A DNA stretch of 64,000 nt, from positions 186,001-250,000 of the forward strand of contig NZ_CP129968.2 of the NCBI RefSeq assembly GCF_030503875.2. Reading direction: 5' to 3'. Made by a program: the position numbers and the translations under genes. This document shows, one piece after another, positions 1 through 64,000 of the stretch. The DNA comes from Marivirga arenosa (GTDB lineage: Bacteria; Bacteroidota; Bacteroidia; Cytophagales; Cyclobacteriaceae). The notes beneath the pieces were generated by a model, which saw only the letters and a list, made by a program, of their open reading frames with translations, was not told the DNA's origin and did not search any database. Position 1 is the first letter of the stretch; the number at the start of each line of letters is the position of its first letter.

Positions 1-1
1 A

Positions 2-547
2 TGGTGCTTAGGCTTTGACCAATACATCCGATATCATGATGAAGAATGGGGAGTACCTGTTCACGATGACCAAACACATTTTGAATTTTTAATTTTAGAA
101 GGGGCACAAGCGGGTTTAAGCTGGTCAACTGTTTTGAAGAAAAGGGAAAATTACCGAAAGCTATTTGCTGATTTCAATGCCGAAAAAGTAGCGCAGTTTG
201 ATCAATCTAAAATTGATGAACTTTTACAAAATCCTGGTATCATACGAAATAAATTAAAGGTTAATGGAGCGGTCACCAATGCGCAGAAATTTCTAGAAGT
301 ACAGAAAGAATTTGGGAGCTTTGACCAGTACATATGGTCTTTTGTGAATCATAAACCGATTATCAATCAGTTAAAATCATTAGAGGAAGCACCTGCCACA
401 TCTCCTGAATCAGATGCTTTAAGTAAAGATTTAAAAAAACGAGGTTTTAAATTTGTAGGAAGCACCATTATGTATGCGCACATGCAAGCTTGTGGATTAG
501 TAAATGATCATTTAGTCAGCTGCTTTCGATACAAAGAAGTGATGTAG
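2..547 (+). CDS. tag: DNA-3-methyladenine glycosylase I (5' end cut by window edge)
   Basis: Base-excision repair enzyme that removes 3-methyladenine from alkylated DNA. The open frame runs in from the left edge, so only the last 181 residues are visible; by alignment to memory of E. coli TAG about five residues, including the first zinc cysteine, are missing. Visible family signatures are YHDEEWGVP near the start, LEGAQAGLSW about 25 residues later, and CGLVNDHLVSC near the end. The YH histidine and the H-x3-C of NDHLVSC match the zinc-binding snap of this family. A TTG codon at 134 could be mistaken for a start, but the conserved N-terminal motifs lie upstream in the same frame. No operon partner is visible; the next gene starts 84 bases later. 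Confidence 0.95.
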   Translation, partial: WCLGFDQYIRYHDEEWGVPVHDDQTHFEFLILEGAQAGLSWSTVLKKRENYRKLFADFNAEKVAQFDQSKIDELLQNPGIIRNKLKVNGAVTNAQKFLEVQKEFGSFDQYIWSFVNHKPIINQLKSLEEAPATSPESDALSKDLKKRGFKFVGSTIMYAHMQACGLVNDHLVSCFRYKEVM

Positions 548-631
548 GCAAAATTTATTCAAAGGAAATTATTAAAAACATCTTTTAATTTAAATATTAA
601 TCCTTTAGTTTAATGTTTACTCAACTTTAAC

Positions 632-1993
632 ATGAAGCTTAAACTATTTACTTTATTACTTTGGACGCTTAGTTCCTATACCTTAGCCCAAACCTTATCA
701 GGAAGATTACTTAATACAAATAAAGAACCAATCCCATATGCCCATATTCAGTTGGATAAAAGTAATTATGGGACCATCACAAATGACTCGGGATATTTTA
801 GCTTAAAAATAAAGTCTGGTTTTACCAATATCAATTTTTCTTCTATAGGATTTGAAGGAAAAAGTCTGCCCTTATCGGACTTATCTTTTGAGGGTATTCA
901 AATCTTTGAATTAAAAAATAGCAGAATCTCTATGAGTGAAGTAGTGGTGAAAGGCACTTTTGATTCAGCTACCTGGTATGTAGAAAAAGCAATTAAAAAC
1001 ATTCGGAAAAATTATCCTAAAAGGAAGCATTCACAGATCGCATTTTATAGAGAAGCTACGATTCGAGATACCTCTTATGCAAGAATGTTAGATGCCATAG
1101 TGCTTTTAAGTGAAAGAGGAATAAACAAGCAATCGGAAGACACCCGGTATGAAATCTTAAGAAAACGGCAAACAAAGGACAATAGAGATATAAGCTGGAG
1201 GCAGTCACTTCAAAACTGGCTATATCAGGATTTAGGACCTTATACGGTTAACAAAGCAAATCCTACCAAGCCTATGGGACCGTATAATCAAGACCAAAAT
1301 GACTTTTTATTAAGTTCAGAAATCTCAAAGATAAGAAAGGAGCGTCCTGAAAGATTGTTGTATGAGGGTTTTATTGAAGAAAATATTTTTGAAATTACCG
1401 ATCGCTTTCTAAATAATGGTAAAGAATACTTAGAAATTACTACTGATAATGATTCTTCAAAATTTCAGTATAAAAATACTATTAATCCCGTAGCCAAAAT
1501 GATTATTTCAAAGGAAGATTTTGCTATTGTGCAGTTTGAAAAGATTCAAGAGTTAGTAAAGAAAGAAGAGAAAAGCATCTTAACTGCTCAGTTAATCAGT
1601 GAGGGTATTAAATCTCATTATTTAATAAAGTGGAAGAAAAACTCTATGGATCAAAAATACTATGTTCATTATATTAGAGATGCAGCAGTAGGTAATAACG
1701 CAAGCAGAATATTTGGAGTAGCAAATATGCAGCAAGCCTATGATTCAAAATTTAAAACAGGTTTTGTAAAACAGGTGAATGAATGGTATGTGCTAGAGAA
1801 TAGAGATTATGAAAAAATTCATTGGACGCAAGGTGCTGCTCATGATTACGATATTTATGAATTAAAGCCTACAAGGCGATTAGGAATTACTTTTGAGGAT
1901 ATCAATTCAATGCCAGTTAATCCCATCAACCAAAAAATGTTAGAAGATTTAACCGAAAATAATTCTATAGATGAGCTATTTATTGAAGAGTAA
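632..1993 (+). CDS. Exported protein with carboxypeptidase-regulatory-like domain
   Basis: The 453-residue product starts with a signal peptide ending near ALAQ (residue 20). Residues about 21-100 look like the carboxypeptidase D regulatory-like beta-sandwich seen at the N-terminus of many Bacteroidota surface proteins (LSGRLLNTNKEPIPYAHI, then a GTITNDSGYF turn). The rest, about 105-450, is a mixed segment beginning with a helix of the YVEKAIKNIRKNYP type that recurs in Bacteroidota proteins of unknown role. There is no TonB plug or barrel, so it is not a receptor. It overlaps the next lipoprotein gene by 23 bases, which suggests translational coupling. Probably acts in the periplasm or on the outer membrane; the function is unknown. 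Confidence 0.8.
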   Translation: MKLKLFTLLLWTLSSYTLAQTLSGRLLNTNKEPIPYAHIQLDKSNYGTITNDSGYFSLKIKSGFTNINFSSIGFEGKSLPLSDLSFEGIQIFELKNSRISMSEVVVKGTFDSATWYVEKAIKNIRKNYPKRKHSQIAFYREATIRDTSYARMLDAIVLLSERGINKQSEDTRYEILRKRQTKDNRDISWRQSLQNWLYQDLGPYTVNKANPTKPMGPYNQDQNDFLLSSEISKIRKERPERLLYEGFIEENIFEITDRFLNNGKEYLEITTDNDSSKFQYKNTINPVAKMIISKEDFAIVQFEKIQELVKKEEKSILTAQLISEGIKSHYLIKWKKNSMDQKYYVHYIRDAAVGNNASRIFGVANMQQAYDSKFKTGFVKQVNEWYVLENRDYEKIHWTQGAAHDYDIYELKPTRRLGITFEDINSMPVNPINQKMLEDLTENNSIDELFIEE

Positions 1994-2477
1994 GACAGCT
2001 ATTATTTTATTATTTTGGATAATAGCATTCGCTTGCAAGCCACCGCCAAGCAAATTTGATGCTGATTATCCTGAATATACTACTGAAAAAAATACCACAG
2101 AAAGCTATGAAATGGTAAATGACTCTACCCTGTTTCTATCCATTACTGCAGAAAATAAAGCTTATGGTAGAAGCCCCAAAAGCCCAATTTTTGTTGGAGT
2201 AACTAATGCTTATGAAGGTGGGAAAAACAGAGAACGATTTTTGAATGCGTTAGAAATGGAAGATGGAAGAGAGATCAAATATGAAAGACTTAAAAGTTGC
2301 TGTCCTTTTAAAACCTTAAATAGTAGAACTATTGGAGCAGATCAGAAATTTGGGTTATTAGACATATGGGTTCTTTATCCACAAGGAGAACATAAATCAG
2401 AGGCTGACACCTTATATATAAATGCCTATGATGAAGGTAATCCTATGATTCCAAAAGGTTACAGAGCAAAGAAATAA
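1971..2477 (+). CDS. Small lipoprotein of the GSCCPF-motif family
   Basis: This 168-residue product has a lipoprotein signal with a lipobox-like IAFAC at about residues 18-22. The C-terminal two thirds carries a pattern I recognise from short Bacteroidota lipoproteins: RERFLNAL, then a YERLKSCCPFKT segment, then GLLDIWVLYP and LYINAYDEGNP. Database entries of this family are often named 2-dehydro-3-deoxyphosphooctonate aldolase, which is almost certainly a mis-transferred name because nothing here resembles an aldolase barrel. The adjacent Cys-Cys pair is the most conserved part and may bind metal or form a disulfide. The start lies inside the end of the preceding gene. Function unknown. Confidence 0.75.
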   Translation: MSYLLKSKTAIILLFWIIAFACKPPPSKFDADYPEYTTEKNTTESYEMVNDSTLFLSITAENKAYGRSPKSPIFVGVTNAYEGGKNRERFLNALEMEDGREIKYERLKSCCPFKTLNSRTIGADQKFGLLDIWVLYPQGEHKSEADTLYINAYDEGNPMIPKGYRAKK

Positions 2478-2519
2478 GTAAAATCCAAACCTAAGGGTGT
2501 TTTTAATGTTTTCTTAAAC

Positions 2520-3059
2520 ATGAAGAAATTCGTTATCCTTATTCTACTTTTTAGCGCCTGCTCAGTTAACACCTCTAAAAAAATTGAGCTTGATGGTTTA
2601 CGATTTAATTATGCTGATGATGCCTATATATTCTTTAGAAATATGAGGCAAACCAATTATGACTTACAAGTAATGGAGGAGGGTGGATGGAGAATCTATA
2701 GACATGAAGAAAGAAAATTAGACACCTCAGATTTCTATTTTAATATTTCACTAGTCGTAAACTGGAGAGTCAATAGGGTTTACCCTATAATTGAAATGAC
2801 CAAATCCATTAACAAAGCTAATTTTGAAGTCATTTGGGAATCCATAGAGTCAGAAGAAAGTGGTAAAATTTCTATGGAGGGAGAAAAACGAAAGGATGAA
2901 ATGATCTTCTCTGCAAAACTCTACAATAAAATGATTGATGAAGTGGAGATTTTCACAACCTACCAGAATAATAAAATCCCTTTATTCGAAAATTCAGAAC
3001 AAAAAGAAGCTTTTCGGATAAGTATGTACGATTTTTTTCGAATGACGGGACAATTATAA
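2520..3059 (+). CDS. Putative lipoprotein, unknown function
   Basis: A 179-residue product beginning with a short lysine-containing n-region, a hydrophobic stretch and a lipobox-like FSAC at residues 11-14, so it is expected to be lipid-anchored. The mature part is polar and mostly beta/alpha mixed, with no motif I recognise. It follows the GSCCPF lipoprotein gene by 42 bases in the same direction and may be its operon partner. No terminator separates the two. It could be a species-restricted envelope protein; I do not assign a function. Confidence 0.65.
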   Translation: MKKFVILILLFSACSVNTSKKIELDGLRFNYADDAYIFFRNMRQTNYDLQVMEEGGWRIYRHEERKLDTSDFYFNISLVVNWRVNRVYPIIEMTKSINKANFEVIWESIESEESGKISMEGEKRKDEMIFSAKLYNKMIDEVEIFTTYQNNKIPLFENSEQKEAFRISMYDFFRMTGQL

Positions 3060-3093
3060 AAGATGAAAACTCTTTAAAGAGTTAGGTATTAGG

Positions 3094-3120
3094 TTTTCCA
3101 AAATCATTATTCTACCTTTG
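3094..3120 (+). promoter_or_regulatory. Candidate rpsU promoter
   Basis: A TACCTTTG at 3113-3120 fits the Bacteroidota primary sigma factor -7 consensus TAnnTTTG, with a T-rich TTTTCC about 18 bases upstream as a poor -33 element. Initiation would fall near 3125, giving a leader of about 77 bases before rpsU. Confidence 0.55.
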
Positions 3121-3186
3121 CAGTCCTTAAAACAAAAGGCTAATTACTTGATTAACAAAAGCCTGAGTTTTAAGAGAATATTCACG

Positions 3187-3196
3187 AGAGGAGGTG
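3187..3196 (+). promoter_or_regulatory. Strong Shine-Dalgarno sequence of rpsU
   Basis: AGGAGGTG at 3189-3196 pairs over eight bases with the anti-Shine-Dalgarno end of 16S rRNA and sits six bases before the ATG. Other genes in this window start without such a sequence, as is usual in Bacteroidota. In Flavobacterium, ribosomes lacking bS21 expose their anti-SD and preferentially translate rpsU, giving autoregulation; the same arrangement is inferred here. Confidence 0.85.
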
Positions 3197-3202
3197 TAAA
3201 TT

Positions 3203-3394
3203 ATGATCGTAGTAAACGTAAAAGAAAACGAATCGATTGATAAAGCTTTAAAACGCTTTAAGAAGAAGTTTGAAAAGACAGGTGCTTTAAAAGAAGTACG
3301 TGCTCGTCAACACTTTGTAAAGCCTTCTGTTGCAAGAAGAAAAGAAGTTATCCGTGCCGCTTATAGGCAAAAAATGAGGGATATGGAAAGCTAA
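3203..3394 (+). CDS. rpsU: 30S ribosomal protein bS21
   Basis: The 63-residue, strongly basic product has the typical bS21 opening (MIVVNVKENESIDKALKRFK), the central KTGALKEVRARQHFVKP segment and a basic helical tail. bS21 sits on the 30S platform near the 3' end of 16S rRNA; in Bacteroidota it helps hide the anti-Shine-Dalgarno. Length is usual for the family. A strong Shine-Dalgarno precedes it and a good intrinsic terminator follows at 3426-3476, so it is largely its own transcription unit, although xerC and hpf follow in the order common in this phylum. Confidence 0.97.
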   Translation: MIVVNVKENESIDKALKRFKKKFEKTGALKEVRARQHFVKPSVARRKEVIRAAYRQKMRDMES

Positions 3395-3425
3395 TAATTT
3401 ATAGCTTTTTATAAATCTTTTTACT

Positions 3426-3476
3426 AAGTTAGTATTCACTCGTAAGCATTACGATTTGGGTACTAACTTTTTTTTT
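3426..3476 (+). terminator. Intrinsic terminator after rpsU
   Basis: A perfect nine-pair stem, AAGTTAGTA (3426-3434) with TACTAACTT (3461-3469), encloses a second small hairpin CGTAA-gca-TTACG (3441-3453) and ends in a run of nine T. Confidence 0.85.
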
Positions 3477-3527
3477 GCCTAAGTTTAAGTATCAGATCGT
3501 ATTAATTATTAATAGGGAAAAATATAT

Positions 3528-4409
3528 ATGCTGAATACTTTCTTTAAATACTTAGAATATGAAAAGCGATACAGCAAACACACCCTTTTATCCTATGAAA
3601 ATGATTTAAAACAATTCAAATCATTTTTAGAAAATCAATCTCAATTACACGATCTTTTAAAAGCAGAACATAGACACATTAGAGCCTGGGTGGTTCAACT
3701 TATGCAAGAAGGAATTAAACCCAAAAGCATAAATAGAAAAATAGTATCCTTAAGAACCTTTTATAAGTTTGCCATTTCGAGAGAAGCTATACAACAAAAC
3801 CCTACTCAAAAAATAAAGGCTTTAAAAGTCAGCAAAGATTTACCGCAATTTGTTCAGGAAAAGGAAATGGATAATCTTTTAAATCTGCTTGAATTTCCTG
3901 ATGATTTTGAAGGTAGCAGAGATGCTTTGATCATGGAATTACTTTATGGAACAGGGATCAGATTAGCTGAATTATTGAATTTAAAATATTCTGATTTCAA
4001 TCTTTCATCCAAAACCATAAGAATATTAGGTAAGGGAAATAAAGAAAGAATTATTCCGTTTCATTCTAAAATTCTGGAGCGATTAAATAATTACATTTCA
4101 CATAAAAATAAAATGTTTATCGGCAACGAGGCCGGTCCATTAATCGTTTCTATTAATGGAAATGATGCTTATCCTATGATGATAAATCGAATTACTAAAA
4201 AATATCTCAACCAAGTCACCACCATTAGTAAAACAAGCCCTCACGTCTTGAGGCACACATTTGCAACACATTTATTAAACAAAGGTGCAGACCTAAATGC
4301 TGTAAAAGATTTACTAGGACATAGTAGCTTAGCAGCCACTCAGGTTTACACCCATAACTCGCTTGACAAGCTTAAAAAAGTATTCGATCAAGCGCATCCT
4401 AAAGCGTAA
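3528..4409 (+). CDS. xerC: Tyrosine recombinase XerC-like
   Basis: Site-specific recombinase expected to act with a XerD partner at dif to resolve chromosome dimers. The 293-residue product has an N-terminal SAM-like core-binding domain (about 1-95) and a C-terminal catalytic domain. All catalytic residues are visible: Arg145 in GTGIRLAELL, Lys169 in GKGNKER, His239 and Arg242 in HVLRH, His265 in LLGHSS and the nucleophile Tyr274 in QVYTH. Length is typical. The position between rpsU and hpf is the conserved place of this gene in Bacteroidota, which favours a housekeeping Xer over a phage integrase. It ends 24 bases before hpf, with which it is probably co-transcribed. Confidence 0.92.
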   Translation: MLNTFFKYLEYEKRYSKHTLLSYENDLKQFKSFLENQSQLHDLLKAEHRHIRAWVVQLMQEGIKPKSINRKIVSLRTFYKFAISREAIQQNPTQKIKALKVSKDLPQFVQEKEMDNLLNLLEFPDDFEGSRDALIMELLYGTGIRLAELLNLKYSDFNLSSKTIRILGKGNKERIIPFHSKILERLNNYISHKNKMFIGNEAGPLIVSINGNDAYPMMINRITKKYLNQVTTISKTSPHVLRHTFATHLLNKGADLNAVKDLLGHSSLAATQVYTHNSLDKLKKVFDQAHPKA

Positions 4410-4433
4410 GTTTAACCTTTAAAACAAAAAATC

Positions 4434-4733
4434 ATGAAGCTACAAATGCATTCTATCCACTTTGACGCAGACGTAAAATTGTTAGACTTTATTCAAAAAA
4501 GAATAGATAAGTTAGAAACCTTTTATGATAGGTTTATTGACGGAGAAGTGTTCTTAAGATTGGATAAAGACTCTCAAAGAGAAAATAAAATAGTGGAAGT
4601 AAAGTTGAATATACCTGGTAATCAATTGTTCGCTAAAGAGAAAAGCGACTCATTTGAAGCCGCTATAGATAGTGCCACAGAAGCTTTAAGGAGACAGATT
4701 AAAAAAATCAAAGAAAAACAAATGGCTCATTAA
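4434..4733 (+). CDS. hpf: Ribosome hibernation-promoting factor, short form
   Basis: A 99-residue member of the HPF/YfiA family, which binds the decoding region of the small subunit and inactivates ribosomes in stationary phase. The sequence follows the family: MKLQMHSIHFDAD opening, helix LLDFIQKRIDKLETFYDR, the VEVKLNIPGNQLFAKEKSDSF strand-turn and the closing basic helix EALRRQIKKIKEK. It lacks the C-terminal dimerisation domain of long HPF, so it is the short type. A terminator follows directly. In many relatives tRNA genes, tuf, secE and nusG come next; here they do not. Confidence 0.95.
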   Translation: MKLQMHSIHFDADVKLLDFIQKRIDKLETFYDRFIDGEVFLRLDKDSQRENKIVEVKLNIPGNQLFAKEKSDSFEAAIDSATEALRRQIKKIKEKQMAH

Positions 4734-4756
4734 GTAATTAATATAAATTAAATTTT

Positions 4757-4785
4757 AAAAGCTCGATTTCTGTCGAGCTTTTTTA
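4757..4785 (+). terminator. Intrinsic terminator after hpf
   Basis: AAAAGCTCGA (4757-4766) pairs perfectly with TCGAGCTTTT (4773-4782) around a six-base loop and is followed by more T. Confidence 0.9.
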
Positions 4786-4810
4786 ATTTTGTAGTTATAC
4801 CATTAATTAA

Positions 4811-5980
4811 ATGATTAGAAAATTATTTCTTTTAAGTATTTTAATAGGTTCTGCAGGCCTACTAAATGCCCAATATGTAATGAAGCAAGACAGCAGCATC
4901 TTGCTTAATAATATGTATATTCAAATTGAAGTAAACGAATCTGTGAATGCCATTTATAATGCCGAGCATGATAAGGTTGAGAAAGATTTTGAATGGTTAA
5001 AATATCGCTTTCCTAATCATCCACTTCCCTACTTTCTATATGGCTTAAATGAATGGTGGAAAATTCTTCCTGAGCCATCAGCTTATGAAGGAGGAGAAAA
5101 ACTAATTGCTTATTTGGATACTGCTCAATATTATGCTGAGAAAATGGAAGAAGCAGATGAAGATAATTTAGAAGCGACTTTCTTTCTAGCTGCAATCCAT
5201 GGTTTCAAGGGGCGATTTTATGCAGATAATCAAAGCTGGACAAAAGCCGCTTTCTCTGCCAGAAATGCGCTGAACTATATGGAAGAAAGCAAAGGCAATA
5301 GGAACTTAAGTCCGGAATTTTTATTTGGAGACGCTTTATATAATTATTACGTAGAATGGGTGCCAGAAAATTACCCTATTCTTAAACCGGTATTACGCTT
5401 TTTCGATGACGGTGATAAAAAACTAGGAGTAGAACAACTCACCAAAGTAGCTCAAAACGCATTTTATACACGAACTGAAGCACAATATTTTTTAATGAGA
5501 ATATTGGCATTAGATGAAGGAGAACTTCAAAAAGGATTGCAATTATCTGAATATCTACACGAAACCTATCCACAGAATGCATATTTTCACAGATTTTATG
5601 CTCGCTTATTGTATACCGCAGGGAAAATTCAAGATTCGGAAAGAGAGTGCTTAGAGATATTCCAAAGATTGGATAGTGGTGCAATTGGTTATGGAGGAAC
5701 TTCAGGTCGTTATGCAGGTTTTTTCCTTGGGCAGATTTACGAAAGGAAAGGAAATATAGATGAGGCTAAAAAGTATTATGAACGCGCTATGATTTCATCG
5801 GAAAGCATAAATGAAGAAGACGCTGGTTATTACTTATACAGTATATACCATTTAGGATTGATTGCGGAAAAGCAAGGTGATACCGAATTAGCTGAATTTT
5901 ATTATAAAAAGACTAAGAAAAAAGCTGATCGTAGTCAGGGAGTCTTTAAAAGTGCGAGGAATAAATTAAGAGAGTTGTAA
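4811..5980 (+). CDS. Exported tetratricopeptide-repeat protein
   Basis: The 389-residue product has a signal peptide (MIRKLFLLSILIGSAGLLNAQ) and then is almost all alpha-helical. TPR-like units are visible in the second half, for example the repeat with GKIQDSERECLEIF and the two units GQIYERKGNIDEAKKYYERAM and LGLIAEKQGDTELAEFYYKK. The N-terminal half has a more divergent helical pattern including WLKYRFPNHPLPYFLYG. TPR domains bind other proteins; no partner can be named. It starts after the hpf terminator and is followed 10 bases later by a membrane protein gene, so those two may form an operon. Expected location is periplasm. Confidence 0.8.
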   Translation: MIRKLFLLSILIGSAGLLNAQYVMKQDSSILLNNMYIQIEVNESVNAIYNAEHDKVEKDFEWLKYRFPNHPLPYFLYGLNEWWKILPEPSAYEGGEKLIAYLDTAQYYAEKMEEADEDNLEATFFLAAIHGFKGRFYADNQSWTKAAFSARNALNYMEESKGNRNLSPEFLFGDALYNYYVEWVPENYPILKPVLRFFDDGDKKLGVEQLTKVAQNAFYTRTEAQYFLMRILALDEGELQKGLQLSEYLHETYPQNAYFHRFYARLLYTAGKIQDSERECLEIFQRLDSGAIGYGGTSGRYAGFFLGQIYERKGNIDEAKKYYERAMISSESINEEDAGYYLYSIYHLGLIAEKQGDTELAEFYYKKTKKKADRSQGVFKSARNKLREL

Positions 5981-5990
5981 AACTAAACCA

Positions 5991-7313
5991 TTGAAATTAG
6001 TTGATTTAATTATAGCGCCAGTCACTTTAGTAGTTCTACTTTTAATTGGCTACATCATCAGAGAGGTTTCCACTTCTGATGAAACTAAAAAATATTTCTA
6101 CCCTGCATTATTACTTAAAATGCTGGGAGCGATAGCTGTAGGATTGGTTTATCAATTCTATTACGGAGGTGGTGATACTTTTAATTATTACACTCATGGT
6201 GCTTCCCATATAGTAAATGCCTTTTACGATAACTTTTCCACAGGATTTAAATTGCTAACGGCCAATGGCGAATTCGATCCTGAAACCTTTAAATATTCGT
6301 CCAAAATATGGATGTATAGAGACCCTACATCTTATATGATTGTTAGAATTGCAGCAATCTTTGGATTTCTTACCTACAATTCATATGCAGCAGTAGCTTT
6401 ACTTTTTGCCTTTTTCTCCTTTTTAGGTTTATGGTTGATGTATCAATCTTTTGTGAAAATTTATCCTGAATTAAAGCTCCAATTTGCAATTGCTATATTT
6501 TTCATTCCTACTGTTTTCTTTTGGGGCTCAGGAATATTAAAAGATACCATTACCTTAGGAGCAAGCGGTTTTTTGGTATATTCTTTTATCCAAATCTTCT
6601 TTGAAAGAAGGAGTGTAGTTTTTAATACCTTACTCCTACTTTTGTCCATCTATTTAATTACTTCTATAAAACTATACATATTTTTATGTCTAATGCCTTC
6701 GCTCATTCTTTGGTTTTTCTTTTACAGAATAGGAAGAATTAAGTCATTAGCCTTAAGAATAATGGTTGCTCCTTTTTTACTTACTATTGGGGCTATTGCA
6801 GCGTATTTTGTTGCTCTAAAAGCAGGTGAAGACAACAATCGATATGCGCTTGATCAGCTTGCTGAAACCGCTCAGGTTACAGCTTATGACATCCGTTATT
6901 GGACAGGAAGAGATGCCGGTTCTGGTTATGCTCTGGGTGAATTAGATGGTACTTATGCTAGTATGATTAGATTAGCACCTCAAGCTATTAATGTATCGTT
7001 ATTTAGACCCTATATTTGGGAAGTTAACAATCCTTTAATGTTACTCTCAGCACTAGAGGCTCTATTTCTACTAGGTTTAACTATATGGGTTTTTTATAAA
7101 AACAGATTCGTCCATATTACTCAAAGTATTAAGTCTCCAATTATTTTATTTTGCTTGATTTTTGCCATAATTTTTGCCTTTGGTGTGGGTATTTCCACTT
7201 ATAATTTTGGTACGCTATCCCGCTATAGAATTGTAATGGTTCCATTCTACGTTATGGCAATTTATATGATCAATTTTCATGCAAGCGTTAAAAAGTATAC
7301 TGCTGATAACTAA
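5991..7313 (+). CDS. Polytopic membrane protein with GGDTFNYY motif, unknown function
   Basis: A 440-residue, very hydrophobic protein with about ten predicted membrane segments. After the first two segments comes YQFYYGGGDTFNYYTHG, a motif type that I have seen in Bacteroidota membrane proteins resembling polysaccharide-related polytopic proteins; aspartate in such a first external loop often marks a catalytic loop in GT-C enzymes, but that is only an analogy. The only reasonable start is TTG at 5991, ten bases after the stop of the TPR gene, suggesting coupling. No ATG lies near the first hydrophobic segment. Function not assigned. Confidence 0.7.
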   Translation: MKLVDLIIAPVTLVVLLLIGYIIREVSTSDETKKYFYPALLLKMLGAIAVGLVYQFYYGGGDTFNYYTHGASHIVNAFYDNFSTGFKLLTANGEFDPETFKYSSKIWMYRDPTSYMIVRIAAIFGFLTYNSYAAVALLFAFFSFLGLWLMYQSFVKIYPELKLQFAIAIFFIPTVFFWGSGILKDTITLGASGFLVYSFIQIFFERRSVVFNTLLLLLSIYLITSIKLYIFLCLMPSLILWFFFYRIGRIKSLALRIMVAPFLLTIGAIAAYFVALKAGEDNNRYALDQLAETAQVTAYDIRYWTGRDAGSGYALGELDGTYASMIRLAPQAINVSLFRPYIWEVNNPLMLLSALEALFLLGLTIWVFYKNRFVHITQSIKSPIILFCLIFAIIFAFGVGISTYNFGTLSRYRIVMVPFYVMAIYMINFHASVKKYTADN

Positions 7314-7458
7314 TCGATTAGCCCTTTTATATTTTCAGTGCTCATTTTTTAAATCATTAATTTTCATTTTTAAATCCTTACAAACTTTAGTGATTTTCAT
7401 TATATTGAAATACGATAAAGGTTCATAAATGAAATAAAATTCATTAAAAGAGCATTGT

Positions 7459-10400
7459 ATGAATGTAAATCATCAGAAAAATAAAATGTTGAATCAGCAA
7501 ATTGAATCATTAGCAAATATGGGTAGCTGGGAATACTTTTATTCAGAGCAATGCTTTAATTGGTCTGATGGTTTATTCGATATGCTGGGATATGAACCCA
7601 ATGAGTTTGAGGTTACTTTCGAAAAATTTAAAGAATTAGTCCACCCAGATGAGCAAGAAAAAATAGATGAATTTTTCAAATCAGGAAAAAAAATAAAGAC
7701 AAAGCAAACTACTGTTCACCTACTTACCAAAAGTGGAAAATATCTAAAAGTAAAAGCTAAAGCTAACTTATTAAACTTATCGAATGATTCTAAAGAACAA
7801 CTAATAGGTATTTTCCAAGACTTATCTGAACAAGAAAGCACGGAGAATGACCTTAAAATATTTAAGGAAAGGTTTGAGTTAGTTAACAAGGCCTCAAATA
7901 ATGTAATTTATGATTGGGATATTGTAAACGACAAAATATTTTGGGGAGAGGGCCTGGAGAGAGCTTTTGGACATAAAAGCAATGAGGGTTTTAAATTAAA
8001 TGATTGGGCAAAATGGATTCACCCAGACGATGCAGATGAAGTATTACAAAGTATAGATATTTTTCTTTCAGATCAAAAACAGAAAAGATGGTCCTGTGAA
8101 TATAGGTTTGAAGACTACAATGAGAAATATGCTTATGTAAAAGATGTAGGCTATTTGGTAAGAGATGAAAAGGGAAAAGCCACCAGATTGATTGGAATTA
8201 TTTCGGAAAAAACGCAGGTTAAACTAGAAAGTATACGGCAAGAAATCCAAGAGCAACTTAATCGTATTTTTAAAAAAGAAGATAATTTAGAAAGTAGCTT
8301 AAGGAATAGTTTAAAATATCTATCCGAATTTTCAGATTATTCAGCAGGAGAAATATGGCTTACAAGTGAAGATGATCATCATATCAGAATTATGTCTCAT
8401 TACGCACGAAATAAAACTGCTGAGACCTATTATGAATTTTGCGAGTTACAAGAGTTAAAAAAAGGTGAAGGATTAGCGGGAAATTGCTGGCAAAAAGGTG
8501 AAATAATGGTTTGGAATAATTTAGATGAGACGGATATTTATCTTCAAAAAAAAGCAATTGAAAAAACACATATCAACCATGCAGTTGCATACCCCTTATA
8601 TTCGGCACAGTCAATTATTGGTGTGGTTTTATTTCTTCATAAATCTAAAATAGAGGACAGATCACATACTATTACCAATTTTAAAGTATTACAAAATTTT
8701 TTAGCAGATGAAATAATTAGAAAGCAACAGGAAGAAGAATTAAATCTATTTTTCGAAAGTGCCCCTGATATTTTAGTTATCGCAAATACTAAAGGTTATT
8801 TCACAAAAGTTAATCCTGCATTTTGCGATTTACTGGGCTATACAGCGGATGAATTAAAATCTCAACCTTTTAAAAACTTCATACATCCTGATGATTTACT
8901 TTCTACAACAAACGAATATGACAACATAGTTAAGGAAGGAAAATTTACTGATAATTTTCTTAATCGGTATAGAACAAAATCTGGGGAGTATAAATGGATT
9001 TCATGGAAATCATCAGCTGGCTTTGGGCCGGATAATCTTAGTTTCAGTTATGCAAGAGATTTTACTGATATCATAAAACTTCAAGAAAGTATTGATAATG
9101 CTTCAAAATTGGCTAAAGTTGGGGGCTGGGAATTTAATTTAGTCACTCAAGAAAGTTATTGGTCGCCTATAACAAAGGAAATACATGATGTTCCTCCAAG
9201 CTTTGAGCCTTCAATTGAAACTGGCATTAGCTTTTATCATCCTGATTATAGAGACTTGGTGACCGAGTCTGTTGAAAAAGCATTGAAAAAAGGTGAGTCT
9301 TATAAATTTGAAGCGAAAATTATCACTGCCAAAGGTAAAGAAAAATGGATTCGATCAATAGGCAATGCAGAATTAGTAGGTGGAGAATGTGTGAGAATTT
9401 ACGGTAGCTTCCAAGATATTAGTTCGGAAAAAGCCGCAAAAGAAAGATTAAGAAAACTTTCTGATAATATCCCCGGAGTATTATTTCGTTTTCATTTAAA
9501 AACGGATGGTACTCAGTTAGTTGATTATGTGAGTCAAGGAGCTAAAGAAATCTGGGGTTTAACACCACAAGAGGCAATGAATGATATAAGTGTTTTGTGG
9601 AAAGGCGTAAAACTAGGAGGAGATTTTGAAGCAGTAATTAAAGAAATACAGAAGTCCGCACAAAACCTCAGTCGTTTTAATATGCGTTGGAGATATGTTA
9701 TGCCAGACGGTGAAATCAAATTTCACGACTGCTTTGCTAATCCTGAAAAAACTACTGATGGTACTATTATTTGGGATGCCATTACAATTGACGCTACTGA
9801 ATTTCAGTATTATGAAACACTTGCCGACAGAACTGCTAAAATTGCAAGAATAGGTAGCTGGGAATTAAAGATAAAAGATGAAAAACCTTATGGTGATGTT
9901 TACTGGTCATCTGTTACAAAAGAAATTTTAGAAGTTGAGCACGACTTTAAACCTACTGTTGAATCTGGTTTTGGTTTTTATATTGACAAAAGCCGAGAAC
10001 TAATTGAGCATTCAATCGATCAGTTAATTAAAAAGGGCGATAATTTCGATTTAGAATTATTAGTAGAAACCCAAAAAAGAAATAATATATGGATCCGAAT
10101 TATTGGAAATGCTGAAAGAATTGAAGGTCAAACAGTAAAGATTTATGGTAGTATTCAAGACATAAACTCCAAAAAAACATCGGAGGAAAAAATCAAAAAC
10201 TCAAACGAAAGATTTGAAAAGGCAGCACTAGCTACCAATGATGCTATATGGGATTGGAATATTAAAACAAATAAGACTGTAAGATCAGGTTTTGGTTTTG
10301 AAAAGCAGTTTGGTTACAAAACTTATAATGCAGATAAAGACGATCAATTTTGGCTGAAAAACATTCATCCTGACGACTTAGAAAGAGTGCAAAACTCACA

Positions 10401-11310
10401 ATCCAAAGCAATCAATAATAAAAAATACAATTATTGGAAAGATCAATACAGGTTTAAAACTAAATCAGGAGAATATGCCCATGTTATCGATAAAGGCTTT
10501 ATTGTAAGAGATGAATCTGGTGAAGCAATTAGAATGATCGGTGCGACTACAGATATAACCGATCGGATTAAATATGAAAAATCTTTAATTGAAGTAAACG
10601 AACAACTCCAAAAGCAAACATTTGAATTATCAAAATCAAATGCTGAATTAGAACAATTTGCCTACGTAGCATCGCATGACCTACAAGAACCACTACGGAT
10701 GGTTTCCAGTTTCTTAACTCAGCTTGAAAAAAAATATGGTGATAAGCTCGATGAAAAAGGGATTCAATACATCAATTTTGCTGTGGATGGTGCCAAAAGA
10801 ATGCGCCAAATCATTCTCGACTTATTAGATTACTCTAGAATTGGCAAGCATGAGGAAGAAAAGAAAGAGATTAACCTCAATGAAATAATTGATGAAGTTT
10901 GCCTATTAAACCGTAAAAAGATTGATGAGCTAGATGCTAAGATATATTATAAAAAGCTTCCTTCAATTATCAATCATAATGCGCCCATGATCCAATTATT
11001 TCAAAACTTAATATCAAATGCGCTAAAATACATTGAGGAAGGTGTTCAACCCAAAATTATTATTGATGCCTCAGACAAATTAGAATACTGGGAGTTTACA
11101 GTAAAAGACAATGGTATTGGTATAGATGAAAAATACTTTAACAAAATCTTTAATATATTTCAGAGACTCCACAATAAACATGAATACTCTGGAAGCGGAG
11201 TAGGTTTAGCTATTGTGAAAAAGATAATTGATCACAATAATGGTAAAATTTGGGTCGATTCTGAAATAGGTAAAGGCACTACCTTTCACTTTACCCTTCC
11301 GAAGGTTTAG
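7459..11310 (+). CDS. Large sensor histidine kinase with seven PAS domains and one GAF domain
   Basis: A 1283-residue cytoplasmic sensor kinase without membrane segments. Order of domains, by eye: PAS at about 20-122 and 135-250, GAF at 265-425, PAS at 428-540, 548-655, 664-780, 795-902 and 915-1035, DHp at 1065-1130 and ATPase at 1175-1283. The phospho-accepting His1073 lies in ASHDLQEPLR, a form typical of phytochrome-like kinases. The N box (around Asn1187), DNGIGI (1217-1222) and GSGVGL (1245-1250) are intact, so it should be active. Three PAS units (4, 6 and the first) share a GSWE/GGWE opening and probably arose by duplication. Three signalling genes follow in the same direction, giving a probable phosphorelay. 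The ligand is unknown. Confidence 0.9.
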   Translation: MNVNHQKNKMLNQQIESLANMGSWEYFYSEQCFNWSDGLFDMLGYEPNEFEVTFEKFKELVHPDEQEKIDEFFKSGKKIKTKQTTVHLLTKSGKYLKVKAKANLLNLSNDSKEQLIGIFQDLSEQESTENDLKIFKERFELVNKASNNVIYDWDIVNDKIFWGEGLERAFGHKSNEGFKLNDWAKWIHPDDADEVLQSIDIFLSDQKQKRWSCEYRFEDYNEKYAYVKDVGYLVRDEKGKATRLIGIISEKTQVKLESIRQEIQEQLNRIFKKEDNLESSLRNSLKYLSEFSDYSAGEIWLTSEDDHHIRIMSHYARNKTAETYYEFCELQELKKGEGLAGNCWQKGEIMVWNNLDETDIYLQKKAIEKTHINHAVAYPLYSAQSIIGVVLFLHKSKIEDRSHTITNFKVLQNFLADEIIRKQQEEELNLFFESAPDILVIANTKGYFTKVNPAFCDLLGYTADELKSQPFKNFIHPDDLLSTTNEYDNIVKEGKFTDNFLNRYRTKSGEYKWISWKSSAGFGPDNLSFSYARDFTDIIKLQESIDNASKLAKVGGWEFNLVTQESYWSPITKEIHDVPPSFEPSIETGISFYHPDYRDLVTESVEKALKKGESYKFEAKIITAKGKEKWIRSIGNAELVGGECVRIYGSFQDISSEKAAKERLRKLSDNIPGVLFRFHLKTDGTQLVDYVSQGAKEIWGLTPQEAMNDISVLWKGVKLGGDFEAVIKEIQKSAQNLSRFNMRWRYVMPDGEIKFHDCFANPEKTTDGTIIWDAITIDATEFQYYETLADRTAKIARIGSWELKIKDEKPYGDVYWSSVTKEILEVEHDFKPTVESGFGFYIDKSRELIEHSIDQLIKKGDNFDLELLVETQKRNNIWIRIIGNAERIEGQTVKIYGSIQDINSKKTSEEKIKNSNERFEKAALATNDAIWDWNIKTNKTVRSGFGFEKQFGYKTYNADKDDQFWLKNIHPDDLERVQNSQSKAINNKKYNYWKDQYRFKTKSGEYAHVIDKGFIVRDESGEAIRMIGATTDITDRIKYEKSLIEVNEQLQKQTFELSKSNAELEQFAYVASHDLQEPLRMVSSFLTQLEKKYGDKLDEKGIQYINFAVDGAKRMRQIILDLLDYSRIGKHEEEKKEINLNEIIDEVCLLNRKKIDELDAKIYYKKLPSIINHNAPMIQLFQNLISNALKYIEEGVQPKIIIDASDKLEYWEFTVKDNGIGIDEKYFNKIFNIFQRLHNKHEYSGSGVGLAIVKKIIDHNNGKIWVDSEIGKGTTFHFTLPKV

Positions 11311-11493
11311 GTAACCTCAAAAAAATGTAACTTCTTGCGTATACTAAATTTATTCTTCTAAAGATTTTTGTGTAATTTTCATTGAATTAATAGTACTTTT
11401 TTTTAATACGTTTAATAATTATGGAATTTTTTTAAACGCAAGATGTTATCGTTGCAGCTTGAAACTATTAACCTTTAAACCATAATTTAAATA

Positions 11494-11928
11494 ATGAAAA
11501 ACATTCATATTCTTTTAGTAGAAGATAATGAAGGAGATATTATCTTAACACAAGAAGCATTAGAAGATAGTAAATTCATTAATACAGTTGATGTGGCTAG
11601 AAATGGTAAAGAAGCCATTGATTATTTAAAAAGGTCTGAAGGCTATTCCAAAGCACTTGAACCAGACCTGATATTACTAGATATAAATTTGCCTATCATG
11701 AGTGGTCATGAAGTTTTACTGGAAATTAAGAATGATGAAAAACTAAAACATATTCCAGTTATCATGCTAACCACTTCATCTTCTGATACAGATATCAACA
11801 AAGCTTATGATAATCATGCTAATTGTTATATAAGTAAGCCAGTAGATATTGATGAATTTATGAAAGCAGTAGCTGGAATTGAACATTTCTGGTTTAGCAT
11901 AGTTCGCCTTCCTAATGTAAAATCTTAG
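11494..11928 (+). CDS. Single-domain response regulator (Rcp1-like)
   Basis: The 144-residue product is a lone receiver domain: acidic pair near residues 10-13 (VEDNEGD), phospho-acceptor Asp63 in LLDINLP, a TTSSS switch region at about 93-97 and Lys115 in ISKP. The EDNEGD opening and the extended form match the Rcp1-type regulators that partner phytochrome-like kinases, fitting the DLQEP-type kinase directly upstream. It has no DNA-binding output, so it acts as a phosphate carrier or protein-interaction switch. It lies 183 bases after the kinase and one base before the next gene. Confidence 0.9.
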   Translation: MKNIHILLVEDNEGDIILTQEALEDSKFINTVDVARNGKEAIDYLKRSEGYSKALEPDLILLDINLPIMSGHEVLLEIKNDEKLKHIPVIMLTTSSSDTDINKAYDNHANCYISKPVDIDEFMKAVAGIEHFWFSIVRLPNVKS

Positions 11929-11929
11929 G

Positions 11930-12949
11930 ATGAAAACCAAAAAGAGGCGATATGACATCTTAGTAATCGAGGACAATCCTGGAGATGCTTTATTAATAGA
12001 AGATTTTCTTGATGAAGCTGCAATTCTTAATAGGCTTTACAAAGCTGATGATTTTAAATCAGCCAAAAAACTCCTTAATAATACTACATCATATGATATC
12101 ATTTTACTTGATCTAAGCTTGCCTGATAAAAATGGAGAAGAACTAATTAATGATATCCAAGTTTTAACTAAAGATAAACCCATCGTCATCTTAACTGGCT
12201 ATCCTAACATGGATTTTGCTATTAAATCTTTAGCCTTAGGAGCTTCTGATTATGTATTAAAGGATGTATTAAATGCTACTATACTTGAAAAGAGTATAAT
12301 TTATAGTATTGAGCGGAATAAGATTTTAGTTGACTTAAAAGAATCAGAAAAACGCTATGCTGATCTTTTCCAACTCAGCCCTTCACCCATGTTTGTGTTT
12401 GAAAGAGACAGCTTTGAAATTTTGGATGTTAATGAAGCTGCACTCCAAAACTATGGATATTCTATTGAAGAATTCATGGCGCTTGACATTACACAATTGA
12501 TGGATGAAAAATCGAAATTGAGTTTTAAAAATTCTTTATCTTCATTGAAAAGAAACCATCAAAACCAATACATAGGCTTACAAAATCATATTACAAAAAA
12601 GGGTCAAATTATAGAAGTTGAGGTAAGCGCGAATAGTTTTATCTATAAAGGCAAAGTCTCTGAAATTATTTCTTTGAATGATGTAACTGAGAAAAACCGT
12701 CAAATAGCTGCTATTGAAGAACAAAATAAAAGGCTTAAAGAAATTGCTTGGACACAATCGCATGTTGTTAGAGCCCCATTGGCTAGAATAATGGGTTTGG
12801 TTGAAGCAATGAAAGGAGATAATTTTGATAAGATTGAAAAAAACACTTTTTATGATTATATTATTAAATCTGCTGATGAGTTAGATCAAATCATCCGTGA
12901 GATAGTCAGTAAATCTCAAGAGATAAATCTAAAAAATGATAAATCATGA
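11930..12949 (+). CDS. REC-PAS-DHp protein lacking a kinase ATPase domain
   Basis: A 339-residue protein with a receiver domain (about 9-125, phospho-acceptor Asp61 in LLDLSLP, Lys111), a PAS domain (about 138-255, FELSPSP-like opening LFQLSPSPMF) and a C-terminal helical hairpin (about 265-335) with His278 in TQSHVVRAPLARI. That hairpin looks like a histidine-kinase DHp domain, but the reading frame ends just after it and no N, G1 or G2 boxes follow. It cannot phosphorylate itself with ATP, so a role as phosphotransfer protein or as a partner of another kinase is inferred. The stop overlaps the next response-regulator start by four bases (ATGA). Confidence 0.85.
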   Translation: MKTKKRRYDILVIEDNPGDALLIEDFLDEAAILNRLYKADDFKSAKKLLNNTTSYDIILLDLSLPDKNGEELINDIQVLTKDKPIVILTGYPNMDFAIKSLALGASDYVLKDVLNATILEKSIIYSIERNKILVDLKESEKRYADLFQLSPSPMFVFERDSFEILDVNEAALQNYGYSIEEFMALDITQLMDEKSKLSFKNSLSSLKRNHQNQYIGLQNHITKKGQIIEVEVSANSFIYKGKVSEIISLNDVTEKNRQIAAIEEQNKRLKEIAWTQSHVVRAPLARIMGLVEAMKGDNFDKIEKNTFYDYIIKSADELDQIIREIVSKSQEINLKNDKS

Positions 12950-13320
12950 GCGCTCACAATTTAATAATAGATGATGATGAAATAAGCCTTTTGTTGGTTG
13001 AAAAACTTCTTAAAAAACAAGATTCTTTTAGTGAACCCATTAAGTTTTTTGATGCTAAGAATGCATATCAATATCTACAGAAAAATTATTCCTCCAATTG
13101 TAAATACAGAATATTCCTAGATATTAATATGCCTTTAATGGATGGATGGGAGTTTTTGGATGAAGCAAGTAATCTACTTTCAAAGAAGAATACTTGCGTT
13201 TATATTTTAAGCTCATCTAATAATAAAATAGATAAAATAAAATCTGAAGAATATGATTTAGTTAAAGGGTTTATTAGTAAACCACTAAGGCAAGCTCATA
13301 TTAATAACCTAATCAACTAA
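12946..13320 (+). CDS. Single-domain response regulator
   Basis: A 124-residue receiver domain with DDDE at residues 9-12, phospho-acceptor Asp59 in FLDINMPLMDGWEF, a LSSS switch and Lys112 in FISKPL. The DINMPLMDGWEFL form is the common Bacteroidota subtype usually found beside PAS-type kinases. Translation is coupled to the REC-PAS-DHp gene by an ATGA overlap, so phosphate could pass from its His278 to this Asp59. A terminator for this operon lies inside the end of the opposing glycosidase gene at 13350-13375. Confidence 0.88.
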   Translation: MSAHNLIIDDDEISLLLVEKLLKKQDSFSEPIKFFDAKNAYQYLQKNYSSNCKYRIFLDINMPLMDGWEFLDEASNLLSKKNTCVYILSSSNNKIDKIKSEEYDLVKGFISKPLRQAHINNLIN

Positions 13321-13326
13321 TTTATT

Positions 13327-15678
13327 TTACATTTCTACTTTAATATGATGAACTCTGTCAAAGAGTTCAATTTTTTCCTTAACTGTTTTATTTCCATCAA
13401 AGCTTATGCTTTTAGCTTCAGCATATTCAAAATTAATTTTCCAATTGTGCAACTGTGATATTTTAAATTCCAGGGTATTATCAATTCTTTTTACCTGAAT
13501 GTCAATCAAATTATTTCCTACTTTGATTTGATTGAGGCTAACATCATCCCAGCTTAAAGGTAAATTAGGTTTTATTGTTATTTCATTTTTCCATGCAGCC
13601 GGTTTAATCCCAAAATACTCTTCCACCACAGGGACTGCCACAGCGTAAATATTCCATGCTTGTGCCATCATTCCAAAATCAGGACTTACTTCATACATAG
13701 AGCCAGCTAAGGCATAGCTAAATGAATTCTCTAACTTCTTCAGGTATTCTAAAGATTTATCTGCCTTACCATATTTTGCTTCCGCAATGGCTTGAACTCC
13801 GGTTGGTAATGTCATTACAGCACCCACATAACTGAATGATTTCCACTTTGAGGCTTTTTCTTGCTTTTCATCCCTATCAATTCCTGTAACAAACATACCA
13901 AATCGATTGCTATATTTCTCTGCAGATTTAAGCGCTTTTTCAGCCTTATCAGGATCAGAAGCACCTACTTCCATAGGTGTATTTACTATCCAATTATGGA
14001 ATACAACATATGGTGAATTCCCCTCATTTTGATCAGCCTTTATTTGGATCAGTGTATTTTCTAATTCCTCAACGGACCATGGTTTTTGAATACTATCCGC
14101 TCTGATTATAGCATCTTCAGTTAATTGAATAGCTTTTTCTTTTGATGATCGAAAGTCCGCATAAGATTTAAATTCTTCTACCCACCAATCCGAATTGATT
14201 CGTTCTTTAAGGGATATTGCCTTTTGATTATAGTCATTGGCTAAAACCATATCATTTTTAACTTTGGCAAAATTTGCTGCTGCTATATACATTTCATATT
14301 GATAGCTCACAACATCAATCATTTCGGAGTCTAATCCATGAATTTCCATCATACCAGCACCATCCGGATAGCCATTTTGATCTTTATCTTGCTGCTCCAC
14401 CCATTTTACTGCCTTTTTGATAAATTCATAATAATCTAGAATTTTTGAGTCTGCAGTCCAGGCATAGGCTTTCCATAATAGGCTAACAAATTTAGGAGTG
14501 GTATTTAAATTACCAGGATTAAAAATGACACCATTAGTAGAAGCTTCATGCATAATTCTACCAGTATCACCATTGGCTTTTTGAGATAATTTTAAAGTGA
14601 GGGCGATAGATTGTAACGCTTCTTTATGCATGCCTGCAGCAAGTAAGCCTTGAACCGCATAGCCATTATCTGTACCAAACCACCAAGGATAATCGGGACT
14701 ACCAGCCGTAATGCCTGTTCCGAGTTCGGGCACAGTTTGCATCAACCATTTGGAATTATATTTCAACCAGGTATACATCTGATTAAATCCTTCATCATTT
14801 GTATTGAGAGCATTAAAGTTTTTGATGTTTTGGTAGGCTATTATTTTTTCTTCTAATAACTGCAGCCTATTTTTCAACAACTTCTTATGGATATTAAGGG
14901 CTTCCCCTCTGCTTTCATAAGAGCCAGCTATAGCATAGAATATAACTTGGCTTTCATTTGCTTTTAGTTTTATGGACTTACTTAAGGTCTGATTAAATCC
15001 TAAACCATTAGATTCACTATCACATAGTTGATTATTCATTGAGGGCTTAAACCCCTTACCTCCAAAGGCTACAAACCATTTATTTGATTCATCTTTGGCC
15101 GTATAAACACCCGGCTTCATGATCCATTTACCCTTATCCTTTCCATTTTTAAGTTGAAGCGAATCTGATAACCAAACGGGCAGTAAATCAACAGCATTGT
15201 GAATATTAAGCTGAAAATTGTTTGCTTCGCTACTATTATTCTGCAATTTCAAAGCTATTATAAGTCCCTTTTCTTCCTCTGGTACAAAATGAAACTGACG
15301 TATCGCTATACCTAATTCATCCAAATTAAAATTCTGCGATGCTCCAACGGGATAATTTTCAAAATTGACTGCTTCGTTCAGACAGATTTGTTGGGTATCC
15401 TTTTTAATCGAAAGGCTATAACCATCCATTAATTTGATAGGAGGAAGCCAAACACCACCCATTTCATCTTTTATATGCCAACCTAAATCTGGAAATGTTC
15501 CATTTTGATGGCCCACTACATACATTCTTTCCCCCGCACTTAAAAAAGGACTATCCATATAATCAGGATTCCCATTTATACTTTCCAAGTTATTTATTTG
15601 AACAAAGAAAGCATCCTCTTTCACAGAATTGCAGGAAATTAAAACAAGAAAAAAAATGAAGTGGATTGTATATTTCAT
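13327..15678 (-). CDS. Lipoprotein glycosidase of the six-hairpin (amylo-1,6-glucosidase-like) type
   Basis: The preferred start at 15678 gives 783 residues opening with a clean lipoprotein signal (MKYTIHFIFFLVLISC); the open frame extends 28 codons further upstream but without a signal. An N-terminal beta-rich domain (to about 300) is followed by an (alpha/alpha)6 barrel-like region with WWFGTDNGY, HEASTNG and the stretch YPDGAGMMEIHGLDSEMIDV, which resembles glycogen-debranching and related glycosidases. The C-terminus has the closing beta-sandwich phrase ITIKPNLPLSWDDV found in such enzymes. Likely hydrolyses an oligosaccharide at the cell surface or periplasm; the substrate is not clear. 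Convergent with the signalling operon, divergent from the next gene. Confidence 0.78.
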   Translation of the reverse strand: MKYTIHFIFFLVLISCNSVKEDAFFVQINNLESINGNPDYMDSPFLSAGERMYVVGHQNGTFPDLGWHIKDEMGGVWLPPIKLMDGYSLSIKKDTQQICLNEAVNFENYPVGASQNFNLDELGIAIRQFHFVPEEEKGLIIALKLQNNSSEANNFQLNIHNAVDLLPVWLSDSLQLKNGKDKGKWIMKPGVYTAKDESNKWFVAFGGKGFKPSMNNQLCDSESNGLGFNQTLSKSIKLKANESQVIFYAIAGSYESRGEALNIHKKLLKNRLQLLEEKIIAYQNIKNFNALNTNDEGFNQMYTWLKYNSKWLMQTVPELGTGITAGSPDYPWWFGTDNGYAVQGLLAAGMHKEALQSIALTLKLSQKANGDTGRIMHEASTNGVIFNPGNLNTTPKFVSLLWKAYAWTADSKILDYYEFIKKAVKWVEQQDKDQNGYPDGAGMMEIHGLDSEMIDVVSYQYEMYIAAANFAKVKNDMVLANDYNQKAISLKERINSDWWVEEFKSYADFRSSKEKAIQLTEDAIIRADSIQKPWSVEELENTLIQIKADQNEGNSPYVVFHNWIVNTPMEVGASDPDKAEKALKSAEKYSNRFGMFVTGIDRDEKQEKASKWKSFSYVGAVMTLPTGVQAIAEAKYGKADKSLEYLKKLENSFSYALAGSMYEVSPDFGMMAQAWNIYAVAVPVVEEYFGIKPAAWKNEITIKPNLPLSWDDVSLNQIKVGNNLIDIQVKRIDNTLEFKISQLHNWKINFEYAEAKSISFDGNKTVKEKIELFDRVHHIKVEM
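13350..13375 (+). terminator. Terminator of the signalling operon, inside the opposing gene
   Basis: GAACTCT (13350-13356) pairs with AGAGTTC (13362-13368) and is followed by a run of six T on the + strand. It lies within the last codons of the convergent glycosidase gene. Confidence 0.6.
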
Positions 15679-15885
15679 GCTTAAATATGTAATGTATTTA
15701 AATTTAATCATTATGATTTTGAAATAGCATTTTAATGTTAAAACATCTTTTAAAAAGACCAAATTTGAAGAAATAAGCAGTTTGATGTAAGGTTTTCTGA
15801 TAAAAATTGAACTTTTTTATGTGAATTTGATCGAAATAATTAACTTTCCTTAGAATTGGTATAAAATAGCTGAATAACAAAAATT

Positions 15886-17328
15886 ATGGCGAAACTAAAG
15901 AATATTATCATGCAACTTTCAGATGCTGATTATCAGGCAGTTCATGAAAGTTTATCAACAGGAGGCGCAGAAAAATCTGCGTATTTACTAAAATCGATGC
16001 GTGAAAGTTCTTCAAGTGATCATGCCATTATGGAAGAACTTGAAGTGAATACGAATGCTTATTACACTTTAAGGTCTAGACTTAACCAAAAAATTGAGGA
16101 ATATCTGCTTCAGCAGATGGAAAACCCTAGAACGGACATTCTAAAGAAAGTAGCCAATATTAATGAAATCATTTTCACCAAGAAAAAGGCTATCGCCATT
16201 GCGACCTTAAAAAAGCTGGAGAAAGAATTAATTGATTATGATCTTTCTAATGAGTTAACCATTGTTTATAAAGCATTAAAGAAATTACATCAAAATACTG
16301 AGGAATATTTTCAGTATAGCCAATTGTATAACCGCCATGTAGCGTATATGCTCGCGGTTGATAAAGCGGAGGACCTTTTAAGCAGCTATTTTATTAAATT
16401 TGGTAACTACTCACTTACAGGTGATGAAACTAACAAACTTGAATTGGTTTTATTAAATAAGGAAATGTTGAATACCTGTCAGATTTATGACTCTCACAGA
16501 TTATTCATATATAAAAACTGTCTTAACATCTTCCACCGCCTATTTGTAGAAGAGGATGAAACAGACGTTGACCTTGATCCTATTGAAGATATATTAGCCA
16601 AAGCTGACGGTATTTTTGAATTATACAGTCTAGATTCAATTTATTTTCATTTAAAACTAGTCTATGAATTCTTGAAACTTGAATATTATAATCACTACAG
16701 ATTATATAGAAAAGCAGAGAATTACTTTGAAGAAGTAAATGAATCATGTGCAGCATTCTTATCTAACTTTAACTTATTTACCTATCCGGCTCAGTTTTTA
16801 ATTACCAAACTACAGCGATCAAAAAGACTCCCAGATAAAATCAAGTTATCAGAGGAGAATGCGGCTTTATTTCAAGACTTTGAAGCTGATAAAGATGATA
16901 TCCCTCAATATATCACTTATGCTACTTACAGATCTTTAAGTTGCCATTTTGATGACAAACATGAAGAGGCCGCTAAATGGTTAAATAACTTATTGAATGA
17001 TGTTAGTCTAAAGAAATACCAAAATGCACAATTAGAGATAAAGACTCTTTTAGCTTTAGAGTATTGCTTAATGCGTGATTATGAATTATTCAATCAGTTA
17101 ATCAACAGTATTCAGCGTCAAATCCGTATTATCGGAAAAGAGAACTGTATGAATATTCAGGTGTTGAATAAAATCATGAAAATCTCATTAAGCGAATCCA
17201 AAAGAAATAAAGAAGAGAAAATTAGTGAACTAGTGAAGAAATTTAAAACCGTAGAGCCACAACAACACTTTGCTCCTACTTTATTGCTGGAATTTAATGA
17301 TGACATCATCAAAAAGTTAGTGGTATAG
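15886..17328 (+). CDS. Helical repeat protein, unknown function
   Basis: A 480-residue protein with no signal peptide and no membrane segment, built almost entirely of amphipathic helices. The opening MAKLKNIIMQLSDADYQAVHESL and the following region with many Leu/Tyr helices suggest a TPR-like or HEAT-like solenoid, but no canonical TPR consensus is present. I do not recognise the family; it looks restricted to Bacteroidota. It has its own terminator, shared with the convergent response-regulator gene at 17407. Because solitary receivers nearby lack output domains, a protein-interaction partner is conceivable, but this is only suggested by position. Confidence 0.75.
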   Translation: MAKLKNIIMQLSDADYQAVHESLSTGGAEKSAYLLKSMRESSSSDHAIMEELEVNTNAYYTLRSRLNQKIEEYLLQQMENPRTDILKKVANINEIIFTKKKAIAIATLKKLEKELIDYDLSNELTIVYKALKKLHQNTEEYFQYSQLYNRHVAYMLAVDKAEDLLSSYFIKFGNYSLTGDETNKLELVLLNKEMLNTCQIYDSHRLFIYKNCLNIFHRLFVEEDETDVDLDPIEDILAKADGIFELYSLDSIYFHLKLVYEFLKLEYYNHYRLYRKAENYFEEVNESCAAFLSNFNLFTYPAQFLITKLQRSKRLPDKIKLSEENAALFQDFEADKDDIPQYITYATYRSLSCHFDDKHEEAAKWLNNLLNDVSLKKYQNAQLEIKTLLALEYCLMRDYELFNQLINSIQRQIRIIGKENCMNIQVLNKIMKISLSESKRNKEEKISELVKKFKTVEPQQHFAPTLLLEFNDDIIKKLVV

Positions 17329-17347
17329 TTCAAGATATTTTTACGAT

Positions 17348-17383
17348 AAAAAAACCATTTGAAATAATTCAAATGGTTTTTTT
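17348..17383. terminator. Bidirectional intrinsic terminator
   Basis: A perfect 16-pair stem, 17348-17363 with 17368-17383, around an ATAA loop. The A and T runs at its two ends let it work for both the + gene ending at 17328 and the - gene ending at 17407. Confidence 0.9.
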
Positions 17384-17406
17384 ATTGATCAATGTTGTTT
17401 ATTCAC

Positions 17407-17814
17407 TTAGAGTGATAAGTCAGTTAAGCTTTCCTGTGACAATGGTTTATTCAAATACTTTTTAACTGCATCATATTTTTTAGACTTGCTAACATCTTGT
17501 GGATTTATAGATGAAGTAAGCATTACAATCTTGCACTTTTCTTTAGTGCTATCTTTCAATTTATTGAACTCTTCCAAGAATTGGAAGCCATCCATTAGAG
17601 GCATATCAATATCTAAAAATATAATATCTGGTAATACGTTAGACACTATATTATCATCTAATTGTTCAATATTTTTTAAGAACTCAATTTCGCTTTTAGC
17701 ACCTGTGTGAGTATAAATATATTTTGATAAGCCAGCAGCTTCAACCATCTTTTGGTTAATCAAATTATCGATTTCATTGTCATCGATTAACATCACAGAA
17801 TTATACTTACTCAT
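17407..17814 (-). CDS. Single-domain response regulator
   Basis: A 135-residue receiver domain (ATG at 17814 chosen; the frame could extend three codons to a TTG). It has the IDDNEIDN acidic patch, phospho-acceptor Asp in FLDIDMPLMDGFQF, a LTSS switch and Lys in LNKPL. It is the same Bacteroidota subtype as the regulator at 12946-13320 and has no output domain. No kinase gene adjoins it, so it is an orphan that may be served by a kinase elsewhere. It is separated from the dehydrogenase upstream by a terminator at 17881-17910. Confidence 0.88.
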   Translation of the reverse strand: MSKYNSVMLIDDNEIDNLINQKMVEAAGLSKYIYTHTGAKSEIEFLKNIEQLDDNIVSNVLPDIIFLDIDMPLMDGFQFLEEFNKLKDSTKEKCKIVMLTSSINPQDVSKSKKYDAVKKYLNKPLSQESLTDLSL

Positions 17815-17880
17815 ATTGAACAATTTATATTTTAAACCAAGTTAATAAAATCAATATTTTTTAAAAACATTTCAATATAG

Positions 17881-17910
17881 AAAATGCACACGAATAATTG
17901 TGTGCATTTT
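17881..17910 (-). terminator. Intrinsic terminator after the aldehyde dehydrogenase gene
   Basis: AAAATGCACAC (17881-17891) pairs perfectly over eleven bases with GTGTGCATTTT (17900-17910) around an eight-base loop, just after the - strand stop at 17920. Confidence 0.85.
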
Positions 17911-17919
17911 CAGAAAAAA

Positions 17920-19470
17920 TTAAATATCAAATTTAATCCCTTGAGCAAGTGGTAAAGAATTACCATAATTCAAGGTGTTCGTTTGTCTTCTCATATAAGC
18001 TTTCCATGCATCTGATCCAGACTCACGGCCACCACCGGTTTCTTTCTCACCACCGAATGCACCACCAATTTCGGCACCTGAAGTACCAATGTTCACATTT
18101 GCAATACCACAATCAGACCCTCTAGAAGAAAGGAACCTGTGGGCTTCTTGCATGCTGTTAGTCATGATGGCAGAAGAAAGCCCTTGCTTCACATCATTTT
18201 GCATGTCAATAGCATTTTGTACATCTCCTTTATACTTCATCACATAAAGAATGGGGGCAAAAGTTTCTTCTTGAACAATTTCAAAATGATTTTCAGCTTC
18301 AATTACAGCCGGCTTAACGTAACACCCACTTTCATATCCTTCACCTTCTAATACACCTCCTTCAATTAAAACTTTACCACCTTCCGCTTTCGCTTTTTCA
18401 ATAGCATTTAAGTAATTATTTACAGAGTCTTTATCAATTACAGGTCCCACGTGGTTTTTCTCATCAAGTGGATTACCAATGCTTAATTGTGAATAAGCAT
18501 TTTTAATTTTATCAATCAACTCATCGAAAATGTCTTCATGAATGATTAACCTACGAGTAGAAGTACATCTTTGACCAGCAGTACCTACAGCACCAAAAAC
18601 GGCACCAATTAAGGTCATTTTAAGATCTGCTTCTTTGGTGATGATCATAGCATTATTACCGCCTAATTCTAAAATGGATTTCCCTAATCTTGAAGCCACT
18701 TCCTGACCTACGATTTTACCCATTCTAATGGAGCCTGTAGCGGATACTAATGGAATTCTTGAATCTTTAGTCATCATTTCACCCACTTTATAATCACCAT
18801 TTACCAAGCATGAAACCCCTTCCGGCATATTATTTTCTTTCAGTACTTCAGCAATTATGTTTTGACAAGCAATACCAGTCAATGGCGCTTTTTCAGATGG
18901 TTTCCATACGGTAACATTCCCACAAACCCAAGCCAAAGCCGTATTCCAACTCCATACCGCCACTGGGAAGTTGAATGCAGAAATGATAGCGGTAATTCCT
19001 AATGGATGCCATTGCTCTTGCATAGCGTGATCAGGACGCTCTGATTTAATGGTTAAGCCGTATAGTTGACGAGATAAACCAACGGCAAAATCACAAATGT
19101 CAATCATTTCTTGAACTTCACCCCATCCTTCTTGAAGTGATTTACCCATTTCATAAGATACTAACCTACCTAATGGATCTTTTAATTCTCTTAATCTATT
19201 ACCAAACTGACGAACGATTTCACCTCTTTCTGGAGCAGGCATATTGCTCCAAGTTTTGAATGCTTCAGAAGCAGCTTGAATTGTTTTTTCGTAATCTTCA
19301 GCAGTAGTTACGCCTAAAGATGCTATCTCTTTACCATCAACTGGAGAAACAGAGCTTATTTTTCCACTTCCTTCCATCCAGTTACTTCCTGTTGAAGTAC
19401 CGCCATTATGTTCTTTAACTCCTAATTTTTTAAGGGCTTCCTCTAAGCCGTATGTTTTCTTAATGTCCAT
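17920..19470 (-). CDS. ALDH7-family aldehyde dehydrogenase (aminoadipate semialdehyde dehydrogenase-like)
   Basis: A 516-residue NAD-dependent aldehyde dehydrogenase. The catalytic cysteine is in GQRCTSTRR and the general base glutamate in ILELGGNNA. The C-terminal segment GAEIGGAFGGEKETGGGRES followed by SDAWKAYMRRQTNT and the ending LPLAQGIKFDI are hallmarks of the ALDH7 (antiquitin) group, whose members oxidise piperidine-6-carboxylate/aminoadipate semialdehyde in lysine breakdown. ATG at 19470 is preferred over a TTG three codons earlier. It is a single-gene unit with its own terminator. The exact substrate is inferred from family and not from neighbours. Confidence 0.9.
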   Translation of the reverse strand: MDIKKTYGLEEALKKLGVKEHNGGTSTGSNWMEGSGKISSVSPVDGKEIASLGVTTAEDYEKTIQAASEAFKTWSNMPAPERGEIVRQFGNRLRELKDPLGRLVSYEMGKSLQEGWGEVQEMIDICDFAVGLSRQLYGLTIKSERPDHAMQEQWHPLGITAIISAFNFPVAVWSWNTALAWVCGNVTVWKPSEKAPLTGIACQNIIAEVLKENNMPEGVSCLVNGDYKVGEMMTKDSRIPLVSATGSIRMGKIVGQEVASRLGKSILELGGNNAMIITKEADLKMTLIGAVFGAVGTAGQRCTSTRRLIIHEDIFDELIDKIKNAYSQLSIGNPLDEKNHVGPVIDKDSVNNYLNAIEKAKAEGGKVLIEGGVLEGEGYESGCYVKPAVIEAENHFEIVQEETFAPILYVMKYKGDVQNAIDMQNDVKQGLSSAIMTNSMQEAHRFLSSRGSDCGIANVNIGTSGAEIGGAFGGEKETGGGRESGSDAWKAYMRRQTNTLNYGNSLPLAQGIKFDI

Positions 19471-19611
19471 AGTATTCAATTAATAATATTTATAGGTATT
19501 TTAGGTGTTTAAACAGTTTAAAACAGGTTTTTAACCATAATACATTGATTTCGACCTGCCTTCCCAAATTTTAATTGCACAAAATTGGCTTTTTTTAAAG
19601 GATAACAAAAG

Positions 19612-19639
19612 AAAAAGGCACCCTTATTGGAGTGCCTTT
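19612..19639 (-). terminator. Intrinsic terminator after degP
   Basis: AAAGGCAC (19614-19621) pairs with GTGCCTTT (19632-19639); on the - strand the stem is followed by a T run. Confidence 0.85.
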
Positions 19640-19664
19640 CAAAATTATTTACAAAAGTTAGGAT

Positions 19665-21155
19665 TTATTGCCATCCCATTCCATAATAGGCTTTTGTACC
19701 ATCAGGATATATTCCTTCGATTAAAACTCCACCTTGCTTTCCTTGTAAAGTTTCAATTAGATCTTCAGTATTGGCTACAGCACCTTTATCAACTGCAGTA
19801 ATAATGAATCCTTCTTCTATTCCTATATCCTTCCATTTTCCTTCTTTTACTTCTACTACTTTTGCTCCACCTTTTATGTCTAATCTTTCCATTTCTTCCG
19901 CTGTAAGGTCTTCAAAAGTTGCACCACCTAACATTTTAGCTGTGCTAGCTTTTACTACCTCCGTGCTATTCATTAAGTTTTTCAGCTCTACATTAGCAGT
20001 TTGATCATTTCCATCACGCAAATAAGTAACCTTAACTTTTTCACCTGGACTATAACGAGCAATTTGCTCTTGCAATTCCGCTACATTAGTAACCTCCTTA
20101 TCATTAATTTTAATAATGATATCTTCATCCTCCATACCTGCTTCTTCGGCTGCACTGCCTGGATTAATAGCCGCTACAAATACACCAGAGTTTGTAGGAA
20201 AGTCTTTATTTTCCAATCGAGGGTCATTTAAGTCTAAAATACTTACTCCTAGAACAGCTCTTTGTACAACTCCGTATTCTTTTAAATCATTTACAACTTT
20301 TTGAACCAAAATAGAAGGAACGGCAAAAGAATAACCTGCAAAACTTCCAGTTGGAGTCGCAATAGCTGTATTTACCCCAATTAATTTCCCAGATAAATTC
20401 ACTAAAGCTCCACCACTGTTACCTGGATTCACCGCAGCGTCAGTTTGAATAAATGATTCAATTCCATAGCGATTTTGTCTGTTTAAGATATTAATGTTTC
20501 TTGCTTTTGCACTCACAATACCGGCAGTAACTGTTGATGTTAAATTAAAAGGATTCCCTACTGCTAGTACCCACTCACCTACTTTAGTATTATCGGAGTT
20601 CCCGAATTCAACAAAATTTAAATCCTCCTCATCAATTTTTATTAAAGCGATGTCCGTATTGGGGTCAGTTCCGATTACTTGTGCGGTATAGCTTCTATTA
20701 TCATGTAATACGACTTCTAATTCCGTTGCATTATCCACTACATGATTATTAGTAACGATATAACCATCTGGGGAAATGATCACTCCTGAACCTGATGATT
20801 GACCTTTTCTTGGCTGCTGGCCTCGGTCTCCGTAATAATCTCTAAATAACTCTTCAAATGGTGATCTTGATCTAGGCATATCACGTTCAACTTCAGCCTT
20901 AATATGCACAACTCCTTTGGTTACTTCTTCAGCGGCATGTATGAAATTGATGCCTTCGGGTACATTGTATTCTGTTTCATCTAAAAAACTTGAAAAGCGT
21001 GTATTGTCTGCTTGAATTTCTTCAAAACTTTTATTGTCCGTTGCTGATGGACTTGGATTAAAATATACATAGCCTCCCACTGATATTACAGCACTAAGGA
21101 TAGAGGCAAAAATAATTCCTAAAAAAAACTGCTTCTTTTCCATCTTATAACTCAT
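19665..21155 (-). CDS. degP: DegP/HtrA-type periplasmic serine protease-chaperone
   Basis: A 496-residue Do-family protease. Residues about 9-31 form a signal anchor or signal peptide, then a linker rich in polar residues precedes the trypsin-like domain with the catalytic triad His138 (TNNHVV), Asp168 (NTDIALIKI) and Ser247 (GNSGGAL). A first PDZ domain spans about 300-385 (LGVSILDL, then GSAAEEAGMEDEDIIIKI) and a second, more divergent PDZ about 410-496. It degrades or refolds damaged envelope proteins. The gene directly downstream of hsp20 in the same direction suggests a stress-related neighbourhood, although a terminator separates them. The start has an A-rich upstream stretch, favouring 21155 over the Met four codons later. 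Confidence 0.93.
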   Translation of the reverse strand: MSYKMEKKQFFLGIIFASILSAVISVGGYVYFNPSPSATDNKSFEEIQADNTRFSSFLDETEYNVPEGINFIHAAEEVTKGVVHIKAEVERDMPRSRSPFEELFRDYYGDRGQQPRKGQSSGSGVIISPDGYIVTNNHVVDNATELEVVLHDNRSYTAQVIGTDPNTDIALIKIDEEDLNFVEFGNSDNTKVGEWVLAVGNPFNLTSTVTAGIVSAKARNINILNRQNRYGIESFIQTDAAVNPGNSGGALVNLSGKLIGVNTAIATPTGSFAGYSFAVPSILVQKVVNDLKEYGVVQRAVLGVSILDLNDPRLENKDFPTNSGVFVAAINPGSAAEEAGMEDEDIIIKINDKEVTNVAELQEQIARYSPGEKVKVTYLRDGNDQTANVELKNLMNSTEVVKASTAKMLGGATFEDLTAEEMERLDIKGGAKVVEVKEGKWKDIGIEEGFIITAVDKGAVANTEDLIETLQGKQGGVLIEGIYPDGTKAYYGMGWQ

Positions 21156-21216
21156 TTTAATTTACATCTAAAACGCACAATTAACGCTGTGGTTTTTAAT
21201 CATATTGTTTAAAAAG

Positions 21217-21239
21217 TAAAAAGGGGCCATTAGCCCCTT
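21217..21239 (-). terminator. Intrinsic terminator after hsp20
   Basis: AAGGGGC (21221-21227) pairs with GCCCCTT (21233-21239) around a five-base loop; the - strand continues with a T run. Confidence 0.88.
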
Positions 21240-21260
21240 AATAATTTATTTAAGTGTTGA

Positions 21261-21701
21261 TTATTTTACTTGAATGGTTCTTTTTAATTCCTTTTTCTCA
21301 TCTTTTGGAATTGTAATATTTAAAATTCCATCCTGATAAGTGGCTTCAATTTTATCTTCTTTTATGTTTTCTGGAAGATGAAATGTTCTTGAAAATGAAC
21401 CATATTGAGTTTCTATTGAATGAAAGTTTTTTTCATCCTTTTTTTCTTCAAATTTTCTCTCTCCAGAAATGATAATTGAACCATCATTCATGTTAATGTT
21501 AAAATCATCTTTTTTCATTCCAGGAGCCGCAACTGCAATTTCAAAAGCAGTTTTAGTTTCTGCAATATCTACTTGTGGAGAGAAGTGTTGCATCTCTTTT
21601 CCTATACCGTTAAATGATTCATTAAAGAATCTGTCTAATAAACTTGAAAAGCTTCTGTTTTCAGTATTAGGTAAACTTGGGTTATACTTTATAAGTGTCA
21701 T
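21261..21701 (-). CDS. hsp20: Small heat-shock protein Hsp20
   Basis: A 146-residue alpha-crystallin family holdase. After a short N-terminal arm comes the crystallin core with VDIAETKTAFEIAVAAPGM, the DDFNINMNDGSIIISGER strand pair and the DGILNITIPK closing motif, followed by the C-terminal extension with an I-x-V type anchor (RTIQVK end). It binds unfolding proteins during heat stress without ATP. It is monocistronic, with a palindromic candidate operator at 21742-21757 about 40 bases upstream of the ATG. Confidence 0.95.
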   Translation of the reverse strand: MTLIKYNPSLPNTENRSFSSLLDRFFNESFNGIGKEMQHFSPQVDIAETKTAFEIAVAAPGMKKDDFNINMNDGSIIISGERKFEEKKDEKNFHSIETQYGSFSRTFHLPENIKEDKIEATYQDGILNITIPKDEKKELKRTIQVK

Positions 21702-21741
21702 AATTTTTTGTTTTAAGGTTTAAAATCAAATTCATAAACAC

Positions 21742-21762
21742 TATAGAAAATTCTATACCAAT
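21742..21762 (-). promoter_or_regulatory. Palindromic operator or promoter element upstream of hsp20
   Basis: TATAGAA-aa-TTCTATA (21742-21757) is a perfect 7-2-7 inverted repeat. Read on the - strand, the longer string TTGGTATAGAATTTTC also resembles a sigma-54 -24/-12 promoter with GG and TC ten bases apart, where GC would be canonical. Either reading would suit a stress-induced gene; neither is proven. Confidence 0.4.
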
Positions 21763-21964
21763 TGCTTAAAATTTTATAAATAAGCCATTATGTCATATTT
21801 TGTTGAATATTGAAATATAATAATGTCATTTTGGCGTCTTTTATTGAATTTACCTTCATTGGCTGTGCCATTTTTTACTCGTTAAAATATTTTTAATTTT
21901 TTTTAAGGAAGTATTTGGAAATAATCAAAGCGCCATGCATATTTGCATTCCCAAACGGGAAAAT

Positions 21965-22038
21965 TCCTCTTTAGCTCAGCTGGTTAGAGCATCTGACTGT
22001 TAATCAGAGGGTCCTTGGTTCGAGTCCAAGAAGAGGAG
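21965..22038 (+). tRNA. tRNA-Asn (GTT)
   Basis: A 74-base cloverleaf: acceptor TCCTCTT pairs with AAGAGGA, the D arm AGCTCAGCTGGTTAGAGC, anticodon loop CTGTTAA with GTT at 21999-22001, and T loop GGTTCGAGTCC. CCA is not encoded. An intrinsic terminator follows two bases later. The sequence from its anticodon arm onward is repeated about 390 bases downstream in a degenerate form. Confidence 0.97.
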
Positions 22039-22240
22039 CAAGCCTTACAGAAATGTAAGGCTTTTTTTATGCTCTTTTGTTTATATTAGACTATGAGCAC
22101 ATTTTTCGTTTACATCCTATTCTCTTCAAAAATCAATAAATTCTATATTGGTTATTCTCAAAATCCAGAAAAGAGACTAGAGTTTCATAATTCAACATTA
22201 AATAAAATTTGGTCAAAGAGAGGTCAACCCTGGGAGCTGA
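22008..22240 (+). repeat. Direct repeat, copy 1 (3' half of tRNA-Asn, terminator, start of GIY-YIG gene)
   Basis: From the 3' side of the anticodon arm onward this stretch is repeated at 22398-22630 with an offset of exactly 390 bases. Identity is near complete through the tRNA half and terminator and slowly falls in the GIY-YIG coding part; weak similarity continues to about 22310/22700. Confidence 0.9.
22040..22069 (+). terminator. Intrinsic terminator after tRNA-Asn
   Basis: AAGCCTTACA (22040-22049) pairs perfectly with TGTAAGGCTT (22054-22063) around GAAA, followed by seven T. An identical copy lies at 22430-22459 as part of the duplicated unit. Confidence 0.92.
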
Positions 22241-22356
22241 AAACGACAATTCCATTTAAATCAAAAACAGAAGCTCTAAAAGCTGAGCGAAAAATAAAAA
22301 AACTAAAAAGCAAAGCGATCATCAAAGACATTATTGAAAATGGGTGGAAGCATTAG
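22093..22356 (+). CDS. GIY-YIG domain protein (UPF0213/YhbQ-like)
   Basis: An 87-residue single-domain GIY-YIG protein: FVYILFSSKINKFYIGYS carries the strand-turn of the family (YIL...FYIGY), followed by RLEFHN and the E-containing helix EALKAERKIKKLKSK. Such proteins have a nuclease fold; many small bacterial members have no known target. The gene starts 24 bases after the tRNA-Asn terminator and lies in the unit that is duplicated. The downstream copy is a pseudogene. Role could be a minimal selfish or repair nuclease; not established. Confidence 0.85.
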   Translation: MSTFFVYILFSSKINKFYIGYSQNPEKRLEFHNSTLNKIWSKRGQPWELKTTIPFKSKTEALKAERKIKKLKSKAIIKDIIENGWKH

Positions 22357-22373
22357 CTTGTCTCCAAACTTGC

Positions 22374-22428
22374 GCATCTGATCCCGATTCATCGGGAAGG
22401 GTCCTTGGTTCGAGTCCAAGAAGAGGAG
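22374..22428 (+). pseudogene. Remnant of a second tRNA-Asn with altered anticodon arm
   Basis: GCATCTGA at 22374-22381 matches the tRNA-Asn anticodon 5' stem, and 22398-22428 matches its 3' end including the T arm and acceptor strand. The eleven bases in between that hold the anticodon loop are replaced by the 16-base inverted repeat TCCCGATTCATCGGGA (22382-22397), and the 5' half of the tRNA is missing, so it cannot be a functional tRNA. Confidence 0.85.
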
Positions 22429-22630
22429 CAAGCCTTACAGAAATGTAAGGCTTTTTTTATGCTCTTTTGTTTATATTAGACTATGAGCACATTTTTTGTT
22501 TATATCCTATTCTCTTCAAAAATTAATAAATTCCATATTGGTTATTCTCAAAACCCAGAAAAGAGACTAGAGTTTCATAATTCAACATTAAATAAAATTT
22601 GGTCAAAGAAAGGTTAGCCCAGAGGGCTTA
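22398..22630 (+). repeat. Direct repeat, copy 2 (tRNA remnant, terminator, GIY-YIG pseudogene)
   Basis: Second, decayed copy of the unit at 22008-22240. It includes a terminator copy at 22430-22459 and the start of a GIY-YIG frame at 22483. Confidence 0.9.
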
Positions 22631-22704
22631 AAACTTCAATTTCATTTGAATCAAATTCAAAAGCTTTAAAAACAGGTAGAATTATTAAAAACTTAGAGAG
22701 GTAA
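22483..22704 (+). pseudogene. GIY-YIG pseudogene
   Basis: The frame begins exactly like the intact gene (MSTFFVYILFSSKINK) but the family tyrosine is changed (FHIGYS in place of FYIGYS) and a TAG at 22615-22617 stops it after 44 codons, where the intact copy reads Gln. Degraded similarity continues to about 22700. Loss of function is clear from both the stop and the substitution. Confidence 0.88.
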
Positions 22705-22738
22705 ATTAATACTATAAAAAACAGAAAGGGCTATAAAT

Positions 22739-22769
22739 ACAAAAAGCCTCTCATTACTGAGAAGCTTTT
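22739..22769 (-). terminator. Intrinsic terminator after tRNA-Leu
   Basis: AAAAAGC with an inner CTCTCA pairs with TGAGAA and GCTTTT around a short loop; on the - strand the stem directly follows the tRNA-Leu gene and ends in a T run. Confidence 0.7.
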
Positions 22770-22770
22770 G

Positions 22771-22854
22771 TGCCAGGAGCGGGACTTGAACCCGCACGAG
22801 CTAATGCTCACAAGATTTTAAGTCTTGCGTGTCTACCAATTTCACCATCCCGGC
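22771..22854 (-). tRNA. tRNA-Leu (TAA)
   Basis: An 84-base type II tRNA on the - strand. The acceptor GCCGGGA pairs with TCCTGGC with one G-U pair, the anticodon stem CAAGA/TCTTG encloses CTTAAAA with anticodon TAA, and a long variable arm (GAGCATTAGCTC) is present. CCA is not encoded. Confidence 0.96.
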
Positions 22855-22874
22855 TGAGATGTCTTGTTTGTGTC

Positions 22875-22906
22875 AAAAAAATAAGTGAGCCTAATGCTCA
22901 CTTATT
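22875..22906 (-). terminator. Intrinsic terminator between tRNA-Gly and tRNA-Leu
   Basis: AATAAGTGAGC (22880-22890) pairs perfectly with GCTCACTTATT (22896-22906); on the - strand it is followed by a run of T, so the two tRNA genes appear to be separate units. Confidence 0.85.
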
Positions 22907-22915
22907 CTCTTTTTG

Positions 22916-22988
22916 AGCGGGAGACGAGGTTCGAACTCGCGACCTCAACCTTGGCAAGGTTGCGCTCTACCAGCTGAGCTACTCTCGC
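22916..22988 (-). tRNA. tRNA-Gly (GCC)
   Basis: A 73-base cloverleaf on the - strand with anticodon loop TTGCCAA (GCC) and T loop TTCGAAC. The acceptor arm GCGAGAG faces CTCCCGC, which leaves an A-C mismatch at the fourth pair; a G there would pair normally. CCA is not encoded. Confidence 0.95.
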
Positions 22989-23063
22989 TTTTCCCCGATT
23001 GGGATTGCAAATTTAATAGGCAGTTTTTAAAATACAATAGCAATTCAAAAAAAATTTAAAAAT

Positions 23064-23996
23064 TTATGCTACTTGCTTTTTCATCTGTTCTTTTAAAGCT
23101 TTTGCTTCTGCTCTATTTTTTGATTTCTTGATATATTTTGGCACTGGTTTCAAGTCCCAAATTAAACCTAACATTGACATAAATTTAAGCCCATAGTAAG
23201 TAAGATCCACTTCCCACCAGAAAAATCCTTGGCGTGCAGAACTTTCGTAATAATGGTGGTTATTATGCCAACCTTCCCCTAAAGTTAATAAGGCTAACCA
23301 AACACTATTTCTTGACTCATCCCCTGTTTCATAACGTTGTTTCCCAAACTTATGCATAATGCTGTTTATTGAGAATGTAGCATGATAAAGTATGATGGTA
23401 CTTAAAAAGAAGCCTATAAATAAAGTAGAAAATCCAGCTGATGTAAACATAGCTAGAATACTTCCTCCATTTACTATACCACCCAAAGCCATTACGGTTA
23501 AAGCCAATATCACAGGAGGAACCAGATAGTTTTTATTTAACCATCTTAGTTCAGGATATTTGCTGTAGTCATTAATGACTTTAAAATCTGTTTTCTTGAA
23601 GTCAGAACCTATAATCCAACCCACATGAGAATACCAAAATCCAAAATGTAGCATACTATGTGGATCTTTTAAAGTATCACTATTTCTGTGATGATGCCTG
23701 TGATGAGAAGCCCACCATAAGGCTCCTTTTTGAGCTGAAGTTTGAGCAAAAAATGCAATTAAAAACTGAAACCACCTAGATGTATTATAGCTTCTATGAG
23801 AGAAATACCTGTGGTAACCTCCTGTAACCCAAAACATTCTCCAGACATATAAAAATGCACAAACTGTCCAATCGAACCAAGTAGCCCCAGTCCATATTGC
23901 ACCAAGCGGCAATAAATGAACTATAGCAAAGCTTATTTCTTTTTTCCAGGTTCCTTTTTTCCTGTGTTTTAAGTTTTCTTTAACTGCAACTGCCAT
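23064..23996 (-). CDS. Membrane fatty acyl-CoA delta-9-type desaturase
   Basis: A 310-residue integral membrane di-iron desaturase that introduces a double bond into saturated acyl chains. The three histidine boxes are present: HRYFSH (about residues 62-67), HHRHHH (about 98-103) and HNNHH (about 245-249), with four hydrophobic segments placed as usual around them. Length and the GYHRYFSH...GEGWHNNHH pattern are typical of bacterial acyl-CoA desaturases. The tail is basic. It is a single gene between the tRNA cluster and the barrel operon. Cold-adaptive membrane fluidity is the usual role; no specific regulation is visible. Confidence 0.93.
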   Translation of the reverse strand: MAVAVKENLKHRKKGTWKKEISFAIVHLLPLGAIWTGATWFDWTVCAFLYVWRMFWVTGGYHRYFSHRSYNTSRWFQFLIAFFAQTSAQKGALWWASHHRHHHRNSDTLKDPHSMLHFGFWYSHVGWIIGSDFKKTDFKVINDYSKYPELRWLNKNYLVPPVILALTVMALGGIVNGGSILAMFTSAGFSTLFIGFFLSTIILYHATFSINSIMHKFGKQRYETGDESRNSVWLALLTLGEGWHNNHHYYESSARQGFFWWEVDLTYYGLKFMSMLGLIWDLKPVPKYIKKSKNRAEAKALKEQMKKQVA

Positions 23997-24110
23997 TATA
24001 ATTACTTTAATAAATGAAATACAAAGATAGGACTATTACTTTTTAATCTTTAGTAAAAATAAAAACGAAATGATTTTAAAAATAGTTCTTAGGGAATAAA
24101 CAATCGAATT

Positions 24111-24851
24111 TTATTTGTTATATCGTGCTGGAACCAATCTCCAATAAAGATTTAAAGAAACGAAAGTGGTATCCTGATCATTTGTATTTCCGAAGCCAGC
24201 ATAGGCTTCTATCATAATATCAGCTGAAAAATAATATCCTATTCCTAGGTTAGCATAATTATCCCAGCTTTCCCTTCCGTATTGACCATAATATTCCACA
24301 ATTATATCCAATGGATAAGGTATAGTAAAAGTAATTCCTGAAAGATAAACCAGATTAGCTCTAGGGCTGCCTGAAGACCAGCTTAATCCTAAATTATTTT
24401 CCAAAGCTAGATAGCTGTCTATATTATGTTCAGAAATAGCCGTTATTTGTGCTGCTCCTACTAGCTTGTCAAATTCATTTCTAGAAAAGCCCAAATCAGA
24501 TTTTAAAGAAAAGTTTTGGCTGATTTTTTTCTTAAACCCTGCTGTGAAGTTGCTTAAGCCATTAGACCTTCTCATTTGATCAGAAACAAAGAGCTGTTGT
24601 CTTGAAAAGTTATAGCTGAAGGCTATATCTAAATTATGTAGAACTCCATATTTTATTAAGCCATATTGTGATATTTGCTGATTGTATTGGTTAATATTAT
24701 TATTTAAACGTTCAATATTTAGCCCATACTCTAGCTGAAGTACATCTTTACCTGTAAAATTCTTCCCACCTGAAAATACTAATTGTTGCAATCCTTGACC
24801 ATATACAGCCATTCCTACAAAATACAATATGATAGAATAAATAAATTTCAT
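24111..24851 (-). CDS. Outer-membrane beta-barrel protein
   Basis: A 246-residue product with a signal peptide ending near VYGQ and then alternating hydrophobic/polar beta strands with aromatic ends (for example NLGIGYYFSADIMIEAYAGF), ending LNLYWRLVPARYNK. It resembles the transporter family of PF13557-type barrels but is short. It follows a similar barrel gene with six bases between, so the two were probably duplicated and are translated together. Function unknown; an outer-membrane channel or structural barrel is the most likely reading. Confidence 0.72.
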   Translation of the reverse strand: MKFIYSIILYFVGMAVYGQGLQQLVFSGGKNFTGKDVLQLEYGLNIERLNNNINQYNQQISQYGLIKYGVLHNLDIAFSYNFSRQQLFVSDQMRRSNGLSNFTAGFKKKISQNFSLKSDLGFSRNEFDKLVGAAQITAISEHNIDSYLALENNLGLSWSSGSPRANLVYLSGITFTIPYPLDIIVEYYGQYGRESWDNYANLGIGYYFSADIMIEAYAGFGNTNDQDTTFVSLNLYWRLVPARYNK

Positions 24852-24857
24852 ATTTAT

Positions 24858-25658
24858 TTATTCTTCACTAGGCATCATTTCTTCAGGTCTAAAGCGTGTT
24901 ATAATTCGATAAGAAATCCCTGCAGTTAAAAAATAGCTTTTGTATGGATAATTTGCGCCCCAACCCCCATTTAAATCAATTAGTAAATCTTTATTTAAGT
25001 TGTAGCCCAAACCAATATCGAAATAATTATTAATCTGTGACTTTATAAAGTTTCCATAACTCTCAGCAACAAGCGACATATTATCTGTAAGGGCAAAAGA
25101 AAAACTAAAGACATAAAAGCCTCTTGGCCTTCCATCTACTCCATTCCAATAAGTTCCAATATTGGTAGTTAAACCTGCATATTCCCCGAAGGGAGTACTA
25201 TACATTACTCGAAAGCGTGGGGCTAAAAAATCAATTTTATAATCTTCACTTCTTATTCTAGTACTCACTCCTACTTGCAAGGCAAGATGGTCGTTAATTG
25301 TTGTTCTAGCTCTAATCAAACTGGTATTAATGCCGCTTCTAGACAGTGATTCAGAGCCATCTTCTAAAAATTCCGTAGAATTAATATGATTAATTACGGT
25401 ACTCACTTCAAACCTTTCTCTCAATCCAAACCTTATTACTAAATTTTCTGAGGTGTTTTCCACCCTGTAATTCATGCTATCTCTAACATCTCTTACTTCA
25501 TCATATTGAATTCCTGTTTGAAATTGTAAAACTCCCTTTCCTACAGTACCTGCACCATTAGCGGCACCTGGACGAGCAGTTGCAATGGTTTCACTATATT
25601 GCCCAAAAAGCAGGACTGAGTAGCTACTAAAAAGAAAAAAGACTAAAATTTTTTTCAT
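24858..25658 (-). CDS. Outer-membrane beta-barrel, PF13557-like transporter family
   Basis: A 266-residue product with a signal peptide (cleavage near LLFGQ) followed by the phrase TIATARPGAANGAGTVGKG and a strand of LQFQTGIQYD type, which is the characteristic opening of a family of Bacteroidota outer-membrane transporters. Its ATG overlaps the end of the YwqK-like gene by four bases, so translation is coupled. The distal gene is a related barrel. Substrate is unknown. Confidence 0.75.
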   Translation of the reverse strand: MKKILVFFLFSSYSVLLFGQYSETIATARPGAANGAGTVGKGVLQFQTGIQYDEVRDVRDSMNYRVENTSENLVIRFGLRERFEVSTVINHINSTEFLEDGSESLSRSGINTSLIRARTTINDHLALQVGVSTRIRSEDYKIDFLAPRFRVMYSTPFGEYAGLTTNIGTYWNGVDGRPRGFYVFSFSFALTDNMSLVAESYGNFIKSQINNYFDIGLGYNLNKDLLIDLNGGWGANYPYKSYFLTAGISYRIITRFRPEEMMPSEE

Positions 25659-27439
25659 TTTGCTGAGAAAAACAAACGTTTTTTGTCGTTGATCGTCTTT
25701 GAATTTTTTAGCGACTGACGGAATTTTTCATCTGGATTATCTATTATATAAGCTGCTTTTTCAACCAGACTTTCAAATTCCTGTGAGGTAGAAATTACTT
25801 TATATTTATCAGTTGCATTTAGTATTTGTTCATTTAATGTTGGAAACAGTTCTTCACTTATCGATTCGTATACCTCATCTTGATTATTTTTTACAATAAT
25901 TTTACTGCCGAAAAGGGTCTTTTTAGTAGAAGTGAAGTTATCTTTAATCCATTCAAATTTTCTATTCATTTTATAAACAGCAAACTCTTTTTGTAACCGT
26001 AATTCCTTTTCAACTAACTCAAATGAGTATTTCCAGTTTCTATCATTATATTGAGAAATTGAAGAATAAAGGGTATCATACCATTCTAAGTCATTTGATA
26101 AATCATCAAATTCTTTCGTTTGTTCAATAAAATAAGTGAGTTTTTTATCGAAATCATCTTTATAATTATATTCACCAATCACACTGTCATAATCTAGATA
26201 CAGTGAATCCGATAGGGTTTTTATGGATTTTAGTTGATTTAGGTTTTGAGGGTGAGTTGTATTTAAAACTAATATCTCACTAAATATTTGCTTTTTCTTT
26301 TTACTTATCGCTGAATACGTTTTAGCATCAATGCTATTTATTTTATTACCATTTACATCATATTCGCTGATCTCGATTAAATCACCCTTTTCATTGTAGT
26401 ATTCATGAATTCCCAGCAGCTTACTGGATTGGGTTAGACCATATGATTTTAGCTTACCATTAGTAAAATATTTTTCGGTTTCATAAACCTTTGTTTTATC
26501 CTGAATACTTTTTGGAATATCTTCTTGATCAGTAATTAATTCTTTTAGCTGAATTAGATTTTCATTTTCATCAAATATTTGGACGTTATCCGCTAAACCA
26601 TTAGCATAATTTATTTTTTTAATAATTGAACCATCCTTGCGGTAAGTATTCCATAATTCAATTTTTGAACCTTCCTTTTCTTTTCCACTTTCTTTAAGAT
26701 TACCATTGGCATAATATTTTTTTATGCTTTTAGTAGTAGGATTCAAAACGGTAATCTCACTTACTAAATTACCATTATCAAACAGCTTTTCAGAATTAAG
26801 CTGTCCTCTTTTATTGAAAGTATTTTCAGTTAATAGTTTTCCATCCTTATAATTCTTCCAAACCCCTATTCTTTGAATTTTCCAATCACTATCTAACAAT
26901 CCTTTTATTTCTGCTTTTCCTTCTGAAGTTTTATTCCCATCAAAGCTATAATTAATTACATAAGGTAACTGATCATTAGAGCTGAAGTCAATAGTTCTGA
27001 TAAGCTTACCATTATCATAAATTTTTGCAGTTCCGGAAGGATAAGCTGCCACCTTTTGTAATCTAAATTCAAAATTCAAATCTACATATGGTGATTCAAA
27101 GTTCTTTAGCAGCTTAAGTTCTTTCTTTAGTTCACCAGTCGCATCATAAACCACAAAATCATTTACTAACCTATTTTTATCAAACTCTGCTGTTAATTTT
27201 ACTTTTCCTGTATTACAATTGTAAATAATTAGTTCATCATGATATTTTATTTCATCATTCTCAATATATCTAAATCCTAAAGAGAAGGGTTGGTCTTTTA
27301 ATTCTTCGTTTGATAATTCACCATCATATAAAGGCAAATCAACTTCATCTGCACAATCAATTCTAAACCTATCGAGATTCTGTGACTGAACACCAAACGT
27401 GCAAAATATTATAAGCAGTATTACTACATATAGTTTCAT
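25655..27439 (-). CDS. Exported MORN/YwqK-like repeat protein
   Basis: The 594-residue product has a signal peptide ending near VQSQ and then repeated short units of the toxin-antitoxin YwqK/MORN type, such as YANGNLKESGKEKEG, YRKDGSIIKKINYANG, YFTNGKLKSYG and YYNEKGDLIEISEYD (about residues 160-360). The C-terminal 200 residues are helical and charged with no recognised motif. These repeats form beta-hairpin ribbons that often lie at cell surfaces. In the same operon are two outer-membrane barrels and, upstream, a PAS-DHp protein, so a surface or envelope sensing function is imaginable, but unproven. Confidence 0.78.
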   Translation of the reverse strand: MKLYVVILLIIFCTFGVQSQNLDRFRIDCADEVDLPLYDGELSNEELKDQPFSLGFRYIENDEIKYHDELIIYNCNTGKVKLTAEFDKNRLVNDFVVYDATGELKKELKLLKNFESPYVDLNFEFRLQKVAAYPSGTAKIYDNGKLIRTIDFSSNDQLPYVINYSFDGNKTSEGKAEIKGLLDSDWKIQRIGVWKNYKDGKLLTENTFNKRGQLNSEKLFDNGNLVSEITVLNPTTKSIKKYYANGNLKESGKEKEGSKIELWNTYRKDGSIIKKINYANGLADNVQIFDENENLIQLKELITDQEDIPKSIQDKTKVYETEKYFTNGKLKSYGLTQSSKLLGIHEYYNEKGDLIEISEYDVNGNKINSIDAKTYSAISKKKKQIFSEILVLNTTHPQNLNQLKSIKTLSDSLYLDYDSVIGEYNYKDDFDKKLTYFIEQTKEFDDLSNDLEWYDTLYSSISQYNDRNWKYSFELVEKELRLQKEFAVYKMNRKFEWIKDNFTSTKKTLFGSKIIVKNNQDEVYESISEELFPTLNEQILNATDKYKVISTSQEFESLVEKAAYIIDNPDEKFRQSLKNSKTINDKKRLFFSAK

Positions 27440-27463
27440 AATATAATTATCTATAATTTAAAT

Positions 27464-28486
27464 TTAAGCTGATTTATTCTCGTCAGAATTTGACATATAG
27501 GTGCTTTCCGAAACCTTATGAATAATTTTTTCAAGGTTAGAAGCTGACTTTTTAAGGTGATTTAAAATTCTTTTACTACTCTCGTTTACTGATTCAAAAT
27601 CAAGTAAATTAAGTAAGCCTAAAATTGAAGCTAAGGGGGCCCTTACTTCATGAGCATTAATGAAGGCTATGTCGTCAAGCTTCTTCTCAGATATTCTAAT
27701 TCTCTTTTCAAGATTTACTTCTTCTGTTATATCGGAAGTATTTAAGATTACGCCCATGATTGTTCCTGTGGAATCAGAAACAGGCTTTAATTCCATGTCA
27801 ACTATTTTTTCGTAGCCACTTAAATTTTTAAATGAACGACAAAACTTTTGTTTTTGACCCTTTTTAGCTTTATCAAATAAAACTTCAAAGGTCTTAGTAA
27901 AACTACCGCTAAAATAAAATGGTAAATACTCATTTAATCTTAATTCTTTATGAGTATACCATGACATAAACTCATAAGCAGTAGCATTGAATTCAATAAC
28001 ATTTCCATCCAAACCAACTAGAATATTGGATTCATCAGCATCATTAAAAATTGCTTTCATCCAACTATCCGTGGTCTCTTTTTCTGTAATTAAACTTTGC
28101 TGAGATTTACCAACCGTTGCAATCAAATTGAAGCCAATATATTGACCATTTAAATCTCGAGTTGGAATTATATTGGTATGATACCAAGAAATACTTTCTC
28201 CTACCTTATTAGGAAAAGCAAAATTTCCATTCCAAGACTTTTGCTGCCTTACCAAATAGGTTAACTCATCTTTAATGTATTCAGGTAATTCTTCACATAA
28301 GTGTTGAAAGAAATTTAAACCTGCTAGTTCATCTCTTCTAATACCAGTAGCCTTAAGGAAAGTATCATTGGCAGAAAGGACATCAAAATCCTCATTAAAA
28401 GATAAAAGCACGACATTATTTGAAAGAAAATCTATTGGGTCTTGCTTTACCTTTTGTGCCTGTTGAATGTTTATTACTTTTTCCAT
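27464..28486 (-). CDS. PAS-PAS-DHp protein lacking a kinase ATPase domain
   Basis: A 340-residue soluble protein with two PAS domains (about 20-130 and 140-255) and a C-terminal DHp-like hairpin (about 265-330) with His279 in INAHEVRAPLASILGL. As in the REC-PAS-DHp protein at 11930-12949, the frame stops before any ATPase boxes. The shared H-x-VRAPLA core shows that both belong to one subfamily. It heads an operon with the YwqK-like and barrel genes, 24 bases upstream of the former. Likely a phosphotransfer or scaffold element serving orphan response regulators; no direct partner is adjacent. Confidence 0.85.
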   Translation of the reverse strand: MEKVINIQQAQKVKQDPIDFLSNNVVLLSFNEDFDVLSANDTFLKATGIRRDELAGLNFFQHLCEELPEYIKDELTYLVRQQKSWNGNFAFPNKVGESISWYHTNIIPTRDLNGQYIGFNLIATVGKSQQSLITEKETTDSWMKAIFNDADESNILVGLDGNVIEFNATAYEFMSWYTHKELRLNEYLPFYFSGSFTKTFEVLFDKAKKGQKQKFCRSFKNLSGYEKIVDMELKPVSDSTGTIMGVILNTSDITEEVNLEKRIRISEKKLDDIAFINAHEVRAPLASILGLLNLLDFESVNESSKRILNHLKKSASNLEKIIHKVSESTYMSNSDENKSA

Positions 28487-28575
28487 ACAAATCCTTAAAC
28501 AACATTAGTCCTGTATGGTTTTGTATATATAGACTAAACGTAATCAGTAATTATACCTTAATAGAAATGTACATT

Positions 28576-28597
28576 TGTAAACTAATATATGTTTACA
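28576..28597. promoter_or_regulatory. Inverted repeat, candidate operator of the PAS-DHp operon
   Basis: TGTAAAC-N8-GTTTACA is a perfect 7-8-7 palindrome located 90 bases upstream of the - strand start at 28486, in an AT-rich spacer. It is a likely transcription-factor site; the regulator is unknown. Confidence 0.45.
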
Positions 28598-28659
28598 CAC
28601 GAAATAAGGGTTTAAATAAAATATAAAGGCATTTAACTATTTGAAAAATATTAAGCGCT

Positions 28660-28679
28660 TGTGGATAAGTTGTGGATAA
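28660..28679. promoter_or_regulatory. Two tandem DnaA boxes
   Basis: TGTGGATAA occurs at 28660-28668 and 28671-28679, both the perfect reverse complement of the DnaA box TTATCCACA, eleven bases apart on one face of the helix. They lie in the AT-rich spacer between the PAS operon promoter and the mutS stop. Confidence 0.55.
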
Positions 28680-28716
28680 GTTTTGTTTAACTTTTTAATT
28701 TTTTTATTCAACAGAT

Positions 28717-31320
28717 CTATTTCAGCTTACTTTTTAGTTCATTTAACTTTAATAATGCTTCTACTGGGGACAAGGTATTAATGTCAATATTTTCAATCAA
28801 ATCTTTAATTTCTGACATAGCTGGGTCTGCTTCAAACATATTTAGCTGATAATTATTCTTAGGAACTTCATTCATTTTTTTATTTGTTCTTTCACGAATT
28901 TTATCTTTTTCCAAATGATGCATAATTTCATTTGCTCGGAGGACAACAGGATTTGGCATTCCGGCAATATGAGCTACATGGATACCAAAACTATGCTCAC
29001 TGCCTCCCTTTTTCAACTTTCTTAAAAAGATAATTTCACCATCAATTTCTTTAACTGATACATTAAAGTTTTTAATTCTTGGAAAATCATGGGCTAACTG
29101 ATTGAGCTCATGATAATGAGTAGCAAATAAAGTCTTCGCTTTAAATTTCGGATGGTTATGCAGGAATTCAACTATACTCCAGGCAATGGAAACGCCATCA
29201 TAAGTACTAGTACCTCGACCAATTTCATCCATTAAGATCAAACTTCTATCCGATAAATTATTTAAAATGCTAGCCGTTTCAGTCATTTCTACCATAAAGG
29301 TTGACTCCCCTTTCGAAAGATTATCAGAAGCGCCCACTCTGGTAAAAACTTTATCTACCATGCCAATTTCAGCTGATTTAGCAGGAACGTAACAGCCCAT
29401 TTGCGCCATTAACACAATTAGTGCCGTTTGTCTGAGCAAAGCTGATTTACCCGCCATATTAGGCCCAGTAATAATCATAATCTGTTGACTTTCATTATCT
29501 AGAAATACATCATTGGGGATATATTCTTCTCCATGTGGCAATTGCTGTTCAATAACAGGGTGCCTCCCCGATTTTATATCTAAAGATGAATCTTCTAAAA
29601 TACTAGGCTTTACGTATTCATTGGCTAGTGATATTTCTGCAAAACTTAATAGACAATCTACTTGAGCTATAACTCTTGCATTCTGTTGAATAGGGGTTAC
29701 AAAATCCATTGCATTTTGCAGTAAGGATTGGAATATCTTCTGCTCAATGACTACCATTTTATCTTCAGCACCTAAAATCTTCTCTTCATATTGCTTAAGC
29801 TCTTCAGTGATGTAGCGTTCAGCATTTACTAAAGTTTGCTTTCGAATCCATTCTTGAGGTACTTTATCTTTATGGGCATTTGTTACTTCTAAATAATAGC
29901 CAAAGACTTTATTATAGGCAACTTTTAAAGAAGAGATGCCTGTTTGCTCCATTTCTCGTTTTTGAAGCTGTAATAGATAGTCTTTACCTGAAAATGCTAT
30001 TTTCTTTAATTCATCTAATTCTTCGTCAACTCCTTCCTTAATTAAATTACCTTGATTAGTCAATAAAGGAGCATCCTCCATCAACTGCTTATCAATTAAC
30101 TCATAAAGGTATTCGCAAGTGTTTATTTGATCTGCTAACTTTTTTAAGACTTCAACATTTGAATTCTGAAGTTCTTGTTTTAGAGGCACCATTAATCCTA
30201 AAGCTTTCTTCAGCTGGTTGAGTTCTCTTGGGTTTACCCTTCCTACTGCGACTTTAGATATAAGCCTCTCAACATCTCCCATGGTTTTTAATGAAGAAGA
30301 TATTTTCTCTCGTAGATCAGCACCTTCATAAAAGGCTTCTACCACTTTCAGCCTTTCCTCTATTACCGCTTTGTCTTTAACGGGCAACACCATCCATTTC
30401 TTAATTTGGCGAGAACCCATTGGCGTTAAGGTTCTATCTAACACCTGAATTAATGGAATTCCTCCTTCTTGTTGAGGATAAACAAGCTCTAGATTTCGGA
30501 TCGTAAATTTATCCATCCAGACATACTTCTCCTCCTCAATTCTGGAAATGGAAGCGATATGTTCTATCTTTTTATGTTCTGTTTCTTCTAGATAATGAAG
30601 AATCGCCCCAGCAGCAATAATCCCTTCTTCTAGTGATTCAATCCCAAAACCTTTGAGGGAGTTTGTCTTAAATTGTTTGGTTAATTTTTCATAGGCAAAG
30701 TCAAATGCATAAATCCAATCTTCCAAAAGATGAACATTATAATCATTGGAAAATTTTTCTTCAAAATGATTCCTTGCGCCTTTAGAATAGATAATTTCTG
30801 AAGGCTGAAATCCTTGCAGTAGTTTATCGATATAGGCTGCATTTCCTGAAGCCGTCATAAATTCTCCTGTGGAAATATCTAAGAAAGCTACGCCTAAAGA
30901 ATTTTGAGAAAAGTGAATAGAGGCTAAATAATTATTTCTTCCCGTTTCAAGGACATTATCGTCAAAACTGACCCCAGGAGTTACGAGTTCAGTCACTCCT
31001 CTTTTCACAATTCCTTTTACTGATTTTGGATCTTCTAATTGGTCACAAATAGCAACTCTATGGCCTGCTCTAACCAATTTAGGCAAGTAGTTATCCATAG
31101 CATGGTGAGGAAAACCAGCCAATTCAATATGAGATGCAGACCCATTCGCCCTTTTAGTCAAAATGATATTTAAAACCTTACTAGCTTTAACAGCATCCTC
31201 CCCAAATGTTTCATAAAAATCACCAACACGAAAAAGCAAAAGTGCACCAGGATACTTTGCTTTTATCTGATTATACTGCTTCATTAAAGGAGTTTCCTTC
31301 GCTTCTTTAGTCTTCGCCAT
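28717..31320 (-). CDS. mutS: DNA mismatch repair protein MutS
   Basis: An 867-residue mismatch-recognition ATPase. The N-terminal domain has the mismatch-inserting Phe-x-Glu (GDFYETFGED), the connector and lever domains follow, and the C-terminal ATPase has the Walker A GPNMAGKSALLRQ, the Walker B DEIGRGTSTYDG and the ATHYHEL motif. Length matches the E. coli type. The end (SPVEALLKLNELKSKLK) is the usual dimer/tetramer tail. It is divergent from a TrmH-type methyltransferase gene with a 47-base spacer that must hold both promoters. Confidence 0.97.
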   Translation of the reverse strand: MAKTKEAKETPLMKQYNQIKAKYPGALLLFRVGDFYETFGEDAVKASKVLNIILTKRANGSASHIELAGFPHHAMDNYLPKLVRAGHRVAICDQLEDPKSVKGIVKRGVTELVTPGVSFDDNVLETGRNNYLASIHFSQNSLGVAFLDISTGEFMTASGNAAYIDKLLQGFQPSEIIYSKGARNHFEEKFSNDYNVHLLEDWIYAFDFAYEKLTKQFKTNSLKGFGIESLEEGIIAAGAILHYLEETEHKKIEHIASISRIEEEKYVWMDKFTIRNLELVYPQQEGGIPLIQVLDRTLTPMGSRQIKKWMVLPVKDKAVIEERLKVVEAFYEGADLREKISSSLKTMGDVERLISKVAVGRVNPRELNQLKKALGLMVPLKQELQNSNVEVLKKLADQINTCEYLYELIDKQLMEDAPLLTNQGNLIKEGVDEELDELKKIAFSGKDYLLQLQKREMEQTGISSLKVAYNKVFGYYLEVTNAHKDKVPQEWIRKQTLVNAERYITEELKQYEEKILGAEDKMVVIEQKIFQSLLQNAMDFVTPIQQNARVIAQVDCLLSFAEISLANEYVKPSILEDSSLDIKSGRHPVIEQQLPHGEEYIPNDVFLDNESQQIMIITGPNMAGKSALLRQTALIVLMAQMGCYVPAKSAEIGMVDKVFTRVGASDNLSKGESTFMVEMTETASILNNLSDRSLILMDEIGRGTSTYDGVSIAWSIVEFLHNHPKFKAKTLFATHYHELNQLAHDFPRIKNFNVSVKEIDGEIIFLRKLKKGGSEHSFGIHVAHIAGMPNPVVLRANEIMHHLEKDKIRERTNKKMNEVPKNNYQLNMFEADPAMSEIKDLIENIDINTLSPVEALLKLNELKSKLK

Positions 31321-31339
31321 GCTTTTAGGGAAATGTTCT

Positions 31340-31347
31340 TACTTTTG
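31340..31347 (+). promoter_or_regulatory. Candidate -7 element of the TrmH-type gene
   Basis: TACTTTTG fits TAnnTTTG and sits 20 bases before the ATG at 31368, so the leader would be very short. No good -33 is visible. Confidence 0.5.
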
Positions 31348-31367
31348 CAGTTCAAAGATGATAAAAT

Positions 31368-31907
31368 ATGAGGAAATTAGCCAATGAGGAATTAAATCGA
31401 TTAGAAGTAGAGGAATTTAAAGAAACTCCTAAAAACCCCATTGTTTTAGTGCTAGATAATGTTAGAAGCATGAATAATGTAGGTTCAGCCTTTAGAACTT
31501 CTGATGCATTTTTAATCGAAAAAATTTATTTGTGTGGCATAACTGCTAAGCCTCCTCATAGAGAAATTAATAAAACAGCATTGGGAGCAACCGATTCAGT
31601 AGAATGGGAACACCTAGAAAATACTTTAGATGCGGTTGAAAAACTTAAAAAAGAGGGCTATAAAGTAATGAGCGTTGAGCAGGCTGAAGAAAGTTTAAGC
31701 TTGGAAGAATTCAATCCTCAAAAAGATGAAAAGTATGCTTTTGTTTTTGGAAATGAAGTATTCGGGGTAGAACAGGAAGTAGTGGACAAAAGTGACCATT
31801 GTCTAGAAATTCCTCAATTTGGTACCAAGCACTCTTTGAATATTTCCGTTAGTATTGGTGTGGTTTTATGGCATACTGTACTAACTGCAGGATTGGTGCA
31901 GAAATAG
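31368..31907 (+). CDS. RNA 2'-O-methyltransferase, SPOUT/TrmH class
   Basis: A 179-residue SPOUT methyltransferase. Motif 1 is LDNVRSMNNVGSAFRTSDAF, motif 2 is FGNEVFGVEQEVVD and motif 3 is IPQFGTKHSLNISVSIG, where the knotted SAM site and the catalytic Arg and Asn-Ser are found. It is a short form without an extra RNA-binding domain. Target could be a tRNA or rRNA ribose; it cannot be decided from sequence. It is convergent with the TonB receptor gene, eight bases away. Confidence 0.93.
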   Translation: MRKLANEELNRLEVEEFKETPKNPIVLVLDNVRSMNNVGSAFRTSDAFLIEKIYLCGITAKPPHREINKTALGATDSVEWEHLENTLDAVEKLKKEGYKVMSVEQAEESLSLEEFNPQKDEKYAFVFGNEVFGVEQEVVDKSDHCLEIPQFGTKHSLNISVSIGVVLWHTVLTAGLVQK

Positions 31908-31914
31908 TCTATTA

Positions 31915-34344
31915 TTAAAATTTAAGATCAAGCGTTACATAAAAATTTCTTCCTGCTGAAGGTATGATGCCAGGACCTGGATAACCTGTTGCTCTTCTCG
32001 TAAAGTAGAAATTATTAGTTAAATTATTAATTCCTGCCTCCAGCTGAGCAAACTTATATTTATACTTAGCGCTTAAATCCAGAACATGGAAAGAAGGGAT
32101 AATACCATCTACTCCTGTAGCCGTTCTTTCTGCATTAGTTGCTTCAGTATATTGCTCACTTAAATAAGTGAATTGAAGTGTTGAGGAGAAACTTTTCCAT
32201 TCATAATTTAATCCTGTTTTAATATTAACCTCCGGAACTAATTCTACTTTGTTTCCAGCTATAGCACTTTCCTGATTATCTTCAGCATACCTACCTCTGA
32301 TAAAGGCTGCATTTAAGAAGGTGGAAAATTCATGAATAGGCTTCGGATTTAAAAATTTGCTCCAATTCATTTCTGTATAAGATTCAACACCTGCTATAGC
32401 TGCATTACCCACATTAGTTCTAAATCTATAAATTCTAGGAAAGCCATCTATAGCATCATCGTATCGAAGTAATGCACCTAATCTATCGTTATAAGCCAAA
32501 TAAAATAAGCTCCAATCAAAATTTAAGAAATCGCTATAATTTCCTCTAAATCCTAAATCAGCATTATATCCGCTTTCATCTTTTAGGTTCGGATCAACCA
32601 AAATATTGGTATTATTAACTCTTAAATCATTGAAGTTAATTCCTCTATAATTCATTGAAATATTCGAATATACTTCTAAATCAGATTCCGTTTTGTAGCT
32701 TATTCCTATCCCACCCAATATGAAAGAGCGATCAAGGTTTTTAGACTCGTAAATTGTAGTATCAAATATTATATTTCCAGCTAAATCTTCAACTGAATTC
32801 CTATAATAACCAGTACTATTTGTACTTATATATTCCCATCTTACACCTGGTGTAATGGATAATTTATCATTTACATTTATTATGTTTTCAGCAAAAACAG
32901 CAATGTTTTCTGATGGATATCTAAATGCTAGGTCTTCTAATTCTGAAGGATTATTGAATCTGAAATCGGCCTCGAAACCAGCAGGGCCTAAGCCTTGTCT
33001 TTGTTGCGTATTTCCTTTAAAGTATCTGGCACCGATTGCTGCTGCTTGAATTTGGCCAAATAGGTCATAACGATGCAAAAACCTCAATTCAGAACCAAAG
33101 TTTTCATAATCATCCCACAAAAGATTTCTTTCTTCTTCTGGAAAATCAACTTGAGTAACACGTTCTAGATTACCCAAAGCCTTTCTAGAACCTACCAATC
33201 CAAAAGTTTTCCAGTTAATTTTAGTCTTTTCATTAAACTTATAGTCCACTATCATAGCTGGAATATTCCATTGAATAGCAAACCAGTTCCTTTCTCTTAC
33301 CGATTGAGTTGGATCTTGCTCAAACATACGGTCGGTTAAACCTCCTGCTTGCTGCGCTAAATAATCCATGTGAGTGAATTCAAAACACAAATACAGCTTA
33401 TCGGTCAAATTCATATTTAGATCGGCAAATAGCGTATTGGATTCAAAGGATTCATTATCTCTAAAACCATCTCCTTGTTTTCTTTGATAGAAAACAAAGT
33501 AATCCATATCCCCAGTATTACCCGTAACACTATTGTAAGAACTTAAAAGACCGAATGAGCCTACAGTATTTCGGGTATGAAATTGAAAAGGGTCTCCCTC
33601 AGGTGCTCTTTTGAAAAGGAAATTGATCATTCCTCCGAATTGAGAACCGTATTGTAATGATGCAGCCCCTCTAACCACTTCTATCTTAGATAAAGATTCA
33701 ACGGGTGGAGTATAATAACTTTCCGGATAGCCTAATGGGTCTGCAGAAATATCATATCCATTTTGTCTGGTATTGAAATTAGATGTTCTATTAGGATTAA
33801 GTCCTCTTCCTCCAATTCCTAATTGTAAGCCTCCACCATCACTTTCCCATATATTTAAACCTGGAACCTTGGCAAATACTTGACGAGCATTATTGGTTGC
33901 TAAATTTCCATTTAATTGATCAATGTTGATGACCTCATTTTTCTTCGCCTCATATATTAAGGTCCCTTCAACTGGATTTAATCGAGTAACATTAAACACT
34001 TCAGATTTTTTACCATAAGCTTTCACTTCATCTAAAGTTTCAAGAAGAGGTTTTAATGAGAAATTGATGGTCTTCCAGCCTGATTCAATCTTAATTTCTT
34101 TGATTTCGCTTTGTCTTCCCAAATAGAAGGCCGCAACTTTATATTCTCCAGAAGGTAATTCTAATTTATAATTTCCCTTTTTATCCGTAACTGCTTTAAG
34201 GTTACTATCGAGCACAAAAATTTCAGCTTGTTCAATGGCATCATTACTTTCTGAATCACTTACTTTACCCTTTAAACCTTGCGCTATTGCAGCATTTTGA
34301 AAAATACCGATTAACAAAATGATATGTATACAATACTTTTTCAT
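31915..34344 (-). CDS. TonB-dependent receptor, FecA-like, with carboxypeptidase-regulatory domain
   Basis: The start at 34344 (MKKYCIHIILLIGIF) gives 809 residues with a signal peptide, a carboxypeptidase-regulatory beta-domain (about 25-105, GKVSDSESNDAIEQAEI), a plug domain (about 125-250, including GGRGLNPNRTSNFNTRQNGY and VEVVRGAASLQYG-like) and a 22-strand barrel ending in YVTLDLKF. The GLNPNRTSN... YPESYYTPP phrase matches the ferric-citrate FecA-like group in Bacteroidota. It is the last gene of a four-gene operon with DUF4856, imelysin and HTTM proteins, which together are typical of iron-starvation loci. Its ATG overlaps the stop of the HTTM gene by four bases. Confidence 0.92.
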   Translation of the reverse strand: MKKYCIHIILLIGIFQNAAIAQGLKGKVSDSESNDAIEQAEIFVLDSNLKAVTDKKGNYKLELPSGEYKVAAFYLGRQSEIKEIKIESGWKTINFSLKPLLETLDEVKAYGKKSEVFNVTRLNPVEGTLIYEAKKNEVINIDQLNGNLATNNARQVFAKVPGLNIWESDGGGLQLGIGGRGLNPNRTSNFNTRQNGYDISADPLGYPESYYTPPVESLSKIEVVRGAASLQYGSQFGGMINFLFKRAPEGDPFQFHTRNTVGSFGLLSSYNSVTGNTGDMDYFVFYQRKQGDGFRDNESFESNTLFADLNMNLTDKLYLCFEFTHMDYLAQQAGGLTDRMFEQDPTQSVRERNWFAIQWNIPAMIVDYKFNEKTKINWKTFGLVGSRKALGNLERVTQVDFPEEERNLLWDDYENFGSELRFLHRYDLFGQIQAAAIGARYFKGNTQQRQGLGPAGFEADFRFNNPSELEDLAFRYPSENIAVFAENIINVNDKLSITPGVRWEYISTNSTGYYRNSVEDLAGNIIFDTTIYESKNLDRSFILGGIGISYKTESDLEVYSNISMNYRGINFNDLRVNNTNILVDPNLKDESGYNADLGFRGNYSDFLNFDWSLFYLAYNDRLGALLRYDDAIDGFPRIYRFRTNVGNAAIAGVESYTEMNWSKFLNPKPIHEFSTFLNAAFIRGRYAEDNQESAIAGNKVELVPEVNIKTGLNYEWKSFSSTLQFTYLSEQYTEATNAERTATGVDGIIPSFHVLDLSAKYKYKFAQLEAGINNLTNNFYFTRRATGYPGPGIIPSAGRNFYVTLDLKF

Positions 34345-35678
34345 TGATTGTATGGTAGTACCCAATTTTTATGTTGATAACCTCTTTTTATGCTCGCTAA
34401 ATTTATATTTGGATCGATAAAGGGGCGACTACCTTTACCATTCACTGCGGCATAGCTTTCCACAAAAACTTTTGCAGAAGCATTAAATTCTTCTTGATAT
34501 ATATCTCTTAAAAAGTGAGAAAATTGTAAGATCATGTCTGGCTGGGTGTTCATCATTTTTTCCTGCACAGCTGTTAAATATTGCTGAGGCATCACTTTAA
34601 ATGATTTGTTCAGGTCTGGAATTTCTACTGTAAATTCTGAGTATCCTACCTTCTCCATTAGCATAACTCTCCACGAAAATCTATAGCCTTGCTCTGTCCA
34701 AAAAAGATTACCTGGGTAAAGTGTGTAGCGAAATGGTAAAAGAAGCTGTATTCCGAAAAAAATAATTAAGAAATATTTCAATATACCAAGTTTGTAACTT
34801 TTACTAGATTGTATTTCTGGAACCTGAATGTTTTGAAAAAACCTATTCCATAATCTTTTGTGAAAGTCTTCAGAAAAGAAAATCAAGGTACTTAATACCA
34901 TTATATATGGAAACATTCCGATTTGGAATAAGGCTGCAGTCATAAAGTGGAAAGCAATAACCGTTAAATAAGCTATTACTCTAGTGCGCTTCCAAAGTAA
35001 GAAAAACGGTATAGTTAAATCGTAAAAGGCACCAAACCAGCTAAAAACATATGCTGTGAATTTGTAATCAAACAACCAACCAATTAATGGAGTATCTACT
35101 CTAGAAGGTAGCCAGATTTTTAAGGGTAAGGCTTCAATCAACCAATCTGATTGCAATTTTGCTAGCCCAGCAAAAAAATAAACAATGCATAATTGTATAA
35201 TGATGACATCAATAGTCCAGGATGGAACATAGAAACTCTGCTGTTTTTTTCTCCAGGCATCAAAAGAATAGGCTTGATTTGCTGGTACCAAAATGAGTAA
35301 AAAGGCAACTATGCTTACAAAATAGTAATGATTAAGATAATTCGTTTTATCAATTAGCTCTACATAGGTGAAAGACAGGAAAAATAAGGATGCACTAAAT
35401 CGGTAAAAAGCTCCAAATGCAATTCCGATAGCAGAGATACCCATTAATGCAAACAAGATGTACATTCCCGGATCACCTAAAGACTTTATCCATTCAAAGC
35501 CATAATAAGGGAAATAAAAGTCTGGCTCTATATATTGTTTAGCTATCCAACCATTAGCCCAAAATCTAATAATAGAAGCTAGCATCATAACACCAAAAGC
35601 TACACGGAATGTAGCTAGTGGCGCAATATGTTTCAATTGATTAGGACGATATTTTAATGACCAGTTAGTCACCGTCAT
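34341..35678 (-). CDS. HTTM domain membrane protein (vitamin K-dependent gamma-carboxylase-like)
   Basis: A 445-residue polytopic protein with an N-terminal horizontally transferred transmembrane (HTTM) domain (about 1-290) showing FRVAFGVMMLASIIRFW, the ELIDKTNYLNHYYF segment and AGLAKLQSDWL, all characteristic of the family that includes the vitamin K-dependent gamma-carboxylase. A C-terminal globular part (about 310-445) lies outside the membrane. No enzyme activity has been assigned to most bacterial members; position between an imelysin and a TonB receptor suggests an iron-linked role. Overlaps both neighbours by 14 and 4 bases, which indicates tight coupling. Confidence 0.88.
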   Translation of the reverse strand: MTVTNWSLKYRPNQLKHIAPLATFRVAFGVMMLASIIRFWANGWIAKQYIEPDFYFPYYGFEWIKSLGDPGMYILFALMGISAIGIAFGAFYRFSASLFFLSFTYVELIDKTNYLNHYYFVSIVAFLLILVPANQAYSFDAWRKKQQSFYVPSWTIDVIIIQLCIVYFFAGLAKLQSDWLIEALPLKIWLPSRVDTPLIGWLFDYKFTAYVFSWFGAFYDLTIPFFLLWKRTRVIAYLTVIAFHFMTAALFQIGMFPYIMVLSTLIFFSEDFHKRLWNRFFQNIQVPEIQSSKSYKLGILKYFLIIFFGIQLLLPFRYTLYPGNLFWTEQGYRFSWRVMLMEKVGYSEFTVEIPDLNKSFKVMPQQYLTAVQEKMMNTQPDMILQFSHFLRDIYQEEFNASAKVFVESYAAVNGKGSRPFIDPNINLASIKRGYQHKNWVLPYNQ

Positions 35679-36780
35679 TATCCTGGAAAGTAATGGAAAC
35701 TGATAATGCTGAGGTCATATCAACTTTTATAAGTGGAATCACTATTTGCAATTGATTATAAACCTCAACCAAATTACTTCCTTCATTAGCTGCTAGTTCG
35801 CTGTAAGGAGCATTTATGGACTCCATTAAATCTAATGCAGCTTGCGACTCATTAATAATCGAAGTACTTAAAGGATTTTCATTTCTATCAATTGCATTAA
35901 GGGCATCTAGGTAATCATCCATTCCTAAGCCATCAGTTGTAGAATTAAAAGCTTGTCCTTTGAACACTTCAATTGAAGACTTTACTGACTCTTTAGCTAA
36001 ATCACCTGACCAGCCAGAAAAATAAGCTTCAACGCTTTGGGGACTTACTATACCGCCAGTTCTAGGATTACCACCAGAGGGAAAACCAATTTTAGCATTC
36101 TTAAGTCGAATATCGAACTGAAAATTATATTCATTTACTAGCAAACTAGTTCCACTTCCTACATCCGTTCCAATGTTACTAATAAATGTCTCTCGGTAAG
36201 GATCCCAGCCTTCTGATACAATATTCGAAGCAGTTTGAATATCCGCTATAACATCCGATAAGTATTTCAGTCTGCTTTCTCCTAAATCTGGATCTCCAAA
36301 ATAAGATAAAACTTCTTCCTGACTAGCTCCAGTTCCAAATAATAAATAATCAATAGCAGGAAATCCTTTAGCTGCTACATTTGATGCAGAACCAATTATA
36401 TAGTCTTGATTATTGATATTCTGTTCAATCAATTCCGTGTTGGTGGGAAAAATATTAACTCTATCCCTTAAGTTAACACTTGAAACAGGGCCTACATGTA
36501 CAAAAGCTAAGTGTTGATACGCTAACCAAGCTTCTTTAAATTCTGATCTTAATTCGTTAAGGCTTTCTAAAGATGGGTTAGTAGCAAATGAACTGCTAGC
36601 CACAGAAATTCCTTCAACTTCTGATGCAAAATTTAAAATTGACGGCTTGATTACATTATCAGCCATATTGACTAAAAATGCTTCTCTATCAAAATCAACC
36701 TTTTCACTACCTGTGTTATCATCACAGGCGGTGAATAAGGTTAACAAAAATATGAAGAATAAATATTTAATGTGTCTCAT
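35665..36780 (-). CDS. Imelysin-family lipoprotein
   Basis: The 371-residue product has a lipobox LFTACDDN at about residues 14-21 and an imelysin (M75/ICMP-like) helical bundle (about 35-350). Diagnostic segments are AWLAYQHLAFVHVGPV and KGFPAIDYLLFG. In the classical peptidase the second segment has GxHxxE; here it is GFPAID, so the metal-binding His and Glu are missing and iron binding or protease activity is doubtful. Imelysins are widely induced by iron limitation. It shares its N-terminal CDDN with the preceding gene product; both are lipoproteins of the same operon. Confidence 0.9.
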   Translation of the reverse strand: MRHIKYLFFIFLLTLFTACDDNTGSEKVDFDREAFLVNMADNVIKPSILNFASEVEGISVASSSFATNPSLESLNELRSEFKEAWLAYQHLAFVHVGPVSSVNLRDRVNIFPTNTELIEQNINNQDYIIGSASNVAAKGFPAIDYLLFGTGASQEEVLSYFGDPDLGESRLKYLSDVIADIQTASNIVSEGWDPYRETFISNIGTDVGSGTSLLVNEYNFQFDIRLKNAKIGFPSGGNPRTGGIVSPQSVEAYFSGWSGDLAKESVKSSIEVFKGQAFNSTTDGLGMDDYLDALNAIDRNENPLSTSIINESQAALDLMESINAPYSELAANEGSNLVEVYNQLQIVIPLIKVDMTSALSVSITFQDNDGD

Positions 36781-36788
36781 ATTACGTT

Positions 36789-37883
36789 TTATAGCTGATC
36801 TTGAACTTCTTCGAATCCGTATGTAGAAACTAAAGTTGCTTTAACTGCATTGATATTATCAGTAGTTATCTCATAGAAATTAGTTCCTAAAAGCGCTAAT
36901 AAAGCTTCAATTTCTGTATTCGTTAATTTTTTATTTGGATTAAATTTTAAAGAATAAATAAAGGCCCATGCTTCAGAAATTACGTGATTTCTAATAGCAT
37001 CATCAGCAAAGGATGCAATTCCACCATTTAAATAATGAACAGCGGTAGCTGCTGAAACTCTTTCCCATTCATTTCTAATGATTTCAATTTGCTCATCTCT
37101 GGTATCTAAATCTTTATTTGAAATGGCTGCTCTACCTGTAATGAAAGCATTCATTAAAGCTTCATTCGTATTCAATAACTCATCTCTTCCATTGGAATAT
37201 TTACCCCAAAATCTAGTTCCATCATTATTGGTAGGGAAATCAGTTGGAACACCTAAGTAACCAAAAGCCTCATCCCAGTGATGTTCCATTGCTGTTCCTT
37301 CGCCCTCAATAATTTCCTCATTATCAACATCCATTTTACCTGGGCTTAGGTAAATAGAATTAGCTTGAAAATAAAAACAAGCTCCCATTAACCCTTTTTC
37401 AATTAATTGAATGTGTTCAAAACCATTTTCATCGAAGAAATATTGCGCAGACCCATCATTTGAAACAACTACTCCAGGTGTTCCATTACTACCAACTCCA
37501 CCATTAGCTTCCACTGTTGCTGCTGCAAAATCTCTAATAAAAGTTTTAAATCTTGATACTTCGCCTTCTACTGTTTTATTTTCTAATTCTTTTGAATCCG
37601 CTTCATTTAAAGACGCCTCCTCAAAAGCACCATTTTCATTGGCATACATATCGAGCATTTTCTGAGCATCTAATACCGCTCCATTGTTTGCGGTTTTCAT
37701 ATAAACAGTAAGCTCATCTAACATATCAAGTCTTTGAGTTTGGCCCGTATAGCTTACATTTTCAAAATCATAGGTAGAAGGTACCTCATATGACAAATCA
37801 TTTTCTCCTTCTGTGTTATCATCGCAGCTTATTAAAAATATTGAAGCTAATAATGTTAATCCTAGTAATCTCAAGTTTTTCAT
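36789..37883 (-). CDS. DUF4856 lipoprotein, first gene of the iron-linked operon
   Basis: A 364-residue lipoprotein with lipobox LISCDDN (about 17-23), then a helical domain of the DUF4856 type with YFQANSIYLSPGKMDV, the acidic-aromatic HHWDEAFGYLGVP and EAWAFIYSLKF. DUF4856 proteins co-occur with imelysins and TonB receptors in Bacteroidota. His/Asp/Glu-rich HHWDEAFGY may bind metal. It is preceded by a promoter region with three copies of TATTTAGAT and a palindrome TTAGATTGATTCTAA, likely operators. It ends nine bases before the imelysin gene. Confidence 0.88.
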   Translation of the reverse strand: MKNLRLLGLTLLASIFLISCDDNTEGENDLSYEVPSTYDFENVSYTGQTQRLDMLDELTVYMKTANNGAVLDAQKMLDMYANENGAFEEASLNEADSKELENKTVEGEVSRFKTFIRDFAAATVEANGGVGSNGTPGVVVSNDGSAQYFFDENGFEHIQLIEKGLMGACFYFQANSIYLSPGKMDVDNEEIIEGEGTAMEHHWDEAFGYLGVPTDFPTNNDGTRFWGKYSNGRDELLNTNEALMNAFITGRAAISNKDLDTRDEQIEIIRNEWERVSAATAVHYLNGGIASFADDAIRNHVISEAWAFIYSLKFNPNKKLTNTEIEALLALLGTNFYEITTDNINAVKATLVSTYGFEEVQDQL

Positions 37884-37903
37884 TTGTGCAAAATTAATAT
37901 TTG

Positions 37904-37983
37904 TATTTAGATTGATTCTAATGATGACGCAAAATTAATTTTATTTAGATTGGTTACAAATAAAAACCTAAATTTATTTAGAT
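37904..37983 (-). promoter_or_regulatory. Triple TATTTAGAT operator region of the iron-linked operon
   Basis: TATTTAGAT occurs at 37904-37912, 37942-37950 and 37975-37983, at spacings of 38 and 33 bases. The first is part of the palindrome TTAGATTGATTCTAA (37907-37921), and the first two lie in a longer direct repeat starting GCAAAATTAAT (37888 and 37929). A further inverted repeat ATTTATTTA-N9-TAAATAAAT covers the third. All lie within 100 bases of the 37883 start. Resembles Fur/Irr-type iron boxes (TTAGAA...TTCTAA); the regulator is unproven. Confidence 0.55.
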
Positions 37984-38097
37984 CAGATTTAAATAAATTT
38001 TAAAACATAGGTTCAATGGCTCTCGAAAGCTTTTTTACGTAGAAAGGGAGATTTGAAAAATGGAAGGATGGAAGATAATTTAATCTTAGAAGTTTAA

Positions 38098-38262
38098 TTA
38101 TTGAGGAGTGGCAGCATAAAAAGTAGATAAATCTTTCATGCTTTTTAATGAAAGTCCGCTTTCAATATTTCCGTTTTTTTTCTGGTGACAATAGCCGATT
38201 GACAATACACAAATGAATAATACGAATAGGCTAACCATCAATCTTTCGTAAAGATTTTTCAT
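38098..38262 (-). CDS. Putative small membrane/secreted protein
   Basis: A 54-residue frame from ATG 38262 (MKNLYERLMVSLFVLF) with one hydrophobic segment followed by Cys-His and a polar tail. Composition looks like a genuine small exported protein, with an A-rich stretch before the start, but length and isolation make it uncertain. An ATG eight codons upstream is also possible. No similarity is recognised. Confidence 0.35.
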   Translation of the reverse strand: MKNLYERLMVSLFVLFICVLSIGYCHQKKNGNIESGLSLKSMKDLSTFYAATPQ

Positions 38263-38444
38263 TTCAGATTTATTGATTTGATGCAAATTTAGACTAAAAT
38301 CAAGGATAAAGCGAATATATTATGATTTTTTATAGTTGTTTTATCATTATTCGAATTATTTAGTCTGTCTATTTTCTTATTTAATCATAGCAATTCCTAT
38401 GATTAGTTGTAATTTTACGGCATTAATCGAAAACAGACCTACTT

Positions 38445-39845
38445 ATGGAATATAGAATAGAAAAAGACACAATGGGCGAAGTAAAAGTACCAGCTGACAA
38501 GTACTGGGGTGCCCAAACCGAAAGAAGTAGAAACAATTTTAAAATTGGTGCTGAAGCAAGCATGCCTTTAGAAATTGTTCATGGTTTTGCTTATTTAAAA
38601 AAAGCTGCTGCTCATACTAACCATGAACTAGGAGTTTTAAGTAAAGAAAAAAGAGATCTGATTTCTAAAGTTTGTGATGAAATTTTAGACAATAAACATA
38701 ATGACCAATTCCCATTAGTAATCTGGCAAACAGGTTCAGGTACTCAGTCTAATATGAATGTGAATGAGGTAGTATCAAACAGATCACAAATATTAGCAGG
38801 TAAAACATATGAAGATGAAAAAGTTGTTCATCCGAATGATGACGTGAACAAATCACAGTCTTCAAATGATACCTTCCCTACAGGCATGCACATTGCTTGT
38901 TATAAAATGGTGATAGAAACTACCATACCAGGTATTGAAAAATTAAGAGATACCTTAAAGAAAAAATCAGAAGAATTTAAAAAGGTAGTTAAAATAGGAA
39001 GAACTCACCTTATGGACGCAACTCCACTGACTATTGGTCAAGAATTTTCTGGTTATGTGTCTCAATTAGATCATGGAATAAAAGCTCTAAAAAATACGTT
39101 AGATCACTTATCTGAAATTGCACTAGGCGGTACTGCTGTAGGAACTGGTATTAATACTCCTGAAGGTTATGCTGAATTAGTAGCTAAAAAAATAGCTGAA
39201 TTTTCTGGTTTACCTTTCAGAACAGCAGAAAACAAATTTGAAGCTTTAGCAGCTCACGATGCGATTGTAGAATCACATGGAGCATTAAAGCAAATTGCTG
39301 TTTCTTTAAATAAGATTGGAAATGACATTAGATTACTAGCCTCTGGCCCTAGATCCGGAATTGGCGAAATTATAATTCCTGCAAACGAGCCTGGATCATC
39401 GATTATGCCAGGAAAGGTTAACCCTACTCAAGCAGAAGCCTTGACCATGGTATGTGCACAAGTAATGGGTAATGATGTAGCCATTACAATAGGGGGTACT
39501 CAAGGTCATTATGAGTTAAATGTGTTTAAACCAGTAATGGCTGCTAATTTTCTTCAATCAGCAAGATTAATTGGTGATGCTTGTGTATCATTTAATGATA
39601 ATTGTGCAGTAGGAATTGAGCCAAACTATGAAAGAATTAAAGAACATTTAGATAATTCTTTAATGTTGGTAACTGCCTTAAATACTAAAATTGGGTATGA
39701 AAAAGCGGCTAAAATCGCTAAAACAGCTCATGAAAATGGTACTCGCTTAAAAGATGAAGCAGTGAATTTAGGTTATTTAACTGCCGAAGAATTTGATGAA
39801 TGGGTAAGACCAGAAGATATGATTGGAAGCCTTAAGAAACATTAA
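38445..39845 (+). CDS. fumC: Class II fumarate hydratase
   Basis: A 466-residue TCA-cycle enzyme converting fumarate and malate. Class II features are visible: the opening [36 protein letters not shown], and the superfamily signature [17 protein letters not shown] near residues 313-329, where the mobile catalytic loop lies. Length and the C-terminal domain are typical. No operon partner is evident upstream; a SPOR-like gene follows after 75 bases. The class I iron-sulfur type is excluded by the whole fold. Confidence 0.97.
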
Positions 39846-39920
39846 AATAGTATAATTTGGCTTTATTATAGTTATTTACTTACTTTAGTTATATAAAATA
39901 GAATTAACGGAATCATTGAT

Positions 39921-40571
39921 ATGAAAAGCAAGATCAGTTTTATCGCCATCCTTATGATTTTTTGCATGGCTTTTTCAGTTTCTGCTCAATTGAGCAAGGA
40001 AGAAAAGAAAGAAATGAAAAGCTTAGCAAAAGAGCTTAAGAAAAACCCAGAGCAAATGAAAGCTATGGTGGACGAAAACGAAAGTTTAAAAAGCTCAGTA
40101 GCAAGCTTAACTGCAGAAGTTGAAAACCTTAAAGGACAACTTAGCAATAAAAATGCTGAGATCGCAGCTGCAAAAGCTGAAGCACAAGAAGCAAAAGCTA
40201 TGGCTGAAGCTCAAAGACAAAGAGCTAATGAGATGGCAAAAAAAGCAAAGGAAGCTAATAATAGCGAACCTGCAGCTTTAGATGAAAGTGGTACTTGGTT
40301 TAAAGTTCAAGTTGGCGCTTTTGAAAACATCGACATGTCTGAATACTTTAAAAACAATCCAAATTTCAGCGGTGAAGATACTGAAGAAGGTTTGCAAAGA
40401 ATTACTTTAGGGAGATTCAGAGATTATTGGGAAGCCGATAAATTCAAAAAAGCACTTAGGCAAATGGGCGTTAAAGAAGCCTGGATTGTTCCATATAAAG
40501 ACGGTGTAAGAGTTCCGTTAAAAGAAGTTTTAGAAAATCTTACTGCAAAGCCACAAGGCGCAGGAAATTAA
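39921..40571 (+). CDS. Exported coiled-coil protein with SPOR-like C-terminus
   Basis: A 216-residue product with a signal peptide (ending VSAQ near residue 22), a charged coiled-coil (about 25-115; repeated EN, KA and EA heptads), and a C-terminal domain (about 125-205) with WFKVQVGAFENIDM, LGRFRDYWEADKFKKAL and GVKEAWIVPYKDG that looks like a SPOR domain. SPOR domains bind denuded glycan strands of peptidoglycan at division sites. Similar proteins are named Ezrin/radixin/moesin-like in databases because of the coil only. A strong hairpin follows its stop. Confidence 0.78.
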   Translation: MKSKISFIAILMIFCMAFSVSAQLSKEEKKEMKSLAKELKKNPEQMKAMVDENESLKSSVASLTAEVENLKGQLSNKNAEIAAAKAEAQEAKAMAEAQRQRANEMAKKAKEANNSEPAALDESGTWFKVQVGAFENIDMSEYFKNNPNFSGEDTEEGLQRITLGRFRDYWEADKFKKALRQMGVKEAWIVPYKDGVRVPLKEVLENLTAKPQGAGN

Positions 40572-40576
40572 TATTT

Positions 40577-40655
40577 AAAGCTTGTTTGAAAGTGTAAGGC
40601 TATAGTTGCCTTTTAAAAATGTAGAGATGCATTAAACTTTCAAGCAAGCTTTTTT
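40577..40655 (+). terminator. Long stem-loop with inner hairpins, probable terminator
   Basis: AAAGCTTGTTTGAAAGT (40577-40593) pairs with ACTTTCAAGCAAGCTTT (40636-40652) over 17 positions with one G-U, ending in T, and the 42-base loop contains a further hairpin AAGGC...GCCTT. The T run overlaps the earliest possible start (TTG 40655) of the next gene. Confidence 0.75.
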
Positions 40656-40684
40656 TGAATCTTAAAACATACCGTTACACATCC

Positions 40685-43150
40685 TTGAAATTTGATTTTT
40701 CTTTACTGCCCAATCTAACCAAAGGAGAAATTACTCAACTCCATCAGGATCACAGTATTGAAAATATTTTTATCGACAGTAGAAATATTGTTGTTAGCTA
40801 TAAAAATATATTTATAGCTATTGAGGGTGAAAGACATGATGGCCACCAATTCATCCAAGAGCTTTATTCTAAGGGCATCCGAAATTTTATAATTGAAAAG
40901 GATGTAAACTATATTGAGTTTGCTGAGGCTAATTTTTTTAAAGTTGAGAGTTCTATTCAAGCCTTACAACAAATTGCGGGTAAAAATAGAGCTAAATTTA
41001 AGGGCATACTTATTGGAATAACAGGAAGCAATGGTAAAACCATTGTCAAAGAATGGTTAGCTAAGTTAATCGAATCTGTTTATTCTGTTTATAGAAGTCC
41101 TAGAAGCTATAATTCACAAGTAGGTGTACCCCTTTCACTTTGGCACATTAACGATTATCAAGATTATGCCATTATAGAAGCTGGCATTTCACAAATGCAT
41201 GAAATGGAAAAGCTTGAAGCTATAATAAAACCTAATATTGGTATTTACACCAATTTAGGCACAGCACATGATGAAGGTTTTCCTAGCTTAGAAGAAAAAG
41301 CACATCAAAAAGCTCGATTATTTAAGGATAGTAAAACTATTATTTTTTGTAAAGATTTTCCAGAAATATCTAATGCTTTACATAATCTTCCCAATCTGGA
41401 AGATAAGGAATTTATAGGTTGGTCTTTTGAAGACAACACGTCCAACTACTTTGTTGAAACCGAAGAAAGAGAAAATGGAATTGCCATTAGAATACCATAT
41501 AGGGAGGAGTTCTTCATTTTTACAGTGCCTTTTAAAGATTATGCATCTTTAGAAAATATAACACATTGCTTGCTATTGCTTCTTCATGAAGGCGTTCCTA
41601 TCAAAATCATTCAAAATACTTTAAATGAAATCCGCCCTTTAAAAATGAGGTTAGAAACCAAAAAAGGGAAAAATAACACTTATTTGGTGGACGATTCATA
41701 CAATAATGACTTAGTAGGACTGGATACTGCTTTGCATTTCTTTGCACAACAAAAACAATATCAGAAAAGAGTTTTAATCTTGTCTGATTTACTTCAAACT
41801 GGCTTAAGTGGAGATATCTTATACAAACAATTAGCCGAAAGGATTGAAAATGAAAATATTGACCAATTGATAGGTATTGGATCTGAAATTCAGCAATTAA
41901 AAAGCTTTTATCATGGTAAAATAGAACTCTTTAATTCAACTAATGAATTTTTAGATTATGAACAAACCCATCCGTTTCACAATAGTGTGATTTTAATTAA
42001 GGGTGCTAGAAAATTTGGCTTTGAAGCCATAGTTCAGCGATTAGAGCAAAAAATTCATGGAACAGTCTTAGAGATTGATCTTAATAAAATTACTCACAAC
42101 CTGAACTTTTACAGATCACGGCTAAAACCTAATGTTAAAACCATGGTAATGGTAAAAGCATTTGCTTATGGAAGTAGTAGCCATGAAATCGCAAATTGGC
42201 TTGAATTCCATAATGTTGATTATTTAGCGGTTGCCTACGCTGATGAAGGAGTTATTTTACGACAGCATGGAATTAAACTCCCTATTATGGTCATGAATCC
42301 TGATCCACGCTCATTTGAATTACTTCATCACTATAATTTAGAACCTGAAATATATAGTTTTAGTTTGTTAAATGACTATGTGAATTATACCAGAAGTTTT
42401 GATTATAAAGCTAAAATCCATTTAAAACTGGATACGGGTATGCATAGGCTAGGGTTTGAACCTTTTGAAATTGAAGATTTAATACCTATTCTAAAGAAAA
42501 ATCCTCATATCCATGTTTCTTCCATATTTAGCCATTTAGCTGCTTCGGATGAAGCCTCACATAATGGTTTTTCTGCTCAACAGGCTATGTCTTTTAAAAA
42601 AGCCGCTGACGATATCATCAGTTACATAGGATATAAGCCTATCCTTCACCTCTTAAATAGCCCAGGCATCAGTCGCTTTCCAGATTATCAGTTTGATATG
42701 GTGCGCTTAGGGGTGGGTCTTTACGGAATTGACACTACAGGTTTACATCCTGGTGAATTATTGCCCGTTTCTACTTTGAAAACCGTAATTTCTCAAGTGA
42801 AGCATATTAAGAAAGGAGATACAATAGGATATTCACGAAAAGGCCTAGCAATTGAAGATATGAAAATTGCTACCATATCGATCGGTTATGCAGATGGCTT
42901 CAACAGAAAGTTTAGTCAAGGAGTGGGAATGGTAAAGATTAACGGGAAATTAGCCCCAGTAATTGGCAATGTTTGCATGGACATGACAATGGTGGATGTA
43001 AGTGAAATTGATTGTGCAGCTGGTGATGAAGTTATTGTTTTTGGTGATGAGCCCAACATTACAAAAATGGCTAAATCTATTGATACCATACCTTATGAGA
43101 TCTTAACCAATGTGAGTGAAAGAGTAAAAAGAGTATTTTATACTGAGTAA
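40685..43150 (+). CDS. Bifunctional MurF ligase / alanine racemase
   Basis: A fusion of about 821 residues for peptidoglycan precursor synthesis: an N-terminal MurF that joins D-Ala-D-Ala to the UDP-MurNAc-tripeptide, and a C-terminal PLP-dependent alanine racemase that supplies D-Ala. MurF has the P-loop GITGSNGKT (about residues 111-119) and the NSQVGVP segment. The racemase has PLP Lys in MVKAFAYG (about 491 from this start), the GLYGID segment and the conserved IGNVCMDMTMVDV. The MurF-Alr fusion is a known Bacteroidota trait. No ATG start exists near the N-terminus; TTG at 40685 fits family alignment best and TTG at 40655 is the next candidate. Confidence 0.92.
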   Translation: MKFDFSLLPNLTKGEITQLHQDHSIENIFIDSRNIVVSYKNIFIAIEGERHDGHQFIQELYSKGIRNFIIEKDVNYIEFAEANFFKVESSIQALQQIAGKNRAKFKGILIGITGSNGKTIVKEWLAKLIESVYSVYRSPRSYNSQVGVPLSLWHINDYQDYAIIEAGISQMHEMEKLEAIIKPNIGIYTNLGTAHDEGFPSLEEKAHQKARLFKDSKTIIFCKDFPEISNALHNLPNLEDKEFIGWSFEDNTSNYFVETEERENGIAIRIPYREEFFIFTVPFKDYASLENITHCLLLLLHEGVPIKIIQNTLNEIRPLKMRLETKKGKNNTYLVDDSYNNDLVGLDTALHFFAQQKQYQKRVLILSDLLQTGLSGDILYKQLAERIENENIDQLIGIGSEIQQLKSFYHGKIELFNSTNEFLDYEQTHPFHNSVILIKGARKFGFEAIVQRLEQKIHGTVLEIDLNKITHNLNFYRSRLKPNVKTMVMVKAFAYGSSSHEIANWLEFHNVDYLAVAYADEGVILRQHGIKLPIMVMNPDPRSFELLHHYNLEPEIYSFSLLNDYVNYTRSFDYKAKIHLKLDTGMHRLGFEPFEIEDLIPILKKNPHIHVSSIFSHLAASDEASHNGFSAQQAMSFKKAADDIISYIGYKPILHLLNSPGISRFPDYQFDMVRLGVGLYGIDTTGLHPGELLPVSTLKTVISQVKHIKKGDTIGYSRKGLAIEDMKIATISIGYADGFNRKFSQGVGMVKINGKLAPVIGNVCMDMTMVDVSEIDCAAGDEVIVFGDEPNITKMAKSIDTIPYEILTNVSERVKRVFYTE

Positions 43151-43250
43151 TCAGTCTCTATTTCAATTAAACCAATCTTTTTAAAGAATACCTACTTTTA
43201 GGTATTGACTAAGTATATATTTCCTTCAATATTTATAAAAATTTTAGGGG

Positions 43251-43457
43251 ATGAAGTTTTTCTTAGTTATATCAATAATTGCCTTATGGTGGATGCCCAC
43301 TAATTCACCTGGCAATATTGATATGAAAAAAGTAAGCTTGCCATCAATATCTACACAGATAAAAAATCAATCGATTAACTATCAAAAGAATACAAGCTTA
43401 ACAAAAAGAAAACTAGATCATTATGGCTATCAAGCTAGGAAAAGCTTTTTTAGATAA
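43251..43457 (+). CDS. Small exported protein, unknown
   Basis: A 68-residue frame with a hydrophobic opening (MKFFLVISIIALWWMP) followed by a basic, polar tail. The start is an ATG after an AT-rich spacer, and the next gene follows nine bases later in the same direction, so the two probably form a unit. No family recognised; the small size leaves doubt. Confidence 0.45.
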   Translation: MKFFLVISIIALWWMPTNSPGNIDMKKVSLPSISTQIKNQSINYQKNTSLTKRKLDHYGYQARKSFFR

Positions 43458-43465
43458 TATTTGAT

Positions 43466-43819
43466 ATGGAAATTAATTCTAAAAACATTTTAGAAGAATT
43501 ACAAGGAAATTGGAATTGTACTGAAATTAATGATAGTTCTAAGCAAGAATCAATTAATTACAGCTTCTCCTTATTAATATCTGAAAACTTAATTTCATGC
43601 AACGGTGATAAAAATGAGTACTGGCCCAGCATTTGTAATTTTGAATCTGTGGGCTCTTTAAAGGATGGATATTTTTATAGAGAAGATGGTTCATTCCTTC
43701 AAATTAAATCTCTAATTGATAATAAGTTACAAATAGAACTCTCCTTTAAAAATGAAAATGGAGATATAAATCCTGTTCTGTTTCAATTTAAAAAAGAATT
43801 GGAGGAAACTATATATTAA
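43466..43819 (+). CDS. Lipocalin-like small protein, unknown function
   Basis: A 117-residue cytoplasmic-looking protein with alternating beta strands. The opening LEELQGNWNCTEIND and the later EDGSFLQIKSL recall lipocalin-like domains, whose first strand has a GxW; here GNW is present. This is only a resemblance. It follows the small exported protein gene with nine bases between and ends before a bidirectional terminator at 43821-43856. Confidence 0.5.
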   Translation: MEINSKNILEELQGNWNCTEINDSSKQESINYSFSLLISENLISCNGDKNEYWPSICNFESVGSLKDGYFYREDGSFLQIKSLIDNKLQIELSFKNENGDINPVLFQFKKELEETIY

Positions 43820-43820
43820 T

Positions 43821-43856
43821 AAAAAAAGCAAGCTGACTAATCAGCTTGCTTTTCCT
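43821..43856. terminator. Bidirectional intrinsic terminator
   Basis: AAAAGCAAGCTGA (43824-43836) pairs perfectly with TCAGCTTGCTTTT (43841-43853) around CTAA, serving the + unit ending at 43819 and the - ABC operon ending at 43877. Confidence 0.9.
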
Positions 43857-43876
43857 ACTCAATATCTTAATTCCAT

Positions 43877-45205
43877 TTAACTATTGGTTTTTACCCATTT
43901 AATTAGGGTTTTATAATTTACCTTTGTGCCATGCATTAATATACCGATTCGGTATATTCTTCCCGCGGTCCAAATTGTAAATAAAAAGCCAACGATCATT
44001 AATCCCATACTTAATGCTAGCTCCCATGCCGGAACACCAAAAGCAACTCTGGCCATCATGGCTACTGGTGCTGTAAATGGTATTATAGAGAGCCAAAAAC
44101 TAACATTTCCATCAGGCTCAGGCATTACAAACATAAAGGTTCCTAAGAAACCTATTATCATAGGCATAGTGATAGGCATGGTAAATTGTTGAGCATCTGA
44201 AATATTATCAACCGCTGAACCCACTGCCGCAAATAACGCCCCATATAATAAATAACCTGAAATGAAGAAAAAGGCAAATACAGAAATATAATAAGCATAT
44301 GGAATATCATAAACAATATTCAAGATCTCCCCTGCTTTTGAATTTTCCATTACCATTTGCTGAGTTTGCGATGTCCCATTCATACCTGACATACTCTGCT
44401 GTGCAGTTTGCATATCCGCTGGATTTAAATCGAAAAAGCTAAATACCGCTGAAGAAAGCACAAAGATTAATACTACCCAAATAGTAAACTGTAATAATCC
44501 TACAGATGCAACCCCTACTACCTTACCAAGCATCAACTGAAATGGTTTAATAGAAGAAACAATGATTTCTACAATTTTATTGGACTTCTCTTCAATAACT
44601 CCTTGCATAATTTGTGTACCGTAGATCAACACAAACATGTAAACCAAAAAGCTAAATACATAAGCAATACCATAAGCAACTCCTGCACTACTGGCTTTTT
44701 CTTCACCATCATCTGAAACATTAATGGTACTTAAGCTTATGTTCGTTTTCAGGTTTTCTAATTCCTCCTCGCTAATACCACTTTCCGTTAATTTTAAATC
44801 TCGGATTTGTGATTCGATTTTGTTTTCAAAATAAGAACTTGCCTGTAAGCTTGGGTTCTTTTTAGCGTACATTACAATGCCTTCAGGGTTTGCCAATTCA
44901 ATTTGTGGCAAATAGATTAAGGCATAAGCTTCACTTTCTGTAAAAATAGTTTTAGCCTCTTCTAAGCTAATGTTAAGCTTTTCAAAAGCATACTTTTTAT
45001 CATTTTCAAATTTGAAGTTATCTCCTTCATCTATAAAATATACTTTTTGCTGTTCCGCATTTTTAGATTCCTCTATGGCGAAATAGATCATTCCTCCTAT
45101 AATAGCAGGAAACAATAGTGGTATTAAGATAGTAGCTAGTAAAAAGCTTCTTTTTTTAACTCTACTATCAAATTCTCTTTTTATTACTAAGCCAATTTTA
45201 CTCAT
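43877..45205 (-). CDS. ABC-2 type exporter permease (NatB-like)
   Basis: A 442-residue permease with a first membrane segment near residues 20-45, a long extracytoplasmic domain (about 50-180), and five further membrane segments towards the C-terminus (about 190-430), the arrangement of NatB/ABC-2 sodium or drug exporters. The first segment carries KREFDSRVKKRSFLLATILIP. It lies directly after an ATP-binding protein gene, 17 bases apart, so together they form one exporter. The substrate is unknown. Confidence 0.88.
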   Translation of the reverse strand: MSKIGLVIKREFDSRVKKRSFLLATILIPLLFPAIIGGMIYFAIEESKNAEQQKVYFIDEGDNFKFENDKKYAFEKLNISLEEAKTIFTESEAYALIYLPQIELANPEGIVMYAKKNPSLQASSYFENKIESQIRDLKLTESGISEEELENLKTNISLSTINVSDDGEEKASSAGVAYGIAYVFSFLVYMFVLIYGTQIMQGVIEEKSNKIVEIIVSSIKPFQLMLGKVVGVASVGLLQFTIWVVLIFVLSSAVFSFFDLNPADMQTAQQSMSGMNGTSQTQQMVMENSKAGEILNIVYDIPYAYYISVFAFFFISGYLLYGALFAAVGSAVDNISDAQQFTMPITMPMIIGFLGTFMFVMPEPDGNVSFWLSIIPFTAPVAMMARVAFGVPAWELALSMGLMIVGFLFTIWTAGRIYRIGILMHGTKVNYKTLIKWVKTNS

Positions 45206-45222
45206 TAGTTCGTGTTTTAAGG

Positions 45223-46152
45223 TTATGCAGTAGCTAAATTTTGTTTTTCACCTTTTACCAATTGAATAAAAATATCATTGATGGAAGGGATTTCTTCTTG
45301 GAAGGATACGATTTCTACCTTTTGGTTAATCAATTCCTGTAAAAGTTGGTTTGAATTTGATTCAGCTACAAGTTTTAAGATTGATTTATGATAGCCTTCG
45401 CCTGCATCAGAAGTGTTTTCAATGTTAAATATTTCATTAGTTGAAATATTGTTTCCTTTATGGATTAGTGTAAACTGATTGGATTTGAAATTATTTTTGA
45501 TTTCTGATTTTTTACCATCCAATATCTTTTCTGATCTATTTATTAAAGCAATATAGTCACACATTTCCTCTACGGATTCCATTCGGTGTGTACTGAATAT
45601 AATGGTACTTCCTTTTTCCCTAAGGCTTAAAATTTCATCTTTAATCAAATTTGCATTAATAGGGTCAAAACCAGAAAAAGGCTCATCTAAAATAATTAAT
45701 TCGGGTTCATGCATTACAGTTGAAATAAACTGTACTTTTTGTTGCATCCCTTTTGATAAGTCTTCAATCTTTTTGTCTAACCAATCAGAAGCCTCAAAGC
45801 GTTCTAACCAAGCTTTGATTTTTTGAACTGAATCCCTTCTTGAAAGTCCTTTAAGTTGGGCCAAATAAAGAAGCTGATCGCCAACTTTCATTTTTTTGTA
45901 AAGCCCTCTTTCCTCAGGTAAGTAGCCAATGGTTCCCACATGTTTAGGGGATAAATTTTCACCATTAATTTGAATTTGACCAGAATCAGCATTTATAATC
46001 TGATTCACAATTCGGATAAAAGTACTTTTCCCTGCTCCATTTGGACCTAGCAACCCAAAAATTGACTGTTTCGGTATTTCTAAATCTACATTATGCAGCG
46101 CAACATTTTCATGAAATGTCTTATTAAGATTGTTTGCAGTAAGTATGTTCAC
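45223..46152 (-). CDS. ABC transporter ATP-binding protein
   Basis: A 309-residue ATPase with Walker A GPNGAGKST, the Q-loop, the signature LSKGMQQKVQF, Walker B LIILDEPFSGFDP and the switch His in STHRME. The C-terminal tail (about 225-309) is the NatA/DrrA-type extension that fits with its permease. It starts with a GTG at 46152. It belongs with the ABC-2 permease gene directly downstream; the substrate remains unknown. Confidence 0.92.
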   Translation of the reverse strand: MNILTANNLNKTFHENVALHNVDLEIPKQSIFGLLGPNGAGKSTFIRIVNQIINADSGQIQINGENLSPKHVGTIGYLPEERGLYKKMKVGDQLLYLAQLKGLSRRDSVQKIKAWLERFEASDWLDKKIEDLSKGMQQKVQFISTVMHEPELIILDEPFSGFDPINANLIKDEILSLREKGSTIIFSTHRMESVEEMCDYIALINRSEKILDGKKSEIKNNFKSNQFTLIHKGNNISTNEIFNIENTSDAGEGYHKSILKLVAESNSNQLLQELINQKVEIVSFQEEIPSINDIFIQLVKGEKQNLATA

Positions 46153-46246
46153 GTTGATAAGTTTTTTTTACAAAAGTATTTTAAAAATTAATACATACAA
46201 CTAAAATTGATGTCCTTACTATTTTTCTAGATGAATGGTAGATAAA

Positions 46247-47665
46247 TCATGATTTTAGGGACTGAACTTCTAACTCCTTCTGCTGTAGTTTTTCCTCTAA
46301 AGCAGCTTTTTCCTTTTGAACCATTTCCAATTCAGCTCTTAGTTCCTGTTCCTGTCTTTCTGTTTGTTCCTGAGTAGCTTGAAGTTCCTCCATGTTCTGC
46401 CTCATTTCCTCCTCTTGAGAATGCAACTGTTGAGATTGTTCCTGCATTTCAGCTAATAGCAATTTAGTTTTTTCATTATTCTTAATGCTATTGAGTTGCA
46501 TGGCAATGTTCTCTCCCATTTCTAACATAAAATCTATTTGGTATTGCTCTATTTCTTTAAAAGAAGCAATTTCAAAAACACCATATACTTCTTCGTTCAC
46601 CATTAAAGGCGTTATTAAAATTGAACGAGGGTTAGCATCCCCTAAGCCACTGGTTATATTTATAAAATTTTCTGGTACTTCTGTAAGATAGATGTAATCC
46701 TTTTCGAGATAACATTGACCTATCAACCCCTCTCCAACATTTACCTTCTGATGAATTTTCTTTTTTCGTTTAAACGCATAAGCGGATTTAAGCGAGAGTT
46801 GAACTTCTTCATTATCTTCTTTTTCATCTATTAAGAACAAAGCTCCTTGATTAGCCTCTAGATACTTTACAATAAATGAAATAATTTGATCTGTTAAAAC
46901 ATTTAAATCTTCCTGCTCACGTAATATAGACCCAATTTCAGCCAAGCCTTTTGTAGCCCATGCTCTCTTCTTTTCTTCCTGTTGTGCTTCTTCTAATTTC
47001 TCTAATGATTGTTCCAGTTCCTTTTCTTTCTCTAATGCTTTTTTATTTTCTACAGCAAATCTATTAGTCAATTCTTGAGCCTTATCGAATTCTTTTTGAT
47101 TTAATCGCTGAAGAAATACGAATAAAAAGCCTCCTAAAAAGAATGCTCCAAATAAAACAGAATTACGAACCCAGGCTTGTTGAAATGGGGAATTATCAAA
47201 AGCTACATCAAAAAAATCATTCCATTCATGTATATATAATATCGGAATAGCCGCTATAATAAAAGCAGGTAACCAAAATCTAATCCTTTTATGATCAAAC
47301 AGGCTAAAGGCTATTAATGAACCTACAATTTGAAAGGCATATACCTCCTTCATAATGCTATCCCCTGCTTGCATAATGACCGCATGTAACATACCTATAA
47401 CCAATGCTGGGAGTATTGACATAATAAATCTTGTCAACAGATTGAATCTTAAATATGATAAGAAAAGATTTAGTGAATAGGCAGCAAAACCGTATAGGCA
47501 ATAAGGCACTAATTCAGGTACCACTAAAGCTGCGATAACGGAATAAAAAGCTATGATTACGATTAAAGCTAAATTTAAAATATTAGCTAATTTTATTTTG
47601 GTGTTGATTGAATCTTCAAGTTTTGAATCTACCCCAAAGTCAACTATTCTATTAATGAATTTCAT
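46247..47665 (-). CDS. Membrane GAF protein with C-terminal coiled coil, no output domain
   Basis: The 472-residue product from ATG 47665 has six or so membrane segments (about 25-200), a coiled-coil (about 205-250), a GAF domain (about 260-410, GEGLIGQCYLEKDYIYLTEVP and SILITPLMVN) and a long coiled-coil tail (about 415-472, with EEEMRQNMEELQATQEQ). In Bacteroidota this tail type usually leads into a PAS domain and other modules, but here the protein ends. No kinase, cyclase or receiver follows, so it must act through protein contacts or is cut short. No adjoining partner is evident. Confidence 0.8.
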   Translation of the reverse strand: MKFINRIVDFGVDSKLEDSINTKIKLANILNLALIVIIAFYSVIAALVVPELVPYCLYGFAAYSLNLFLSYLRFNLLTRFIMSILPALVIGMLHAVIMQAGDSIMKEVYAFQIVGSLIAFSLFDHKRIRFWLPAFIIAAIPILYIHEWNDFFDVAFDNSPFQQAWVRNSVLFGAFFLGGFLFVFLQRLNQKEFDKAQELTNRFAVENKKALEKEKELEQSLEKLEEAQQEEKKRAWATKGLAEIGSILREQEDLNVLTDQIISFIVKYLEANQGALFLIDEKEDNEEVQLSLKSAYAFKRKKKIHQKVNVGEGLIGQCYLEKDYIYLTEVPENFINITSGLGDANPRSILITPLMVNEEVYGVFEIASFKEIEQYQIDFMLEMGENIAMQLNSIKNNEKTKLLLAEMQEQSQQLHSQEEEMRQNMEELQATQEQTERQEQELRAELEMVQKEKAALEEKLQQKELEVQSLKS

Positions 47666-47788
47666 TTTGTAAAGAATTAAGGCTTGTTTATGCAATATAA
47701 ATTGATTGTTGCTTTAATCAAAAGTATAAATACACATTGTTCTTAGCTCTGCATTAGCGCTTTTTCATATCATTCTTTAGTTTATATG

Positions 47789-47806
47789 TTGTAACAAATA
47801 TTACAA
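47789..47806. promoter_or_regulatory. Candidate CRP-family palindrome
   Basis: TTGTAA-N6-TTACAA is a perfect 6-6-6 inverted repeat of the shape bound by CRP/FNR-superfamily dimers. It lies 113-130 bases before the YceI gene and also upstream of the divergent GAF protein gene. Confidence 0.4.
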
Positions 47807-47851
47807 AAACATCCTAAACAAGCCGATATAGCATTTAATCATAGAATTTCA

Positions 47852-47863
47852 TGACGTATGTCA
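47852..47863 (+). promoter_or_regulatory. Candidate FNR-type site TGAC-N4-GTCA
   Basis: TGACGTATGTCA is a 4-4-4 inverted repeat about 40-50 bases upstream of the probable transcription start, estimated from a CACCTTTACATCG stretch near 47888-47900. That spacing would suit an activator of the YceI operon. Confidence 0.4.
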
Positions 47864-47918
47864 GGGTTTAGAAGAGAATTACCTAGCACCTTTACATCGT
47901 AATAAAAATACAAACGCC

Positions 47919-48476
47919 ATGAAAAGTTTAATGATTATAATGCTGATAATTTTTGCACCATATGTATATGGACAGCAATTAAAAGTAAATGAGCAAAACA
48001 CTCAACTCAGCATTGACGGTACTTCGACAGTTCATGATTGGACAATTGAAGCGGAAGAGTTTGATGGAACAGCAGATGTTAAAATTGAAAACAATGCTTT
48101 GCAAGCTATCAACAGCTTAAGTTTCAATGTTCCAGTGAAAAGCTTAAAAAGTGGGAAGTCTGCAATGGACGATAACACCTATGAAGCCCTAAAGGAAGAT
48201 GATCACCCAATCATCACTTATAAGTTCAAATCAATGGACAATGTGAAGGTTGAAGGCAACACCACTACCATGGATACTAAAGGCATACTCACCATAGGGG
48301 GCGTAAGCAAAACAGTAAACATGAAGGTAAAAGCGGATACTAAAAATGGAATCGCTTTTAATGGAGACATCACTTTTAAAATGTCAATATTTGAAATTGA
48401 TCCTCCTACTGCAGTTTTCGGAACCATAAAAACCGGAGATGAGGTAACCATAAAATTTAATGCACAATACAACTAA
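47919..48476 (+). CDS. YceI-family periplasmic lipocalin-fold protein
   Basis: A 185-residue product with a signal peptide (cleaved near VYGQ) and an eight-stranded YceI barrel. Diagnostic words are the early DGTSTVHDWTIEAEEFDG, the middle VPVKSLKSGKSAMDDNTYEAL and the late FGTIKTGDEVTIKFNAQYN. YceI proteins bind isoprenoid lipids such as quinones in the periplasm; the ligand in Bacteroidota is not known. It starts a short operon with a porin-like gene 28 bases downstream and a second YceI-like gene. Confidence 0.92.
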   Translation: MKSLMIIMLIIFAPYVYGQQLKVNEQNTQLSIDGTSTVHDWTIEAEEFDGTADVKIENNALQAINSLSFNVPVKSLKSGKSAMDDNTYEALKEDDHPIITYKFKSMDNVKVEGNTTTMDTKGILTIGGVSKTVNMKVKADTKNGIAFNGDITFKMSIFEIDPPTAVFGTIKTGDEVTIKFNAQYN

Positions 48477-48504
48477 ATAAGATAACCTATAAATAAAAGA
48501 AGCC

Positions 48505-49794
48505 ATGAAAACTTTTTTAAGATTTACGATGATTGCCCTATTAATGGGATTTACACAAGTACTATTCGCACAGAATAGTAGAAACCTACAGTTTTTCCGA
48601 CCAGTTGGCCAAGATGGATTAAATGTATTCGAGACTGGTAAAGCTGATTCCATTGAATATGATGGAGTTAAAGTAAGAGTTGGTGGTGATTTTGCCATGC
48701 AATTTCAAGGACTAAGCCAATCAAATGCTGCAGAAGCTGGATCTGGTTTAGAATTTAAGGATTTAAACAACAATTTCAATTTACCTACTGCTAACTTCAA
48801 CTTAGATGTTCAGATGTATGATGGAGTAAGATTACACTTACGTACTTACCTATCTGCTCGTCACCACGCTGAAGCATGGGTAAAAGGTGGACACTTACAA
48901 ATTGATAAATTAGACTTCATCAGTGAAGGTTTTATGGAAGGTTTGATGGAGTACACTACCATCACAGTAGGTTTGGATGAGTTCAACTATGGTGATGCTC
49001 ACTTTAGAAGAACCGATAATGCAAGAGCTATCTATAACCCATTTGTTGGTAACTATATTATGGATGCCTTCTCTACTGAAGCTTTCGGTGAAGTAACAGT
49101 TCAGAAAAACGGATTAATAGCGGTTGTTGGTTTAACCAATGGTAACTTAAACCAAAATGTAACAAGAGGCACTGACAATAAACCTTCTTTTTACACTAAA
49201 TTAGGTTTCGACAAACAAATCAGTGATGATTTCAGAGCACGTTTAACCGGTAGCTGGTATGTAAATAGTGGTACAAGTACAGGTACTTGGTTATACGGTG
49301 GTGACCGAGGTGGATCTAGATACTACAATGTATTGCACACTACTGGTAATCCAGATTTAGGAGTTGATGCTCAAGGAGGTGACTTCGATGGTAGATTTAA
49401 CGCAAGATTCGCTAAGTTATCTGCGATACAAATCAACCCATTCATTAAAGCAGGAGGATTTGAGTTCTTCGGAATTTATGAAGTAGCTAGCGGCTTAAGC
49501 GAAGGCGATGGTGCCATGACTCAAGTAGCAGGTGAAGCCCTGTACAGATTTGGAGCAAATGAAAGATATTACGTAGGTGGACGTTACAACACTGTAAATG
49601 GTAAAATGAACGAAGCAGCTACTGAGGATATGAATATTAGCAGATTGAACTTCGGTGGTGGTTGGTTCTTAACCGACAACATCATGACTAAAGTGGAATA
49701 TGTAAACCAACAATACAATGGTGATGCATGGACTGGAAGATTTGCTGGCGCTGAGTTTAATGGTGTGATGGTAGAAGCTGTTATTAGTTTCTAA
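48505..49794 (+). CDS. Porin-like outer-membrane protein
   Basis: A 429-residue product with a signal peptide cleaved near VLFAQ and about 16-18 amphipathic beta strands, ending in VEAVISF with the usual C-terminal aromatic residue. Sequence words such as VRVGGDFAMQFQGL and LHLRTYLSARHHAEAWV resemble a Bacteroidota porin family of unknown specificity. It is unusually GC-rich and uses a regular codon set, which suggests high expression. It lies between two YceI-family genes, so its transport role may involve a lipid or small hydrophobic molecule. Confidence 0.8.
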   Translation: MKTFLRFTMIALLMGFTQVLFAQNSRNLQFFRPVGQDGLNVFETGKADSIEYDGVKVRVGGDFAMQFQGLSQSNAAEAGSGLEFKDLNNNFNLPTANFNLDVQMYDGVRLHLRTYLSARHHAEAWVKGGHLQIDKLDFISEGFMEGLMEYTTITVGLDEFNYGDAHFRRTDNARAIYNPFVGNYIMDAFSTEAFGEVTVQKNGLIAVVGLTNGNLNQNVTRGTDNKPSFYTKLGFDKQISDDFRARLTGSWYVNSGTSTGTWLYGGDRGGSRYYNVLHTTGNPDLGVDAQGGDFDGRFNARFAKLSAIQINPFIKAGGFEFFGIYEVASGLSEGDGAMTQVAGEALYRFGANERYYVGGRYNTVNGKMNEAATEDMNISRLNFGGGWFLTDNIMTKVEYVNQQYNGDAWTGRFAGAEFNGVMVEAVISF

Positions 49795-49818
49795 TTCGAA
49801 CAGCTTGTTTAGTTAAAG

Positions 49819-49849
49819 AGCGATGGAGCAAAGCTTCATCGCTTTTTTA
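49819..49849 (+). terminator. Intrinsic terminator after the porin-like gene
   Basis: AGCGATGGAGC (49819-49829) pairs with GCTTCATCGCT (49833-49843) with one G-U, followed by T. It makes the second YceI gene at least partly a separate unit. Confidence 0.85.
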
Positions 49850-49915
49850 TATTCACATAAAGTATTAAATAGTTGATATATTGAAAGTTACAACTTAACT
49901 TATGAATTCAACCCC

Positions 49916-50491
49916 ATGAAAAGTTTACTTTTAAATATTGTAATATCGCTATTTAGTTTTAGTTGCTTATTTGCTCAAATTGAACAAAAACGTATTAAAA
50001 TAAATAGTGAAAATTCATTCGTAAAAGTGCATGGTAGCACTAATGTAAATGAATTTAGATGTACTTATTCCGCTGAATTGCCAATTGAAGAACTCGAAAT
50101 TACCTATCAACAAAAAGGAGAAAATTTTATTATTAAGCATGAGGCTCTTTTTTTAAAAGTCATCAACTTTACTTGCCCAAACAGCCAGATGACCGAAGAT
50201 TTTCACGATCTACTCGACTATGAGCAATATCCTTATATCATTTTTCAAGTTCAGAAAATCATAAATCATAACACTGCCGAAATCATAATCGAAATGGCTG
50301 GTGAACAAAAAACTTACTTTGTTGACATCCAAAATAATTTTCAAGACAAACTATTAGCCTGCACTACCACCATGCAAATCTGCATAACTGACTTTGGCCT
50401 TAAAGCTCCAGAGAAATTCTTCGGAATGGTGAAAGTCAATGAAAATATTGAAGTAGATTTTAAAATAGAAATGAATATTAACGATAACTAA
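49916..50491 (+). CDS. Second YceI-like exported protein
   Basis: A 191-residue product with a signal peptide (ending near FAQ, residue 21) and a divergent YceI-type barrel: VKVHGSTNVNEFRCTY at the start, the middle FTCPNSQMTEDFHDLLDYEQYPYIIFQV and a late FGLKAPEKFFGMVKVNENIEVDFKI. Compared with the first YceI protein the central loop is changed. It is separated from the porin by a terminator, but lies in the same direction 122 bases later. Periplasmic lipid binding is presumed by family. Confidence 0.78.
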   Translation: MKSLLLNIVISLFSFSCLFAQIEQKRIKINSENSFVKVHGSTNVNEFRCTYSAELPIEELEITYQQKGENFIIKHEALFLKVINFTCPNSQMTEDFHDLLDYEQYPYIIFQVQKIINHNTAEIIIEMAGEQKTYFVDIQNNFQDKLLACTTTMQICITDFGLKAPEKFFGMVKVNENIEVDFKIEMNINDN

Positions 50492-50503
50492 TATTATAGA
50501 ATC

Positions 50504-50533
50504 AAGAGTCTAGATACTAGGATCTAGACTCTT
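50504..50533. repeat. TCTAGA-type intergenic palindrome
   Basis: AAGAGTCTAGAT (50504-50515) pairs perfectly with ATCTAGACTCTT (50522-50533). Related TCTAGA/AGAATCTAGATTCT sequences occur between other genes at 53023-53036 and in the 61.7-62.4 kb island. Confidence 0.75.
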
Positions 50534-50544
50534 ACAATCTATTT

Positions 50545-51312
50545 TTAAAATCCTAAACAAAGAAAGCTCCCATTTAATAGGTTTTCTTTATTGTAATTGA
50601 AACGTTCCTCCTCTGTATTGCCTTTGTATATTTTACCACCTGCAGCTTCAAGTATAGCTTGGCCAGCACCTGTATCCCATTCCATAGTAGGTCCATGACG
50701 GTAATAAATATCTGCTTTACCTTCAGCCACCATGCAAAACTTCAAAGAACTTCCTTTAGAAATGCTGTCTTTTACATCATATTTTGCTAGCAACTCATCT
50801 TCTTCAGGAGATGCATGGGAAGCACTTCTTACGGCAATTCTATCCGAATTCTTTTGGTTGACTTTCAGCTGTGTTTTTTCTCCCCCTACTTCTTTGAATG
50901 CACCTATTTCGCTACCGTAGTAAAAAGTATCTGTAGCAGGAACATAAATCACTCCCATAATTGGAAAATGATTTTTTATCAAGGCAATATTAACCGTGAA
51001 CTGACCATTTCTTTTGATAAATTCTTTTGTCCCATCCAAAGGATCCACTAACCAAAAAGTATCCCATTCTTTACGCTCTTCATAGGACATCTTTTTACCC
51101 TCTTCTGATAAGATTGGATATTGAACAGAAAGCTCTTCCAATCCTTTTTTGATCACTTTATCTGCCGCCTCATCTGCCAAGGTTAAGGGACTATCATCCG
51201 CTTTATAATCTACTACCTGGCTAAGGTCTGCATCAGCATAAATTTTCATGATGGCAGCCCCAGCATTTAAAGCTATTGCCTTTACTTCTTCTACTAAATT
51301 TTCAATTTGCAT
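50545..51312 (-). CDS. cysQ: 3'(2'),5'-bisphosphate nucleotidase CysQ
   Basis: The product of about 255 residues removes the 3'-phosphate of PAP, the toxic by-product of PAPS-dependent sulfation. It is an IMPase-fold magnesium phosphatase with DEAADKVI, the LVDPLDGTKEF metal motif and the second WDTGAGQAILEAAGGK segment. ATG at 51312 is favoured over a TTG ten codons upstream. It is divergent from cysC across 175 bases, and functionally tied to the cysC-cysD-cysN genes that make PAPS. Confidence 0.94.
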   Translation of the reverse strand: MQIENLVEEVKAIALNAGAAIMKIYADADLSQVVDYKADDSPLTLADEAADKVIKKGLEELSVQYPILSEEGKKMSYEERKEWDTFWLVDPLDGTKEFIKRNGQFTVNIALIKNHFPIMGVIYVPATDTFYYGSEIGAFKEVGGEKTQLKVNQKNSDRIAVRSASHASPEEDELLAKYDVKDSISKGSSLKFCMVAEGKADIYYRHGPTMEWDTGAGQAILEAAGGKIYKGNTEEERFNYNKENLLNGSFLCLGF

Positions 51313-51468
51313 AAGTGAACTAATGAATTTCAATTCCAAAGTGGAATTTCCAAATTTTTTTTTATTAAAAATCCTCCTCTATTAGCCTACAAACCCAATA
51401 GAGTTTAAATATTTTTGGGAAGCTGCAAAATTACGCAACAAATGCTTATTAGTATAATTTTATCCTAT

Positions 51469-51476
51469 TAACTTTG
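51469..51476 (+). promoter_or_regulatory. Candidate -7 element of cysC
   Basis: TAACTTTG fits TAnnTTTG and lies only 12 bases before the ATG at 51488, implying a leader of a few bases. A good -33 is not visible. Confidence 0.5.
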
Positions 51477-51487
51477 CCAAAAATTAT

Positions 51488-52084
51488 ATGAGTTTGGAAA
51501 ATATTTATCCCATATTCGATACTATACTTAGCCGCTCGGATAAAGAGAAAATGCTAAATCAAAAGTCTATCGTCATCTGGATGGTGGGCTTATCGGGTTC
51601 AGGCAAAAGTACCTTAGCTAGAGCATTAGAAAACAGCTTACATGAAGAAGGCTATTTAACACAGCTTTTAGATGGTGACAATATGCGAACTGGTATTAAT
51701 AATAACTTAGGCTTTAACCAGGAAGATAGGACTGAGAATATTCGAAGAGCGGCAGAAACCGCTAAGCTATTTATGAATGCAGGTTTGGTAACTATTTGTT
51801 CTTTCATTAGCCCTACGGAAGATCTTCGGAAAATGGCAAAGGAAATCATCGGTGATGGATATGTAGAGGTATATGTAGATTGCCCAGTTGAGGTCTGTGA
51901 AAAGAGAGATGTGAAAGGCTTATATGCCAAGGCCAGAAAAGGAGAAATTCCAGATTTTACGGGTATCAGTGCTCCTTTTGATGAACCCAGTGCTCCAGAT
52001 GTTGCAGTAGACACTGCTAATCAAAGCTTAGAAGAAAGCCATCAGCAATTAGTGAAGGCTATAATCGAAAAAATAAAATATTAA
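51488..52084 (+). CDS. cysC: Adenylylsulfate (APS) kinase
   Basis: A 198-residue kinase that phosphorylates APS to PAPS. P-loop GLSGSGKST at about residues 37-45, the DGDNMR segment with the catalytic Asp, RTENIRRAAETAKL and CSFISP are all intact. An N-terminal extension of about 30 residues precedes the core. It is a free-standing enzyme rather than part of a CysN-CysC fusion. The gene leads cysD by 16 bases, so it is the first gene of a sulfate-activation operon. Confidence 0.95.
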   Translation: MSLENIYPIFDTILSRSDKEKMLNQKSIVIWMVGLSGSGKSTLARALENSLHEEGYLTQLLDGDNMRTGINNNLGFNQEDRTENIRRAAETAKLFMNAGLVTICSFISPTEDLRKMAKEIIGDGYVEVYVDCPVEVCEKRDVKGLYAKARKGEIPDFTGISAPFDEPSAPDVAVDTANQSLEESHQQLVKAIIEKIKY

Positions 52085-52099
52085 AATAGAATAAAAGAT

Positions 52100-53005
52100 A
52101 TGTCATCTTACAATTTATCACACTTAGATCAGCTAGAGTCAGAAGCTATTTACGTTTTTCGTGAAGTAGCTGCTCAATTCGAAAAGCCGGTTATCCTTTT
52201 TTCCGGTGGAAAAGACTCTATTACCATGGTGCATTTAGCGAAAAAAGCTTTTTGGCCAGCTAAAGTCCCTTTTCCATTATTACATATCGACACGGGTCAT
52301 AACTTTCCGGAAGCTCTAGAATTTCGTGATAATTTAGCAGAGCGATATAATGTAAACCTTGATGTTGGCTTAGTGCAGGATTCTATTGACCGAGGAACAG
52401 CAGTAGAAGAAAAAGGGGTAAACCCTAGTAGAAATACGCTACAGTCCATCACACTCTTAGAGAAACTGGAAGAAGGTCAGTATGATGCCGCTTTCGGTGG
52501 TGGCCGTAGAGATGAGGAAAAAGCGAGAGCTAAAGAAAGGTTCTTCTCCCACAGAGATGATTTCGGCCAGTGGGATCCTAAAAATCAACGCCCGGAATTG
52601 TGGAATTTATACAATGGTAAAAAAGCACCAGGTGAGTCATTCCGTATTTTCCCCATCAGTAACTGGACAGAAATGGACGTATGGCAATACATCAAAAAAG
52701 AAAAAATTGAATTGCCTAGTATTTATTTCTCTCACAAAAGAGAAGTAGTAAACAGAAATGGTGTATTAATCGCTAAATCTCCTTACAATACTTTATTAGA
52801 AGGAGAAGCATACGAAGAGAAAATTATCCGATACAGAACTTTAGGTTGTATGACGATTACAGGTGCTGTAGAGTCTGAAGCAGATGATTTAGATAAAATC
52901 ATTGAAGAAGTAGCGGCTGCAAGACAAACGGAAAGAGGCGGAAGAGCTGACGATAAGCGATCGGAAGCAGCAATGGAAGAAAGAAAGAAACAAGGATATT
53001 TTTAG
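52100..53005 (+). CDS. cysD: Sulfate adenylyltransferase subunit 2
   Basis: A 301-residue PP-loop enzyme making APS from ATP and sulfate together with the GTPase CysN. The PP-loop SGGKDSITMVHLA is near residues 35-47, followed by HIDTGHNFPEALEFRD and the FGGGRRDEEKARAKER loop. Length equals the E. coli subunit. It sits between cysC and cysN; a 95-base spacer with a palindromic repeat separates it from cysN. Confidence 0.97.
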   Translation: MSSYNLSHLDQLESEAIYVFREVAAQFEKPVILFSGGKDSITMVHLAKKAFWPAKVPFPLLHIDTGHNFPEALEFRDNLAERYNVNLDVGLVQDSIDRGTAVEEKGVNPSRNTLQSITLLEKLEEGQYDAAFGGGRRDEEKARAKERFFSHRDDFGQWDPKNQRPELWNLYNGKKAPGESFRIFPISNWTEMDVWQYIKKEKIELPSIYFSHKREVVNRNGVLIAKSPYNTLLEGEAYEEKIIRYRTLGCMTITGAVESEADDLDKIIEEVAAARQTERGGRADDKRSEAAMEERKKQGYF

Positions 53006-53011
53006 AAGTAG

Positions 53012-53060
53012 ATCTTAGATTTAAGAATCTAGATTCTAGACTCTGGATGCTAGGTTCTTC
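53012..53060. repeat. TCTAGA-type intergenic repeat between cysD and cysN
   Basis: Contains the perfect palindrome AGAATCTAGATTCT (53023-53036), with further TCTAGA and GATGCTAGG words. Related copies occur at 50504-50533 and 61712-61745. It has no open frame. Confidence 0.75.
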
Positions 53061-53100
53061 TCCAACAAAATTGATACAGTTATTGAAAAGACATTTATAA

Positions 53101-54393
53101 ATGCAAGACACTAAAGAACAAAACACTACAGACACTGCGGGTTACTTAGACATGGACCTATTGCGTTTTTCAACTGCAGGAAGTGTTGATGATGGTAAAA
53201 GTACCCTGATCGGTAGATTGATGTACGATACAAAATCAATCTTTGAAGATCAGATTGAGGCCGTAGAAAAATCAAGTAAAAATCGTGGTGACGAACACGT
53301 TAACCTTGCTTTATTAACTGATGGTTTGAAAGCCGAAAGAGAGCAAGGAATCACCATTGATGTAGCGTACCGTTATTTCGCAACTCCAAAAAGAAAATTC
53401 ATTATTGCAGATACTCCGGGTCACGTACAATATACTCGTAATATGGTTACGGGTGCCTCAAATGTGAACTTAGCCATTATCTTAATTGATGCAAGAAAAG
53501 GAGTAATTGAGCAAACCAAAAGACATTCTTTCATTGCCTCTTTATTACAGATCAAGCATGTAATTGTTTGTATCAACAAAATGGACTTGGTTGATTATAA
53601 AGAAGAAGTATTCGAGCAAATCAAGAAAGATTATTTAAGCTTTGATGCAAAACTTGAAATTCCAGATATCCGATTTATTCCGATCTCTGCCTTAAATGGG
53701 GATAATGTAGTAGATAAGTCTAAAAATATGGACTGGTATCAAGGTCCTTCCTTATTATGGACATTAGAAAATGTACAGGTTGCATCCGATCGAGATTTAA
53801 TAGACGGTAGGTTCCCCGTTCAATGGGTAATCAGACCACAATCTGATCAGTATCATGATTTCCGAGGCTATGCAGGTTTAGTAAGCGGTGGAATTTTCCG
53901 TAAAGGAGAAGAAGTAGTGGTTTTACCCTCTGGTTTTACCACTAAAATCAAATCCATAGAGACCATGGATGGGGAGTTGAAAGAGGCCTTTCCACCTATG
54001 TCAGTTACGATGACCTTAGAAGATGATATTGACATCAGCCGTGGAGATATGCTGGCTAAGGTAAATAATCAGCCAACTAAAGCACAAGAAATTGAATTAA
54101 TGGTATGCTGGCTAAATGTTGATCCCCTAAAATTAGGAGGGAAATATACCGTGAAGCATACCACAAATGAGGCTCGAGCGATCATTAAAGAAGTGAAATA
54201 TAAGGTGAATGTAAACACTTTAGAAAAGAATGAAGAAGATAAAGCTGTAGGAGCAAATGATATTGCCAGAATCACAATCAAAACTGCTAAGCCTTTATTA
54301 TTTGATTCTTACCGAAAAAATAGAAATACTGGTTCTTTAATTATCATAGATGAATTCTCACAGCAAACAGTGGGAGCCGGAATGATCATTTAA
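53101..54393 (+). CDS. cysN: Sulfate adenylyltransferase subunit 1 (GTPase)
   Basis: A 430-residue EF-Tu-like GTPase that energises APS synthesis by CysD. Motifs are G1 GSVDDGKSTLIGR, the switch TIDVAYRYF, G3 DTPGHVQYTRNM, and NKMDL, followed by the beta-barrel domains. It ends without an APS kinase domain, consistent with separate cysC. A rather loose hairpin terminator follows at 54407-54449. Confidence 0.97.
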   Translation: MQDTKEQNTTDTAGYLDMDLLRFSTAGSVDDGKSTLIGRLMYDTKSIFEDQIEAVEKSSKNRGDEHVNLALLTDGLKAEREQGITIDVAYRYFATPKRKFIIADTPGHVQYTRNMVTGASNVNLAIILIDARKGVIEQTKRHSFIASLLQIKHVIVCINKMDLVDYKEEVFEQIKKDYLSFDAKLEIPDIRFIPISALNGDNVVDKSKNMDWYQGPSLLWTLENVQVASDRDLIDGRFPVQWVIRPQSDQYHDFRGYAGLVSGGIFRKGEEVVVLPSGFTTKIKSIETMDGELKEAFPPMSVTMTLEDDIDISRGDMLAKVNNQPTKAQEIELMVCWLNVDPLKLGGKYTVKHTTNEARAIIKEVKYKVNVNTLEKNEEDKAVGANDIARITIKTAKPLLFDSYRKNRNTGSLIIIDEFSQQTVGAGMII

Positions 54394-54406
54394 GGAAAGA
54401 ATATTT

Positions 54407-54449
54407 AGGAGCTTTTCTATTGTGTACGATTGGAAAGCTCCTTCCTTTT
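54407..54449 (+). terminator. Intrinsic terminator after cysN
   Basis: AGGAGCTTTTC (54407-54417) pairs with GAAAGCTCCT (54433-54442), followed by CCTTTT. Confidence 0.75.
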
Positions 54450-54471
54450 GAACCTACAGGATAAAAGCACT

Positions 54472-55782
54472 ATGAACCCTCTAAAAACCTTCCTCCTCAT
54501 TGCTTCTATGAGCGTTTACTTTTTATGCCCACAATCTATAATCGCTCAAAAGAATCATAATAACTATACACCTTTTATGTTTACCAGCTCCATTTTTATG
54601 GAGGGGAAAGAGCCAAATGAGCAAACAATAGACAGCATTTTTCAATTGCAAAGCGCACTCAGCTCACTGGACTTGGAAGAGATTAAATATTGGAATTCTG
54701 CCTACCCTAATTATAGATGGCATCAACTTTTAATGGACATTAGCAATGCACATAAGGGCCATAAGAATGGGGCAAGGGTGGTTATTATGCATTTAGCTAT
54801 TTATGATGCCTTAGCAACCATAAACAATTATTCAACTGATAGAACTAGCAAAAGGCCTTTTGAGCTAAACCCAGATGTAAAATTGTTTGCTAAAAACAAG
54901 AATACATCTTCACTTTGCGAATGGAGTGCAGCAGCAGGAGCTGCTTCTCAAATCATTTCCTACTACTTTCCAGATCAATCATATAAGGTGGACAGTTGCC
55001 TTCAATCTTTCAAATTAAATCGCTTGAGAAGCGGCACCCTATATGCGAAAGAAATTAATGCAAGTATTGAGGTGGGAAAAAAGGTTGCCGCTCAATATAT
55101 AGCTTACGCTAAAACTAATCGGACAGCAGATACTTGGGAGGGAGAGGTTCCTATTGGAAAGAATAAATGGAAAGGCATACCGAGCAAATGGGATCCTATG
55201 AAAGCAAAATGGAAGCCTCTAACTTTAGATAGCAATGATCAATTCAGGCCGGGGCCTCCACCTTCAGACTGGGAAGCTGAAATGCAAGAATTAAGGGAAT
55301 TCCAAGAAAATCATAAGCGAAGTAACATTGCCTGGAAGTGGCGCACCGAACCCGTTTGGGATGACCTTCTAGAACGAAAAATTTTGGAATATGACCTTAA
55401 TCCTATGCAGGCCGCCTATGCCTCAGCTCTTTTTCATGCCTCCAGATATGAGGCTACCATTGTCGCATGGGATGGAAAATATCATTACTGGACTATCCGT
55501 CCATTTCAATACGATCCAGGGTTTAAACCGTATTTAATCGATACTCCTAACTTTCCGGGCTATCCTGCTGGTCATACTACGGTAGCGGGTTCAGTTGCTG
55601 AAGCCTTAAGTTATATCTTCCCTCTTGATCATAAGGAGTTTGAATTATTGGCAGAAGAATGTTCAGAATCTAGATTTGAAGGTGGAGTACATTTCAGAAC
55701 CGATAATGAGGTAGGACTTGAAATTGGCTCTCAAGTAGGCGAATTTGTGATCAAGCGATTCCAAAAACTTAGTCCTCGCTAA
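54472..55782 (+). CDS. Vanadium-dependent haloperoxidase / PAP2-type exported phosphatase-like protein
   Basis: A 436-residue product from ATG 54472 with a signal peptide (ending IIAQ). It contains an all-helical PAP2/haloperoxidase core with the three family motifs in order: K-x6-RP as KYHYWTIRP, the PSGH equivalent YPAGH, and SR-x5-H as SRFEGGVH. It could oxidise halides with peroxide, or be an acid phosphatase; the motifs cannot distinguish them. An upstream TTG at 54430 would add an unlikely extension overlapping the cysN terminator. It converges with recX, the two genes overlapping by 14 bases. Confidence 0.88.
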   Translation: MNPLKTFLLIASMSVYFLCPQSIIAQKNHNNYTPFMFTSSIFMEGKEPNEQTIDSIFQLQSALSSLDLEEIKYWNSAYPNYRWHQLLMDISNAHKGHKNGARVVIMHLAIYDALATINNYSTDRTSKRPFELNPDVKLFAKNKNTSSLCEWSAAAGAASQIISYYFPDQSYKVDSCLQSFKLNRLRSGTLYAKEINASIEVGKKVAAQYIAYAKTNRTADTWEGEVPIGKNKWKGIPSKWDPMKAKWKPLTLDSNDQFRPGPPPSDWEAEMQELREFQENHKRSNIAWKWRTEPVWDDLLERKILEYDLNPMQAAYASALFHASRYEATIVAWDGKYHYWTIRPFQYDPGFKPYLIDTPNFPGYPAGHTTVAGSVAEALSYIFPLDHKEFELLAEECSESRFEGGVHFRTDNEVGLEIGSQVGEFVIKRFQKLSPR

Positions 55783-56245
55783 GCTGATTTACGGCCTCCC
55801 AAACTAAATCGGCCTCAAATCCTTTTTGCAATAAATAGCGTACTGTTTTCTGCTTTTTAATGTAGAGGTTCTGCTCTTTTAAAGCATCCCATTTCTTTTC
55901 CACTAAGCTAGTAATGGTGTCTTCATAGGCTTGAGGGTCTATCTCTTTCATACCCATTTTAATGCAATATGATGATATTTTCTTTTGCTCCAGGCCTTGC
56001 TTTATTTTAAGCTTTCCCCACTTCTTTAATTTGAAATGACCCCTTACATAGCTTTGAGCAAAACGCTCTTCATTCACAAAGTCTTCAGAAATTAACCAGG
56101 ATAATACTTCCTCCACTTCATCACCATACAAACCCCATTCGTACAACTTATCTCGTACTTGCTGTTGACTTCTTTCCTGACCAGCGCAATATTTTGCCCC
56201 TCTGGCTTTTCCCTCTTTAATAGTATATATTTTCTGTTTTGCCAT
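55769..56245 (-). CDS. recX: RecX-family regulatory protein
   Basis: The product of about 158 residues (start 56245) is all helical, with the tandem three-helix repeats of RecX: RSQQQVRDKLYEWGL, LISEDFVNEERFAQSYVRGH, and the later TVRYLLQKGFEADLVWEAV. RecX binds RecA filaments and blocks their extension. Its last 14 bases overlap the haloperoxidase-like gene on the other strand. It is separated by 26 bases from the aminotransferase gene upstream in the same direction. Confidence 0.9.
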   Translation of the reverse strand: MAKQKIYTIKEGKARGAKYCAGQERSQQQVRDKLYEWGLYGDEVEEVLSWLISEDFVNEERFAQSYVRGHFKLKKWGKLKIKQGLEQKKISSYCIKMGMKEIDPQAYEDTITSLVEKKWDALKEQNLYIKKQKTVRYLLQKGFEADLVWEAVNQLSED

Positions 56246-56271
56246 TAGCCCTTCATGCTCTATCAGCAAAA

Positions 56272-57420
56272 TTACAAATGCTTCTGCAAAACACCCATTA
56301 AAGCTTCTACATCCTCAGCATCATTATACACATTTGGTGAAATTCTTATTTTGCTGCCTCTAGCCGAAACAAAAATATTATTTGATTTTAAGCTATTCAT
56401 TAATTGGGGAAGATCAATAGTATCTGGAACAAATAAGCCGTATAAATGGGCACTCATCCTATTGTCTACTTCTTTTTCAATCCCTTTTTGATCCAATAAA
56501 TCACGGAGTGGATTTAGTAATTCAAAACAGTAATTTTGAATACTTTCAGGCCTCCACTCTAATAATTGCTCTAATGCTTTCTGCATCATGGGTAGAGCAA
56601 TGAAATTACTAAATTCTCCTACATTATAGCGCATCGCATTAGGGCCAAAATCCTCTGGGTATTCTGTTAATTTACTGAAATCATCGCTATCCTTTCGAGT
56701 CATCCAGGAATATTCAAGCGGAATGCCTTCATTAAACTTTTCACTATAATAGGCTAAGCCAGATGAATAGGGTCCTAGTAACCATTTATAGGCTGCGCAA
56801 ATTAAGGCATCAATGTGAAACGCTTCTACATCCATCGGAAGTGCCCCAACCGACTGGGTACCGTCTACAATAAAGTAGGTATTGGTTTCTCTACACTTTT
56901 CTCCTATCGCTTTTAAATCAAACTTCAATCCTTCCATCCAATGAATAGAAGACATGACTACTAAGGCAGTATCCTCAGTAATTGACTCAATAATTTGATT
57001 GGTCCAGCTTTCAGTTCTGCCCTCAACAAAATCAGGAGGAGAAACTACTTTTAGTTCAGCCTGATATTTTTCGCAAAAATGCCTTAGGGTTAAGTGATCA
57101 CTTGGAAATTCCTCATTCACAGTAATGGCATGTTGCCCTTCTTTGATGGGAACATTTTGAATAGCATTCATTAATCCATAGGAGGCAGAGGGAATTAAGG
57201 CTATTTGTTGAGCCGGAGCATTTACCAATTCGGCAAACAAGGATTTAACCTTCTCTGCAGGTTTAAAAAAGTCCTCTTCAGAAATTGAGGTAGGATTTGT
57301 TTTCCTTTGAATCCCTAGAATTCCAGCTGCTTCTACAGTTTTTAAGTTTGGAGACATATAGGCCCCATTTAAATAATGGATATTTTCAGGGAGGTTAAAA
57401 AGCTGTTTTTGGTTTTCCAT
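56272..57420 (-). CDS. Class V PLP-dependent aminotransferase / desulfurase family protein
   Basis: A 382-residue PLP fold type I enzyme. The PLP lysine lies in CAAYKWLLGPYSSG, the ring-stacking His in SSIHWMEGL and the cofactor Asp in IVDGTQSVGALPMDV. The lack of a flexible cysteine loop makes NifS/SufS activity unlikely; kynureninase-like or isopenicillin N epimerase-like relatives are more probable. The reaction cannot be told. It lies immediately upstream of recX in the same direction. Confidence 0.85.
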   Translation of the reverse strand: MENQKQLFNLPENIHYLNGAYMSPNLKTVEAAGILGIQRKTNPTSISEEDFFKPAEKVKSLFAELVNAPAQQIALIPSASYGLMNAIQNVPIKEGQHAITVNEEFPSDHLTLRHFCEKYQAELKVVSPPDFVEGRTESWTNQIIESITEDTALVVMSSIHWMEGLKFDLKAIGEKCRETNTYFIVDGTQSVGALPMDVEAFHIDALICAAYKWLLGPYSSGLAYYSEKFNEGIPLEYSWMTRKDSDDFSKLTEYPEDFGPNAMRYNVGEFSNFIALPMMQKALEQLLEWRPESIQNYCFELLNPLRDLLDQKGIEKEVDNRMSAHLYGLFVPDTIDLPQLMNSLKSNNIFVSARGSKIRISPNVYNDAEDVEALMGVLQKHL

Positions 57421-57493
57421 AGTATAGATTTCAATTACTCTTTTCTTTTTTGAAAAGTATATTCAATAAATTTAAAGAATTAATTAGTCCGAT

Positions 57494-57865
57494 ATGAAAA
57501 GAGAAAAAGAAATAGCAGTCGAATTTTTAAGAATGGTTGCTAGCGGTGATGTAGAAAATGCTTTCTCCCTTTATGTTTCAACAAATCTCAAACATCATAA
57601 TCCCTATTTCAAAAAGGATATATCTTCTTTAAAAACCGGCATGCAAGAAGATGCTAACCAAAACCCCCAAAAAGAATTAATCATATTAAGGGCGATGGCA
57701 GATGAAGAAGGAGTGGCAGTACATTCTTTAATAAAGCAAAACCCTAATGATTCTGGCTATATATTGGCGCATTTTTTCAAATTTCAGCGTGATAAAATCA
57801 GTGAGCTATGGGATCTTGCTCAAGAAATTCCTAAAGAAATAATCAATGAAAATGGGATTGTTTAA
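57494..57865 (+). CDS. SnoaL-like (NTF2-fold) protein
   Basis: A 123-residue product with the NTF2 fold pattern: the opening helix EKEIAVEFLRMVASGDVENAF, YVSTNLKHHNPYF, and the FFKFQRDKISELWDLAQEIP strand-strand end typical of SnoaL-like domains. Such proteins are hydrolases, cyclases or binding proteins; the specific role cannot be told. Its promoter is shared with the divergent aminotransferase. Confidence 0.85.
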   Translation: MKREKEIAVEFLRMVASGDVENAFSLYVSTNLKHHNPYFKKDISSLKTGMQEDANQNPQKELIILRAMADEEGVAVHSLIKQNPNDSGYILAHFFKFQRDKISELWDLAQEIPKEIINENGIV

Positions 57866-57935
57866 TCTAAAACTATACCGTGTCTATTGTTAAGTAAATT
57901 CTAACAATTAAGAATCTAAATTCGTATATTTCATT

Positions 57936-58124
57936 ATGAGTAGAGAAGAAGTAAAAATAGCTATCAATGAAATGCTGGAAAATATTCCTGAAGAAGCTTT
58001 ACAAGAAGTCTTTGAATTTTTGACAGCTGTGAAAAATCAATCTTCCGATAATTTTAATACTGTCAAAAATCTTCGAACTATTTTGTCTGAAGATAAGCAG
58101 CTTCTTGAAAAGTTAGCAAAGTGA
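57936..58124 (+). CDS. Antitoxin of a Fic-type toxin-antitoxin pair
   Basis: A 62-residue, helical, acidic protein (NEMLENIPEEALQEVFEFLTAVK) typical of small antitoxins such as DUF2281-like. Its stop overlaps the toxin start by four bases (GTGA), the usual arrangement of a coupled TA operon. No DNA-binding domain is obvious by eye. Confidence comes mostly from the adjoining Fic-domain gene. Confidence 0.72.
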   Translation: MSREEVKIAINEMLENIPEEALQEVFEFLTAVKNQSSDNFNTVKNLRTILSEDKQLLEKLAK

Positions 58125-58498
58125 TTTCTCAAAAGGAGGCCTTGGAAATTCACCAAATATTAATAGAAAGATTTGGAGGATCAGATGGTATAAGAGATAA
58201 AGAATTATTAAACTCTGCCTTAAACCGCCCTTATCAGACGTTTGATGCCAAAGATTTATACCCTAATGTAATTGATAAAGCGGCTGCAATCCTAGAAAGT
58301 ATAGTCAAAAATCACCCTTTTTCAGATGGTAATAAAAGGACAGGCTATGTTTTAGCTAGGCTGTTAATGATGAACAGTAAACATGACATATATGCTAGTC
58401 AAGATGAAAAATATCAATTAGTTATTTCAATTTCAAAAGGAGAAGTTGACTTTGAATATATCAAGAACTGGATTTTAAAGCATTCAAAGCAAAATTAA
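58121..58498 (+). CDS. Fic/Doc-family toxin
   Basis: A 125-residue Fic-domain protein of Doc size. The active motif is HPFSDGNKRTG, which fits the canonical Fic signature HPFx(D/E)GN(G/K)R better than the Doc motif HxFxNANKR, so AMP-transfer (AMPylation) rather than Doc-type kinase activity is suggested; this is inference. The start is GTG at 58121, overlapping the antitoxin stop. The gene converges with cstA, one base apart. Confidence 0.85.
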   Translation: MISQKEALEIHQILIERFGGSDGIRDKELLNSALNRPYQTFDAKDLYPNVIDKAAAILESIVKNHPFSDGNKRTGYVLARLLMMNSKHDIYASQDEKYQLVISISKGEVDFEYIKNWILKHSKQN

Positions 58499-58499
58499 A

Positions 58500-60128
58500 T
58501 CATGCCCCTACCTTCTCATCTTCTTTCTTCAAGCATCTTTTCGCCAGTATTAGTAAAACGATTGCCAAGGCAAAAAGTAAAGTAGCCACTATGGATATAC
58601 TATATATTCCTTTTTCGAAGTTTTGAAAAGCCAAAACAAATAGTGAGCTCAGCGTAACTACAAACATGAAAAACATTGGGATCAGCAAAAAGCCTACTTT
58701 CTTGCCCGACTTTATCATCCAAACGGAGACCGCCAAAAGCGCCAAAGCTGCTAATAACTGATTAGCTGAACCAAAAATGGGCCATAAAGTAGTGAATTCC
58801 CCCGATAGCAAAAATAAAGAAGAAAGGATTACCACCACCGTTGTGGATAAGAACCTATTTTGGGTAAGCTTTTGAACTGATTTATTATCTGATTCTTCAA
58901 AAAATTCCTGAAACGTAAAGCGAGCTAAACGGGTGCAGGTATCTAAAGTGGTTAAAGCAAAAGCAGAAATGGTTAGCGCTACAAAGTTAACCGCTAAGCC
59001 TTCTTCAATTCCTAAGGAGGAAATGACAAACCCCATTCCATCAGCAAACATATTAACAGGTCCATCAGTGCTGAGACTGTTTACATAATCTGTTCTACTA
59101 ATCACCATAACGGCACAAACAGAAATGATAGCCAGGAAAGATTCAATCAGCATTCCACCATAGCCTACCACCTTAGCATCTGATTCCTTATTAATTTGCT
59201 TGGAAGTTGTGCCTGATGCTACCAAAGAATGAAAACCACTTATAGCACCACATGCGACTGTTATAAAAAGAACCGGGAATAAATACCCAATATCCTCACT
59301 ATTAAATACAATATTATGGTCCATTTTCACTTCCGGATTGGCCACTACCACTCCTACTATGGCGAGAATGATCAAACCATATAATAAAAAGCTACTGAGA
59401 TAGTCGCGTGGTTGTAATAAAACAGACATAGGCGTAACGGATGCCGCAAATGCATAGGCTAATAATAAACCTACCCAAAACACATAATTCCGTTCAAAAG
59501 GAATGCTGTTCCCTAATATTACAAAGTAATACATGAAGAAAACCCCAATTATAGATAGCCAAAGAAAGGCTGATTTTTTATGTGCCAACTTTCTATTCAA
59601 TGAGCCAAAAATTAAGGCTAAGCCTATAAATAAAGCAGAGGTAGAAGCTACCCCTGGGTTTTTTACAAAAGTCTTGGCAATAATATCCGCAAAAACAGCT
59701 ATGATTAAAATCAGGGTAGAAAAGCTAAAGATCAGAAATAGTCTTTTCCCATTTTGCCCAATATATTGTTGAATGATTACCCCAATTGATTTTCCTTTAT
59801 GGCGCAAGGAGGCTACCATGCTTCCGATGTCATGCACAGCACCAAAAAAAATCCCCCCTAATAAAATCCAAATCACTGCTGGAATCCAACCGAAAGTTAC
59901 TGCAATAATGGGCCCTACAATAGGACCTGCCCCCGCAATGGAAGCAAAATGATGCCCTAAAACCACTAATTTATTGGAAGGAACATAATCTACTCCATCA
60001 TTTTGAGTATGGGCTGGAGTAGGCTGCTCATCCCGAATTTCAAACTTTTTACTAATAAATCTACCGTAGGTAAAATAAGCAAATAGTAGAATAAGGGCCG
60101 AAAGGAGCAATAGAAGGGGTAAACTCAT
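58500..60128 (-). CDS. cstA: Carbon starvation protein CstA family transporter
   Basis: A 542-residue polytopic protein with about 14-15 membrane segments. The family signature is near the N-terminus: PSNKLVVLGHHFASIAGAGP and IVGPIIAVTFGWIPAVIW followed by GAVHDIGSMVASLRHKGKS. CstA imports peptides or pyruvate under carbon starvation. It is shorter than the 701-residue E. coli protein, as is usual for non-enterobacterial members. Monocistronic, divergent from guaB. Confidence 0.93.
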   Translation of the reverse strand: MSLPLLLLLSALILLFAYFTYGRFISKKFEIRDEQPTPAHTQNDGVDYVPSNKLVVLGHHFASIAGAGPIVGPIIAVTFGWIPAVIWILLGGIFFGAVHDIGSMVASLRHKGKSIGVIIQQYIGQNGKRLFLIFSFSTLILIIAVFADIIAKTFVKNPGVASTSALFIGLALIFGSLNRKLAHKKSAFLWLSIIGVFFMYYFVILGNSIPFERNYVFWVGLLLAYAFAASVTPMSVLLQPRDYLSSFLLYGLIILAIVGVVVANPEVKMDHNIVFNSEDIGYLFPVLFITVACGAISGFHSLVASGTTSKQINKESDAKVVGYGGMLIESFLAIISVCAVMVISRTDYVNSLSTDGPVNMFADGMGFVISSLGIEEGLAVNFVALTISAFALTTLDTCTRLARFTFQEFFEESDNKSVQKLTQNRFLSTTVVVILSSLFLLSGEFTTLWPIFGSANQLLAALALLAVSVWMIKSGKKVGFLLIPMFFMFVVTLSSLFVLAFQNFEKGIYSISIVATLLFALAIVLLILAKRCLKKEDEKVGA

Positions 60129-60200
60129 AAAGTTCCAGGTTTTTTTGATTTTTTACAAAATAATTATAACAACAAATTTCGGATAATGAAAGTATGTTCG

Positions 60201-60239
60201 TACTTTTGCCCTGCAAATAATCACAGCTAATTATTTGCA
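60201..60239 (+). promoter_or_regulatory. guaB promoter and hairpin leader
   Basis: TACTTTTG (60201-60208) fits TAnnTTTG, so transcription should begin near 60213. The remaining leader is nearly all a perfect ten-pair hairpin, TGCAAATAAT (60212-60221) with ATTATTTGCA (60230-60239), ending two bases before the ATG at 60242. No canonical purine riboswitch is seen. Confidence 0.6.
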
Positions 60240-60241
60240 TT

Positions 60242-61714
60242 ATGAGCTTAGACACATCCAAATTTGTTTACGAAGCTTTAACTTACGATGACGTATTATT
60301 GCTTCCAGGATATTCAGAAGTTTTACCGAGAGACACTGACACTTCCTCAAAATTAACCCGAAATATAACGCTTAACATCCCTTTGGTTTCCGCTGCCATG
60401 GATACCGTAACTGAGCACAATTTAGCCATTGCTATTGCATTGGAAGGAGGGCTTGGCTTCATTCATAAAAACATGACCATTGAGCAACAGGCTATGGAAG
60501 TGCGTAAAGTGAAGCGTTCTCAGAGTGGAATGATATTAGATCCGGTTACCCTTCATATTGATAGCACAGTAGGTGACGCCTTAAAAATTATGCGTGAGAA
60601 CAAAATTGGAGGTATTCCGGTGGTTGATTCTTCCAAAAAACTATTAGGCATTGTAACCAACAGAGATTTACGTTTTCAAAAGGACAATAAAGTGTCGGTT
60701 GAAAAAGTAATGACCAGCCAAAACCTCATCACAGCTGAGGAAGGAATTGATTTAGAAGGTGCTGAAGAAGTATTACAAGAGTATAAAATCGAAAAATTAC
60801 CGATCATTAATAAATCAGGCATCTTGATGGGCTTAATTACCTATAAAGATATCCTGAAGAAAAAAGATAAGCCTAATGCCTGCAAAGATGAGTTTGGCAG
60901 ATTAAGAGTTGGGGCTGCCGTTGGGGTTACGGATGATATTGAAGAAAGAATTGATGCCTTGGTGAAAGCTGGAGTAGATGTTGTAACCATTGATACCGCC
61001 CACGGACATAGTAAAGGCGTAATTGATACAGCTGCAAGAATCAAAAAAGCATATCCTAATCTTGACATGATAGTAGGAAATATTGCCACTCCTGAAGCTG
61101 CAAAAGCTTTGGTAGAAGCAGGTGCTGATGCGGTAAAAGTAGGGGTTGGACCGGGAAGTATTTGTACTACCCGAGTGGTTGCCGGAGTAGGCGCACCACA
61201 GCTTTCAGCCGTATATGAAACTTATAAAGCGATTAAGGATACTGGAGTTCCGATTATTGCAGATGGCGGTATCCGTTTTTCTGGTGATATCGTAAAAGCA
61301 TTAGCCGGAGGCGCAGATAGCGTAATGATTGGGTCATTATTAGCGGGTACTGAAGAAGCACCTGGTGAAATGATTCTTTTCGAAGGTAGAAAATTCAAAT
61401 CTTACCGAGGCATGGGTTCTGTTGAAGCCATGGGGCAGGGAAGTAAAGATCGTTATTTCCAAGATGCGGAAGATGATATTAAGAAATTAGTGCCAGAAGG
61501 AATTACAGGACGTGTACCGTTTAAAGGAATGGTAGCGGAAGTATTGCACCAGATGGTGGGTGGATTAAAAGCCGGAATGGGTTACTGCGGTGCTGGAAAC
61601 CTAGAGCAATTAAAAGAAGCGAAGTTTGTTAAAATAACAGCTGCTGGTGTTGCGGAAAGTCATCCACACGATGTACATGTAACTCGTGAAGCTCCGAATT
61701 ATAGTAGAAAATAA
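60242..61714 (+). CDS. guaB: IMP dehydrogenase
   Basis: A 490-residue enzyme for the rate-limiting step of GMP synthesis, oxidising IMP to XMP with NAD. A CBS pair spans about residues 95-210. The catalytic Cys is in [13 protein letters not shown], and the flap region has [11 protein letters not shown]. Length is typical. The first six codons follow two bases after a hairpin that makes up the leader. A weak terminator at 61763-61796 follows and then the repeat island. Confidence 0.97.
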
Positions 61715-62371
61715 GATGCTAGATTTTAGAATCTAAATTCTAGACTGATTTATAAATTCTTTAAAACCTTGGAATGAGAATTTCAGGGTTTTTTTAGCTC
61801 TTAACCTTTCAGATTATTTATTACTTTATACCACAGGAAAAGCCAAGTATCTCATTACTTGGTTATAGAATCTAGATTATACACCCCTATAATCCCCTCA
61901 AGGGGATAGCTTTTAATAACCCCAATTATTTGGTTGGTAAGGAATTTATAATATTGTTAATTAACTATTAGCTTTAATACACAAAAACCTGTCAGGTTTT
62001 AACTTGACATTATTAGTATTGATATTCGTATTAAGTTATGTTTAAACTGGAAACCTGACAGGTTTAGTCCGATTTTAAGATTAGAGTATGGTATTAGGTT
62101 ACATTTTACAAGATTCTAGGTTCTAGATTCTTATCAATTTGACACCACTATTATGTCCTCAAGGGGATATCTTTGCTGTAAATTCATATTCTAAACCTGT
62201 CAGGTTTAAAATCATTACGACCACCGAAAATTATAAATTGAATGAAATTTGCTACTGAAACCTGTCAGGTTTCGATTGACTTTAATAATTTTTATAAGTA
62301 CTAAACGTGCCCTTAGAGATATTTAGTTAACTAGTTCCTATACTCTTAGTTCTAGTATCTAAAATCTAATT
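61712..62371. repeat. Repeat island: TCTAGA family, AAACCTGTCAGGTTT family, ATCCCCT palindromes
   Basis: About 650 bases without a plausible gene. It holds four copies of the 15-base palindrome AAACCTGTCAGGTTT (61985-61999, 62051-62065 in reverse, 62193-62207, 62258-62272), one ATCCCCTCAAGGGGAT palindrome (61892-61907) with a partial copy near 62156, and several TCTAGA/AGAATCTAGATTCT relatives (about 61712-61745, 61866-61879, 62108-62133, 62327-62371). The spacing is irregular, so it is not a CRISPR. Confidence 0.85.
61763..61796 (+). terminator. Intrinsic terminator after guaB
   Basis: AAAACCTTG (61763-61771) pairs with CAGGGTTTT (61784-61792) with one G-U, followed by T. Confidence 0.65.
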
Positions 62372-62740
62372 TTCCATATAATCTTGCCATTTGATAAGGG
62401 TAAATTTTCTGACATCCTGATCATCTTTGAAGGAAAGAAAACCAAACTCAAAGCAAAAAAGATAAACCTGATTTTTACTATTCTTCCAATAATGGGTGAA
62501 AAACTTTGGGTCGAAGCCGTGTTTATATAGTTCTTCTGCCCTTACGGTTGCTTTCCCTGCCCGATTGTAGTTTTTTAATATCCTTCTGTTCAGTTTTAAT
62601 TGCTTATCAATCTTTTTAAATAAGCTGCTTTCTTTCTGCTTATTTCGCTCATAATGGTAGTTGGACTTACAATAAGGAGTGCAGAATTTCTTACCCGCTC
62701 TTCCTTCTAACTCTTTTCCGCAATTCAAACAAGTCTTCAT
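62366..62740 (-). CDS. Small zinc-ribbon protein, unknown function
   Basis: A 124-residue product with an N-terminal zinc ribbon (CLNCG ... FCTPYC, about residues 4-24) and a basic helical centre (KLNRRILKNYNRAGK), then an aromatic-rich tail (FFTHYWKN, VYLFCFEFGFLSF). It resembles DUF2116-type zinc-ribbon proteins in Bacteroidota. It is divergent from the solitary recombinase gene with 97 bases between. Nucleic acid binding is likely from composition. Confidence 0.75.
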   Translation of the reverse strand: MKTCLNCGKELEGRAGKKFCTPYCKSNYHYERNKQKESSLFKKIDKQLKLNRRILKNYNRAGKATVRAEELYKHGFDPKFFTHYWKNSKNQVYLFCFEFGFLSFKDDQDVRKFTLIKWQDYMEN

Positions 62741-62837
62741 ATCCGTAGATCTTAACGTTTAATAAACGTTTAAATCTACCATTAAATTTTGATTGAAATG
62801 CAATTTTGGCTGTGTTTGTATCGAAAAACATTGATTT

Positions 62838-63974
62838 ATGCGAAATCTTGATAAAATGGTAAGCTTGCGACATTTACAAGTAGAAGGCAAGCGTATGATC
62901 GGCTTAAAATTCTATCCAGACAAAGTTTTGCAAGCCTTGGTGAAGCAATTACCAGATGTCAAGTGGCATCAGGCGAGTAGTTTAGCTTACATCCCTAACA
63001 AAAAAGAATACCTTAATTTAATATACCAAACCTTCAAGGGGGTAGCCTATGTGGATGGTAAATACTTTTATAAAAAAGCAGCCCTTAAAAATCCTGTCAG
63101 TAAAGAGAATCAATTTAGTTTCCCGCTAAATCCAGATAATGAAATAGGGGTAGACACAGCTATTCCCAGAGAGTATTTACAGAAATTAGCTTTAAAAAAA
63201 TATGCAAAGAGTACAGCAAACACCTACATCAACCTATTCAAAAGCTTTATGAATTATCATCAAGGCAAACCATTAAATGATTTAGCAGAAGAAGAAATCA
63301 GAGATTATTTATGTTTTCTGGTTCAATCTGGCAAGAGTGATTCCATGCTTAATCAGACAATCAACGCTATCAAGTTCTATTATGAAGTTGTACTTGCTAT
63401 GCCCAACAGGTTCTATGAAATTGAACGTCCTCAAAAAAAAGAAAAGTTACCCTTAGTTTTATCAAAGAAGGAAGTACAGCTCATTTTAAATCAAATTAAA
63501 AACTTAAAGCACAGGACTATTATCGGATTGATTTATTCTGCTGGTTTGAGAGTTAGTGAATTAACTAATCTGAAAATTGGTGATATTGACAGTAATAGAA
63601 TGATGATTAGAGTAGAGAATTCAAAAGGAGGAAAAGATAGGTATACCTTATTAAGTCAGCATATATTGAAAGAACTGAGAGAATACTATAAGAAATACAA
63701 ACCTAAACGCTTCTTATTTGAAGGCCTAGATGAACAACCTTATTCAGCCACTTCTGTAAGGGCTATATTAAAAAGAGCATGTAAAAAGGCACGAATTCGA
63801 AAGAAAGTAAGAACCCATACTTTAAGACATAGTTTTGCCACACACTTGCTTGAACAGGGGACTGATTTAAGAAGTATACAAATATTGTTAGGTCATAACA
63901 GCCTAAAAACTACCGAAATTTACACACATGTAGTAAACACTCATATGAATACAATAAAAAATCCATTAGATTAG
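62838..63974 (+). CDS. Solitary tyrosine recombinase with N-terminal arm-like domain
   Basis: A 378-residue recombinase. An N-terminal extra domain (about 8-100, IGLKFYPDKVLQALVKQLPDVKW) precedes the core-binding domain (about 105-195) and the catalytic domain with Arg238 (SAGLRVSEL), Lys263 (SKGGKD), His327-Arg330 (HTLRH), His353 (LLGHNS) and Tyr362 (EIYTHV). All are intact. The end THVVNTHMNTIKNPLD is of the group found as stand-alone integrase in marine Bacteroidota. It is distinct from the Xer copy at 3528-4409. It lies beside the repeat island; whether they interact is unknown. Confidence 0.9.
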   Translation: MRNLDKMVSLRHLQVEGKRMIGLKFYPDKVLQALVKQLPDVKWHQASSLAYIPNKKEYLNLIYQTFKGVAYVDGKYFYKKAALKNPVSKENQFSFPLNPDNEIGVDTAIPREYLQKLALKKYAKSTANTYINLFKSFMNYHQGKPLNDLAEEEIRDYLCFLVQSGKSDSMLNQTINAIKFYYEVVLAMPNRFYEIERPQKKEKLPLVLSKKEVQLILNQIKNLKHRTIIGLIYSAGLRVSELTNLKIGDIDSNRMMIRVENSKGGKDRYTLLSQHILKELREYYKKYKPKRFLFEGLDEQPYSATSVRAILKRACKKARIRKKVRTHTLRHSFATHLLEQGTDLRSIQILLGHNSLKTTEIYTHVVNTHMNTIKNPLD

Positions 63975-64000
63975 TGCCAATAATATATAAACGCAATAAT

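Follow-up and report, generated by a model that had tools for sequence, protein, structure and literature searches.

At the tRNA-Asn locus of Marivirga arenosa, a small GIY-YIG nuclease gene is flanked on one side by the intact tRNA gene and on the other by a broken copy of it. The locus lies in a window of 64,000 nucleotides (contig NZ_CP129968.2, positions 186,001 to 250,000, forward strand), and its features are collected in Table 1. The initial annotation had noted that the order of tRNA 3' part, terminator, and GIY-YIG gene occurs twice with an offset of 390 bases, and the direct repeat (22008-22307 versus 22398-22697) is indeed 90% identical. The palindrome that it had seen in the anticodon arm of the second tRNA is present as well. 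The 3' part of the broken tRNA is identical to 22008-22039 of the intact gene at 32 of 32 positions. However, the second copy is more than the 3' half that had been described, since it retains GCATCTGA (22374-22381), found before the anticodon loop of the intact gene, and a degraded stretch 5' of it that by reading aligns weakly with intact tRNA-Asn. The second GIY-YIG frame is dead, as annotated; residue 45 is an in-frame TAG, and the Glu found without exception in 17 rows of the family is missing. In the ORF list of the region the nuclease is the sole gene of the 390-base unit, and there is no integrase ORF inside the unit. A non-tRNA RNA family was considered for the broken copy and rejected, there being no Rfam match above the gathering score. 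The intact tRNA-Asn is the anchor of the element and its first homology copy.

Table 1. Features of the tRNA-Asn locus, in window coordinates.
Feature	Position	Strand	Support or description
Intact tRNA-Asn(GTT)	21965-22039	+	ARAGORN; Rfam RF00005, 70.4 bits
One 390-base unit	22008-22397	+	tRNA 3' part, terminator, GIY-YIG, pseudo-tRNA 5' part with palindrome
Terminator-like hairpin and T run, first copy	22040-22070	+	10-bp stem, 4-nt loop
GIY-YIG nuclease ORF1, intact, 87 aa	22093-22356	+	Pfam PF01541, 1.4e-13; family catalytic residues present
Pseudo-tRNA-Asn	22357-22429	+	degraded 5' part, GCATCTGA, palindrome, identical 3' part 22398-22429
Palindrome TCCCGATTCATCGGGA, 16 bases	22382-22397	.	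replaces anticodon loop and 3' anticodon strand
Terminator-like hairpin, second copy	22430-22460	+	
Dead second GIY-YIG copy	22483-22704	+	C-terminal part diverged

Nuclease genes and the tRNA genes beside them

Genes of this family are found beside tRNA genes in most of the loci. The first survey covered 59 genomes (M. arenosa and 58 relatives) with a single-protein search, and 32 had matches. The resulting locus set consists of 78 stretches from relatives (all listed places) and three loci of the M. arenosa genome, 81 in total. An ARAGORN tRNA on the same strand is found within 400 nt in 64 of these, upstream in 55 and only downstream in nine, and at none of the 81 loci is there a tRNA solely on the opposite strand within this distance. 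About 0.4% of random places would be expected to qualify (our own arithmetic, with approximately 33 tRNAs in 4 Mb). In at least one of the 64 loci (L131) the ARAGORN call is itself a broken copy. The remaining 17 loci have no ARAGORN tRNA within 400 nt, and seven of them begin no more than 250 nt from a contig end; the 17 comprise six with half tRNAs, three with a tRNA farther away or on the other side, one by a tmRNA, and seven with no tRNA piece. The isotypes at the loci include Asn, Asp, Met (three kinds), Val, Ala, Glu, His, Pro, Thr, Arg, Ser, Leu, and Lys. Two layouts are found. The first is intact tRNA, nuclease, and broken 3' copy, and the second is its mirror image, with a broken 5' copy, nuclease, and intact tRNA. 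The initial annotation had considered that an element of this kind would be unusual, but such genes are common in Bacteroidota, with matches in 161 of 247 genomes, M. arenosa included. Among the phylum-wide loci that were read, which were best matches only, 24 of 29 lie by a same-strand tRNA.

The M. arenosa genome (4.05 Mb) has further loci of this type. The single-protein search found five GIY-YIG genes, two of which are the window locus. The tRNA-Met locus has two genes in tandem (380 bases, 98%), and the tRNA-Val locus has one. A single-protein search misses members of the family, and the alignment search added GIY-YIG genes at tRNA-Leu in two congeners (G003 and G004) and a sixth M. arenosa gene (C1:984189-984425), recovered by alignment search only. 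Near this sixth gene there is no match among the tRNA matches listed for the genome. In the two congeners, the GIY-YIG frames are at a neighboring tRNA-Leu(UAA) locus on the other strand (L168 and L169), with profile E values of 9.4e-24 and 3.5e-23 in L169 and weaker ones in L168; M. arenosa has a plain tRNA-Leu at this locus.

Several single loci show other arrangements. In a Marivirga atlantica genome the tmRNA is followed, on the same strand and after about 230 bases, by a GIY-YIG gene (L139). In L134 the sequence around the GIY-YIG gene looks by eye like a broken recombinase gene, and ATTCACCCCGTAGGA flanks the GIY-YIG gene on either side. At two loci (L081 and L122) the tRNA before the nuclease gene starts only at about position 30, as if an integrating element had entered at the anticodon.

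The proteins consist mostly of the GIY-YIG domain alone. They are mostly 74-107 aa long, and most have no separate DNA-binding domain beyond the small nuclease domain. Six residues are invariant over 17 diverse rows: Y7, Y18, G20, R28, H32, and E65. The closest solved relatives by profile are the UPF0213 proteins BH0048 (1zg2, E 3.7e-17) and EF2693 (1ywl, E 1.6e-13), followed by SLX1 (7.8e-9), and the similarity extends over the GIY-YIG domain. SLX1 chains are longer (183-324 aa) than the proteins described here and are named as structure-specific endonucleases. To our knowledge neither UPF0213 nor SLX1 is linked to tRNA genes.

The lineages of the nuclease follow the isotype of the tRNA. A tree was made from 75 proteins, each locus being represented once, and 66 isotype labels were assigned to it from the nearest tRNA or tRNA piece. 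Isotype changes 22 times on this tree (the minimum possible is 14) versus 49.9 times with shuffled labels, and none of 200 shuffles is as low. On the same tree genome labels need 59 changes and genus labels 43. The five Ser genes form one clade (support 99/98). An alignment search of named genomes with the Val type gave 165 relatives, and the best 80 were examined, six of which were already in the first set; 78 of the 80 are labelled Bacteroidota and two are Pseudomonadota MAGs. Upstream of 64 genes among the best 80 of the 165 there is a tRNA at a distance of at most 500 nt, namely 57 tRNA-Val(UAC), five tRNA-Arg(UCU), one tRNA-Lys, and one tRNA-like call that is a broken copy. The other 16 of the best 80 have no tRNA in that interval, and six of these lie within 200 nt of the start of the stretch. 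The tRNA-Val cases span Cytophagales, Flavobacteriales, Chitinophagales, Sphingobacteriales, and Bacteroidales. The tie between lineage and isotype could be obtained by descent alone, and clustering of labels does not itself separate homing from descent.

Broken tRNA copies and their palindromes

A partial copy of the same tRNA lies beyond the nuclease gene in most of the loci. The test set combined the tRNA-linked loci of relatives with the Val-type set, without three double entries, and required at least 200 nt on the tested side (n=105). A match was a run of at least 14 bases beyond the gene that is identical to part of the same tRNA. Such a copy was found in 80 of the 105 loci and was absent from 25, while each of two controls, one with another isotype and one with the reverse complement, gave 5. 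By set the counts are 33 of 50 for class A, 39 of 45 for the Val set, and 8 of 10 for mirrored loci. Without the length filter and without removal of double entries, the copy is found in 88 of 117 loci. The layout exceeds chance, recurring at dozens of tRNA loci while the controls are low.

The broken copies often carry a palindrome. A palindrome with a stem of at least 6 within about 70 nt of the copy is found at 60 of the 88 copies, versus 2.7% in dinucleotide shuffles, and is absent at 28; one locus, without a palindrome, is entered twice in this count. The tRNA-Val copies have the most detailed record. Their arms were taken solely by the anchors AGCA and GGGTC, giving 49 distinct sequences. 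The palindrome in these copies is of the type TYCCGA...TCGGRA and is found at one position, with pairs 1-7 kept in 43 to 49 of the 49. Changes occur in pairs: pair 2 is C-G in 34 and T-A in 14, and pair 7 is C-G in 26 and T-A in 15. The core of the Val anticodon loop, TTAC, is retained in only six of the 49 arms, one of them an intact arm; one further sequence is unrelated. The outer bases (T[CT]CCG and CGG[GA]A) are conserved while the loop varies, as would be expected of either a symmetric site that is bound or a hairpin.

Similar copies are found at other tRNAs of M. arenosa, some of them without a nuclease gene. The intact tRNA-Met and tRNA-Val are preceded by palindrome-bearing broken copies as well. 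The tRNA-Arg(UCU) locus (L041, G000:C1:2098731-2099333) has one broken copy upstream and four downstream; the latter are spaced 119-120 bases apart, and each has a TCCCGA palindrome. The initiator tRNA-Met locus (L051) has three partial 3' copies downstream with a spacing of about 120 bases. The nuclease gene was matched in neither of these two loci, indicating that amplification needs no nuclease in cis. Among the loci of the survey, L131 has six more broken tRNA copies on the upstream side of its nuclease gene; they are mostly spaced 103 bases apart and have the palindrome TCCGCCTAGGCGGA, and the last of them is called tRNA-SeC by ARAGORN.

It is possible, if somewhat unlikely, that the palindromes belong to an independent hairpin element of the REP-like kind landing by chance in spare tRNA copies, with the nuclease as a bystander. 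The palindromes in the nuclease-free tRNA-Arg copies would agree with this, and so would two loci as they appear by eye: the broken tRNA-Asn of L074 contains a 30-base perfect palindrome that seems to be one palindrome nested in another, and in L121 a palindrome is cleanly inserted in the D arm. REP and REPIN palindromes, which go with RAYT transposases, are short palindromes in bacterial genomes. The palindromes described here differ in being few, as counted for the TCCCGA type, and largely confined to tRNA copies. The pattern TCCCGAN{2,14}TCGGGA has only 15 sites in 4.05 Mb (three for the reversed-pattern control), far below REP copy numbers, so that the high dispersed copy number of REP-like sequences was not found for this type. 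Eight of the 15 sites are within tRNA copies. The single position and paired changes in the tRNA-Val copies also argue against independent landing. Two of the 15 sites adjoin 5S rRNA, where TCCCGATCAATCGGGA lies directly upstream of the 5S gene at two places of the M. arenosa genome (L153 and L162). L153 is 23S and 5S rRNA by Rfam, and L162 reads as the reverse of the L153 sequence.

Empty sites, filled sites, and unit number

The tRNA-Asn site is empty in most of the congeners compared. The comparison included eight Marivirga congeners (G001-G008) and another genome of the same species (G302). Beside the same hsp20 gene, the site is empty in six of the eight congeners (G001, G003, G004, G005, G006, and G007), and no stretch of the tRNA longer than nine bases recurs in the 977-1000 nt downstream. 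A hairpin very similar to the terminator-like hairpin of the M. arenosa locus lies 3' of tRNA-Asn in these empty sites (L164-L169). The site is filled in G002, with three intact copies and a dead one, and in G008, with one copy and a remnant. The G008 gene belongs to a different clade from those of M. arenosa and G002, indicating that two distant lineages occupy one tRNA-Asn site. One loss in the six empty congeners and one separate acquisition would suffice for this pattern. The initial annotation had proposed comparing the tRNA-Asn flanks of close genomes and looking for units at other tRNA genes; the empty orthologous sites and the many units at many isotypes both favor an element.

The tRNA-Met site varies in the same way. 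Among ten genomes, including that of M. arenosa, it is filled in three (M. arenosa, G302, and G005), has a broken gene in G006, has only a tRNA-like scar (by eye) in G004, and is empty in G002 and G008. One genome is unreadable at this site and two are cut by contig ends; one of the latter, G001, has a gene beside tRNA-Met on another contig.

Unit number also changes, and decay affects the outer copies. The tRNA-Asn locus of G302 has one chimeric gene and is shorter than that of M. arenosa by exactly one 390-base unit; the crossover falls within the nuclease gene, at some point from offset 262 to offset 266. Contraction in G302 is likelier than the reverse because the tail of the chimera is that of the dead copy. 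At tRNA-Val, on the other hand, G302 has two units and M. arenosa has one. For another GIY-YIG gene of G302, at L315, the locus contains no tRNA. The placing of a decayed copy at the far end, which the initial annotation had pointed out in the window, is what is usually seen at loci whose copies differ. Among 21 loci with at least two copies (including L132, whose two genes flank the tRNA on either side), only the first copy is intact in 12, only the last in none, both in eight, and neither in one. The excess of decay in outer copies is consistent with the retention or addition of new copies beside the tRNA.

Plain tandem duplication, which the initial annotation offered as the simpler alternative, is unlikely to be the whole explanation. 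A resident GIY-YIG gene by tRNA-Asn would have been duplicated together with tRNA and terminator by unequal crossing-over, and one of the copies would then have decayed. The exact 390-base register, the difference of exactly one unit within the species with its crossover inside the gene, and the array units of relatives, which are identical in some cases, all agree with it, and recombination between units really does occur. However, it does not explain the presence of the gene at tRNAs in most loci, the tracking of isotype by lineages, the broken tRNA copy beyond the gene where there is only a single gene, or the conserved palindromes. Unequal crossing-over surely acts on arrays once they are present.

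A vertically inherited host family that is useful at tRNA genes, for instance in trimming or resolving tRNA-gene structures, and is patchily lost seems improbable, although several results are in its favor. The nuclease genes are under purifying selection: dN is well below dS in all nine pairs of separate loci tested (for example, dS 0.80 and dN 0.05), with one of the nine saturated for silent changes. Near-identical neighboring copies differ too little for a judgment; in one pair of this kind there are three replacements and not a single silent change. The low dN and the invariant catalytic residues count in favor of the proposed element as well. The Val site is syntenic, with a common upstream gene, in seven genomes including M. 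arenosa and its same-species genome (one at only 24% identity). Horizontal transfer of the Val-type gene within Marivirga was considered, as the tree sets the M. arenosa gene apart from those of closer congeners, but a single Marivirga clade is compatible with the data in an AU test on 34 of the Val-type rows (p 0.247), and therefore no transfer is claimed for this gene. A phage vehicle was rejected for the Val type, as a scan of viral contigs with the Val alignment gave 55 pattern-matched stretches, none of them a relative. Against a host family are the patchy presence, with empty, decayed, and scar-only states within one genus, and the two distant lineages at one tRNA-Asn site. The isotype switches within the Val clade (five Arg and one Lys of the 64, from the best 80 of 165) and the tandem arrays with dead outer copies also count against it.

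The locus shares one feature with integrated islands. Integrative elements at tRNA genes leave an intact tRNA and a partial copy, as is seen here, but the units described here have no integrase and one small gene, grow in tandem, and exist in mirrored versions. It is very improbable that the locus is what remains of a prophage or an integrase-type island at tRNA-Asn: the partial 3' copy is the classical footprint and the tRNAs beside the unit in L081 and L122, whose sequence starts at about position 30, would suit it, but the unit holds the nuclease gene only, the empty sites are tRNA and terminator with no island-like unit, and mirrored units with 5' tRNA parts exist. As to the minimal tRNA-targeting element put forward in the initial annotation, the empty sites and the recurrence support an element, while integration in the manner of a tRNA-targeting island does not agree with a unit that lacks an integrase ORF.

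A proposed homing-like element and its parallels

It is fairly probable that the unit is a minimal, isotype-locked GIY-YIG element at tRNAs that resembles homing endonucleases. Features in common with the latter are the GIY-YIG catalytic residues, occupied and empty versions of a site, and a lineage tied to its target gene. The family is termed homing-like and is not classed as a homing endonuclease because the separate DNA-binding domain is absent. The mechanism that we infer involves cleavage, transfer, and a role of the palindrome. The nuclease would cut either the cognate tRNA locus or the palindrome of the broken copy, the palindrome perhaps as a symmetric or cruciform substrate. A hairpin or cruciform is a reasonable guess because the nearest relatives are UPF0213 and SLX1, the latter structure-specific by its PDB name. 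Repair by homologous recombination through tRNA sequences would then copy the unit next to the tRNA. The new unit would push the older copy outward, where it would decay, and tandem arrays would result. Insertion would be harmless because the tRNA is regenerated, and the unit could be lost cleanly because it is flanked by direct repeats.

Some observations speak against such an element. The intact tRNA is kept whole, so that a target within the tRNA would still be cut. There is no DNA-binding domain, some family members are away from tRNAs, nuclease-free arrays exist, and the scan of viral contigs gave no relative of the Val type that could serve as a vehicle. Vertical inheritance with loss can also be reconciled with the AU test on the Marivirga Val-type genes and with the tRNA-Asn pattern.

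Endonuclease genes of fungal mitochondria offer a parallel in arrangement. They carry a duplicated 3' end of the gene entered, and as in the homing-like element proposed here the 3' end of the host gene is regenerated while the old end is left downstream of the nuclease gene. The fungal cases involve protein genes in mitochondria, in contrast to the tRNA genes described here, and we know of no conserved palindrome at those insertions.

In function, the nearest parallel is SegB of T-even phages. Tandem amplification of a segment with tRNA and segB has been reported, and a section heading of the same paper describes SegB as frequently tRNA-associated (PMC13096335). In another paper segB is listed between tRNA genes (PMC2988022). 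Homologues are found in phages of several phyla, including Bacteroidota (PMC13096335, PMC2988022). The likeness to SegB of phages T4 and T6 and to other free-standing GIY-YIG homing endonucleases is a GIY-YIG gene among tRNA genes. The genes described here differ in being chromosomal, mostly 74-107 aa, and without an extra DNA-binding domain; they lie between two copies of one tRNA, have palindromes, and occur at many isotypes across a phylum, with cleavage only presumed. In the accessible portion of a 2006 survey of GIY-YIG proteins there is no mention of Bacteroid or Cytophaga, and none of its three mentions of tRNA concerns tRNA genes adjoining GIY-YIG genes (PMC1564403). No description of tRNA-GIY-YIG arrays in Bacteroidota chromosomes was found in the literature covered, from which subscription papers and preprints were mostly absent. 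Such chromosomal arrays may therefore be new, while homing-like nucleases near tRNAs are already known from phages.

A wider form of the homing-like reading is put forward tentatively. These may be phylum-wide one-gene mobile elements of Bacteroidota that home into tRNA genes, with each lineage bound to one isotype and with the tRNA regenerated on entry. The conserved symmetric hairpin in the displaced copy would be the element's own site of cutting or joining, and the nuclease-free arrays would be non-autonomous derivatives. If the homing-like reading is right, these would be among the smallest cellular mobile elements, with about 390 bases and one gene, and they would explain the presence of broken tRNA copies and of small GIY-YIG genes for which annotation offers no reason. 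The isotypes, genera, and stages of decay are natural replicates for asking how a nuclease picks its tRNA. On this reading, a selfish nuclease would be living harmlessly in essential tRNA genes, always leaving one intact copy.
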